NCBI GenBank assembly: GCA_026874595.1 | Contig: CM049307.1 | Location: 37,924,862-37,988,861 of the forward strand | DNA: 64,000 nt | Direction of reading: 5' to 3' | Source of the DNA: Sipunculus nudus | Taxonomy: Eukaryota; Annelida; Sipuncula; Golfingiida; Sipunculidae | In this document: positions 1 to 64,000 of the stretch, one piece after another | Position numbering within the stretch: position 1 is the first letter of the stretch | Layout of the letters: every line of letters starts with the position of its first letter | The notes under the pieces: generated by a model | What the model was told of the DNA's origin: nothing | The model's input: the letters and a program-made list of their open reading frames with translations, nothing else | The model's database searches: none | Position numbers and translations under genes: made by a program

Positions 1-390
1 TGATAAACGGCTGCACTTAAACAGGGGTGAAAAAAAAACACAGCCTTTTGTTCCAGGGGCAGTTGTTATGAACAAAGTACTTGTGTATGGAATGTTTGTA
101 ATTTTTATTGGGAGCTTAAATTAACTCATTAAGTAACACCTGGGTTTCCACACGTCAAGATCTATCTTCCTGGGTGTCATCAGCACGGACCTGTACATGA
201 CTTGGACAGGTTTACTAAACCGTTGTAGCTCTTCCAGTGCAGAGCAACATTGAAGTATATTATATAGTATGTGACAACCTAGACTCTATACCCTTTAATA
301 CATTTTGCTTTTGTTAACTCTGTGTTATTAAAGCCCACTTTGGTATAGCAATGGGTTTGATGAATGAACGAAGTCGAGTGTAAAGTGTAC

Positions 391-535
391 AATAAAAATA
401 ATAATAATATTATAATAATATTACTTAATCTCAATGCTTAAAATAATGATATGCCCAATAATAGGCCTAGTAATAGGTATAATAATGATAATAATAATAA
501 TAATAATAATAATAAGAATAAGAATAAGAATAAGA
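391..535. repeat. Trinucleotide microsatellite (AAT/TAA)n grading into AATAAG
   Basis: AAT/ATA triplets run in two blocks, near 391-425 and 479-515. The second block passes into (AATAAG)n up to about 535. A minus-strand ORF with a poly-Ile tract is just a translation of this repeat. Confidence 0.85.
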
Positions 536-1654
536 AACTGCAGTGTTCTGAGTTTTGTCATAAAGTGCATCATGTAAATCATACCATATAAAATATCTTT
601 TTTTTCCATCTTTTTAATGTAGCTTATCCATTTTGTGGCGGATTAATAAATGGTAAACATAAAATGTATTTTGTATGTATATGTAGTATAGGTGAATAAA
701 CAGCTTTTTTTTGCTAACAAAAAAAAAGGGGTTTATATATACATAGGTGCATAAACGATAATCGTACATTAATTAACTTGCTTGGCACATATCTTTGATT
801 TGCGTTTTTTAAATAAGTTTGCATAAACTTACTAGTATATATTCTCTTATGTATATTGGATATTATATATCGTTTGTCATCCTCCTCCCCTCCCACACAC
901 TAACATGAGTTGGTGGCCGTGTGTGTTGGGGGGGGGGGGGCAGTTTACATATTGTGTACAAGTCATTCATCATTCACTTTGACACCTGCGGTACACATAT
1001 ATATATAATTACAAGGCTATATATAAATAGGATTTTAATGTGCCCACCTTGACGCGACCACCCGTGTGCATCTGTAAGCTTCCAGGCGTCTATGTTATAT
1101 ACCAAAGGGGACTTAAATATATATACGCAGAACGATCTTCAATATTATCGTAGCATACGATCTTTGTATGGTCTATAAGCCCTGTCAGGGCTTGAGCAGT
1201 TGTTTCCTTATATGGTTTTTACATACGGCTGAACCTGCTGTGGAGCCTACGATGTCAGTGCCTGATAAATCTGTCAGGGAATCCGAGTGGACCCGGCGTC
1301 ATTTGTCTCTTATCAGTAAACTCTCTTTTGAACAACTATGGATTGAGGGCAATAACAAACATAAATGTCAACACACAGGTCAGACTAATGCCCGTTCGTA
1401 TTATATATCTAATAGGTTTTATATGATGTGACGTACTGACAGTCTGTCACGGATACATACGGAATACTTGTATTACACTATCATAACGGATCATATGCTG
1501 ATAGTCTTATCTATAAGTATATAAACAAACCGTTGCGGGACAAAAAGTTCTCTCTGACTCAATAAAGATTAGGAAAAGTCAACTTTTGTTACATCAGCAA
1601 TGTTTGCATTCCCACTTTGAGCAACCATAACTCTTGTTTTATGATTCTGATCGT

Positions 1655-1662
1655 ATATATAT

Positions 1663-1710
<48 letters not shown>
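1655..1710. repeat. (TA)n microsatellite
   Basis: This is an almost pure alternating TA tract. It is the first of a series of TA tracts that punctuate 1.6-5.3 kb, near 3,145-3,200, 3,676-3,734, 3,905-3,930, 4,100-4,154, 4,300-4,354, 5,158-5,183 and 5,220-5,263. Confidence 0.9.
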
Positions 1711-1884
1711 TATATTAATTAGCGATAATTTTCCCTTTCCTGAATATCGCAAATTTGATACCGCGAAAAAAAGCAAACAAAGAATATAAAAGTTATATAA
1801 CTTGTACTTGGGATTTGAATGAAGAAATTAAAAGGACATTTATATGGGAAATGTTAGGCGTGCCTGCCGGGATTCTTTCAGGTC

Positions 1885-2710
1885 CAAGAATTATTAAATG
1901 CATTACACGCAGTCATAGACTCCGAAGTTACACGGCGTCACTCAAGAACTGCATGTGCCACGTAATATTATCCACGCGCACGTATATATGGATTCCTTCA
2001 CTGTGAGAGTCACAAGGCGTCACTCAAGAGCTATACCTTATGTACCATGTAGTGTCATATATATACATGTGCACGTATATAATTATATGGACTCTGTCAC
2101 TAGGAGAGTCACACGGCGTCACTCAAAAACTGCATGTGCCACGTAATATTATACACGAGCAGGAATATATAGACTCCTTCACTATTAGAGTCACATTGCG
2201 TTTTTCAAGAGCAGTCGCATGTGCCATGTTATAATATACACGTATACACGTATATGTGGAATTCTTCACTTTGAGAGTCACACGGGGTCACTCCTAGAGC
2301 TGCCGCATGTGCCATTATATATTATACACGTTTATATGGACTCCACTGTGAATGTCACACGACGACACCCAAGAGCTGCCGCCTGTGCCATGTAATATTA
2401 TACACGTGCACGTATATGTGAACTCCTTCACTGTGAGAGTCACACGGCGTCACCAAAGGAGCTGCCGCATGTTCCATGTAATATTATACATGTGCACGTA
2501 TATATGGAATCCTTTTCTGTGAGAGTCATACGGCGTCATTCGTGAGGTGCCGTGTGTGCTCTAAAAATGAACTTTTTGACCATGGGAGTTTTACGGCGTC
2601 ACTCAAGGGCTTTTGCATACGCAATGTAAGCCGTGTAATACTACACATGTACATGTCACGTATGGACAGCTAGACTAAGATAGTTACACGGCGTCACTCA
2701 AAACATTGTA
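1885..2710. repeat. Diverged tandem repeat, ~80-100 bp unit, about ten copies
   Basis: The landmark CACGGCGTCACTCAAGAGCT recurs with variation near 1,931, 2,011, 2,112, 2,192, 2,281, 2,358, 2,443, 2,527, 2,592 and 2,687. Each copy is followed by a GCATGTGCCATGTAATATTA segment, then a TACACGTGCACGTATATA segment, then a CTCCTTCACTGTGAGAGTCA segment. The spacing is uneven (65-101 bp) because of indels, so the array is old. ORFs crossing it are not coding. Confidence 0.85.
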
Positions 2711-3139
2711 CTCGTGTTATAATCGCTCATACATTTAGTATTCGTATAAGGGGTAGATTAAATGTAGAATTTCCACTATACAAAAGTATTCATGGGAATT
2801 AGACTAGATAACGGGGGTACTTAACAATTGTTACAGGTGCGGACAATCGGTGGGGGGGGGGGGGGCCATCAAATAGCGTGTGTGTTTATATATTATATAT
2901 ATCATACAAATAAATATATATATATAATTATGCAAATTAGTTAGAAGCCACTAGTTGCGTTTTGACTTAATCTGTATATATTCATACACTAAGATAAATA
3001 TGCTCAAACATGATAATCAATATTTAATACACAAAATTACAAAACAACAACTCACATTTTAAACGTATACTGAAAATCAGTTGTATATATAGAGAGATTA
3101 CATTTATGTGCGGGCATATAAAATGTAATATATTTCGAG

Positions 3140-3205
<66 letters not shown>

Positions 3206-3672
3206 CAATATACAAAAGTCCGACAATAGTAAGCAGAAGGAAGAAATATAAAAAAAAATAATATAAAGAGAAGATATCGTCAATAGTTGAGATATTTTGA
3301 ACTGAACTTTGCGTGAACCTATGTGTGTATATATGTATATATGGTCGGGTTGTGGGTGGATAACATGCAATGTGAAGAACCGGCAGTGACAGAAAGGAAC
3401 TTGATAAAAAATGAATAAAAAAGTAAAATAGATTCTATGTCTACATAACAGTTGAAGGATTAAATACATGAGTTTTGAATAAACCTATACCCTGAAATGA
3501 CAGCCATTTCAATAGAATAGGTCTCCATAATTTTTTTTAATTAAAAAGAAACAATCAAATATGACAATATTTGATTCTGAAATGTCAGATATCACGCCGA
3601 GATTTTTTATGTGCCAGCCTCAAATATCTATAAACACAGTTAGTGATTGGTCCATTATCTTGCTAAATTCAT

Positions 3673-3734
<62 letters not shown>

Positions 3735-4096
3735 GCTGCCTGCAAAATGAGCAACATGCATGGTATACTTTGAACCCAGTAATCTTAAGTATTGAAGGTC
3801 TGCCTGCATGGTGCATGTTATGATCTTTTGGGTTCATTTTTTTATCCGAAATTAAATGCTAAGTTTTAATATGCATAGCATGCATGTCGGTGGTGTATAT
3901 ATTTATATATATATATATATATATATACATATATGTAGTTATATATACATACATATACACAGTGAAACCTGTGCATTTAATAAGACCGTCCGTCGGGCCG
4001 ACCAAAAGTGGTCTTAATTCACAGGTGGTTGTATTAGACAGGTGATCTTATTTGACAGGTGGTCTTTCAGACAGGTTCCATTGTACTTGTCTGCTT

Positions 4097-4159
<63 letters not shown>

Positions 4160-4300
4160 TATAATCTCTCTATATATATATTTATATACCTAACACACGG
4201 TATTCTGTGACGTAACAGCCATGCATAATAGGGCACACTTTTTTATAAGCAACATATGATGTAGGCAACAAAGGGATTCACCATATTCCTCATATATATG

Positions 4301-4360
<60 letters not shown>
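3140..4360. repeat. Cluster of long (TA)n microsatellites
   Basis: Four long alternating TA tracts (near 3,145-3,200, 3,676-3,734, 4,100-4,154 and 4,300-4,354) plus a shorter one near 3,905-3,930 lie within 1.2 kb. Any predicted ORF with Tyr-Ile repeats here is a translation of TA DNA. Such tracts can form cruciform or unwound DNA, but nothing here shows a function. Confidence 0.9.
3957..4090. mobile_element. Short TIR element of the ACAGTGAAACC family
   Basis: The segment starts CACAGTGAAACCTGTG and ends CAGGTTCCATTGTACTTG, so its ends are imperfect inverted repeats. Inside is a motif, GTGGTCTTAATTCACAGGTGG, that recurs almost exactly near 41,890-41,915 in an SNX29 intron. Segments with similar inverted ends lie near 32,647-32,820 and 50,028-50,270. 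I read this as a non-autonomous MITE-like family. I cannot see a clear target duplication because the flanks are TA-rich. Confidence 0.5.
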
Positions 4361-5217
4361 TACGTAAATAAATACGCATGCCTGTGTATATGGAGTGTAT
4401 ACGGCGTGTGTGTGTTTTCTTCACTGCATATGTAAATGCATATACATTTATTTTATACATATATTTATTTACATTATACACATATTCCGCAAAGGATGGT
4501 GGGTCATGCATGCAAGATGTGAACAATTCTTTGGAAAACGAAATCTTAAAATATATCAGCTGCAATATAAGCATATGTTATATTCATAATAAGGCAATTT
4601 ATCAAAATTACATACGTTAACACCCAGTAATTACCTTCTATAGTTGTTTGTATAAACATATCACTATATTATAAGTATAAATATGTCGGCGCGGCGTGGT
4701 GCTGTACAAGTGAGAGCTTGGGGCCTGCGTTAACATTAACTGTGACGGACGAGGCCACGTTCTGAGCGTGTCAATCGATCACAATACAGAGAGACAGGCT
4801 GACTGTGACGGGGATAAACCCCCTGATTACCGGTATTATACCGCGCTGATGATAATGATTGGTATAAATATATCGTGGCCCTCATTTTCATCGACGGATA
4901 ACACTGACGTGTCAATGCGGGTGAAACAGATGAGATGGATACACACCCATTTAATATTGTCCACGAAACCCGTCGGACAATTTGTTCCTTTATCCCTGTT
5001 ATATATACGCCACTGTTCTGTTTATTTATGCATGTATGAAACATAACGATTTATACCCCTACATTTTTATTTGTGTGTGTTATGAAAGGCATAAAACAAA
5101 ACAAAAGATCTGAACATTCTTTTTTTATATGCATACCCTATAAATCTGTATATGATAAATATATATATATATATATATATATACAAAATATTATTATATT
5201 TAATATATTATATATAT

Positions 5218-5270
<53 letters not shown>

Positions 5271-8200
5271 AAATGTGTTCATGCAGTATAATAAAATATT
5301 AGTTTATTCTGGTTTAAAATGTCCTAAAAAAAAAAACAGGAACACGTGATCATAAACCCGAATAAATTATAATTAGTTAACAATTTGTAAACATTCGCTG
5401 CACGAATCTTCCAATTATAGATTATGTAAATACACATATAATGATACATATAATGCATATATATATATAATACATATACATAAATACATATTATATATAA
5501 TGTATATATAATAAATACATAGATTTATATATACACACACATGTTTGTGTTCTCCCACAGTACAGGCCTGTAAACCGGCTTTCTTACACAACAGATGTAT
5601 AGTGTTTATAGAGAAAATGTAAATATAATAATATCCGATATAAAATTTTAATTATCTTCATGTGTGAGCGTCAGGTATATAGTGAAGTGCGTGTACATAT
5701 GGGTTTACCTTGGCCCGGCCAGCCTCTGGATTTACGACGATGGAGAGATACATCCAGGTGCTGAACGAATGAACGGCCTCAGGTAAAAGTCGTCAATATG
5801 AAAAGATTTGTAGCACAAGCCTTATACAAGAAGCCAGCGGGAGATGCGACTGTCGTGTGCATCCCGTCAATATGTTTGGTAACTGAATCTGTATTGTAAA
5901 ATTCAATGGAGCTCGTCTGTAGACAATACATACAGGAAAGCAATACATCGCTATTTGTAATGCTATCTCAAATTGTATCGCCGTGCAAGGTAAATCGTGT
6001 ATCGGTTGTACCAGGATAATTTGTCTTTTTAAACATTTAAACAAATGTTAATGGTTGAAATTAATATTGCATACGTGAAATTAATTAGTTATTGCCATTC
6101 TGTTTGTTCCCATTGAGAGAGAGAGATAAAGAGGGAAGAAAGAGAGAGAGACAGACAGACGGACAGATAGAGAGACAGACTAAATTGAGACATTTTCTGG
6201 AAAGTGGCATAGCACTTGTAAAAATGTACATGTGTTATTATTATTTTTTTTCAAATCATAATTTCAGTTATTAACCATGGTTGGAATAAAATATATTTGT
6301 GGAGTTTTGCAAAGAGAAAATTTTTAACAGTTCAAACGGAAAAAGATATGGGTTTCTCTTTTTTCACGCTAGGAAAATGTATTGGTTAGGTCTACACGGA
6401 AATTTCTTTTTTGAGAGCATATTAATATTAACGATATAAATCTGAATGTTGAAAACCTTTACAGCATTCCAATTACCAACAATCAATCATTACATTACGA
6501 GATTTAGATAAGCATTGCCTTGGTATGTAACATCATTGGCGCGAACACTGTGGACACGAGCTTTCCGGCAGTTAAGGATTCACTGGAGCGTCACCTGGCG
6601 TTATAAATGTGAATCATAGTACCTTCGGCCTTCTCATACCCCTTTGATGCAAAATTAATTTACTCTCTGTACAAAATAAAACCCAACTGCAAAGTCCCGG
6701 TGGTTTGAAGTACATAATAAAATTAAATTTGGTGGGAGCTTTTTTGGGAGGTCAGATAAATGATGTATGAGTGGTAATTAGCCATTCCTGGTCTTTCTGT
6801 TTCAAGTTCCTTCACCACTTGTGGGTTCTCTAACTTATGAATATTTATGAGCTTCCATTCGGTCATAAAGGTACAAGGAGATTTGGCGATACCTCTTTAT
6901 AACATTAATTAATAGCCAAAATTCTCTCCAGGAGCTGACATACAGGCGAACGAATAACGTGGTCAAGAATTATTAAGGTAAAATAAAAATTGGTTGAAAA
7001 TATATGCAAGAATAGCTATATGACTCAACAATTTTGAAATAAATTAGTTAATATTAATACAGTTTTTCTATTTATAGTTTATATTTATAACTGATATTAA
7101 TTTTATCACCACAGCAGAAGATTTATTTGTGAAGTTATAAGTGAAACTTCAAAACTTCATGTTCACGAGTAATGCATGGTATCGTGGATTGTTCTGAAAT
7201 ATTATATGAAGTGCTCCGGTTGTAATTCTTATCCGAAGGGGTGTCTAGATAGGTTGCCACGTTTAGCATTAATTAGTAATTCTGCATATAGGAAATCATG
7301 CAGGAATACCCCTGTTTTCCGGAACAGAAAGCCTATAGTTTTTTTATCGTTAAACCTGACCTATAAAACAAATGATTATTTTGGTATTTTTTAATATCCA
7401 ACATATTTCAATACATTTTAAATGAATAGCCTAGTATGTGGAAAGCAGACGGAGTAGGCCTATAAAGAGTTCGGTATACCGAAGGAAATGTTCGGTTGGT
7501 TCGGGATACAATTGATTTGTTTTTATTTTGCAAGTAAACATAACCTTAATGACATGGTTTTCTTTCTTGATCAAGAAAAAGGGAAATTAAGAAACTGAAG
7601 AGCAAAATGTCTATTCAAATGGAATAAAAATGTAAAATATTAGGGAATATATATATATGCCAGCCACTAGTACGTGAATGTTTCCTGTAATTAAGGTGAT
7701 TCTGAAACGGCATTTTAATATAACTGAATGTTAAGATTACAAGAAAAAGCTAAATGGATATTATATATAAAATAAATTGATATGGGAAATTAAAATTATA
7801 GTTATCTAAGAACACAATACAAACACCTATATATACACCCCCCTCCCTCCCACCTCCCCCCCACCCCACCCCACTACAACGCACACGCCCACATACTATA
7901 TACGTGTGTATCTGCAAGGAAACGGCAAGATAAAATAACATTATAAAACAATTTACGAAATAAATTAAACTTAAAAAAATAATTACCAACTTTATAATGT
8001 TCTAATGATATATATATAACGTTATTTCAATGGCACATTCTAATTCGGTCGTCATTTAGAATGAAAAGAATACATGTACAGAACTTGATCAAAACGGCTT
8101 CCTCTTTCCGTGCATAAAATACTGATCACTGGACAAAAATGTCTTTATTGGAGAAATTGTACCTAGACCTTTTGAAATTTCAATCAACGAACTCAGTTCG

Positions 8201-10136
8201 AATACGTAATTCAACATTCCCTATAAAGTTCAAATGCTGTGTTGTCTATTCCACGCTGACAAGCATTTGTTCTGCTTTACTTTGAAAAAGTTCACAGGGT
8301 TTTTAGATGCCCTGTGGTACACGTTTATAGCGATGGAAGAAATATCAACTGCGACATGTCATATATAGCTGCGGAGACAATGGTACATACAGTTGAGCAA
8401 ATGTCATGTAATTGTTCACAAAATTTATTTTGCATTGTCTAAAAATATGTTTCAAAGGTACAAAGGCAATTAAAATGTACAGGGTCGGGAGGAGATTAAC
8501 ATATATATATATATATATATATAAGTGTTCGGCAATTGATTTAGGCGCCCTGGAGCTTCCTCAGCTTTATAAAACTTATACCCCTTTAATATTTAGGTCT
8601 ACAGTCAGTTTAATACAAGACGTATTATATAAATTGTAATCCGTATAAAATTCAATTAATGGAAAGCGTTAATCTTGTATACACCGTATAAAATAAACAA
8701 TGGATGGCTGACCTTTGCTCTTCGTCATTTTAAAACCAAGCTTTATTTTTTTTAATGAAAACTGATGTAAATGTCCGGTGATACATCACTGATGTTCCCT
8801 ATATCCTTCGCATGCTATATAAAATGAAATGGAATAAAACAACGGTGAAATAATATATTAGATTTCATTCAATTTATTTCAACTAAAACTACAATATAAA
8901 CATTTGATTTTGTATTATTTTATCATTCCTTTTCAAATTGATTCTTTCATCAAACGAGACCGGGTGCTAACAGAAGCATAGGATGCTTGGCTGCACGTTG
9001 GCTCTTCACGTATATAAACAAATGGAATATGAATGGTCTTTGACGCTCAGCTGTATCTATTAGTACTTAATGCCATACCACGTAAATGTATATATAGGTT
9101 ATAAGTAACCTAATCTTGGATCTGAAAGGGGAGATTGCAAAAATTGGTCCCCATATTGATTTTTAACATCTTAATTCTAATGGTTACGATTTGTGCCCTG
9201 CTATATAAGTATAGCTCACTGACAGCCTGCATGGTCTGTCAGTCTGAATGTGAGACCAAACGGTCTTACTTTCAAAGCTGTAAACACTAGCGGGTTACCA
9301 TGAAAATATACAGTGAAGCTGCAAAGGTTTTATACAAACGGGTTTTAGGGGTGCCACCTACAGCTTAAATCTGCAAAATTTCAGAAAGAAAATGAAATAT
9401 ACAATTAAGGTCTAATAAATAGATTAAAGTAAGTGACGCCACCTGTAGGTTACCTATATGCACACTAGGCACATGATCAATATTTTGAAAAGAGAATACA
9501 CATGAAATATATAGTAATCAAATACTTCAAATTAGAGAAGAAGTTAAAAGCTAGTTTTGAGTCACAGAAAATAAGTCAACATCAGGGGCACAACATGTAG
9601 CTGACGCTGAAATACCAGTCATAATATGAATATGCTTAATATATTTCATATACAGACATAAAGCTCATTTAGCAAGTATACTGTTCAATACGGTCCTGCA
9701 ATATATTAAAACATGAGATACAATAGGTAAAATTGACATGAACACTTGAGTAACATAAAGAGACATAGTTGACATTCCAACTCTGTTGTCACACAATTAT
9801 TAAAGCTTATATTGTAAGTCTTAAGGTTAAGGTTATTACCTACTTATGTTTAGACAAAGACCGTAGACTGCAAAATTAGAAAGATTTTAAGTGGAGCCAC
9901 CAGTCTGCTGCAATAGTTAAAATTCTGAAAGATAGATAAGCCTACGGGCATCCCTTGTGTCCAGCTAACAGACAGACGCGGGTAGCTTCTTATGGCTTCT
10001 ATATTCGCTCCGTAAGTTAGAGAATATAGGTCATATGACCTACTTTTTGGTTGCCACCTTAGACCTTTCTAGACCTGCCAGCATTTCAAATTTGGATTTC
10101 TGCATGGTTAAATTATGTACCCTGTTAACAACGGAT
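5271..10136. other. Non-coding AT-rich region
   Basis: I find no gene, RNA gene or protein-family signature on either strand. Local features are a GA-rich simple tract near 6,113-6,180, a C-rich tract near 7,838-7,875 and a short (TA)n near 8,500-8,523. The 9,340-9,460 stretch has two GCCACCT motifs (near 9,352 and 9,438), possibly a decayed relative of the palindrome-bearing repeats at 50.6-51.8 kb. Confidence 0.5.
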
Positions 10137-10830
10137 TACGCTCTTTACACAGCGCTTTACCTATAGGGCTACTACCTATATCGTAAGGCGCTGTTTGTTA
10201 TGACCTCGTAGCCTGAATTGCTACACCAGAGGGGAGCACTGTATTTTTGTCCAATCAGATGAGACCTTGTGCTGGAAGACAAAGCCAAGCGAGGAATACA
10301 CGGAGCCAATCACGTTTATTTCGTTTTGAGTGACAGCTAATCCCCCCCCCCCCCCCAACCGTCTGGACAGGACACAGGCTCAGAGAGAATTGCCCCTGAC
10401 GTGGTTTGCTTAGGGCCTTGGGTACATAGGATGCTCGGCCGGTGAGCTGTAATTCAAACGAAACGTAACAACAAAGGCTGCGTGCACACCTCACTGGCTT
10501 GTTTCAGTTCTGCAAACAACAGTTACATGGCTACGCTTACACAGTCATAATGTCATAATCGAATCGGTCGATGATGCGAGAATGCAAAGGGAGCAATTTA
10601 AATTCGACCGGAAACTCATCAAGCGGCACTTGAAGCGCAGCAATGGGCGGAGCCAGGATGCCTGTCGAGTGTTTGTTTATTGGCATCTGATTGGCTGCAT
10701 ACGCATGTTTATTTCAGCGGACAACGAACCGCCATCTGGTGTCTAAATATATCATAAACGGTCAAAGCTGGCAGCGTGAAAATCAGTTGCTTCTTTAGAA
10801 GCGCAAGATTTCCGCTGCCTCAGGAGCGTA
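10137..10830. mobile_element. Non-autonomous TIR DNA transposon, copy A (694 bp)
   Basis: The left end reads TACGCTCTTTACACAGCGC. The right end, reverse-complemented, reads TACGCTCCTGAGGCAGCGG, giving an imperfect terminal inverted repeat of about 18 bp. The flanking 9-mers are ACAACGGAT (10,128-10,136) and AAAACGGAT (10,831-10,839), an 8/9 target-site duplication. A second copy lies inverted at 22,923-23,571 and aligns along its whole length. Nine-base duplications are typical of Mutator-like elements, but the superfamily call is inference. There is no transposase ORF. A poly-C run near 10,341-10,358 is specific to this copy. Confidence 0.8.
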
Positions 10831-10839
10831 AAAACGGAT

Positions 10840-11929
10840 AAAGGCGTCTGCGGTTTTCGCTCTTTGTATGACTGGGAGAATTTAAATCTCAGTGTCCTAC
10901 TTCAGTCTCCACCGAGGACTTGTCTGGACCAGTTATCATGTGAATTTTGAGTTTCCCGTGTTTTATGGTTAAGATCTGTTAACATATGGACAGAGTGTTT
11001 CTTAACTTTTCGCTAAAAAAATAAGAAAATATAAGTCATATACTTCTTGGCTTCCTAAAAAGATATGTCGGCCTGCATGTGAAGTCTGACTTTCCTGGAC
11101 CTTACGGTTAGGAATTGTGCCTTGTTAACGGACGGACGGAAAAACGTGCGACAGGCGAAAGGCCATATCTATAGCTCAGATGAGTCACAGTCAGCTTAAC
11201 TAAAAAATGATTTAGTCCTGACATGATTTAACACGTATTTTTTTATGTACGGAAAAGCGCATTCTGTTCAAGGAGTTATCAAGACCAGCAGATCATCTTT
11301 ATATACATTTTCTATACATTTGACAAACACGCTGTATATAGATTCTCCCGTCAGGTAGCTAATATTTAAACTGATTCAGTGTATATACTAAGACATATAG
11401 ATTGAGCTCCACATAGTAAACTGCACTTTTCTCCTTATATAGTCATGTATTTGTAAAAATATTTAATAAAAAAAATATATATATTACTGGGCTTAAGCAG
11501 TTGGATGCGTGTAGTATAATAAAGATAAGTTGAAATTAGAACTCATAGCAAGAGAAATGAAACTGGCTGTATTTTACTCAGAAAGTTCTGGAGAAGATAA
11601 AGTTTCATTGGGAAAGACATTTCATTTAATTTTACGACTGTAATTGGCTTATTAACGATAAAGTTTTACTTGACTTTTCTGTTTATTGTCATGCTTAGCC
11701 TGGTCAATAACCCTATGAACGACCACTCATATATATTAACCCCTCTTAATTGCCTGTCAGTTGATTCTGACCAAGATGGAAATTTTACCAATAATAACTA
11801 TTTTTCAAGTACATTGGTCAGGGTTTGCCCGCATATCCATGGTGATTGGAATATCGTCAAAAACAACTTGCCACATATAGTATTACAGTTACTCGCCGCA
11901 CCAGGGTACATCATACCATATATACTTAA
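10840..11929. other. Non-coding region before the satellite
   Basis: I see no gene. Near 11,130-11,205 a segment resembles the GACGGACGG-to-CTATAGCTCAGATGA-to-CAGTCAGCT end of the dispersed element seen at 20,360-20,990 and 40,275-40,905. It is probably a solitary fragment of that family. Confidence 0.5.
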
Positions 11930-14900
11930 TACAATACAATCCAAGAGACATAATACAATCCAATTGACATAACATTCAATTGAAATAATACAATCAAGGG
12001 GACATGCAATCCAAGGGACACAATAAAATCCAAGAGAAATACAATCCAAGGGACAAAATACAATACAAGAGACATATAATCCAAAGGACAAAAAATAAAT
12101 CAAAGAACTTGATACAATCCAAGGACATTTTATAATCAAAGAATATAATACGATCAAAAAGGACATAATACAATCAAAGGACATAATACAATCCAAGGAA
12201 CCTAATACAATCCAAGGACATAAACAATCCAAACCAAAATACAATCCAAGGACATAAACAATCCAAACCAAAGGACATAATAAAATCAACGGTTATAATA
12301 CAATCAAGGGAACATAAATAAATCAAAGGACCTAATACAATCCAAGGACATAATATATTCCAAGGACTTAATGCAATCCAAAGACATTAAGTAATCCAAG
12401 GGCAAAATATAATCCAAGGACGTAATACAGTCCAAGGACATAATACAATCCAAGAAGCATAATACAAGATAAGGGAAATAAAGTAATCCAAGGACATAAT
12501 ACAATCTAGGGGCATAAAACAATCCGAGGAACATAATACAATTCAAGGACATAATATTATCCAATGAAAACAATACAACCCAAGAAACATAATCAAACAA
12601 AGACACATAAGACAATCCAGGGACATGAAGCCATCTAAGGGCATAATTTTATCCAAGAACTTGATACAATCCAAGACATAATATAATCAAAGAATATAAT
12701 ACGATTAAAGGGACATAATACAATCAAAGGACATAATACAATCCAAGGAACATAATACAATCCATGGACATAAACAATCCAAGAAGATAATTCCACCCAA
12801 GGGAATAATATAATCCAAGAACTTGATACAATCCAAGGACATAATATAATCAAAGAATATAATAAAATCAAAGGTTACAATACAATCAATGGTACATAAA
12901 TCAATCAAAAGGCCCAATACAATCCGAAGACATAATATAATCCAAGAACATTAAATAATCCAAGAGCAAAATATAATCCAAGAACGTAATACAGTCCAAG
13001 GACATAATACAATCCAAGAAACATAATACAATCCAAGGGAAATAAAGTAATCCAAGGACATAATACAATCCAAGGACATTAAGTAACAAAGGCAAAATAT
13101 AATCCAAGAACGTAATACAGTCCAAGGACATAATACAATCCAAGAAACATAATACAATCCAAGGGAAATAAAGTAATCCAAGGACAAAATACAATCCAAG
13201 GATATAATTTGATTCAAGGACATAATACAATCCAAGGACATAATCCAATCCAAGAACAAAATACAATCCTAGAACATAATAAAATCGAAGAACATATTAC
13301 AATCCAGGGACAAAATACAATCCAAGGGCATAATACAACCCAAGAACATAATATCATCAAAGGCCCAATATACAATCTAAAGAATATAGTACAATTCACG
13401 GATATAATACAATCCAACGAACATAATACAACCAAAAAATCAGTCAAATACAGTCAAAGGGACATAATACAATCAAAGGACATTATACAATCCAACGAAC
13501 ATAATACAATCCGAGGACATAATCAATCCAAGAATTTAATTCCACCCAAGGACATAACATAATCAAAGGTTATAATACAATCAAGGGTACATAATGCCAT
13601 CAAAGGACCTAATACGCTCCAAGGACATAATACAATCCAAGGACATTGTATATTCCAAGGAAGACAAAACAATCCAAGGGATACAATATAATCAAAAGGC
13701 CATTATACAAAGGCCAATAATCAAACAAACATAATACAACCCAAGGTACATAATACAATCAAAGGCACATAGTACAATTTAAGGACATAATACAATTCAA
13801 GGACATGATACAATCCAAGGACATAATTTAATCCAAGAACTTAATACAATCAAAGGGACATAACACAATCCAAGGACATAATTTAATCGAAGTATATAAT
13901 CCAATAAAAAGGACATGATGCAATCCAAAGAACATTATACAATCCAAGGATTTCATACGATCCAAGGACATAAAGTAATCCAAGGGCAAAATATAATCCA
14001 ATGACATAATACAATCGAAGAAAATTAATACAATCCAAGGGACATAAAGTAATCCAAAGACATAATTAAATCCAAGGACATAATCGGATTCATGGACATA
14101 ATACAATCCAAGGAACATAATAAAATCGAGGAACATTTTATAATCCAGGGACAAAATACAATCTAAGGGAAATAATACAATCCAACGAACATAATACAAC
14201 CCAAGGAACATAATACAATACAAGGACGTAAAGCAATCGAAGGGCGAATATAATCCGAGAACTTAATATAAACAAAGGTTATAAATCAAACCAAGGACAT
14301 AAAACAATCCAAGGACATATACCAATCCAAGGAAAAAACATTACACATGAACTTAGTACAATCCAAGGACATGATTCAATTAAAGGTATAATATAATCCA
14401 AGCAACATTATAAAATCGAAAAACATATTATAATCCAAGGACAAAATACAACCCAAGGACATAATACAATCCAAGAACATAATATCATTCAAGGAACAAT
14501 ATACAATCCAAAGAATATCGTACGATCCAAGAACATAATACAATCCAAAGAACACAATACAATCCAAGGACATAAAACAATCCAAGGGAAATAATACAGT
14601 CCAACGAACATAATACAACCCAAGGAACATAATACAATACAAGGACATAAAGCAGTCGAAGGGCGAATATAATCCGAGAACTTAATATAAACAAAGGTTA
14701 TAAAACAAACCAAGGACATAAAACAATCCAAGGACATATACCAATCCAAGGAAAAACATTACACATGAACTTAATACAATCCAAGGACATGATTCAATTA
14801 AAGGTATAATATAATCCAAGCAACATAATAAAATCGAAAAACATATTATAATCCAAGGACAAAATACAACCCAAGGACATAATACAATCCAAGAACATAA

Positions 14901-16688
14901 TATCATTCAAGGAACAATATACAATCCAAAGAATATCGTACGATCCAAGAACATAATACAATCCAAAGAACACAATACAATCCAAGGACATAAAACAATC
15001 CAAGGGAAATAATACAGTCCAACAAACATAATACAACCCAAGGAACATAATACAATACAAGGACATAAAGCAATCCAAGGGCAAATATAACCCGAGAACT
15101 TAATATAAACAAAGGTTATAAAACAAACCAAGGACATAAAACAATCCAAGGACATATACCAATCCAAGGAAAAACATTACACAAGAACTTAATACAATCC
15201 AAGGACATGATTCAATTAAAGGTATAATATAATCCAAGCAACATAATAAAATCGAAAAACATATTATAATCCAAGGACAAAATACAACCCAATGACATAA
15301 TACAATCCAAGAACATAATATCATTCAAGGAACAATATACAATCCAAAGAATATCGTACGATCCAAGAACATAATACAATCCAAAGAACACAATACAATC
15401 CAAGGACATAAAACAATCCAAGGGAAATAATACAGTCCAACGAACATAATACAACCCAAGGAACATAATACAATACAAGGACATAAAGCAATCCAAGGGC
15501 AAATATAACCCGAGAACTTAATATAAACCAAGGACATAAAACAATTCAAGGACATAACACAATCCAAGGACATATACCAATCCAAGGAAAAAACATTACA
15601 CAAGAACTTAATACAATCCAAGGGATATAATAACATCAAAGAGATATAATACAATCCAAGGAACATAATACATTCTACGGACAATATAATCAAAGGATAT
15701 AATAAAATCATAGGGGCACAATGCAATCAAGGGAACATAATACAATCCGAGGATTTAATACAATCCAAGACATTATACAACCCAGGGACACAATAAATTT
15801 CAAGGACGTAGTACACTCCAACGAACATAATACAATCCAAGGACATAAAGCAATACAAAGGCATAATATAATAAAAGGAATATAATACAATCCAAGGACT
15901 TCAAGCGATTCAAGGTCACAACATAATCCAGGATCTCAATACAATCCAAGGACATAATACATTCCAAGTAATATACATGTAATATAATTAAAGAGACATA
16001 ATACAATCCAACGAACACAATACAACCCAAGAAACATAATACAATCTAAGGGACATACATTCCAAAGAATATAGTACCATCTAAGGACATAATACAATCC
16101 AAAGACATAATACAATCCGAAGGATATAATACCATTCAAGGAAATAATACAATCCTACGAACACTATAAAGTTAAAGGGACATAATACAATCCAAGGGAC
16201 ATTAATCAATCCACGGACATGATACAATCCAAAGTATTCAAGAAATTCCAAGGGACATAATACGATCAAGGAGACGTAATACAATCCGAGCATAATACAT
16301 TCCACGGACAATATAATCAAAGGATATAATAAAATCAAAGGGACATAGTGCAATCCAAGGAACATAATACAAGCCGAGGATTTAATACAATCCAAGGACA
16401 TAATACGACCCGAGGAACATAAAACAATCCAAGGACATGATACAATCCAAAAGACAAAAGACAGTCCAAGGACACAATAAATTCCAAGGACGTAATACAA
16501 TCCAAAGAAAACAATAAAATCCAAGGACATAAAGCAATCCAAAGGCATAATATAATCTTAGAAACACAAAACAGTCCAAGGACATAAAGCAATCCAAAGT
16601 CATAATATAATCCAAGAACTTAATACAATCCAAGGACATAATACAATCCAAGGAACATAATATAATTAAAGAGACATGATACGATCAT
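11930..16688. repeat. 4.8-kb satellite array, ~19-bp monomer
   Basis: Throughout the block a monomer close to ACATAATACAATCCAAGGA repeats head to tail, with 1-3 nt length and base variants such as ATCAAAGG, ATCCAACGA and ATCCAAGAA. At ~19 bp per unit the array holds roughly 250 monomers. Because the period is not a multiple of three and stop codons are rare in some frames, the minus strand shows many spurious ORFs rich in LDCIMSL and LGLYYV. These are not genes. Local secondary duplications occur, for example near 12,110-12,240 against 12,655-12,780, and a ~124-bp period near 12,985-13,200. There are no unique spacers, so this is not a CRISPR-like array. Confidence 0.95.
14225..15520. repeat. 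418-bp higher-order repeat within the satellite
   Basis: The marker AAGCAATC(G/C)AAGGGC recurs at 14,230, 14,650 (as AAGCAGTCGAAGGGC), 15,068 and 15,486, a period of 418-420 bp. Units two and three differ at only a few positions, while adjacent 19-bp monomers differ much more. This is the hallmark of a recently amplified higher-order repeat. The fourth unit diverges after about 15,520. Confidence 0.9.
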
Positions 16689-19600
16689 TTTTCCGCAGAT
16701 CCTTGATTTAAAATAATAACTGAAGCCGATGACAGTATACCGCTGACTGATTTCACGATTACGATATATGATACATGAGCTGACATATTTTTATTAGATG
16801 TTCAATATGACTTGAGTCTGTTTAATAAATTAAATATGTGGTTTAGCAAAGTACCTGGGACCTATAAGCCTACTCATATTAAATATTAGGTCGAATTTTG
16901 CTCCCTCTGAATTTTCGCTTCAAAATCGATGAAGTTTATACGCCGAAAGAAGTGGGCCTAAATACAGTTGTTACAATTAACCATAACGGTTACCATAGTA
17001 ACAAATAGATAATCCTGTGCTATGTCGCCTAGCTGACTCATGTCACCTTATTGCAACAGACCCCTGGAGATCTATATATATATATACATTCAACAAATTA
17101 ATTTTATTGCAAAAGGCTTAGTAAGATCTTTCAGCTGTGAAATGTCACAGCTGATCAAGTATTTAGGCATATCATTTTGCACGGTTACTTTATTGATCAA
17201 TCAGAAAATAGACAATCAACATAGATATATAGTATACCTAAATTTTGCTAATATATGCTCAAATACATTTAATGTGGAAATGTGGTATAATTTATTTCAA
17301 ACAATGTACGTTAATACTTCGTAACATCTGCTATTTGTGAGTTATTGAAAAAAATAAGTGTTAATCCTATTACAGTAATTAGTTAGTTAATTAACAATTA
17401 TCTCTTGGGATGTTTTAGAATTTCATCTCTAGACCTTTGTTACAAGAAAACCATTTCTGTTGCAATTTGTTCCGGGTTTGGCTTAAAAATCAAGTAAAAT
17501 GACTTGACTTATATGAGCCAGATACAGGAGACCTATTTCACTAGGAAGCAATATAAAATGTATACCTATCTACACAATTTAAAATATACTTTAAGTGAGC
17601 AAATTTGCCGACACAGTTTCCTTCAGACATTATACCGATGGACAAGTTGTGGCATTCCTGAATTTGTGTAAATAGTTTGCACAATAATCACTAGATGTCG
17701 CTAAAGCACGGGCGGAGTAGAAATGTGTTATCACGAACAATCCTTCTGTATTCCTCAGATTTCTTTAAACACAATATGCCCAATCTGGTCATTCTGCCAA
17801 TACACAAATTGCCCACATTTTAATATTTTAAGAACAAGAGTAAGATTTTCACACAAAAATATCACTTGAATGTTGTTCAGCTTAAAGGTATTGCAGAACA
17901 CCACAGAAGAAAAATAAGCCTGTAGCCTATATACTTATGTCGCTGATACAATTACTCCGGTTTCTATAATTATCAGCTTTAGTTCCAATATTTTTGCATT
18001 GGTGGTTACGGTTTAGGTTGAATTATGCTTTTTAAAAGATTTTATAGAGGTAATCCATTGTTTTAATTCCGACTGCACTAATTCTTAGCGGAAGCATGTG
18101 TAGCCCTATTTGTAGCTCCATCTCAGTTTGGGAGTACCTGATAAGGCAGTAACACTCGCTTCCTGCATTTCGTTATATATCTTGGTGTAAGGCTGGTGTC
18201 ATCCAGGCCCGGTGTCTTCCGAACCTGCTTTTATTCCGTTTGTAATCAATCCCATATCAAGTATAAGTTTCCGGCACCTGGCAAAACGGCACACTGAACT
18301 GGCAGTACCAATTAATGCCGTGTAGTCTGCCGGAAATCACGGGAAAATGAAGGTGTAAACCTAAAATTGCAGTTTCTGATGATTCACCAATTATGATGAT
18401 ATTATGGTGGTATTATGATAGGTAGACTTCAGCAAGTTATGGATATTCTCCTGTAGAAACTCCTGTACTGTGACTGCGATCTCAATTTAAGTTCCTTTTA
18501 ATATTTTAAAGGGGAGTGTTCTTTTTTTGCGCATATCTGCTTTGTGGGCTCCCAGTACCCGGGCGGAATGTGACTATCCGTCCGAACAGCAAAGTCCGAA
18601 TATTCATTTAACCGATTTTACACCCAGGCCACACAGAAAAGCCTTCGTTGATATGTTGCAATAACTGGTACCTCCCCTTGCCTCGAACATTAAAAGAATA
18701 TACCATAAAAGCTATCACTGGAAGTAGAAAAAACTTTGTGTTGTTCAGATGCACCATTTCAAACCAAGTATAATCTTTGTGTCCTTCCTGCAATCTGACA
18801 AATATCAATTAATTATTATCTCAGTTGTCTGGACTGGTAGATAAAAATATAAATTCGCCCTTTTCCCCAGTATTTCTTCGTACATTTTTTTTCAGTGTTC
18901 TAAGGTACACTGAATTATACATGATTCTGGTATAAAATGGTTTAATTCTTCTATTTTGATATTTAAGTGATACATTTTGAAGTTATTTTGTGTAATTCCA
19001 TTTTAATTCATTCAAATGCTGTCATATTTCATCTTCAACAAATTCCCACGCCGCGCCATTACCAGTCATGTCTGTCAATGTCGGCAGATGGCGCTTTGAA
19101 CCATGAGGCCGAATGGATCGTTAACTCCGCTCGGTACTCTTTACATCAAAACAATATTTAATATTCGGGCAAATAAAAGTGAGTGCATGTAAACGGAAGT
19201 ACACGAAGACATGACTGATGCCTGATGGTGTTGTTAGAAGACTGTTGATGTGAATGTAATTTTGAGCAATAACCAGGTGAGATCAGGGTCCTGGCCGCTT
19301 ATGTTCTTAAAAACTCAGAAGCGCTGCCTGTTAACATCGGTTAGGATTTGGTTTGAGTGATGGACGCGGTCACATTAATGCGTTACTGTACTAACATGAC
19401 AACACTGTTCAGCAAATTTAAAACTGCTGGCAGTCCTGTTTTGTTAAATTACAAACCACATTTGTGCTTTAGTCAAAGAGTAACCATGGTAACCATTGTG
19501 ATGTCATGAGCTTGTTCAGTGATGATCCTGTGACTTTCAGTATTACTACTAATAATTTGAAATTAATTCTTTAACTAACGTTAGATATCTGCATTTCAAG

Positions 19601-20359
19601 GACTACAAGCCTCCCCCATGTTTGCATTCACTAATTTAGCCCATATATATTATATGCCCAGGTTCATTCTTGCATTATTAATTGAACATTTTGTGAATAT
19701 TCATTGATGACATTCCTGAAACCATTCCATGTGCTGGATCCACACAATTCTTAAACCTTCTGCATTGACTCATTCTGGAAATGCCCTGAACATTTCATAA
19801 GATACCATTGATGATTGCATGAATGATAATGTGAACAAACATATAGACGGGGAAGATACATACCCTCCAGGTGTTAATGATTGTTGCTTGTGGATGGTCT
19901 GTTCCTGCAGTAAAATACTTCTGAGTGTGTTCAGAATCTGGTCTAGGTTTATGGATGTGCAAAATTTAAGACACCATCTCTGCTTTTTCTTCATGTTGAC
20001 TTCCCTGCTATCATACCATTTATGAATGAATATCAAGAATCATCTAATTAATCAAACCAGCAGCCTCATATTCTAACCATCAAGTAACTCAGCTATGGGA
20101 GAGGAAATACTGAATGGGGTGATTTATTTTTTATCTTTAGTTGTTCAGTGCTGTCCACTGAGTAACCACAGAACTATTTCATTGTTTTTACATTAATTTA
20201 ACATGTAACACAAGGTAGGGGCTACTGTCCCAACATACTTGCTCTTTCAGGTAATCCAGGTTCCTGAGCTAAATTGTCCATGAAATGACCAGGTATAAGT
20301 ATTGGGAGAAACAAAATGCCCTTCCAATCAATGTGCTGAATTTAATAGTTTTCAGCTCA
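16689..20359. other. Non-coding region upstream of the Josephin gene
   Basis: I recognise no protein-coding exon. CpG-containing sequence near 19,050-19,140 is followed by CAATAACCAG^GTGAGATC (junction near 19,275), a good splice-donor match. It could end a non-coding first exon of the Josephin gene, whose coding exon has an acceptor-like TATTCCAG at 22,319-22,326. That link is a guess. Confidence 0.4.
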
Positions 20360-20990
20360 GCTGACTAAAAGTCATCTGAGCTATAGGCGTGGTCTATTGT
20401 TTGTCGTTCGTCCGTCTGTCTGTCTGTCCGTAGATGTGGCATGTTTTGAAACCGTAAGACCTAGGAATCCAAAATTCGGCTTAATGTTAGATGTCCCCAA
20501 GATATCCTACCAAGCCGAAAACTGGGTCTTTGCGACTTTGTTCCTTTGAAAAATTAAGGAAAAACCTCAATTTTTTTAAAAACCTATTTTCACACTTCAG
20601 GACTGCCTAATATCAAAACCACTCATCTGTTTTCCTCATATTTACAATAAATATTCCTCTATATAGTTCTTATGTACATGCCAGAAGTTAAGTCTGTTAA
20701 GTATAATTTCTATAAGTTATGGGCCCAAACATAATGGACTTTGTAAAAAATCAGGAAAAATATTTACTCACTTAACATGAAAAATTTTGAAACTAGAGTC
20801 TATTTTCCCAAGTATATAATTATGTTTAATTAAGATTCAATTGTTTACCCAAAATTAGATCTGAATTTTGTAAATTTTTTAAGTTAAGTTAAAGTTTTAT
20901 TAGCATAAAAATAAATCAGTCCCTTTAATTTTGCCCAACTTTGACCATGGCATGTTTTTTTCTTGTAAGTACCATTGATTTAATTTTCAC
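20360..20990. mobile_element. Dispersed non-autonomous element, copy 1 (inverted relative to 40.3-40.9 kb)
   Basis: The segment begins CAGCTCAGCTGACTAAAAGTC and passes through a GTCCGTCTGTCTGTCTGTCC tract. It ends near CTTTGACCATGGCATG followed by TTTTTTTCTTGTAAGTACCATTG. The reverse complement of 40,275-40,905 shows the same blocks in the same order, including TTATGGGCCCAAA and the ATCAAAACCACTCATCTG region. No ORF is present. I cannot assign the superfamily. Confidence 0.75.
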
Positions 20991-22326
20991 AGCATGTAAA
21001 CATTTAATTTGTTTAAATCTGAAATTTGAAAATAAAAGCTTGAAAATGAGGCTAGTTATTGATTTTTTTCTTGAGGCTCTATTGTAGTCATTTGCTTTGA
21101 TTACAGATTACAGATGCAGGGTCCCACTCCAGGTCACTGGAAGTCAGCTATGCCAGGGTTTCTGATTTGTTACAGTCACTTGGGGAGATCCCCTGCTGCG
21201 ACAGGTGTACAGTTATTCTCATATCACCACACCGATCCCCACACCCCATCCCACCAAGTGTTATGCAGTAATTGTTATTTTTGTTTTCACTGTGTCTCCT
21301 TAATTGTAATGCTGTTTCCACTCCAATATACAAAAACTTTCCTTGTAAAAGTAATTCAAGGTGTAATCCAGAAGATGCCATGTTGTGTTAATGTAGCACT
21401 TTTAAAGGAATCAATTTTCTTTTAAATGATTTTAACAAATATAATTAAACCCATCAGTATGCTTAAATTTATAAATTATGAAGCACATGATGGATAAATC
21501 AAGACAATTTAAAATTGTGAATTCTAAATCAAGTATAATTTTTAGAGATTTATTGTTTTGCAGATTTAAAAGATATATGTTTGTGGTAAAAAATAAACAT
21601 TTGTATGCATGATGTGGAGTTATCTGACAAGATTGAGATTTATGATGATGCAATTGATAATTATGAATCAACTTTAATATTCAGATATATATGTTATATT
21701 GGAAATGTATAGAAATATAAACTTATAAAAAAAAATTGATGTGATAAAAAAACGAGGATCTAATACAAACATTTGTTCAATATTTTCCTGCCTCAGCAGA
21801 ATTGGAGATCAGGCTTTGTTTGCCCTGTATGTATGTTGTTACTTAGTTATATTTCAACTGTATACATTTCATAAAATAAAAAAAAATGATATATGTAATA
21901 ATATATATTATACAAAAAAATAGATTCAATTGAAAAAATGTGTAAACTACTGAAATGTCAACAGTTAATCAAAAAGCCAACTAATGATCATGGTAATAGT
22001 ACAGATCATTTGTTCATAAACTGCTCAAATGCTTCAGTTTCAACATTAGGAAACACATGGTCAGGTCATCAATACAAACCAATCATATAAACCAACCATG
22101 GCCTATATTTACTCTTCCTCTTACACGTTATCTCTAATTTGATATTATTTTAGATTTTTCCCTTCAAGGTCAACTTCAGCTGAGCACAGTGACCCATGGG
22201 TCCCTTGTTTGGTAGTATTATCAAGGAAACAGAAATGTATATGACACCCATTTAGCATGTTTTAAAAGTAGACTGGAGTCTGAACATGTATCTTTGGCTT
22301 ATATCATAGTTGTCGTTTTATTCCAG

Positions 22327-22510
22327 ACGTGGAGGTCTGTAGAAATCAGGACTACAACAAGCGTATGGTTGTTCTGATGTGACAGTGCCTGTCATCTTTC
22401 TTCAGTGTATTGTGGACAAGCAAAACAAAAGAAGCAGAGAGCAAGAGACTTTAACACCAGCTTGTGTCACTCTGGCTGCTGATGCGATGGAGTGAATGGG
22501 ATAAGAGAGG
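22327..22510 (+). other. Probable 5' UTR of the Josephin gene
   Basis: A pyrimidine-rich TTTATTCCAG ends at 22,326, a plausible acceptor for a 5' UTR exon. An in-frame TAA lies just before the chosen ATG (TGGGATAAGAGAGGATG), so the coding ORF cannot extend further upstream in this exon. Confidence 0.45.
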
Positions 22511-25330
22511 ATGAAGCCACGAGTTGCACTAAATGATCATCAAACCATGTCATGTATGAAGACGGAGAGCCACACAGTGGGTACAGAGGTGGAGGGGTTG
22601 TACCACGAGAAACAAGTCAAGGAGCTTTGTGCCCTGCATGCACTTAATAACCTGTTCCAACAGAAACAGGCTTTCACCAAAAAGGATTTTGATGCAATAT
22701 GTCTCAGGTAGGCTGCTTCTGGTCAGCTTTATCCATCTGTCTGTCTGTGAATGTTTTCATATGCAAAGAAATATCTTAATATCCCCGATGGTTTTCATTT
22801 CTAATCAACCTGGACTATTTTTTTATATATGCTTACCTAACTTGTTTTGTTCTTACTTGATTTTCTTTATTGATTACTTTTAAAATTTTATAAACTTTAA
22901 CGTTCATGTACACAGGTATTCATACGCTCCCGAGGCAGCGGAAATCTTGTGCTTCTAAAGAAGCAACCGATTTTCATGCTGCTAGCTTTGAACATTTATG
23001 ATATATTTAGACACCAGGTGGCGGTTTGTTGTCCGCTGAAAAAAACGTGCGTATGATGTGACAAGCCCATAGCTGCGCTTCAAGCGCCGTTTGATGACAG
23101 TTTACAGTCGAATTTTAATTGCTCCCTCTGCATTCTCGTATCATCGATGGATTCGATTCTGACAGTATGACTGTGTTAGCGTTGCCATGCATCTGTTGTC
23201 TGCAGAACTGAAACCAGCTAGCGAGGTGTGCATGCAGCCTTTGTTGTTGGGTTTCGTTTGAATTACAGCTCACCGGCCGGGCATCCTATGTGCCCAAGGC
23301 CCTATGCAAACCGTGTCTGGGGCAATTCTCTCTGAGCCTGTGGCCTGTTCAGACGTTTACCGGGGCTATGAGCTGTCACTCAAAATGAAATTAACATGAT
23401 TGGCTCCGTGTATTCCTCGCTTGGCTGTGTCTTCCAGCACAAGGTCTCATCTGATTGGGCAAAAATACAGTGCTCCCCTCTGGTGTAGCAATCCAGGATA
23501 TTAGGTCATAAAAAACAGCGCTTACCATATAGGTAGTAGGCCTATAGTTAAAGCGCTGTGTTAAGAGCATAAGGTATTCATAGTTTTGTGTTGTTTTACC
23601 TACACACATTTTTAAGTTTTAAATGAAATTTAAAATTTTGTATTGACTCAAAATTCAGTTTTATGCAAAATAGAAAAATGGTAGAGGAAAGACAAAAAAA
23701 TGGTTTTTAGATATTGTAATTTAGTTTGATATCAGCCCAGAAAACAATGGTTTCCTGTTACTGGGTGCTTAAAATAGTTATTACCAATAAAATAAGAATA
23801 AAAACATTATTTTAAATGTCAAATGAAAATTAATGATTTAAAAAAAAAATAATACCTTCAGAAAAGAAACACTGTACCAGGTTTAAAATGATGTATAGTA
23901 TATACAGTCTAATATGAATTTTAAATGTTTTGAATGATATTAGATGCACAGATGTTTGCCATGAATGGTACATGCATGATACTCATATGGCCAACAAGGT
24001 TTAAAAATGTATTTGTCACAGTGTGATAATTAAGTTACATGCATGTTGTTTACAAACACATTTTTAACCTTTACATCTGGGAAGTTTATCAGAAAAAAAA
24101 AATCAAATGTAAATTGAAACTTTGCATGTTAGTGTGCATTATGCCATTGTATAAACTATTAACAGTTTTATATATAACAGGAAAGTTAACATTTCAGGTT
24201 GTCTCCAAACAAGTTTTTGAATCCACATCGCAGTATCCTGGGTCTGGGGAACTATGACGTCAATGTGATAATGGCAGCTCTACAAGACAAGCAATGTGAT
24301 ACCATCTGGTTCGACAAGAGAAAGTATGACACTGTTTAAACAATGATTTTAACCAAACCTCTGGTGTATATATATTAAAAAATATGTTTCAAAAATTTCC
24401 AGAAATGTCCAGAGCATATATAAATTCACTTATATTTGGAAAATTTATGTATTTAGAATGGGTCAAAATGTTTTTGGATAATAAATTTGAGAGAGTAATT
24501 AATCGTTTTTATGATAATGGTGAATTGTTTGACTGGCACCACCCAAAGTGTGATGTGGCTCCATTTCAAATTAAATGTCTAGGAATTTTAAATGTAATAT
24601 TCTCTATAGCACAAGATTCTTAACTGTGTGTGAGACTCCATCCAATCAGATCTGTGTTGTCAAATATATGCACTTATCCAGCAACATACAAATGTGTTGT
24701 AAAATTTTATTTTAATTGATACCATTAGAGACAGAGTTTGAAATAGGAATACAATTGTGGGAAAAAGCAGGTTAGTCCAAAATCTTGCAAAAGAATTCTT
24801 ATCAGTTTTGATATAAAGACCCCTGAATTTAACAGAAATAATATAGATGGTATACCTTAAGAAATACATTTAATTTTCAGTTTTTGGGAGAGATTTTTAT
24901 ATATATCATATAGATTGGGTCTGTCTAATCCTTTTTATTAACATTAGTGTATGTGACATGTAAAATACATGTATTGTTAAATGTCTTTTTATTTCAAACT
25001 TAATTCAGTGTGTGATATTTTACTTTCAGAGACCTCAAGTCCCTTGTGCTTGAGAACATTAAAGGTTTCATCTTGAACATCCCATCGGAAATGAGATTTG
25101 GGGTTGTGAGGTTACCAATTCCACGAAAGCACTGGATATGTATCCGCTGTATAAACGGGCAATATTACAATTTTGATTCCAAGCTTGACTCTCCAGAGCT
25201 CATTGGGAAACCAGCTGATGTTATAAGTTACCTCCAGAGGGAGCTGCAGTCAAAAGAGAAGGAACTCTTATTGGTTGTTGATAAGGCGGTGTCTGATGCA
25301 GCGTCATGGCAACAAGATGCAACAAAATAG
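22511..25330 (+). CDS. JOSD: Josephin-domain deubiquitinase (JOSD1/JOSD2-like), three coding exons
   Basis: Cysteine protease of the Machado-Joseph (Josephin) family, which cleaves ubiquitin from proteins. Exons are 22,511-22,707, 24,198-24,323 and 25,030-25,330. The junctions CTCAG^GTAGGC / TTTCAG^GTTG and GAGAAA^GTATG / TTTCAG^AGAC keep the frame and give 207 residues, near the usual 188-202 for JOSD1/2. The catalytic Cys is C40 in [10 protein letters not shown]. The catalytic His is H142 in RKHWICIR. The third residue is D157 in YYNFDSKL, where ataxin-3 has Asn and JOSD proteins have Asp. [15 protein letters not shown] block lies at about 82-95. The protein ends soon after the Josephin core, with no ubiquitin-interacting motifs, so it is not ataxin-3. 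The start is supported by an upstream in-frame stop; M13 or M16 are alternatives. Whether it is closer to JOSD1 or JOSD2 cannot be settled by eye. Confidence 0.93.
22708..24197 (+). other. Josephin gene intron 1
   Basis: This 1.49-kb intron starts GTAGGC and ends TTTCAG. It contains the inverted copy B of the 650-690 bp TIR element at 22,923-23,571. I see no exon-like sequence in the rest. Confidence 0.85.
22923..23571. mobile_element. Non-autonomous TIR DNA transposon, copy B (649 bp)
   Basis: The element starts TACGCTCCCGAGGCAGCGG and ends with the complement of TATGCTCTTAACACAGCGC. It is flanked by an exact 9-bp target-site duplication AGGTATTCA (22,914-22,922 and 23,572-23,580). It is the reverse complement of copy A at 10,137-10,830. 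Shared landmarks include GTGCTTCTAAAGAAGC and the CCAATCAGATGAGACC region. No transposase is encoded. It sits in intron 1 of the Josephin gene. Confidence 0.85.
24324..25029 (+). other. Josephin gene intron 2
   Basis: This 706-bp intron begins GTATGACAC and ends TTTACTTTCAG. A 79-codon ORF inside it (24,384-24,623, plus strand) matches no family I recognise and has no splice context, so I do not call it a gene. Confidence 0.85.
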
Positions 25331-28300
25331 TGTGATAAAGCATGCTGTGAGGTACTATCATGTGGTCATGTATTTGACTTGATTGAAAATATATTTTGTC
25401 CAGACAGACAGTGTATATTTTGTCTATTAGACCTCGTTGTCCTTAATAGATTAAGTCTGTCTTTGAGATATGACAGTCTATACATGTTGTAACAGTCCAT
25501 TGACCTTTTTTATACCCCCATCAATAACGGGACATATTATGGTACACCCACCGTCCGACCGTTAACTTTTAGTGTCACCACGATAACTTACTAGGGCTTT
25601 GATGGATATCCACGAAACTCACCATAACTACTTATTTATAGATTATCTCACACGAGTTTGATTATGGGTTAAATCCACGCATATTTAATAAGATCAGAGT
25701 TGTATAGGCTACTTTGTGGTGTCGCTGCGATAACTCATGAGGAATATGAGGGATTTTGATCAAACTCAACAGAAATGTTAATCAATAAAATATCTCGCCA
25801 TGGTTTCATTTCCAGCAAAATCCACACATATTTAATGAGGTCAGAAGTCGCCACATTTTAGAGGCACCAGGGTGACTTACCAAAAATCCTAATGATTTTC
25901 ATGAAACACGTTACTGGTATACATATTTACCAATTGAGTTTATCACCTCAATTAAATTTGCAGCAAAATTCATGCATATTTAATGAGGTCAGAGGTCACC
26001 ACACTTTGGTGCCACCATCCAGACTTGACACAAATATGATGGATTTTCATATAACTCGAGGAGTATTAACCAATACATCTTCTCACCTGATTAACATTCT
26101 CAGCAAATTCACACATATTAAATGGGGTCAGAGGTCACAAAATATAGGACGGGCGTATTATGCACCATTTGCGGTGCTCTTGTTTATCTAGTTGACCATC
26201 TTTCTTCATTCTGTGTTTAGGGGGTGTTATATTGTTCATGGAGAAACCATAAGGCAGAGAATGATTAATTTAAATATCATAGGTTTAAGAAACACCTGTT
26301 CTGCTAAGGCACTTGACAGTTGTAACCTATCTACACCTGGATAAACAGTTTTAAGTGTCTATAGGGGTTTGTTTAAAAAAAAGTACAAATACTACTGGTT
26401 GTTCAGTCAAAACATAGTGTCTGTCTTCATGTAGTTCCACATGTTTAATGTGTTATTTTATACTGTAGGTTTACACCATGTTGAAGGACTTACGTGACCA
26501 CTATTTTGTTAACAAGAAACTACAACCTTCCAGTTATGAAGCGTGATGGGACCTATATCTTTGCTCAAAATATAGAGGCATCAGAAAGCATACTGACCCA
26601 CTGGTCTGCTGTACATGGAACCCTCCAGAGTGTCAGTAGTGACACAGTAGTGGTGAGCTGCTTGTTATAGAGAGGTGACCTGAACTTTGAAACCATTTTG
26701 AGTTCATTGCATTACCCAAAACATTTTGAAACCAACATGTATGTGAAAAGGTTAGTACATTGGTAAAAGAAAATTAAGATTTATGGTCAGGTATTATTCG
26801 CAACACCATTGTAATATGACTGGATTTTGATAAACCTGTTTGCTTCAAAAGGGAGATATAAAGTAATTGCAATTTATTTATAAATAAAGTGCCCTTTAAT
26901 TATTAACAATTTTAATAAACATTTATTTACAAGCGAAGACCTGATGTAAAAATTACAAATATTTTTTCTGTACACAGTTAAGGCTGATAAAGCCAGAAAA
27001 ATATGATGTCATATAAGAAAGGATAAACTTGTTGTGAATATTAATATTTGTAAAATATTGATCATGGGCTTTAAATTAAATTAATTAATTAAAATAATTA
27101 AAATACTAGATAATCTTTTCTTAATGTAGAGGTTTTCATCCATGTACAAACAAAATTTTGTTGACAATTCTGTGTACTTTTAAGAATAACAGATATACAA
27201 ATGTGTTGTTTTGTATGTTTATATAAATCTGTACCTTTTATGTACGTTTACATGATTAGAAAGCTTGACCAGTGTTTAATGTGGAGTGATTTCTCTAGTC
27301 AAGTTAAGCTACATGATTTTGTAATGCTGAATATCAGAATCTCAAAATGACCCACCTAAGAACTAGAGAAATTTGTTTGCATTAGGTGGGCAGAGTCATG
27401 TGACCAGATGGCCAGTCATGTGACCAAATGTTGTCAATTTCTGTGTACTTTATATAATTAAGACTGCTTTTCTGTGAATTCTGGGAATGTAGGGGTCTGG
27501 TCTGTGATAGGTGTTAGATTTATCTGGCCCTGGAACTTTTAGGTATGAGCAGCTGAAATGTACACACACTTAGCAAAATAGAATGCACATCAATATAATA
27601 TGCAGTCACATATATGTACCGGTAGTCACTTGTTATGTGTAGTAATATAAGTTAGTGAGAGCCTTGTTTGTTCTAAAAACTGAGCCTGGACTGTCACCTG
27701 CCTGAATTGTTTTGGTTATAGTTATACCCTTGCTCAAAGTTGTTCACAAATTATGTTTAAAAATTAGTTATTTTTATCAAGACTAAATGTTTGAATCTTT
27801 TACAACACAGATAAGTGTAAAATGATAATGTATGATGGTATTGATATCTTCTTCTCATCAGTGTGAGAGTCTCAAGCCTTCAAATTACCTGGCTTCTTTT
27901 TATAAATACATGTATTAGCTTTTCCCTTCTAGAAATTATGCACACACAAGACCACAGAACTGACAGGAGGAAGGGTCAAATTGTAACTTGGGGCCTTATT
28001 AACATGTTTTCATGAGTGTTGTATAGCAAAGTTTGCCTTAATAGAAAGATGGTTATGCAAGGTTGTCTTTTATATTACAATGTCTGTATTCAGAGGGTTC
28101 ATATGTTAATATATAACAAGTTCAGAAACACCTTTTAGAAAACCTGAAAAATATTAATGTAATTTGATTTGTGACATTTGGATACAAACAACATTTTTGC
28201 AAGTATAAAAGTCTATTTTTTGTCATTTTCAAAATTCCTAAATTTTCTCATGTCATTTGTGGTCTAAAATAAATTGCAAATGCAGCCAAATATCGAATAC

Positions 28301-31000
28301 ATTTATTAAGATTATGTAGACAATATTTGAAATATTAAATAAGATTATAAGAGTATTTAAACAGTCATGAAATTTTGATTTCCCGGCAGTGGATGGATCA
28401 AGCATTGTATGGCCATACAGTTAGAGCTACAAGTATGATAAACTGTAACCTTTCCACAAAGACCAGGTTTTTTTGTGAGTTTGTTCTCTTGATTTATTAA
28501 TTTGGATGAACAGATAAAATGCAACCTCAGATATTATTGATTATCATCATCCTCGATTGGTCGTTTGTTTGTATTGCTAATACAGTGGAAGATCGAGCAC
28601 ATTTAGTTGTAACCATTTTTCTGTTGCTAGGTTTCATATGTACATTTCATGTATATTCCATATGTATATTTCATGCAGTTGTATTTCATCATTCCTGATG
28701 CAAAGATCTGTTTGCTATAGTTGTTATCACACCCTGTTCCATTAATTCTGTTCTGTACATAAGTTTACGGGTGTCCAAAGCTCAGGATTATTTCCCAGTC
28801 TCTGACTGGTACTATTTAGGCATTATAATTGTAATGGTAAGAGAGGGCATAGTTGAGTTTTTATAGTGTATGCACGTCTTTTTTTGCCAGTGACTGTTAT
28901 CATTAGTTATTAATAAGTAATCATCCAGTTATTAACAAGTAATCATCCAGTAACAACTGCAAGATACATATAGATGTCCTAAAATAATTTTTTCTGTGTC
29001 TTGACTTTTAAATTCTTTATTTGTTAATTTACTAAAATTATTTTTATCATAAAAGCAAGAACATGGGAGATTGAAGAAATTGGGGTTTTCAGCTGCATTA
29101 TTTTTATGGCGGTAGTATTAATAAGAAATTTTTTAATGGATTTTAAATTTTAAAATTTTTGCTCTCCAGAACAGTGGATTGCCATGTAAGTTTATGTAAT
29201 AGTTGAAATGAGATGTTTATTGTCTAATCACTTCATACACTGTATCTGAATAAGGAAGATGTCTTTCTACCAGAACTTTTTCCATCATTGACCATATTAA
29301 AAAAGTAGTATCATGTTCTTAGTGAGACATCTGTTGGGAGAAGTCTTCATTTAGTCACCAGACCAGTAAGAAAATAAAATTGACTGATCTTATCTGGCCA
29401 AAGATGACTCTCCTTTAACATAACAGGAACAGTGAGTTCCAAATATGAAAAATAGATGAGCCACTGGTCTGATCTGATGAATGCAGACTGATAGATACTG
29501 GGATAGTGATTCTTATTTCTGTTGTTCCAAAATGATTAGTCCATTTGTGGCATACATATATGTTTGATTAAGGAAAGTGTTTGAAAATCACTATTTATTT
29601 TGTTATCCCACCATTGACCTTCATTTATTCTTCAAATGTTTGGATACCAACTTTTTCAGTTCAAGTGAAAAAAACTGTAGCTATCAGTCGCAGATAAACA
29701 CCGACAGTCTTTGACCAGTCACAGACAAAATTCAAAGCAAAATCACTAGTGGGCAGTAGGCTTTAGGAAACAAACTTTAAACCAGGCCTTTTTATTCTGC
29801 CCCTTTATAAACCTTTGTTATATAACTAAATCATATAGCTTATTTGTTGTTGTTTGATTCTTTGATAATAAGAAAAATATTTAGCATTTCAGATGTGTTT
29901 GTACTGAATTTATAATCACTACTTTGTTCAGTCACAGTATTTCTGTTTACCTTATCTATGAATGCTTAAATCCAGGCATAAATAGAAAATTATGATTATA
30001 CAGAAAGTTTACATCTTTGTAAAAGAGGCTTAAAGTGGATATTTTTAATACAAGTATAATTATCATTGTGTAATTTGTGCTCCTGTGGGCATGTGTTTTC
30101 AATGTCTCTCTTGAATCAAGAGAAGGTAACATCAGTGTTTCAATAAATTATATTGTTACCATGTCTGGATTGTGCGTTTCATTCAGGACTTTCAGGAACG
30201 AGGGGTTAAGCGTCTGTGATGCTCGAAATCTCTTACGGATGCTCTGTTCTGAGGGTCCCAGCATCCGATGAGATGCGCAAATTGTGACTTTGATCAGCTA
30301 GGTTGTCTGACATCAGCGAGGCCATAAGTACGCTTCACCTGTATTGGTAGCACCTGTCATCGCAAGGTGCTGAATTCTGATTTTTTTTTCAGTCAATTTT
30401 TGACAGCGTCATTCATCAAGTCTATTGTCCATATGTGAACCCATATAATCTGAGTAGCAGGAGCTAGCATCATCAAATTTTATGCAAATGTTGGTCTTAT
30501 GTGGGAATTAGGCTTTTGTGATGCCATCTGCAATGGCTTTCATTTTGTGGGGAAACTTAGTAAACCTAAAACGTTCTACAAAACCGTCAAGCCATATTTA
30601 ATATTTCACAGAAAGGCCCATTAAATTAGCTTCTCATGTTTTTTAGAAGGGTTCCAGCTTAGTCATAATTGTGCGGAGTTATGGGAAGAAATTTTATGTG
30701 TTGCTTTGGCATATTGCCAAAATTCTTCTAGGCTTGGTAATGGGCCAAGAATTTGCGAGTGCCTATAAAAAGCTTTAGAATAATGAAACATTACATGTTT
30801 GTCAACGGGCCTAGATTTTGTCTATAAATAGCTTAAGCATAATGCTAGGATCAGATGAGGAACATGTGCTGCTACAGAACAGAAAGTCTTGCATTTTCAT
30901 GATAAGTTCAGTATGTTAGTGGTTTTGCCTGGAATTTTGCGTATCCATACATCTTTGATACCTATCTCATATGCAAGAATGAAGCATAACTTTGAGACAC
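25331..31000. other. Region between the two convergent genes, including the Josephin 3' UTR
   Basis: No further coding exon is evident. The Josephin 3' UTR must begin here. A candidate poly(A) signal AATAAA lies at 26,883-26,888 but many AT-rich alternatives exist. A tandem-type dispersed repeat occupies about 25,510-26,192. A short ATG ORF near 26,537-26,669 is unsupported. A more GC-rich patch with a perfect 8-bp stem lies near 30,170-30,370. Confidence 0.5.
25510..26192. mobile_element. Dispersed element with ~150-bp internal tandem units
   Basis: Four internal units share the order GATAACTTAC, GATGGATTTTCATGAAACTC-like, TCCACACATATTTAATGAGG and TCAGAGGTCACCAC. The last marker recurs near 25,688, 25,838, 25,986 and 26,125. 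The right end reads GGACGGGCGTATTATGCACC followed by ATTTGCGGTGCTCTTGTTTA. There is no protein. The family is unknown to me by name. It lies in or just beyond the 3' UTR of the Josephin gene. Confidence 0.65.
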
Positions 31001-31009
31001 ATTTTTAGG

Positions 31010-34000
31010 AAAATCTTTATTTTTATTTGATAACAATGACATGACAGTACAAATGTGTAAAGGTGTCAAACCTACAAGTATTTCCTGTGTGGATATTCAC
31101 ATATAAAACATGCAAACCATCTGTACCCATTCACCTGTAGTAAAAATATACATAATCACTGGCCTATGGTAGGTACATGCATAACACCTAACACATAAAA
31201 GTCACAAGTAACAACTGTGCTGTTTAGCACTCTAAATACCAATGGATGCACACAGTGTCCAGCCTGGCATGCTATTCTAGGTCATATGATTGAAAGTTTG
31301 AAGGTCCCACTGGCAACCTGCCTAGTATAAGCATTTGTTGAAGACAATTAGTTGCTTATTTTGGAAGTGTAGTGCATTCTATAAGCCAACACCATGCTTG
31401 ACCTGTTCTCTCACCTAAACTTGAGTTGTGCCTGGTGTGAGTATTGATGGAACATTTATTAATACACAAAAACACCACATATGGGATACTGGATCAACAT
31501 ATCATGGATGACAGTCCCAAATTAAAATGGCTATGTCTGTTAGGTTGGGGGTTCTGTTTGTGTATGAGGATAATCACTGACAAGTTCCCTCTGTTTAGTC
31601 ATAAGAGATACAACACTGCTCTCTTAGTGGTTAGTCCATGGGCACGTCAGAGGGATCTTGAAGCCAATGAGGTCCAACCTGAAACTTTCAGCTTGACTCC
31701 AGTGCATTCTGAATGAAAGGTTCACTAAAATCTATATGTATTGTTTCTTAATGCTAGAATTTAAGGACAGCCATTATCCTTTTACAAACATTACTTTATT
31801 CCTGGCCCGGACATTATCAACATATTGATATTAAATGGTTTTCATTAATGCTTTATGATAAAATATCATTTGATCAGGCATTTTCTATCTCTTATTCTAA
31901 TTTTATAATTAAATATATCTGCAGATATTTATTGGACATGTTAATTATACAAGTGACAAAAAAAATAAATACATTGCAGGTGGCACTACCTGACATATGC
32001 ACTTGGACAAAATTTTCTGAGAATATGTTCAGCTACTGCTAAAAATTTGCTCACAGACAGACAAACACGGTGTCATGGCCATAGTTCATAAGGGAGTTTG
32101 TAAAAAAAAGCCTCCTAGATACTATTGCTGTAATAATACACTGTCTCATGATACTATCATACTAACACTAAACTTTGCTCACTATACGATACACATATGA
32201 TATAGTAATTTAGATTCAATGCTGAATTTTCCAATGTATACAGAAATGTGAGCTCATTTTGCTAAGATTAATTTCCAAACCATTAATCAAATTGATCTCC
32301 TTTTTCACCTAAGATGCTGTTAATGGTTCTGAGAGATTATTTATAAATGTCAGACATAGCTGTCCAACTGACGATCAAATATCTTCAGTGTATTGATACA
32401 GGGACCTGAGACGATACTGGTACAATATTTGACTTTATTTCTTGATGTGTCTGGCCACAGGGGAATCCTTCCAATGGTACTAGATACCACACACAGGTAT
32501 GCTGATTCACATACTCTGGCCAAGAAGCTTTGTTTTAACGCAGAACCATACCTGGCGTTATTTACATACAGGTCTCTGTTCCAAATAATTAAGTGAATAA
32601 CACCCTAATATTTTATGTTATCATTATATAATCTTCAGCTTTATAAAAGTAAAACCTCACCTCATGACTACCTCAGTTTAGCTACCACCTAAAAAAAAAA
32701 ACACGTTTTTTTACCCTTTTTTTCTTTATATAAGACCTTGCTCAGATGTTCACCTTGAGTATGTGACCACTTTTTTGAGGTCCCCTTGGGGGTCGTTATT
32801 GTGGGGTTTCATTGTACTTACAAAGGAATATACAACTATAAAATACACACATGATGAGACGTGATCACATTCAGCTATTGTAAAAGGCAAGCCGACAGGC
32901 ACTTCCACAGTACACCAATAAGGCAGATTTGTCATCTAGACCAATAGGGTACAGACAAAAAGCACAGCAAAAACACACAATCTTGTAACTGTCAATCTTG
33001 TACATGTATTAAATTAAGACCCATTATATAAGAGAAGAGGCAATCTTTAATCACTGTAACATAACAATAGGTTTAGCTATTATATACATATTGCATCATA
33101 TGTTAAAATCTCTTATATGAGAATCTTTTGTCAGTCTCACTTGAAGAACCAAAGGGTCACTGCAATGCAGCTTGATGTGATTATTACATTTGCACAGGTT
33201 TGCTTATAATGTGTTCGTATGAAAATGTTTACAGCATTCATTCACAGCTCCTATGTCCACACTCCCACACTTTAAAATGTACATTTATATACATTAAAAT
33301 TATATACAATCTTTATATATTGCACATGATAAATGAACATTTGGGCTCACAGAAGATGTCTGTGTGTCGGTGCTTTCTGCAATCTGCATGAACAGCAGAT
33401 AATTCAAGTTATAAACAAAATACAGGAAAATAGGAGCATTTTGCAGGCATGAAACATTTCATCTGGGAAATCTACAAGCTAATTAAATGTCAGAAAAATT
33501 TATTAAATTTTTCCCTCCAGACAATTCATGAAAACTACATACTAGTACAAACATCTCTCAGTTTCACAAACGTTATTTGCAGCAAAATGTTTTTAATTTG
33601 CAGTACTAATATAAAATGAACAGCCCTGACATGATCTTTTAGTGACCTTTACATACCTATATACTAACTGTGGCTGATTTTTGAAAATATGACATTTCAA
33701 TAGGACTGCAAATAAAATGCAGCATTATATCACTGATCATAGTGTGTTGTATAAAATACTACTGGTACCTGATGCTAAAAAATTGAGTTTCAACACCAGA
33801 ACACCAGTTAAACATGAAATGTAATGTAGAATATGGTACACCTGTTAGCTAAACACATCCAGAAATTTCAACAGATGAAGGCAGACCAATAAATAATATA
33901 GATTAACAGTACCTATGATAAAATAATATACTCAGTCAACAAATCTGGACAACCTAACCTTGGCACACTGAAGTGACCTCTAACAACTAAAAGCATCACC

Positions 34001-34258
34001 TACCAACATTTACCTGCAGTAAGATATATCATATTTAAGCATGTGATCATACTTGAGACTCGTACTGAACAAAATGAGCATTAAACCTTTTTCCTTTCAC
34101 TGCTCATTCTCCTAATGAAGCCACAGTGTACACACTGAATGCACATTTGTCTGAATCACTATACTGTACTAGGTTCAACTGTAAAAGCTACACTTCCATG
34201 TTCTCCTGTACATCCACGTTGACTCAATATTTTGAATTTCTTAGACAACCTATCCCAT
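31010..34258 (-). other. SNX29: Probable 3' UTR of SNX29
   Basis: No coding sequence follows the SNX29 stop. Reading the minus strand, two overlapping AATAAA signals (complements of 31,016-31,021 and 31,022-31,027) would end a 3.2-kb UTR. Other AATAAA motifs nearer the stop (about 31,795 and 32,435) could give shorter forms. The block also contains a TIR-like ACAGTGAAACC-family segment near 32,647-32,820. UTR extent is inference. Confidence 0.45.
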
Positions 34259-37200
34259 CTACGTGGTTGGAACTTGTTGTTGTCTAGCACGATCCTTCTT
34301 CTTTTGTTTCTTTTTCGATTTGACCTGGATTTCCCTGTGAATAAAAATACATCTAAACATCATACAGATAATAGTTACATACTGAAATAAAATATTACAT
34401 TATTTTTATTCTTTTATAACCTGCATTATGAATCCAGTATTTAAGGAATGAGGTCAGCCAACCATTTTTAGCTGGAATTTTGAGTGAATATTTCTTAACA
34501 CAGTACAGGAGGAGAGCTGGGGTAGGGCACATTGAGAAGGTGAGAGTTATCTGTCACTGACAATCTGTCAGACTACCAAGTACCAATTCACAGCAGTAGA
34601 AAAGCAGCAAAGATAGGTTACAGCATTTGTAACCTTTGAATGGTACAAATATTCTTGCACGCAAGCTCATCTGGCCAAACAGTGATAAATCCATCAATTA
34701 TTTATGATTAATTCGAGAACACTTGTCTGGTTACACTAGCTCACATTTGAGTAATATCAAAATAACCAGCCAAGAAATGTTTTACAGTGAATTCTAGCTA
34801 ACATGAGAACCTGTGTGAGAATTTCACTAAATATACATTTAGAAATGATGGCCGTCTACAATCTTCAGATATTTGATCAAGTGATTGTCACTTTGATCAT
34901 ATAATTTTGATGCCTGAATATAATAGGTTTTCATTTCAGATGTTGCATACCACATGTCAATATATCAACTAAACCATGCAAAAAGAAGCCATGCTACCTC
35001 TAAATGTGTTTCAGGGCTCAAAATTAAAAGTTAACTGCTTACCGGGGGCAAGCTAAAGTACCAGACAATGGTGGTAGGGCAACTATAAGTGGCCTCCTAC
35101 TTGCCCGACTTGGCAAGTGGGTGCAACATAAACCTTTACACAAAGCCCTGAATCTTAACTTATCTTAAGTCAGCCATTTTCTTTTAAGGAAAAGTGAAAT
35201 CACATTATAATACTTCTATCTTAAATAATGAAAGCTAAAGAGAAATAATATTAACAAAAAAATATTTAAACATTGTTCCAAAAAAATCATGTGGATCACA
35301 TTTTTGTGGCCATGATTTCTGATTTTCCTGTAGGACAAGTAAAAATTCATGTACGGCAAGTAAAAGTTAGTTGTTCCTTGCCTCACTGAGCAAGAACTTT
35401 AAAAGTTAATGTCAAGCCCTGTGTGTGCATGTGTCTGTGTGTGTAGTCATTAAAGTTGGGGATATGTTACATGAATAGTACCTTGGGGATACATTTTGTT
35501 AGCATGATTGGGAATAAGTTGTTATAATGACTTTATGGGAGTTTCACTAAATGGGGAAAAGATAGGTTTTCATCCATTTTGCGGGGGTCATGCTATCAGG
35601 AAAACATGTATTTTCCTGTAACGCCTTTTCCAATGTTAGTTAGGGTACTAGTTTTGTTTGTATGACTTTAGGAGATTTCAGGGGAGATGGTATTTCATCA
35701 GGACTAGAAACAAGGGACCTATGGGTCACGGCGCTCAGCTGTTATATATGATAAAAAATATGATTTGGGAAAGAGGCACATGCTTGTTTTGTGTGGTAAT
35801 ATATATAAGCTTTATTATGAGTTGTTGGTGTTTAGCTTATGTATGATTTTGATAGTATCTTTGGAGACAGGGAAGAGGATTGATTTAATTTATTTTATTA
35901 ACAAATGGAGTGCCACTGTCACACAGATTTTGACTTGGCCATATAAATTATAAGCAGCACATATTATAGAAGAGTTTAACTATTTATTAAAACTTAATAA
36001 CAAATATTGTGCCAATATAATTTTTATTAAAAAAAAATAAGAAAATCATATGATTTTTAAAAATAAAATATAACTGAAATGATTATTGAAATAATATTAT
36101 AGAATATATTCATGAATGCATTCATGAATACATTTTGAAAGTATCTGCACTGGTATTCAAATACTTTCATTTTTACCTGAATTCCCATTCTTATGCAATA
36201 TAATTTTATAATGCAGTACATATTCATATTTGTATTCAAATACATTTGCAAAGCATTCACACCATGTCTGGTATTTATTCAGTTTTAGCCAAACAAAGAT
36301 GTTGAGAACCCAGAATATACAAAATTCACAAATTTAAATAATGATCATAAGTACCTGGTTTTATGGCTTTTATTTATATTAAAAAAAATAAATGTAATAT
36401 ATTCACTTTGGACTACTTTCACATCAATCTACACACTAGACACAGTAGGAATCTAGATTAATATTATCAACTGCATCTTTGTCTATCATTAATTTCCTTC
36501 ATATGATCCCTAATGATTAGTAATGAATAATATGATTTATTTTTTATCATTAAAATTTCACTGAAAAATACCATAGGTGACTGCATGGTGTTATTTGGAA
36601 TGACATTGACATTCTATCCATCCATACAAGATTCTTACATCATCAGTAACTGCAAGTTAATTTTCTGTTACTCATCAACTAACAAATTCCTTTTCTATTA
36701 ATTTTTCTTTAATTTGTTATAAAAAACTAATACAAAATTATTAATTTATTGTTTATTGTTGTGTTGTTTTTCAAAACAACTACTAGATGAGTTGGGTTGG
36801 ACACCTGGATCAACTGTGGCTGGGCATTAGCTGCCTGGCTGCCCCAGTGTATGCTTCGCTCAAGCATGCATAATCTGATGAAAGGTCAACAAGGTCAACA
36901 TACAGGTGACTGAAGAGGGGCTGGATTAAGCCTGGGTTTGACATGGTCTCATATTAACATTAATAAAAGCTACAATATTTGGCCAATTTCTTTCAGCTTG
37001 AAAGATGAAATCCTTATGTGTGCATGATGAAAATTATATCAACAGTGCTCTCAGGAAACAAACGTGCCATGGTCAAAGTTGGGCAAAATTTAAGGTACTA
37101 ATTTTTTATTTATACTAATAACTTATAAAATTTGAAAAATTCAGAACTAATTTTGGTATTCAATTGACTCTTGATTAAACTAGACATTTCTTGGCACCGC

Positions 37201-40200
37201 AGATGCCAGAGTATCCCCAGACATAGTAGGCCCCCCCCCCCCCCACCCTTTAAGAATAGGCCCCCATTTTTTTTAGCAGCATATACTGACACTTGGCAAG
37301 CAATTATTGTTTCGTCCATCTATCAATCCACAATCTTTTTGAAGATGTTGGTCCTGTGACCTTGACCTTTGACCTCATGACCCCAAAATCAATTCGGGTC
37401 TTGCTTTTCCAAAGGGACATATACAAGTCAAGTTTGAAATCTATACATCAATAAAAGCAGGAATTATCCAGAAACTAATTTTTGGACAGATGGCTCCTGT
37501 GACCTTCACCTTTGACCTTGTGACCTCAAAACTGATAGGGTTCTTCCTCTCTTGGCAGGTGAACTATATGTGCAAGATGAAAGGTCTGAGATGAAATGTT
37601 TGGCTGAAAATGCATCCATATCTTTTTAAATAGTATCCTGTGACCTTGACCTTTTACCTCATGACCCCAAAATCAATTTGGGACTTGCTTTTCCAATGGG
37701 ACATATACAAGTCAAGTTTGAAATCCATATGGCTATCAACACTGGAGATATCATAAGAGGTGTGTGGTTTTCACCAAATATGGACACATTAAAGGTCAAG
37801 GCCACTCTCATGGTAAAGGTCATGACCCAAATGGAAATAGACCTCATCCCATAACCCATCTCTCTACATCTAATATGAAAGAAATCTGTCCATTAGTTTT
37901 TGACTTATAATGCTTACAGTACTGTCAAGTGGCAATTATGGGGGTATTAAAAGGCGTAAAAACAAGAAAAGGATAAAAGGTGGCACCACCAGTTTCCGGT
38001 ATATCGCAAGGCTATCCAAGATCTTTGGTCTCCTTGATTTTTGGACCAGTCCATGCAAGCTTACTTGAGATATTTAAGAATTTGTGTTATTTTCAGCAAA
38101 AATGGACCTAATCAAGGTCAAGGTCACTCTCCTAGCATAGGTCATGACCCCATTTTAAATAGGCTTCGTCCCCTTACCTATATCTATACAAATGTAAAGT
38201 TTGAAAAAGATCAGTGAAATATTTTTTGAGTTATCCCGCTCACAAGTTTTTTCTGCGGCGGCAGGAGGGACCGTCGTGAAACCATAGTATCCCGACTTTG
38301 TCTGGGGATACAATAAACATCATCCAATAACCCATATCTATGTATATGCATAATATGAAAGAAATCTGTCCATCAGTTTTTGACTTATAATTTGCTCAGA
38401 GTACTGTAAAGTGACAATGATGGGGTATTAAACGGCACGAAAACAAGTAAAAGAATAACAGGTGGCACCACCTGTTTCCCGTACATGACAATAGTATCCA
38501 AGATCTTTGATCAAGTTGATTTTTGGACCAATCCATGCATCCCTTATTGAGATATTAATGATTTTGTGTAATTTTCACCATATATGGCAATATTAAAGGT
38601 CAAAGCCACTCTCATAGGAAAGGTCATGACCCCATTTATATATACATCATCCCATAACCCATGTCTATGTATATGCATAATATGGAAGAAATCTGTCTGA
38701 TAGTTTTTGACTTATAATGCTCATAGCACTGTTAAGTGGCAATGATGGGGGTATTAAACGGCACAAAAACAAGTAAAAGAATTACAGGTGGCGCCACCTG
38801 TTTCCGGTACATGACATTACTATCCAAGATCTTCTGTTAAGTTGATTTTTGGACCAATCCATGCATTCCTTATTGAGATATTAATGATTTTGTGTGATTT
38901 TCACCATATATGGCAATATTCAAGGTCAAGGCCACTCTCATAGGAAAGGTCATGACCCCAATTTGAAAAAATATCATCCCATAACCCATATCTATGTATA
39001 TGCATAATATAAAAGAAATCTGTCCATTAGTTTTTGACTTATAATGCTCACAGTACTGTAAAGTGGCAATTTTGGGGTATTAAACGGCACGAAAACAAGA
39101 ATAATAGGTGGCGCCACCAGTTTCTGAAACACGACAATCCTATCCATGATCTTCCATCAACTTGATTTTGGGATCAATCCATGCAAGATTTTTTTGAGAT
39201 ATTTAAGAATTTGTGTGATTTTCCCCCCAATTGGACCTAATCAAGGTCAAGGACACTCTCCTAGTAAAGGTCATGACCTCATTTAAATAGGCGTTGTCCT
39301 CTCACCCATATCTATACATATACCATGTTTGGTAAAGATCCGTGAAATATTTTTTGAGTTATCATGCCAACAAGATTTATATGCGGTGGCGGCGGCGGCG
39401 GGACCGGTATGAAAACATAGTATCCCCCAACTTTGTCTGGGGATACAATAATATTATTTATTTATAATAATCAATTTGTGTGATTTTCCCCCCAATTGGA
39501 CTTAATCAAGGTCAAGGACACTCTCCTAGTAAAGGTCATGACCTCATTTAAATAGGCGTTGTCCTCTCACCCATATCTATACATATACCATGTTTGGTAA
39601 AGATCCGTGAAATATTTTTTGAGTTATCATGCCAACAAGATTTATATGCGGTGGCGGCGGCATCGGGACCGGTATGAAAACATAGTATCCCCCAACTTTG
39701 TCTGGGGATACAATAATGTTACATCCCTGACAAAAAATCTCTAGCTTCAGCAATCCTCTTGTTAAGGGAGTAAATATATTTCTTGATTTTTTTAAAAAGT
39801 GCATTATGTTTGGGCCCATAACTTAAAACAATTACGCAATACTGACATCATTTCTGGCATGTGCATAGCGAATGTATAGAAAAATATGTATATTATATAT
39901 GATCAAAGTCAGATCAGTGGTTTTGATATTAGGCAATCTTACAGTGTAACAATGGGTTTTTAATGGAAAAAATGAAGTTTTTCATTAATATTTCGAAGGA
40001 ATTAAGTCCTAGTGATCGAATTCTCGGCATGGTAGGGGATTTTGGAGACATCTTACTGTATGCTAAATTTAAGGAACTTAGAGCTGAACTTTAGAGCATA
40101 ACTTTAAGCTGGGAAGCTGAGCTTTAGCAAACTGCATAACACTAGCTTGATGTAAACTTGATGTGACATGGTGCTTGAAAACTTGAATAAAATCTACAGT

Positions 40201-42748
40201 TTTTGGTTTCAAATTTTTGGTGTTAACAGACAAAATGCTAACAAAAACATGCTGTGTAAACTAAACCCATGGTACTTACAGGAAAAAAACGTGCCATGGT
40301 CAAACTTGGGCAAAATTTAAGGTACCAATTTTATATTTTTGCCAATATTTAAAGATATTTAACAGATTTTGATCTAATTTTTGGTTTACAATTAAATTTT
40401 GATCAATTCAAGTTGTATTACTGAAAAAAAGTCCCTACCTTTAACACTTTTGAACTTAAGTGACCAAATATCTTTCCTGATTTTTTTACAAAGTCCATTA
40501 TATTTGGGCCCATAACTTTTTTAAATTTAATAATACTGACTTAATTTCTGGCATGTACATAGGAACTATATAGAGGAATATTTATGGTAAATATGAAGAA
40601 AACCAGATGAGTGGTCTTGATATTAGGCAGTCCTGAAGTGTGAAAATAGATTTCTAATAAAAAATTGAGGTTTTTCCTTAATATCTCGAAGGAACGAAGT
40701 CCTATTGACCCAATTTTTGGCATGGTAGGAGATTTTTGGGACATCTAACTGTATGGCAAAATTCAGATTCGTAGGTCCAATGGTGTCGAAACGTGCCAGT
40801 CTTACGGACGGACATCCGGACAGACAGATGGACGGACAGACAGCTAGACTGACAATGGACCATGACTATAGCTCAGATGACTTATAGTCAGCTGAGCTAA
40901 AAACAGAACTTAGGTTACAGGACAATAGGGATAGGTTTTGTTATGAAGACTTTAAGGGCAAGTAGGTTTTGGTAAAAGTAGTCTGGCCAACAGGATTGGG
41001 TATTGTAATATGATGAGCTTAAGACGTTCAAATCATGTTAATAGGATTTTTTTGAGAAAAAAATTCATGCTGTTTGGTTGATATTTAAATGTTAGGTTAT
41101 TACAACTCTAGGGCAGCATACATGCTAAAATGTTAAATCTCATTTAGTGGATATGCTTACACATAGAAGAGGTCTTATTAATGTCTCCTCAATTTCCAGC
41201 TTGCTCTGAAAATGGTCAGTGTAACATGTAAGTGTTATCAAACTAATTCATTATTTCAGAAAACCCTTGTGTGTCTAGTGGCACAACCCATATAATAATG
41301 TACAATTTCATTTATAATAAAACTATTTATAACAAATAAAACAAATAATATATCTAAACAGGTGTTATTGCACTACTTTAAAATACACCCAGGGTTAAGA
41401 AAAATATGTATAATAGCTGAGGGCACATTTAAACATATGTTTTTCAAACATATTGACCCTACACTTTATGCCATCAGATCTTTTATTATTTTGATTAAGT
41501 GTCACAACAGATACAATAAATTCACAGAGCAAGGTCAAATGACTGATCATGTGACCACCCATCAGGGATCATGTGACAGGAACAGGAAGCAGTAACTTAC
41601 CCAAGGAATGGTATAAGCTGCACGAGGTTAGCCTTGTCCAGCACCTGTTCAATGTCTGCCTGTAACAGCAGACTTATAGCTTGCCTCAGGTACCTCTCCA
41701 GCTGCTTTCTTCTCTCTTCGACAAACTTCGGATCCTACAGAATAAAAATAATGATTTTATAAAATTTTAAATGAATGTCTCAATGATCCTATTCATTTGA
41801 TAAGGGAGCACACAAATACACACACATTATATAAGATTGCTTTACAGTGAAACCTAATGTTATGAGACCACCTATGGGACTGACCAAAGTGGTCTTAATT
41901 CACAGGTGGTCTTAAAAGTTAGGTAAGTTACAATCAATTTGAATGCTTTCTGTTTACCTAAGGGTGGTCTGATCAGACAATTGTCTTTCAACATTAGTGT
42001 ATTCAACTTATAAGTCCTGTAAATCAGTCTTCAACAAATTCATCCCTAAGGACCACAGCTACAGTATTTTGAAAATTCTGTAGAACAGGACATACCTTTG
42101 ATCCAAGAGTCTTCTTCGGTGGGAAAGGCACACGTTTTAGTGATAAGTTTCTTTTCTTGTGGTTTGTATGGAAGGACAGGAAGTCGGTGTACCTCCTGTA
42201 GACATTCCACTCCTCGTCCCGGATCCTGACAAAAATCTGCAAATAAATCAAGTAAAATCAGGAATTCCTCCAGTTGATCTCAGGCATATCATGTTGTATG
42301 CACATATAAAACCTCCAGGTATTAGTTTTTGGTATAAGTTTGGTAATGTCATTCTTCATTTGTAATCAATGATGCATTTCCATTATTATCTGAGAATGTT
42401 TCTTATTGCTTACATCCACAAAGAAAGCTTTAAGCTACACCATAACATATAGCTACAAGTTAAAAATCTTAAATGAATTGACTATATCTGACTCCTTAAC
42501 CTTAACTGGATTTGTCTGAGGAAGAGAGTCAGTTCTGCACATATAACAAACACAGATTATGTGTCCCATGTGATTTCTGGTAAAATATCCTTGTTGAAGA
42601 AACTGCAAATTGTGAACTCAGGTTTTGCATGATTAACCCAATTCTTTTACCAAAACTAACCTGATAAACATGGAATGCATCATATCCAGATCCTTTCAGG
42701 AATGCAGAAGGTATCCAAATGTTCACTAATGGTCGAGTAACACTAGAA
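34259..42748 (-). CDS. SNX29: SNX29 PX-domain and C-terminal exons (four)
   Basis: The PX domain spans 42,661-42,748, 42,096-42,236 and 41,601-41,734. Motifs are LVNIWIPSAFLKG, DAFHVYQIFVRIRDEEWNVY, RRYTDF (the Arg-Arg-Tyr of the phosphoinositide pocket), the proline loop PFPPKKTLGSK and FVEERRKQLERYLRQ. The first Arg of RRY normally contacts the 3-phosphate. The last coding exon, 34,259-34,334, gives a lysine-rich tail (VKSKKKQKKKDRARQQQ) and TAG. It is 7.3 kb from its neighbour, but the phase (GG^G) and its Lys-rich tail support it. Confidence 0.92.
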
Positions 42749-45700
42749 CTGAAAATACAAGAGGTCATCCTTATCACATTATGAGAGTGTTTATTTAAAC
42801 ACTGGAACTGAACTGTTCACATGAATTACTGTGGTTGCCTTTTTGTTCGCGAGGGTTTTAATTTCGCGATATTCGCGAATGGGAAATAATCGCAAAAATG
42901 AAACCCTCGGGAATAATTGGCCAATGGATTACGTCCTTCTTATTTAATGTAGCCAATATTTGTATGGGAATAGATTAGAACAATGAGAATTGTTATAATA
43001 AGTTACATCCATGCAGGTATAGGGAAAACGTTCCCCTTAATTTGAACTTAACTACCTGTGCTTTGTGTTTGGGCCCATCGTTATATGAGAAAAATATCAC
43101 AAACTCATGACTTATGCTCAATTTATAACACACATAGGTATGGCTTTACCAAATATTTGGGTTCTGGTGAGATCGCGAAAATGAAACCCTCGCGAAACAT
43201 TAAAAATTGAAAAATCGCGAAATTTCAGCCTCGCAAATATGAAGCCAACCACAGTATCTAATATAAACATGGTTCATATATCCTGGTACATGTGAGCATA
43301 CATAATATATCCAATCATCATACAGAGGTTACTGTTTACTGTTTACATACATGCAAATTCTTATATGTAAAATACATATATGCTTGAGCTTAAAGACCTA
43401 CCTGTCACCGTCTGTGTTCAGACTGCTAGCATCCATGTCATGTAAGTCTTCAGGTAACTGCAAATGAAAATGTATCAGCATTCAAGCATTACATCTAGCT
43501 AAAACAAGTATTAAACTGTACTCTAAATAAACAGGAAACCACAAATCAACCTGGGACTTAATATACTGGTTCCATAATCAACTAATATCTAAAGATGTAA
43601 CCATGATGGCATGATGAAAAGTTCATTCCTTTTTTTTAAATGATTTAATTAACTACTAATGAAGATGTATTACAGGTTGTAATCTGGTATAGTGTTGACT
43701 TACCACGCCTCTGAAGTGTGTCAGCTGTGAGGACCTGAGACTCAGTAGTCTTGTGATTTAGAGGTCAACTTGAACAGAAGTTTATTCATTAAGAGAATAC
43801 TTACTGGTCCTCTGAGGTGAGTCAGTTCATCCCGAAGCCTGCGGACCTGAACCTCCTTGAGTGTTAGCTGACGTCGGATCATTTCATTGAACTCCATCAA
43901 CTCTCCATGCATCTCTGCCACCTGAAATTATAACAGGTAATAAGTCCCATATCACACGGTGAGCAAACATTCTAAATCAACCTGTACAAACAAATAGCAT
44001 ATCAAATACCACATCTGATCATGTGTCTGATGAAATCTTGTCAATAATTTTTATCCTGCATGAAAATACCTAAAATACTTGACTCCTTGCAAGCAGGTTG
44101 AATTCCAATCTTAATATTGTGATATTAATAGTGTTTCTGTCAACTGACAACAAACACATTTTAAAATGTGTTAAAAAGGACACTACAATTGTTTTATTTA
44201 TCTTTAACATTGGCTGCCCACTGAAAAATGATACATTGAAAGCTTATGTATGAAATGATGAAAAAGAAAGTAAACATTGTAAATACAAAATATAGCTTGA
44301 GAGAATATGATTTGACACCCTAAGAAATTTTTTCAAGTTAACATGGTTAAAAAAGTCCAAAGCATCAGAAAATGTAATAAATACCATGGCTGAATGGTCT
44401 CACCTGAACTAACTTCTTTTCATATTCACTTGCTTCATAACTATAATCAATGCTTGGCTTAGGAGGAGGAATCGCTGGTTGTATCTCCTCCAGGTGTATA
44501 CCATCTATATCTATAAAATGTTACAAACAGGCTATCATTAATCAAGAAAATACTTACAAAAACATGTCTGATAATGAAAATGCTTGAAAAAGAGATCTCT
44601 TAATGACTATGATGAAGGGATCCTTAAAAATAATTTCGCACAAACTGAAAAAAAAGTCACCTGGTAGTACAAAAACAGACACAGATATCTGTTGATTAAT
44701 TCAAAATCCAAAGATTGCAGTTATGAAAGGGAACCATCATTATATGCAGTTATTATGATACAGTGTACTACTATTCCATATGGATGAGCTGAATTTATCT
44801 TCAACTGATCCCCTTGATTTCTTGATAAAATTTGTTGATGATGGAGCTCATGGCCATGTAATTGTACATACCTTTATCAATACAACTGCCACTTTATAGA
44901 CATAAGATGGTCATGATTAGATGGATTTGAAAACTGACAGGTTTAAAAATAAATTCTGAATGTAATTAATACCAATCGTAAAACAATTATTTAATGCCAC
45001 CAGCTTTAAATTATATGACAAATGCTGATTTATCTTCACTCATATCCAAATACAATGACTACTTACCTTCTACCTTAGCACCTTGTCTCCTCAGCATCTG
45101 TACAGCACTGACATACTTCTTCAACTGATGCTTCAGCACATCATTCTCCCTGCATTAACATGTATCACTTTAACAATTTACCTTACAGGTGATCTAATTA
45201 AAAATCTCAAAGTGATTTTATCAGTTCAACTTGAAATACATATTACTTCTAAGTATGATTTTATCAATTTAGTTTCTGAGTAATTTAAATTAACCAGGTA
45301 TGATTTAATCTTAATGAAAACTTATTTATTATCCAGGTATGCTATTATATGTATAAACTGTGCTTGATCTGATTAATTATCTACAAGTTTCATCTTTAAG
45401 TGATAAAATTAATTAACAGATGATAAATTATCTAAGTGGGATTTTATCCATTTAAATTAACTATCCAGGTGTGACCTCATCAACTTACCTGGTGAGTGAC
45501 CTAATTCTGTCTTGGTCCTCCTCCTGTCGTGCCATGTGTTTTTCCTTAAGCTCGTCGATCTCCACTCGTAATGCTGCAGACATTTCCTGTTCTTGTTCTA
45601 CCATCATCTTTAACAGGCTGTAATAAGCATGACAGGAATGAGTAATGTCCAGCTATTACTGCTTTGCTAGAAAGTAATGCTATATCCATAGATTTTCACT

Positions 45701-48700
45701 AAGATTCTTTAAGTGCACTTCTTGTATTTCCAAGAAATATTCATTTAAGGAAACTCTAGACTGAAATGTGATCGGGAAACTCTAGACTGAAATGTTATTG
45801 AGAGACTCAAGACAAAAAATGTTATTGGGAAAACCTGTGATAATTTGGGGGCTGTTGGATGAGCACTTATGTGAACACTGACTATGAATGTTACATTTAA
45901 TAATAACGTTAACGTACAAACGAGGATGCTGGATACTGGACAACGCCACACCATTGCATAAGCTCACAGGTTCGCTAACAAACGTGACTGAACATGACTT
46001 ACCTGTTCTGGTCCTCTACTTCATCCTTTCTAAGCATCATTGCTACTACAGCTTGTCTCAGTTCTCCTGTGACACAGAACAATGTGAAGTTTTGCAAATT
46101 AAAGTCAGTATATCACAATGAACACATCAACATATGGTAGTGGCTCCCTCTACTCAGAAGGCAGCTGAAGGTTGTTTTCTACCAAGAAAGCAAAGGATTA
46201 TGTTTTCAGCCATATTTGTTAGTCTGTTCTGTGTTAGATTTGCCTGCAGCCAACAGATAATGATAAGCACTGATATGATAATTATAAAATAAATTTTGAT
46301 GATAAAGTATACAATTCATGAACAAGTCAATAACACTATAAACTAAGGCATATATTTGAAGACATGATGACCATGGACTACATTGAAAACCAAGCTATAT
46401 AGTACACAGTACCTCTGTCATTTAGTCTCTGCTGCCAGTGACATAAAAAAAACTTTTTTTCTTAAGTTTTTTAATATCAAGGTTACGTACTTACCTGTTG
46501 ACATGGTTTCATGGGGAGGACTTGATGGGGGTTTGGGGTCTATACCGCCGTCTCCTTGGGTCCTCATTCCTTCACTGTAACTGGAAGACGAAATACACCT
46601 TCAAGGAACAGGTCTTTACCTTTAGTGACCAACTACTTAACTGAGGTTGGACTGCTGACTTACATTGTAATCAATCAATGGAGTGTTATGTAACCACTAA
46701 TAGGAAGTCTCATTCCATGGTACCTGTTATGGCTTGTTTAATGTTCACTGCTAATTAACCTAATTAACTTAACACCTTTAACTAGGGCAAGACTACGGAG
46801 TCAAACTGTCAATAATCAACTGCACCCCATCCACTAGATTTACCTCATCTAAACAATATATGGGTATGAAACCACAACTATATATTCAATTAAAATTTGA
46901 TGGAACCATCCAAACAGAAAACCTTTACAATTTCAGTATGAGTAGCCCACCTGTGTATATTTGACCTTCACTATGACAGGAGAAGGCTAAGTATGACTGG
47001 ATAAGCAATCTGTTACTACCTATTTCATGATACATTTACAGGCATCTGGTAATTATATATAATAATTTTTGTAAGCTATGAGACACCATGAACATATTCA
47101 CTGCTTATCGCTCTGACCTTTTTGCACAATACTTAACTATCTGGAACTGATGTGGCTTCCATTATGAGAGGAAGGCTATCAGTGCAATAAAACCTAAGGT
47201 CATTGAGATGTTATATGGCAAATATTTGTTAATACCTGGATGCTAGTCCTTTCTGAGCTATCTGCAGGGCAAATGCAGCATTTTCTGTAGCAGCACCATA
47301 TGCAGGGATTTCTTCTTCTACCACTGAAATATAGGAATAAAATAAATAAATTCTATAATGTGCTTTCCATTTCTATGACATTTATGCCATGCTGCTTCTG
47401 TTTCTAAGAGTTCTGCAGTCTCTTTCAATGACATAATTTATTTTCATGCATTGTGTCTGTTATATCAATTATCATTTTTCCTGGGAAATAGTTCATCTTT
47501 TTAATACTTTGACTCTTACAAAACTGGTAAAACATCCAATTTATAATTATAGATACTTTGTTATCAAAAGTGAATAAGTTTAAATGTGACAAATGTAACA
47601 TTTAAATTAGTGCCTTCCCAGAGTATATTTCCACTGTGGGACAGTAACTTATAAGATTATATTTCCCCTGTGTGACAGTACCTTCCATTATATATTTCCC
47701 CTGTGGAGGAGTCCTTTACTGGAGTATATTTCCAGTTGGAAAGTATTTTACCTAAGTATATTTCCCTTGTAGGAGAGTACTTTACCTGAGTATTTATACC
47801 CCGTGAGAGAGTACTTTAACCGCGTACATTTTCCATGTAGGAAAGTACTTTACCTGAGTATATTTCCCCTGTGGGACAGTACCAGAGTACATTTCCCCTG
47901 TGGGAGAGTTCTTTACCTGAGTATATTTCCCCTGTGGGACAGTACCTGAGTATATTTCCCCTGTGGGAGAGTACCTGGGTATATTCCCCCTGTGGCAGAG
48001 TACTTTACCTGAGTATATTTCCCCTGTGGGAGAGTACTTTACCGGAGTATATTCCCCTGTGGCAGAGTATTTTACCTGAGTATATTTCCCCTGTTGGAGA
48101 GTACTTTACCTGAGTATATTTCCCCTGTGGGAGAGTACCTGAGTATATTTCCCCTGTGGGAAAGTACCTGAGTATATTCCCCCTGTGGCAGAGTACTCTA
48201 CCTGAGTATATTTCCCCTGTGGGAAAGTACCTGAGTATATTCCCCCTGTGGCAGAGTACTCTACCTGAGTATGTTTCCCCTGTGGGAGAGTACTCTACCT
48301 GAGTATATTCCCCCTGTGGGAGAGTATTCTACCTGAGTATATTTCCCCTGTTGGACAGCACTTTACCTGAGTATATTCCCCCTGTGGCAGAGTACTTTAC
48401 CTGAGTATATTTCCCCTGTGGGAGAGTAAATGGACTCAAAAGGACCTTCTGTAGAGCCAAAGTCACGGCCAACAGGGGTTAAGTTTGATGTTATAAAATC
48501 TGCAGGTACTTCACTGTAATTGAATTGATATAAAGAATATTAGACCTACACTGATAAACCTGAATCAGTGAAATGCTAAATCAGCAAAGTTAAAGATTTA
48601 ATTTAAATAAAAAATTTAAGCATTATCATTTGTAATTTGTAATATTTCAAAGGTAAAGTTCATAAAATATATAGACATAAATGTCTTTTTCTTATGTTTT

Positions 48701-51700
48701 CTGTATTAAACATATATTTATTAATATTATGAAAAGTCTGTATGTCAAATATCATGACGGTTACAGGCAATTAGATGTAACATTTACAGCTGGAAAACGT
48801 GGATGCAAAGAATGGCTGTTTTGTCAAAATGATTACCAGCAGTGAGGAATATGAAATGAATTACGACACAGGTTTATAAGGGCAAGCCAGGTAAGCACAG
48901 CCTCAGGTAACCATAACTGATACAGTGACTCACCTGGCCGATAAATCTGCTGAGCCCATTGAGCTTACATCTTCCTGCAAAGACTGTGAGTGCATCCTGA
49001 CAAGGGACCCCTGGGAGCTTATTCGTGGGATTCCCGATGATACCACCTGACCTGATCCTACAGATCCTGTGTCATCGGATGTGGGATCAAAGTCCATCGA
49101 TCCCTCCTTAAGACTACTCCCATCTGGGGATTGTTTTGCAGGTAAACTGGATGTGTCATTGTTGTATAACGCCTCTGCAGAGAAGTCAAGTGATGAAGTC
49201 TTTATGTTAGTATTCATGTCCATTGCATTAGTGTTTCTGTGTTCTTGAGTATCATCAAGCCTATTATTGTTATCACTTAGAGAACCTGGTCTGTTCACAG
49301 TACTGCTTTCTAAAGGGCTATCTGTTGTGTTACTTATATTTTGTATTTCACTCATATCATTCAATGACTCCCTAACATCCAAGTTCTTTCCTGCATCATT
49401 AACAAACATTGATGCAGGTTCAGAGTTCCGTCTTGTTTGAGTATTATGTCGATACGTGGAGTCAATCTTACTGTCTTGGACCATTGTAGTTGCTTGAACA
49501 CACTGAGCCACCTGGGGCTGTCTTGTGCTGCCCCCTGGTGACACATGGACAGACTCCAGGCTGGCCTGACTAGAGTTTGGCAGGGTGGGGCTGGTGATGG
49601 CAGAGCTTGGAGATGAACTGTAACAACTGATGCTGTCCTCATCAAATGACACCAACTTTGGGAGTTTCTTCTTTCTTTTCTTCTTCTCTTTCTTCAGGTC
49701 TGTCAATCAGATAAAAAATAAACATGTGATTGATACTGCAAATTGTACACTGTCTTTTCTAGTATAACCTCAGTTCCTTTACCAATAACGTCTACAGCAC
49801 ATACTAGTGACTCTAATGGCGATGGTTTTCCTTGAATATTCCTGTCTATATCCCTTTAAAACAATACATTAAATACAGATGATGACAGTAAGCTTTATAA
49901 AGGCTCAAACAGTAATATACAAGTCAGATGTAAAAACAAAAGGTTTAAAACCATAAACAGATTCCAAGAATGATCACCAGATGGCACTGACGGGCAGTTG
50001 AGGTATTACTGTAAATAAAATACAGTAAAATCTCACTAACATAACAACATGCGAAATCAGCCAAAGTGTAGGTGTTGGTGGGGTGGTTGTGTTAGAAGGG
50101 GGTTTTGTGATAATTAACTCTTAGTCTGAGACAAAAAAGTGGTCTGTTTGGTGGGGTGGTTGTATAAGTGGGGGGTTTCAGTGATAATTTACTTTAGGCT
50201 GGGACAAAAAAAAGTAGTCTGTTTGTGGGTTGGTTGTGACAGCGGGGTGGTCATCAGGTGAAATTTCACTGTTCATGTTTGCTGCGATTTTGAAGTACCC
50301 GTAAAACCACTGGACCACCCCTGTATTAAATTGCAAAAATGAACAGAAGCAAGTGAATATGAAGTTTCATCATCACAAAGTTACACAATATTATTTTTTA
50401 AATAATTTAAAAAAAACACCAACAACAACAAAACTCCTCTATGCTTTCAAATTTATGAAGATATTTCAATATTTTTGGGCATAAATCTTTATCCAAAACT
50501 ATTGCAACTAGAATACGGGTAGTCGACAAGCGACTTCGTGTATCTGCCAAAATCAGAGTGGAAGTGGGGGAAGTGAGGCATGGATTGAGTGGCAAGGGGA
50601 AATAGAGTGAGGTGTGTTGCATATAAGCATGGATGTCTGGCCCCTACCCTGATGTCTGCAGCTGAAATGTGTATGTAGGTTGCGCCACCTACCACAAAAT
50701 CCAGAAAGCTGTCCAAGTTGTATACATATGCAAAATTTTAGGCAGATAAGTCAAACAACTACATGTATATGAGTGATTTTATCTCACAGCAGACAAACAG
50801 AAGGACTTGTGCAAAAATGGTGGCAGGTGGCGCCACCAATTTTGTGTATGATTAAGAACTATGTGAGATCTATACACATGCAGAAGTTTCGGGGGGATAT
50901 GTCTAATCAGTCCAGAGATATAAGCCTGAATGTCTACAGCATTAACATAAATGTAGGTGGCGCCACCTGCAAAAAAATCGAGAAATCTATACAAGATGTA
51001 TAAACACCCAAAATTTAGGCAGATAAGTCAAACCACTACTGAGATATGAGTGATTTGAGCCCACTGCAGACAAATAGACGGATGCTGTGCAAAAATGGTT
51101 GCAGGTGGTCCCTCCAGTTTTGTGTATGATAAAGAGCTATGTGAAACCTATACACATGCAAAATTTTTGGCCCATTCGGTCAAACGGTTCCCGAGATATG
51201 AGCTTGGATGTCTGCAGCATAAACTGGAATGTAGGTAGTGCCACCTGTCATAAAATCAAGAAAGCTGTTCAGGTTGTATAAACCTAAAAAATTTTAGGCA
51301 GATATGTCAAACCACTGCTGAGATATGAGTGAAGTTATCCCAAGGCAGACAAAAAGAAAGACGCTGTGCAAAAATGGTGGCAGGTGGGACCACCAGTTTT
51401 GCTTATGATAAAGAGCTATGTAAGATCTAAACACATGCAAAATTGTGGCCCAATTGGTCAAACTGTTCCTGAGATATAAGCATGGATGTCTGCAGCGTGA
51501 ACGTGGATGTAGGTGGCGCCACCTGTCATAAAATCAATAAAGCTATCCAGGATGCATACACATGCCGAATTTCGGGTGAATTAGTCAAACCACTGCAGAG
51601 ATATAAGTGATTTTAACCCAAGGCAGACAAACAGATGGACACTGTGCAAACATGGTTGCAGGTGGCGCCACCATTTTTTGTGTATGTTATAAAGCTATCC

Positions 51701-54700
51701 AAGGGCTACATTTGTACAAATTTTTTTTCCTTGTGGGTCTAACGGTTCCCGAGATATGTGGGTTTTTGTGTGGAAACAGACACACAAATGGACGCTGGGC
51801 AGAGAGGAAAGGTCAGAGGTCAACGCAAATTTGTTAGGCACCAGTTCACGTGACCTGATAATTGGTGTAAGTTTTGGAAAAATCAGTCCAGTAGTCTCAG
51901 AGGAGTTCTCCGGAAACGAATGCGGCAGTGAAACCCGGTCAATAACATAGTATCTGCAAAACTTTGTTTTGGCTGATACAATGAATGAATATTCTTCTGG
52001 TATCTGACACTCTACATTAATATTGTTTTTTTTTTCCCCAACAAATAGTACAAACAATAAAGTACATTGTACATAAAGACAATATGTAGACAAAAACAAT
52101 TTGAAAGTCATACATACAAAACAGATACAAATAACAAAGGTACATTACAGAGATAAAACTGTTGTTCTTATTCAAATGCGGGTTACATGGGTTTTTTAAT
52201 CTTTATGTTGTTTTATTTGTTTTCTATATATATGTTTTGAAAGTTCTTCCACTTTTGTTTATGTTTCTCTATTTTACCCTTCGCACTCACAATTTGTTTT
52301 TCCATTTTATAAATCTGTGTGACATAATTTTTATACACAAAAAATGCTGGTAATTTCTCTCTACATTTGCAGGTATATATATAATATTTTAATAATAGTA
52401 ATAAAGTATCCAGTAGGCTGTCAACTGAGATGTTTAATATTAATACTGTTTCTGTTACATTGCCTAAGTTTAAAGATTGTTCCAGGGCGTTTGACCAATT
52501 TTCAAAAGCTATTAACAATTTATTGGTTACTTCACTGTGATAAAATATATGTAGATAAGTTTCCTTTTGTTTTTTACAGAATGAACAGAGCTCAGTTTCG
52601 CTTTTCTTCATTTTATATAAAAAAGGATTGAGTGGTAAATTCTATGTAATAATTTAAATTGGAAAATTCTTAATTTCTCTGAAATAGTAATTTTGACAAT
52701 ATTCTTGAATGCTTTAAATATTTTTCCTTTATTTTGTAGCCTTAGTTCACCAATCCATTTCTCTATTTGATGTTCTGGTTTAGAAGAGACAGAATTAATA
52801 ATATTTAAGTATACAAACTGTGTTGTATTTTTCATATTTATTATTTTGTCCACCATATATTCTTGTACTTCTAAACAAGGATTATTCTTTAACTCTCTTT
52901 TCCAACAAGTTGGGATTGCATCCACTAAACCTACATATTTTATAAAATTTATATTAACCTTGTATTTGTTAGTGAATTCTTTAAATGGCAAAAATGTTAG
53001 ATGGTTTCCTTATTTTTTGGTTATGTCAGAAAGCGTTTTTATGCCTGCCATATTTAATTTCTTATAAAAAACTACTGTACCTTTAACCTTTATATGAGAA
53101 TTATACCATAAGGTTTGTAATTGAATTTCATGTGTTTTGACGGTCTTATTAAAACTGTATTTGCACCAATGATGTAACACATCTTTCCAGAACGGGTCGC
53201 ATGAGTCACTGAAATTGTGTATATCGTGTTCTTTTAAATTGCATTTAAAAATATATGAACCCAGGTTTTTAAATTGTACATTAATAATCTGTCTCCAGCT
53301 ATTTTCTAGAGGTCCATTGAGGAACCGTTTAACCCATGAAATTTTTAAAGATTGTATCTTAGATGGAAGATGAATCATATTCAGCTCTCCTTTATTTTTT
53401 GGTGCAATCATTGTAGATCTTTTAACTTTATCTGGTTGGTTGTTCCAAATAAATTTAAATATTAATTTTTCAATTTCTTTGATATAATTATTTGGTGGAC
53501 TTGGTAGTACTAAGAATAAATAAGTTAGCTGAGAAATTATGCAGGTTTTTACAATAGTTATTCTGCCTGCAAGAGACATTATTCTGTTGCTCCAGGTATT
53601 AATAATAACTTTAATCTTACTCAGGATTTCTTTATAGTTGATCTTTATAATTTTTTTTCCATTCCGGATGAATGGAGACGCCTAAGATTTTTACAGGATT
53701 GGTGCACCATTGTAAGCCTAGAGATTTTAATGTATAATGATTATGTGTGTTAGCAGTTATTGGCATTATTATTGTTTTTCTATATTTACTTGGAGTCCCG
53801 ATATTTGTTCAAAATCTGAGAATACTATTAAGGTTTCTTGCACTGACCGAGGCCCCCCTGTTAATGTTAAAACTGTATCATCAGCATATTGTATAATTTT
53901 GTGTTCTTTCTGATCTATTATTACTCCATTTATGTTACTATTGTTCCTGATTTCGGTTGCTAAAGTTTCTGCTGCCAGAATAAATAAATAGGGAGAAAGA
54001 GGGCAGCCCTGCCTTACACCTCTAGTTACTGGAAAGAATTCTGTAGCCCAGCCATTATTTAATACACAACTGTGAATATTGCTGTATAATAACTTTATCC
54101 ACTTCCTGAATTCAGTTCCAAAGTTAAGTATTTTAAGAGTATCTTGAATACATGGCCGTTCTAATTGATCGAAAGCTTTTTCAAAGTCCACTGATAACAA
54201 GTAACCACATTTATTAGTTGCTCTTAAATAGGAGATTATGCCAGTAATTTTAATAATATTTTCTCCAATATACCTATTTTTCATGAATCCAGTTTGATCA
54301 GTGTATTAAAGAGGGTAAAACTAGTTTAAGTTTATTTGCTTATGTTTTTGCTAATATCTTGTAGTCTGTATTTAGAAGTGAAAGGGGGCGCCAGTTCTTC
54401 AAATATAAATGGTCTTTTTCTTTCTTTGGAATGAGGCATATAATTCCTTGACGCATAGTTATTGGAAGGCAATCCGTATTGAAGGAATAGTTAATAGCAC
54501 TTACAAAATGTTCTTTTAAATCCCCCCAAAATGTTTTATAGAACTCAACTGGGAATGTGTCAGGACCTGGCGATTTATTAAGAGACATTGATTCAATTGT
54601 AGATTTTAATTCCTCCTCTTTAAATTCTTCCTCACATAATTCCTTTTCATCTTCATCAAGAATTTTAAGATGTTCTGTTGAAAGAAAATTTCTATTTGGG

Positions 54701-56155
54701 CATTTGAGATAATCTCTGGCTGTATATAAATTTTTATAAAATTGTAATTCTTCTTTTAAAATATCTTTGTGTTCTGAAATAATTTTCCCATGTTGATCTT
54801 AGTTTTAGTATAGATTTTTTATTGTAATTTCTTTTCTCCAAATTGAGAAAGTATTTGGTCGATTTATCTCCCTCTGAGTACCATTTGGTTCTACATCTCA
54901 CTATTGCACCTCTGTTTTTTTCTTCAATAAGTTGTCTGTGTTTGTTAACTGCTTCCTCCCAGCTTTCTCAGTCTTTAATTTCACCTGTTGTATTAAATAT
55001 ATTATGTAGGTCATAATTTTTTTTCTAAAAGTTTTATATTTTGTGTTTTCAATTTTTTCCTTTATACTGCATAAGCTATGGTTTCTTCTCTTATTTGGCA
55101 TTTTATGGTGTCCCATAATAATGTTGGGTTTGTTTCTTTATTATTAAGGACTGTTGTTTTTATACATTCTTTTACTGTGGTTATGTAACTTTCTTCGTTT
55201 AACAGTGAACAGTTTAATTTCCAGAAGCCTGGTCCATGTTTATGTTCTGTTTTTATAATACTGATAGTAATTAATGAATGGTTGCTTTTATATCTTGCTT
55301 TAATTTCTGACTGACTGATACTATTAATTAGGCTATCGTTAATTAGAAATTAATTTAATCTGCAAAACACTGGATCAGGTAGATATCTATGCCATATATA
55401 TTCCAAACTATTAGGGTGTTGTAGTCTCCAAATGTCCAACAGCTGTTCTAATTCTATCAAGTGATTTATTACTTGTCTAGATTTATCATGACTGTTAGAA
55501 TTTCCTCCTTTTTTATCTAATGCCGGATTTAAAGTTAGATTGAAGTCTCCTCCTATTATTAAACTGCCTGTAGCATGGTGATTCTCAGAGTTAATCAAAT
55601 CTTCATAGAACCTAGGATCATCCCTATTAGGTGCATAGATGTTTACTGAGGTGAGGTCGTGTTCACATATTGTTATATTAATAATTAAATATCTTCCAAA
55701 ATTATCATTAATTACCTCTTTAACCTGAATTCCTGATCTGTTTTTAATTAGTGTGCAAACCTTTTGCTTGGCTAGTGCCCTGGCTAAAATATATCTCATA
55801 ACCCCATTCTGTTTTCCACCTATTTTCGCAATCTATTGTACTGTTGGTCTCTTGTAAAAATATGACAGAACTTTTCTTTCTATTCAACCAATAAAAAACT
55901 TCTATCCTTTTTGAGTAACTTGCTAGACCTCTAGCATTAAGTGATGTTATCTGACAAATATTGGTCATAATTGGTTATATTGATTAGTTTTTCTGAATTG
56001 GCAGAAATGCCAATATATATGAATATTCCTGCATCTGTTAATGTACCTACAATACATACAACATATACAGTAGACATGTAGAAATACATAAATACCTTAA
56101 ATAATATAAACATTGACATAAACATGAGATAATAAGCTTACCAGTTCAATAAAAA

Positions 56156-56187
<32 letters not shown>

Positions 56188-59100
56188 GCTTACCAGTTAT
56201 GACATGCAATAAGTTCTGCTACATGAGTACCAGAAAGAGTGCCTGTCGAGTGCTGACTGCTAATTAGTGGAGCTCTCTACATTATTATTGAAAGCTTTGA
56301 ATTTAATAGCAATAATAGACTGTGATTCACAATATATTCCAAATCATATTATAAATTACTGGCAGACTGAAACTCTGTATAGAGGATGGCCATGAAAAAG
56401 GTTGTTATCAAAGACTTACTTGAGGCGGTCATTTTGAGTACATTAATGCCTCGTAGCAGACATGCCAGTTATATAAAAAAAAACAGAATATAAAGGATTA
56501 ACAAGTTTGCATTTACATTCATAGATGTAATGCCTCATTTAATGAAAATCTAAAGTCCCGTATCTACATTAATATTGTACTTTCTGTGAAATTATCAAAA
56601 TAAATTATTAAGGATATATGTAACTGACCGGTCTGAACAGGACTTGGTTCCCCTGCTATCACTGGCTGAAGCTGCTCGTCTATTCTGTCTGGTTTGGCCC
56701 TGACTGGCTGTGGGGTTCTGATTAGTGTATCTAAACCTGATGCAGGCTTAATAGAGTTCAGTTCCCCATTGTCTATATTTATGGCAAACAATATGGACCC
56801 TAAACCTGTAAGAAAAGAAAATATAACAGATTGATAAACACTGCTCCTTTTACTCCTTGGTATCTACCAACATATTACTGAAAACATTTTACTGTTAAAC
56901 TTGATATGCTAATTTCTAATGATCTTTTTTTTTATGAAATAGATCTACTTCAATAGGTCAAAAAGTGATGAATCATTTACATGCATAAAGCAATAAAGGA
57001 TTCAACAGTTTACCAAAAAACAATGTATAACATGACAGGATTATTCAATTGTGAATTTATGTGAGGGAAACAATGGAGTGTCCTTTTACTCAACATTGTT
57101 TATCTCTGGATTTTTATTTTCCACATGTGGAACAGCATTTGGGGGGTTTCTTGTATGTAGATTCGTGCATGTGTGCCAAGGTTGTTTCAAACCAAATGAA
57201 CCTCCGCTCCCCCACTTATCATGGCACTTCATTAAGCAGCATAATCAATGATGTCATCCTCAACGCTCACCATGACATGATTACTATATTGTGGTATGTT
57301 GTCAAGGATTCTGATGCAGTCTCGCAGTAATCAAACATATCAGAGGAGCAGTACCTAGTTACTCACAGAATCCCATGGTGGCTCTACTTGAGCCCCTCAG
57401 CGGGTGCCTGGGCAATCCCTGGTGCCAGCAGCCATGCTAGTTGGGTTTCACACCTATGTGTGAGGTTCTTATCAGATTTTGATAACACTGGACTGCTATA
57501 AACGGTGCAGTATGCACTTCTTTTCATTAAAACGTCTCGGTTAAATCAACAGTAAATAATTCCACTATATTACCTGCTGCCATCATGGTCAGCATGCTGC
57601 TTCTTTCTTGGTCCCGCAGGAATGCCCAGTCTTCATAGTGCTGTCTGCAGTGAAAAACGGTATGTCAGCTTATAGACTTAGTGATATACTAGAAACCTTG
57701 TAAAACATCTGTAATGGGATTAATAACATTTTCATTTTGTTGTTAAATACAGCATTCCTGGCTTCTACTTTTCTGACAATCACAAGTTCTCTTATCTAGA
57801 AAGGAGACAAATTTCATTTTCTTACACTTTTTCATTTCCTTGGCCTTAAATCTCAACTATCAAATAAGGTGATTAATCCCTTGATGAATTATGTCTATGA
57901 GAATTACATTGCTAATCATACACACATTCCTCTGACCATTTGACAATCATAAGATAAGGTTAAAAGCACTGCATCTTCAGCTTTGTATATATTTCAATAA
58001 CACAAACAAAAATTAAAAGATATAGATATTTAATACCAATCTGAGCAACCTCAACAGAGAAAACTGTGGCACAGCAACTCTTGTCATTATATACACCTGA
58101 CATATTTGTACAGATTCAAGTTACAATGATAAGAATGGATACACTTTTAAACAAATTAGTTAAGCAACTAATTTCAGAGTTATTGTTTCAACTGCAGCAA
58201 AAAGATCATTTGTGGACTAATCTGAGCAGGTTTCATATGACCTACATATAAGAAGATCTCTTGTTTTAAGAAAATATCTTAAAAAGATACTTTCTTAGAC
58301 CTTGTGGAACAGTCTAAAAACAGTTGTCATCAAAGAGGGATTGTGTTCAGACATAAAAAAATATGTTGTTCATGTAAACAGGTGCAAACTGCAGAGAAAT
58401 TCATTCATGCTTATGCATATCAATGGCATACATAATATGTGTCATTGATAAAATGCAGCATATAATGAACTTCCTCTGCAGTATGCGATGATATGGAAAC
58501 ATGGGTTCTATTACACTTGATTCCTAGGGTTCCAACAACTTATGTAAAATTTCTCCTTTACAGGACTTACTTGAGAAGGCTCTCATTCTCTAGAAGCATG
58601 TGCAGGTATTTTTCAAGGGAATGTTCATTGAATGTGGATCTCAGCCATGCACGCCCCCTGCCTGCGTCTGTGTTGATGCTTTTCAGGCTTGTGTATCGCT
58701 GAACCTCATGTTTGCTTAAATATTCTCTCACATAATGCCAAAACACTGCAATAGTCACAGAATTTATATATCATTATCCACATATATGATAATATGATTA
58801 AATATAATAAATGACCCTATGAATGATTTTTCTATATTTCAAAATTGTAAAAAAAAACATGAAAAAGAATTTCCACAAATTTTAACACCTTCACTTGTGT
58901 CACTTTCAGTGACTCTTGTTGGTGTCATCAGAACCACTCTTTGAAATAATGTAGTTCTTATGATTTGTCAAGTTTAAAATACTAAAACTATGTGTGTTTG
59001 CTACATAAAATCTATTCACATGCATGACTATATATGCCTGAACAGACCTGGCTCAGTTTCCATGTTCTTTATGTCTGTGATCAGACCAATGCTGGACACT

Positions 59101-61395
59101 TTTGTCAGACCTGTCATCTCTGTCATCTGCCTGTAAAACAAGACAAGAAAAAGAAAGTAAAGAGTGATTATACCACAGCCTACACAAACACTACATTCAA
59201 TGTGATACACAATGTTAATTTAAAGGGCCCAGGCACCTATAAAGCATGTTGAATTATCACGAAAAATAGCTTCTTCCCTTTAAAATAAACTTGTACCTGC
59301 CAAAATATTGCCTTTTAACCATTTGCTTACTCCTGTAAACAAGTGTTAAAAACAGATGACCAGGCGCGATCACAGGTGTCAACATTACAACAGCGTGTGG
59401 AACTTGGTGCATCGCAAAACACCTGCCAATCATGAGACGCCCTGACTTACTTGGCCCAAAAAATGTAATACATGTTACCGCTGGCTGAAACATTGCGTGC
59501 TGTGGCTCACAATCAGACCTTTGGTCATGCAGTCTTTTTATGGTAAACAAACACACATGAACTGTGTTTACAAACATACAGAGCCATTTATAACAGGTTA
59601 TTAAACAGCCATTTGCAAGGTACTGAGACTATGTGTTGGGATGGTTTTGCGGGGGGAAACTTTTGTATAAAGCAAAACTTAACTGATAGTGTGAAAGAAC
59701 AGGCATAATATTGCGCCTGATTATGTCCCTATACCAGGCTTATACCACAGTCAGCCAGCCTTAAAACATAACTGGGACCTTATTGGACATCTTGATTCCC
59801 TTAAAAAATCAATTTTATAAGCTCTGTCTTACAGTTAGTCAAACAGGAACATGATTCCATTGATTATTAAAAATTGTTTCATATCATGCTGGGTCAGAAC
59901 CAGCTTTTCTGTTTGCACATTTATTATTACAGATAATGAATCTGGTGGTAACAGAAATCTGCCTGGCTGCTTAATACTTACTTGAGTGTTGACAAGGCTT
60001 TGTTTGTATGCTTCATGCCATGTTGTAAAACATTCTCCCAGCATGAACACAGACAGGACACCCTGAGGAAAGAAAAATAAACATTATGACTGATGTAGAC
60101 AGAGATATTAATTTGTATAACCTAACTTCTTAAGAGCATTTGAAAGTGTTGTGGTCTAATGGAACTGTGGTTCTGAAATTCTAGTTATTTATCTCAAATC
60201 TTTAAGTATTCATACTGAATGCAACAACAAAAATTGAAAACACAAGACATAACTATTAACATGTAAATTTCATTTTGTTACTCTTTGTGTATTTTATTAA
60301 GAACCCAGTCTCTCATGTGTTTATATGATAACTTTTTATAACTGTAAAGTTATGATGATGGACAGCTCTGGAAAGTTTACCTGTTCAATTAGACTTGGTT
60401 TAGGCAAGTACATAACCTGTAAATCTGTGTAACAGACAGGCTTCACTTTTATTTAAAGAAAGAAGACTAAATAAAGTAGAACAGCTTACCTGCTATCCAT
60501 GTCAGTAGCTAGTTCACTTTTCCCACCAAATCTGACTTGGCACTACAATAAACAAATGACCCATGGGTCATGACACTCAGCTGACTAGTATGACATTATA
60601 GCCTAACATTCACAACAGGAATATCATCATCTGAAAACCAAATTGAGATTAACTTCAGATGTGGTCTTGACATTCGACCTTCTAACACAAAAGTCGAGAG
60701 GATGTTTCCTTAAGTGACTGACTCATACATATGTGAAGACTGAATCCATTCATGACTGGTCTACACAAGGTGGACAAAGGAAGAATAAAGTTTCTGAAGA
60801 ACTCTAGTGATAATCTTTGTTACATTTTGCATCCTAACTGGGATATATATGTTTACTAGAATGCCTTTTCTTGCATGAACATGCAGATGTCTACCAATGG
60901 AAGGGTTGGCAGTTTTATAAAATTGGCATCTGTGTTGATTTGATTATAATTTAAAAGGCGAGTCTCAGTTTGATAATGTTTGATCTAATTTAATTCAGAT
61001 AAAACTGGATTAAACCAGACTAAACCCTGTTTTTATCCATTGTCCTGGATTAAACAGGTTTCAACTGGATAAATCTAAAGACCTCCCACGGGCTCCAATC
61101 CATTAAACTGATCAGAAAATACATTATTTCTGCACACTTGAACTTGACGGTAAAGGTATTTGGCTCATCTGAAAACCAACAAACTTGTAACTAAAAGGTT
61201 TTAAAGTGTAGAAGCGTCAAACCTGACAATATAAATCAACCTATTACAGAATCTTGATAACCTGATCATGTTGTATTGACCATTGTTTATGCTGGTGTCT
61301 CACCTGTTTGACAGCATCCAGCAGGTGGTTCAGCGCAGTCTGCTTCTCGTACTGGTGATGGTCCTGGCTCTTCCCACCAGGGGGCACTGCTGGAT
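34259..61395 (-). CDS. SNX29: Sorting nexin 29 (RUN + coiled coil + PX), 21 coding exons, N-terminal exon missing
   Basis: SNX29 is a RUN- and PX-domain adaptor, by family expected on phosphoinositide membranes. Exons, high to low: 61,304-61,395; 60,490-60,542; 59,982-60,062; 59,048-59,130; 58,571-58,745; 57,574-57,644; 56,629-56,805; 48,934-49,699; 48,401-48,513; 47,236-47,323; 46,495-46,574; 46,003-46,066; 45,489-45,617; 45,067-45,149; 44,404-44,510; 43,805-43,921; 43,402-43,457; 42,661-42,748; 42,096-42,236; 41,601-41,734; 34,259-34,334. All junctions are GT-AG and phases agree. The total is 2,774 nt, and one G owed by the upstream exon makes 925 codons including TAG. Human SNX29 is about 813 residues; the extra length is mostly linker. 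The first exon was not found and may lie outside the window. RefSeq-like transcripts may add small exons. Confidence 0.93.
35012..35421. mobile_element. MITE-like element with CAGGGCT termini (410 bp)
   Basis: The left end is CAGGGCTCAAAATTAAAAGT. The right end, reverse-complemented, is CAGGGCTTGACATTAACTTT. Ends of this kind are known from non-autonomous hAT elements in several animals (established knowledge; the assignment here is by eye). Internally, CTTGCCCGACTTGGCAAGTG forms a small inverted repeat. An 8-bp target duplication is not clear in the TG-rich right flank. Confidence 0.6.
37190..39720. mobile_element. Tandem-rich element with GTATCCCCAGAC ends, nested
   Basis: It opens with GTATCCCCAGACATAGTA (near 37,212) and closes with TTTGTCTGGGGATACAATAA, an inverted pair of ends; the closing motif occurs three times (near 38,300, 39,434 and 39,699). 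Internal ~320-bp units carry GTATTAAACGGCAC, GGTGGC(A/G)CCACC and AAGGTCATGACC. Further left, two ~285-bp units share GTGACCTTGACC and CAAGTCAAGTTTGAAAT. No protein is encoded. The exact left boundary is uncertain. Confidence 0.6.
39211..39720. repeat. Recent 265-bp direct duplication
   Basis: The block from TTGTGTGATTTTCCCCCCAA (39,211) to CTGGGGATACAATAAT (about 39,452) is repeated from 39,476 to about 39,717 with only a few differences, such as GGACCTAATC versus GGACTTAATC and GGCGGCGG versus GGCATCGG. The near identity implies a recent duplication or gene conversion. Confidence 0.9.
40275..40905. mobile_element. Dispersed non-autonomous element, copy 3
   Basis: The copy runs from GGAAAAAAACGTGCCATGGT to CATCCGGACAGACAGATGG and CTATAGCTCAGATGACTTAT, ending AGTCAGCTGAGCTAAAAAC. 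It is the inverted match of 20,360-20,990. The GACGGACAGACAG tract near its end is a simple-repeat hallmark of the family. No ORF is present. Confidence 0.75.
41846..41990. mobile_element. ACAGTGAAACC-family MITE-like fragment
   Basis: It begins ACAGTGAAACCTAATG and contains GACCAAAGTGGTCTTAATTC followed by ACAGGTGGTC, matching the element near 3,957-4,090. It lies in the SNX29 intron between the two distal PX exons. Confidence 0.5.
42829..43254. mobile_element. TA-flanked MITE with CTGTGGTT termini (426 bp)
   Basis: The left end CTGTGGTTGCCTTTTTGTTC and the right end, reverse-complemented CTGTGGTTGGCTTCATATTT, form an inverted repeat followed on both sides by GCGAGG. Both ends are flanked by TA (42,827-42,828 and 43,255-43,256), as expected for TA-inserting elements such as Tc1/mariner relatives. 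Internal TTCGCGA, CGCGAAAATGAAACCC and CTCGCGAAAC motifs stand out as CpG-rich against the AT-rich intron. No ORF is present. Confidence 0.75.
43402..48513 (-). CDS. SNX29: SNX29 linker and coiled-coil exons (nine)
   Basis: Nine small exons lead from the disordered linker into the coiled coil. Recognisable segments are GELRQAVVAMMLRKDEVE, RENDVLKHQLKKYVSAVQML and VAEMHGELMEFNEMIRRQL, all with counterparts in vertebrate SNX29. They show heptad-like spacing of Leu/Val/Met among charged residues. The exon 48,401-48,513 (reading ...SIYSPTGEIYS) ends inside a minisatellite. A possible additional 21-nt exon lies at 43,704-43,724. Confidence 0.9.
43704..43724 (-). CDS. SNX29: Candidate 21-nt SNX29 mini-exon
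   Basis: On the minus strand, CCTCACAG precedes 21 nt encoding LTHFRGV, followed by GTAAGT. The preceding exon ends in LTHLRGP^GTAAGT. Both junctions are phase 0, so inclusion would insert seven residues without disturbing the frame. The match in sequence, phase and donor suggests a partial duplicate of the previous exon end. Whether it is ever spliced in is unknown. Confidence 0.4.
47622..48425. repeat. SNX29: Minisatellite derived from the end of an SNX29 exon, 29/34-bp units
   Basis: Units read, on the minus strand, ATACTCAG-GTAAAGT-ACTCTCCCACAG-GGGAAAT (34 bp), or the same without a 5-nt AAAGT (29 bp). About two dozen copies lie head to tail. The unit next to the gene is the last 28 coding nt of exon 48,401-48,513 together with its splice donor. 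The far units (47,622-47,830) are more diverged. A plus-strand ORF rich in LSIFPLWES is only the antisense of this array. Confidence 0.92.
48934..49699 (-). CDS. SNX29: SNX29 large linker exon, Ser/Thr/Asn-rich
   Basis: This 766-nt exon opens with a lysine run (LKKEKKKRKKKLPK) followed by LVSFDED. The same order, basic run then SFDDE-like acidic motif, occurs in vertebrate SNX29, so the exon is homologous despite divergence. The remaining ~230 residues are rich in Ser, Thr, Asn and Asp with no predicted fold, consistent with a disordered, phosphorylatable linker. The lysine run could be a nuclear-localisation-like or membrane-binding patch. It ends at GGCCAG^GTGAG. Confidence 0.92.
50028..50270. 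mobile_element. ACAGTGAAA-family MITE-like segment
   Basis: The left end ACAGTAAAATCTCACTAAC and the right end, reverse-complemented ACAGTGAAATTTCACCTG, are imperfect inverted repeats. The interior is GT-rich with three GGTGGGGTGGTTGT-like repeats. Confidence 0.45.
50620..51960. repeat. 278-bp tandem array with GGTGGCGCCACC palindromes
   Basis: The marker AAAAATGGTGGCAGGTGG and its variants recur near 50,815, 51,093, 51,371 and 51,650, spacing 278-279 bp. Each unit has two half-units of ~130 and ~148 bp, both centred on GGTGGCGCCACC or a decayed form. They also share GTGATTTTATCTCACAGCAG-like and CAAACxGTTCCxGAGATATxAGC-like blocks. The right end, AAACTTTGTTTTGGCTGATACAA, abuts the LINE flank. 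No protein is encoded. Confidence 0.9.
52213..53579 (-). pseudogene. LINE C-terminal region, in three broken frames
   Basis: Three minus-strand ORFs (53,010-53,579; 52,608-52,991; 52,213-52,611) together continue the protein. The first has MSLAGRITIVKTC and LIFKFIWNNQPDKVKR. The last has LCSFCKKQKETYLHIFYHS, a Cys-Cys-His-type knuckle in which the final Cys is Ser. Stops between the ORFs make this non-functional. Confidence 0.8.
53769..54588 (-). pseudogene. LINE reverse transcriptase domain, broken
   Basis: Motifs in order: NKSPGPDTFPVEFYKTFW, GIICLIPKKEKDHLYLKNWR, PLSLLNTDYKILAKT, DFEKAFDQLE, TRGVRQGCPLSPYLF and QYADDTVLTL (catalytic Asp pair intact). An in-frame TAA follows AKT near 54,340, and a frameshift before 54,284 separates the fingers from the palm. 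The motif set is that of L1/Tx1-clade elements. Confidence 0.9.
55350..55968 (-). pseudogene. LINE endonuclease domain, frameshifted
   Basis: The domain begins TNICQITSLNARGL and has LQETNS (catalytic Glu) and IIGGDFNLTLNPALD. A one-base frameshift near 55,750-55,755 separates TSQAKG from VCTLIKNRSG. At the end, where active relatives have a SRLDYF-like motif, this copy reads CRLN then a stop. Downstream, the SDH-like motif reads SNH. Two catalytic residues are therefore lost. Confidence 0.88.
56134..56198 (+). mobile_element. Tail-only retro-insertion flanked by 13-bp duplication
   Basis: AAGCTTACCAGTT occurs at 56,134-56,146 and again at 56,186-56,198. Between the copies is only CAATAAAAAAAATT followed by about 26 A. 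This is what a poly(A)-only or extremely 5'-truncated target-primed insertion would leave. It lies in the 5' leader of the LINE, so it is younger than that insertion. Confidence 0.65.
56420..56449 (-). CDS. SNX29: Candidate 30-nt SNX29 exon
   Basis: The minus strand reads CTACGAG^ then 30 nt ending CCTCAA^GTAAGTC. The donor is strong. The acceptor is weak, with its pyrimidine tract ~25 nt away. Phase 1 at both ends would insert GINVLKMTAS between the RUN-end exon and the large linker exon without breaking the frame. There is no clear homology to vertebrate SNX29. Confidence 0.25.
56629..61395 (-). CDS. SNX29: SNX29 RUN-domain exons (seven)
   Basis: Seven exons encode the N-terminal RUN domain, a helical fold that in relatives binds small GTPases or motor adaptors. 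Visible blocks in order: LNHLLDAVKQ, CQVRFGGKSELATD, a WENVLQHGMK block, NMETEPVFWHYVREYLSKHE, GRGRAWLRSTFNEHSLEKYL, HYEDWAFLRDQERSS and GSILFAINIDNGELN. Each has a close counterpart in vertebrate SNX29. The region between the LQHGMK and ETEP blocks is longer than in human. The first exon listed could alternatively start at an in-frame ATG upstream of its acceptor (61,477 or about 61,429), but TTTGCCCAACAG^ATCC is a good splice acceptor. Confidence 0.92.
57050..57573. other. SNX29 intronic sequence with a GC-richer patch
   Basis: The intron between the last two RUN-domain exons includes a less AT-rich patch near 57,350-57,480 (for example GTGCCTGGGCAATCCCTGG) that looks like an old repeat. 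No exon is needed here, because the flanking phases already match. Confidence 0.4.
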
Positions 61396-64000
61396 CTGTT
61401 GGGCAAAGGAAGTACACAATGAGGTACATGCTGGCTCTGGAAGATTTCACAGCATAGCCAATTTTTCTTACTGACAAGAACTCATATTAAGCCAGATACA
61501 CTAAATCTACCTGCTCTAAGTTGACAGAGCTGAGAAATTACATATAAACACATAAAATGTAATTATAGGATGGTGATTAACAATTTGTTAACTTTATTGA
61601 AGGGGCCTTTTCTGATATATCTGACATCTACCCTCAGGGTGATCCCTGGAACCTCTTATAGAAATAGACAAAAAGAGTGGCCCACCAAAACAATCCAAAC
61701 ACATTTAAGGCCAAAAAAAATAAAAGGTGTGGTTCTCAGGTACCACCTGCGTCAATTTTTAACCCCCGCATCAAAAATTTAGATTTTGATTTTTATCTTT
61801 CAAGTTGATAAATAATACAATTTATGTAGTGCTTTCACCTGTTTAGCAAAAAATTTGTTATTTTTATGATTTTCACTGATCATATGACATTTTATCGGAG
61901 CATTCAAAAAAAGGTCAAAAATAAAATACTGCGCGCGGCACCGATTTCTTATAAAATTGCCTTAGAACCATACCTTATTTTTTTTGGCCTAACAAGAATA
62001 TCTTGTGGCAGGTTGGACAAAGGGCATTTTGATACTACTGTTAATGACCTTTCAAATTCTGCACATGTGCAACCAATCACCTTAGGTTACATGATATTAT
62101 TTGTTTGTCAACATCACTGAGTTAACTAATAGCTCACACATCTGTCACAGAGGCATCATAAGAATTATTCTTAAAAGGAATTACCTAGTTCATTAATATG
62201 TATGCAGGATAAGCCAGAAATCACATAAATTCCAGGGAAGATGTGGGTGAAAACCTGGCTTTAAATTTTTACAAAGATCCTGATATTATGTCAGGTTAGC
62301 CCAAATTGCTTGTTATGTGATCCTGAAAAAAAAGATTAGAACACAATGAAACAAAGTCTTTAGTTAATTAGATGTATATTGAGGACATACAAAGGTATTA
62401 ATATGTGGACATCAGAAAAAAGGTGGTCAATAATGGTATTGACAGGTACAATAATCATAGCCACATGACAGAGGGCTTCAGTGTTACTTTGCCCACTGAT
62501 ATCTGCAAACTGTCAATATCAGATGTACCATAAGTGATCCAAGCATGGAGATCAATTTACATGCTGGGAATGGTAGCAATGACTCTTAACAGATAGTTCA
62601 CAAGGCATAAGTTATGCACCACAACTGCTGAATGTTGGACATAAACTATCCACCTAGACCTTGAAAATACTTATTGTTAAATCAATACATTTGTTACTCA
62701 CTGAAAGGTTTATCAACTATCAACAGTAAATATTAATAATATTACTAGAAAGACTCAACTTCCCCATCCGATTTTGCCAACCTGCTATGTACCAGTATCA
62801 ATGATTTACAGCCTACTGGTAAAATTGAAAACATCATCAATGCTAAAAACTCTAATCACTGTGACAAAATATTAATAATAATAATATGTACTTGCTGAAT
62901 AATAAGTATAATCTTAATTTAAATGCTTATTTGATATTTACATATTTATTACCTTTCTTAGTCCAATTAAACTAATACGAAAAGTCTTCCTAACTTTTTT
63001 TCCATAATATTTGATCACATCACCAGATTTAATTCTGAGATGTCACAAACCTTCATTTATGCACAAACATAAGAAGCATATACAAAACAGCTGTTTTATT
63101 CATCTGTCTTAAAGAATCCTTTTTTCTGTCGATGTTTGTGAAAAATTGTTGTTTTTAATCACCAGTATCACCAACAAAATAAGTAAATCCACAATACTGA
63201 TCTAAGCTCAGGGTAGCTCAGTTGAGGTTAATATTTGGTAAACAAATATGAAATAGTATGCTAAAATTCCATCTCACCACCATCCTGGTAATACATTATG
63301 CTATGACTTCAACCTTTGTTCAATCATTGTTGAGTGCATGAAATATAGTGTGGCCTTGTCAGTGGTGAGCTAATTCTAGGCAATGAAAGTTGGCATGTAT
63401 ACCAAAATGGAACTGTGGTGAGTTAGAAAACATTCATACATATAATGAAATCATCCATTACCTTTGATAGAAGACTAGTATCCCTGAAAATAAAGTTGAC
63501 TGCCTCCCCCCCCCCCCCCGCCTCTCATATTGTGGGAGACTACAAAGAAAGTTTATAAACAGTGACCCTCTTCATTGTTTTTTCATATCCTGGACAAACT
63601 TTTGCTATATACCAGATTATAGTACACAATTTCAATGAACAGACTTTTGGAATTATCTGTTGCTTTGTTGAGTTATGCAGTCAGTCGCTGTGACTAACTT
63701 TTATATCACTTGCTAAACAGAAAAAAATTACATGATATGAATATCATACTGACAGGATGTGAAAGCCATGAAAGATATGAACACATATACAAGTAATCCA
63801 TATATGGTTCAATACAATAATTCTGTGGGGTCATCCAATAACGTCATGGAATTGCCCACATATAAGCAGAAGTGAGCTGAAGTGACCCACAAGTCATGGT
63901 ACTCAGCTGAATCCAACTTGTGAAACTAACCAAGTTATAATAGCATAACGATAAAATGATATTTATATATATTATAATAATATATTATATAAAAGTAAAA
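61396..64000. other. Upstream SNX29 intron or flank, no exon found
   Basis: The SNX29 exon at 61,304-61,395 needs an upstream exon ending in one extra G. I searched the minus strand by eye for an ATG-bearing exon with a good donor and did not find a convincing one. The 64-kb window probably ends inside intron 1. A poly-C run lies near 63,507-63,520. Near 63,880-63,910 a GTGACCCACAAGTCATGGTACTCAGCTG motif recurs in variant form near 60,555, 35,705 and 22,185, marking ends of another dispersed family. Confidence 0.45.

What the first reader, a model, noticed from the sequence alone, without database searches (positions are those of the whole stretch)
47622..48513. Minisatellite has amplified an exon end with its splice sites, creating many in-frame 15-nt micro-exon look-alikes in SNX29
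The last 28 coding nt of the exon at 48,401-48,513 and its donor are the first unit of an 800-bp array. Every unit keeps CCCACAG, then 15 nt (GGGAAATATACTCAG), then GTAAAG or GTACTC. That is acceptor-like, micro-exon, donor-like. The real exon ends in phase 1, so each extra 15 nt would add GEIYS without a stop or frameshift. The array could create competing donors, variable protein length or splicing noise, and copy number may differ between individuals. I see the structure directly; use of the extra sites is inference.
Basis: partly seen in the sequence, partly recalled or inferred. Interest (0 to 1): 0.78.

Follow-up and report, generated by a model that had tools for sequence, protein, structure and literature searches.

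The report
Exon end copied into intronic minisatellite
The last 28 coding letters of one exon of the trafficking gene SNX29, together with its splice signal, recur 24 times in a row in the following intron, and about a dozen other exon-like stretches sampled from the same animal genome show the same layout, so the cell is offered many near-identical splice sites of which probably only the first makes a working protein.

Summary
The core observation is real. On the minus strand, SNX29 exon 48513-48401 ends in 28 nt that equal the consensus of a 25-unit array filling the first ~780 bp of a 1,077-bp intron. A search of the 1.43-Gb assembly with up to 3 mismatches found the unit only here, so the array grew locally. 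The splicing interpretation is half right. All 21 intronic GT donors, if used directly, truncate SNX29. The frame-safe GEIYS micro-exons need array acceptors that look weak. The kind is known: amphioxus 'mirages' (minisatellites spanning exon-intron boundaries, PMC3087553), and human IFI6, where such donors are used. New here: it recurs in this genome. Of 17 arrays with tandem CAGGTAAGT (the listed part of a longer hit list, C1-C7), 13 start at a coding-looking exon end. Protein homology is clear in three (XPD, ABCC2, a PDI/thioredoxin domain), moderate in one (permease), weak in two. My reading: exon-seeded, mostly neutral minisatellites, with splicing held to the first donor. No RNA, orthologue or second haplotype could be examined; whether exon ends are preferred seeds is untested.

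The parts
48401..48513 (-). SNX29 coding exon g (113 nt); its last 28 nt (48401-48428) are unit 1 of the array
   Evidence: open frame joined across exons f-l, AG acceptor and GT donor; 28/28 identity to the unit consensus
48395..48400 (-). genuine donor GTAAAG of exon g
   Evidence: only donor of the array that joins to exon h in the SNX29 frame without stop or shift
47620..48400 (-). 24 intronic units (12 of 34 nt, 6 of 29, 4 of 33, one each of 32 and 35)
   Evidence: TRF; unit table
47854..48400 (-). units 2-18, homogeneous part (mean 1.5 edits in 28 nt); contains a 158-nt multi-unit block present twice at 94% identity (47880-48037 and 48073-48230)
47620..47853 (-). units 19-25, decayed distal part (mean 5.3 edits; 3 of 7 have lost GT)
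48363..48365 (-). in-frame stop TAA met 12 codons past the exon end if donors 1 and 2 are skipped
47854..47868 (-). best single micro-exon candidate (unit 18): 15 nt GEIYS, donor GTAAAG, 27 nt free of AG before its acceptor
   Evidence: prediction only
47236..47323 (-). next SNX29 exon h (88 nt)
   Evidence: AG acceptor, frame continues; its donor GTATTA scores low (-0.9)
48934..49699 (-). preceding SNX29 exon f (766 nt)

Best explanation
This is an exon-seeded minisatellite of the 'mirage' type. A stretch covering the last 28 nt of an SNX29 exon and the first nucleotides of the intron was duplicated in tandem, and the copies multiplied into the intron by ordinary slippage or unequal exchange (shown: structure, no copy found elsewhere, homogeneous proximal and decayed distal units; inferred: the order and mechanism of events). 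The spliceosome most probably uses the first donor, because it is the one paired across the exon with the upstream acceptor (inferred), and the array is removed with the intron and is close to neutral (inferred). The same layout is present in other genes of this genome (shown for three with clear protein homology, likely for ten more).
For: The exon copy equals the consensus exactly, and no match was found elsewhere in 1.43 Gb at up to 3 mismatches, so it is no dispersed repeat. Units 2-18 are uniform and 19-25 decayed. All 21 intronic GT donors would truncate SNX29, yet GT is kept in all of units 2-18, as expected if these donors are little used. Tandem CAGGTAAGT arrays recur: 303 matches (units, not arrays) against 132 for the reversed motif. 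Of 17 arrays inspected, 13 begin, as read by eye, at a coding-looking exon end with an AG acceptor upstream. The exon end is conserved protein in XPD (PDB match over residues 1-31 of 31, E 3.6e-7; exon ends at the array's first donor), in ABCC2 (residues 2-50 of 50, E 1.4e-6) and in a PDI/thioredoxin domain (Pfam 6.9e-11; NCBIfam 4.8e-13). In such genes the exon copy is most simply the ancestral one. In 11 loci compared, 14-36 exon nt are shared with the unit. Amphioxus mirages are reported not to disturb splicing (PMC3087553, passages; PMC3902484, passage).
Against: No RNA was available, so use of the first donor is inferred from frame only. No orthologue of this exon was found, so exon-first origin of the SNX29 array is argued mainly by analogy with XPD, ABCC2 and the PDI-like gene. 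In human IFI6 downstream repeat donors of such an array are used (PMC4526556, passage). The reversed motif also forms tandem arrays (132 matches), and perhaps half of all CAGGTAAGT in such a genome are true donors (my estimate, no call), so recurrence does not show that exon ends are favoured seeds. Four of 17 arrays showed no exon (L040, L046, L047, L048), and 7 of the 13 counted have no protein match.
Confidence: 0.75

Rival explanations
1. One reading: array acceptors and donors act as optional 15-nt micro-exons (GEIYS), or longer in-frame inserts, giving SNX29 isoforms of variable length.
For: Single micro-exons keep frame in 16 units, and 33 frame-preserving stop-free single inserts exist in all; several donors equal the real one; IFI6 precedent for donor use.
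Against: Acceptors have an AG 11-13 nt upstream in 16 of 17 intronic sites; the first two would need 19- or 53-nt introns; 21 of 21 direct donor uses truncate; in 11 other arrays only 10 of 202 later exact donors are in frame without a stop (frames of some exons assumed from their open reading). None of this excludes rare use.
Confidence: 0.1
2. Array donors are used at low rate and yield truncated, decayed SNX29 mRNA, so array length tunes SNX29 dose between individuals.
For: A competing donor of equal matrix score lies 34 nt downstream, and all array donors lead to stops.
Against: No expression or genotype data; GT is not purged from units 2-18.
Confidence: 0.12
3. An intronic minisatellite spread by conversion into the exon and overwrote its end.
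For: The exon copy is identical to the consensus, as homogenisation would also give.
Against: No copy of the unit found elsewhere; in XPD and ABCC2 the exon part of the unit is conserved coding sequence.
Confidence: 0.07
4. Assembly artefact (collapsed or invented repeats).
For: Tandem arrays are hard to assemble; the copy number may be wrong.
Against: Units differ from each other, with 29-, 32-, 33-, 34- and 35-nt lengths and a block duplication; the same layout is seen in 13 of 17 sampled arrays.
Confidence: 0.02

Closest known systems
'Mirages': minisatellites spanning exon-intron boundaries in amphioxus Adh3, globins, troponin C, PGBD5 (PMC3087553 and PMC3902484, passages seen; Canestro 2002 seen only as a citation)
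   Same: Tandem units span an exon-intron boundary, many but not all units carry AG/GT signals, inner units are homogenised and boundary units are not, and the reported mRNA is spliced normally.
   Different: Here the unit is 29-35 nt (globins 150-160 bp, Adh3 10-72 bp) with 25 units (BflGb6: 6 and 3); the genome is probably a bivalve, not a lancelet (inference); no RNA test.
Human IFI6 (6-16) minisatellite with multiple donors (Turri 1995, seen only as a citation; use of repeat donors from a passage of PMC4526556)
   Same: A minisatellite at an exon end multiplies the 5' splice site.
   Different: In IFI6 two downstream repeat units are used as donors and give protein isoforms; in SNX29 every direct use would truncate.
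Internal tandem repeats at exon-intron boundaries of human duplicated genes (PMC2812944, passages)
   Same: Minisatellites of about 30 bp at exon-intron boundaries; 27 intron modifications reported.
   Different: Those vary between paralogues and have RNA evidence of new introns.
Intron gain by tandem duplication (potato RdRp, PMC4974935, abstract)
   Same: Duplication of a segment carrying splice signals.
   Different: No new intron is shown here; the array lies in an existing intron.

Membership tests
Mirage minisatellite | tandem units span an exon-intron boundary | tested here: met
   28 exon nt + donor in unit 1, 24 units in the intron
Mirage minisatellite | many but not all units carry splice signals | tested here: met
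   CAG|GT in 17 of 25, GT in 22 of 25
Mirage minisatellite | homogenised inside, diverged boundary units | tested here: met
   units 2-18 against 19-25; block duplication
Mirage minisatellite | regular splicing not disturbed | not testable with these tools
   no RNA data
Mirage minisatellite | length instability between haplotypes or cells | not testable with these tools
   one place only in the assembly
IFI6-type multiple-donor array | array donors give translatable isoforms by exon extension | tested here: not met
   21 of 21 intronic GT donors truncate
Micro-exon | short exon length keeping frame | tested here: met
   16 units give 15-nt stop-free inserts
Micro-exon | usable acceptor | tested here: inconclusive
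   11-13 nt free of AG in 16 of 17 intronic sites, 27 in one; 16-48 nt, or none within 58, at 16 real acceptors
Micro-exon | seen in mRNA | not testable with these tools
   no RNA data

The most novel reading that the evidence does not exclude
Exon-end minisatellites are a standing, genome-wide feature of this (probably bivalve) genome. Dozens of genes, among them XPD, ABCC2 and SNX29, carry runs of donor copies right behind the true one, up to about 60 exact CAGGTAAGT in one array, and splicing stays accurate by position alone: the spliceosome takes the first of many identical donors. The arrays are a reservoir from which new exons and introns can arise.
Probability: 0.5. Interest if true: 0.68.

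Novelty: new member of a known kind. Interest (0 to 1): 0.5.

Why it matters
How the splicing machinery picks one of several equal donors is, as far as I recall, mostly studied with engineered duplications. Here nature supplies them: in the XPD gene seven exact CAGGTAAGT donors in one array, and in a PDI/thioredoxin-domain gene 63. One long-read RNA library would show whether position alone decides. The case also extends exon-boundary minisatellites beyond the lancelet and human examples that I found, and offers raw material for the birth of introns and micro-exons.

Tried and rejected
Dispersed repeat family: rejected, because no match outside this array was found at up to 3 mismatches. Further units elsewhere in the window: none above shuffled background (best 21/34). 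Donor-by-donor in-frame extension of SNX29: rejected. Orthologues: a scan of bacterial/archaeal contigs with exon f found no relative, a scan of viral contigs with the unit found none, and the genome tool says this genome has no relatives there. Pfam of three SNX29-region open frames gave nothing over a cut-off (two more frames in that call belong to the LINE), so the gene name rests on the recalled human probe, and the frame was checked only across exons f-l. Taxon: GFP family none and mollusc haemocyanin domain none, but in both the control genomes rang nowhere, so these are inconclusive; C1q at least 141 matches, 150 of 203 candidates scored; contigs C1-C7 and C12-C17 measure 61-111 Mb and C18 52.5 kb (C8-C11 not measured). 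'Probably a bivalve' is my inference from recalled traits. L040, L046, L047, L048: no exon recognised at the array edge (4 of 17). Of the 13 counted, L041, L042, L045, L050, L053, L055 and L056 have no protein match; L043 (PH, E 0.016, below the cut-off; nothing in NCBIfam) and L051 (DNA-PKcs, E 0.61; nothing in Pfam) are weak; L054 (permease, Pfam 1.3e-4 but below the cut-off; NCBIfam 0.002; no permease in the PDB search) is moderate. In a first form of this report I had called L054 significant; mended. L051's first exact donor lies one unit behind the exon's own GTATGT, so its exon-shared length was not measured; L053 was not in the comparison. The acceptor-gap figures for array sites were off by one and were redone. 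The matrix scores and the U1 5' end used are recalled values. Exon ends and acceptors of the 17 loci were judged by eye. Not achieved: listing the reversed-motif arrays, other donor variants (AAGGTAAGT) and an acceptor-side pattern; the server did not answer, so whether exon ends are preferred seeds, and how many such arrays the whole genome holds, is untested (one search listed only about a third of its 303 matches).

Full report
What is there. The minus strand carries an SNX29 gene (tblastn with a recalled human probe; 16 exons modelled from 60542 to 41601). Exon g is 48513-48401 (113 nt) and the next exon h is 47323-47236; the intron is 1,077 bp. The joined frame of exons f-l is open and runs from ...FESIYSPTGEIYS into VVEEEIPAYG... 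and on to ELRQAVVAMM, which resembles the human protein (recalled). Other exon joins were not checked. The array is at 47614-48429.

The overlap. The last 28 nt of exon g equal the unit consensus, 28 of 28, and the match stops abruptly upstream. The intron holds 24 more units: 12 of 34 nt, 6 of 29, 4 of 33, one each of 32 and 35. Units 2-18 differ from the consensus by 1.5 edits on average, units 19-25 by 5.3. A 158-nt block recurs at 94% identity, so growth included multi-unit duplications. In the 1.43-Gb assembly all 19 matches with up to 3 mismatches lie in this array and the reversed control gives none.

What it could do to splicing. The genuine donor CAG|GTAAAGTA is middling: its matrix score of 3.7 is fourth lowest of 16 donors modelled in this gene, and it pairs with U1 with one bulged base (-9.8 kcal/mol). 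Of 24 intronic units, 6 equal that matrix score and none exceeds it, and 8 have U1 energies of -9.5 to -9.9 (matrix and U1 end recalled). If such a donor is used directly, donor 2 shifts the frame with a stop 43 codons on, and donors 3-22 meet a TAA (48365-48363) 12 codons past the exon end: 21 of 21 truncate SNX29, ahead of what I recall as its coiled coil and PX domain. Micro-exon use needs an array acceptor as well. Sixteen units would then give a clean 15-nt insert and 33 single inserts in all keep frame, but in 16 of 17 intronic sites another AG lies 11-13 nt upstream, against 16-48 nt at 14 real acceptors and none within 58 nt at 2.

Is it alone? A pattern of three CAGGTAAGT spaced by 10-40 nt gave 303 matches in the assembly against 132 for the reversed motif (matches, not arrays). 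Only about a third were listed (C1-C7); they form 17 distinct arrays, and I fetched about 10 kb around all 17. Read by eye, in 13 of 17 the array edge is a coding-looking exon end with an acceptor upstream (L041-L045, L049-L056); in 4 (L040, L046, L047, L048) I saw none. Clear protein matches: XPD/ERCC2 (PDB E 3.6e-7; NCBIfam rad3 5.4e-5), ABCC2 (PDB 1.4e-6), a PDI/thioredoxin domain (Pfam 6.9e-11; NCBIfam 4.8e-13). Moderate: a permease (Pfam 1.3e-4, below the curated cut-off; NCBIfam 0.002; no permease in PDB). Weak: PH domain (0.016), DNA-PKcs (0.61). The other seven had none. In 11 loci compared, 14-36 exon nt are shared with the unit. In 11 loci there are 202 later exact donors, of which 10 would extend the exon in frame without a stop (the frame of exons without homology was taken from their open reading), so the arrays do not look tuned to lengthen proteins. 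Because XPD and ABCC2 are conserved proteins, their exon copies are most simply ancestral and the arrays derived: exon seeding is the direct reading there, and by analogy in SNX29.

Comparison with print. Amphioxus mirages are the same arrangement (PMC3087553, passages; PMC3902484, passage) and were reported not to disturb splicing. Human IFI6 uses two downstream repeat donors (PMC4526556, passage; the original paper was not held). Human duplicated genes show repeats of about 30 bp at exon-intron boundaries with new introns (PMC2812944, passages). Tandem duplication can create introns (PMC4974935, abstract). In the listings of searches, which cover only the held open-access library, I saw no report of mirages in molluscs.

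Limits. If it were a lancelet the recurrence would be expected. Perhaps half of all CAGGTAAGT in such a genome are true donors (my estimate, no call), so nothing here shows that exon ends attract minisatellites; it shows that they are not spared. No RNA, orthologue or second haplotype was available.

Noticed in passing
L044 (G000:C2:8508300-8518200) and L052 (G000:C5:2322500-2332400): Exon-end arrays in an ABCC2-like and a PDI/thioredoxin-domain gene with unit lengths of 42 and 48 nt (multiples of 3); read-through stays open for 62 codons in L052 and for the 100 codons read in L044, so these are the better candidates for real isoforms.
   Followed up: partly
L053 (G000:C6:27271000-27280900): An array of 47-nt units running over 8 kb to the end of the fetched stretch, 66 exact donors, starting at an exon that reads like a fibronectin type III end (ITGLKAGYTYTFK; recalled motif, Pfam did not confirm).
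   Followed up: partly
window 52213-55832, - strand: LINE-like retrotransposon remains (reverse transcriptase Pfam E 2.8e-24, weak endonuclease match) between SNX29 exons e and f.
   Followed up: no
window 11933-16687: A 4.7-kb array of an 18-bp unit (about 260 copies) with strong strand skew (GC skew about -0.2, AT skew about +0.46).
   Followed up: no
window 25016-25330, + strand: An open frame ([29 protein letters not shown]...ELLLVV) that looks to me like a Josephin-type deubiquitinase exon; recalled, not searched.
   Followed up: no
window 47236-47323, - strand: The exon after the array has a poor donor (GTATTA, matrix score -0.9), the weakest of the 16 modelled.
   Followed up: no
window 38312-39721 and 50651-51698: Tandem repeats with long units (326, 265 and 278 bp).
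   Followed up: no
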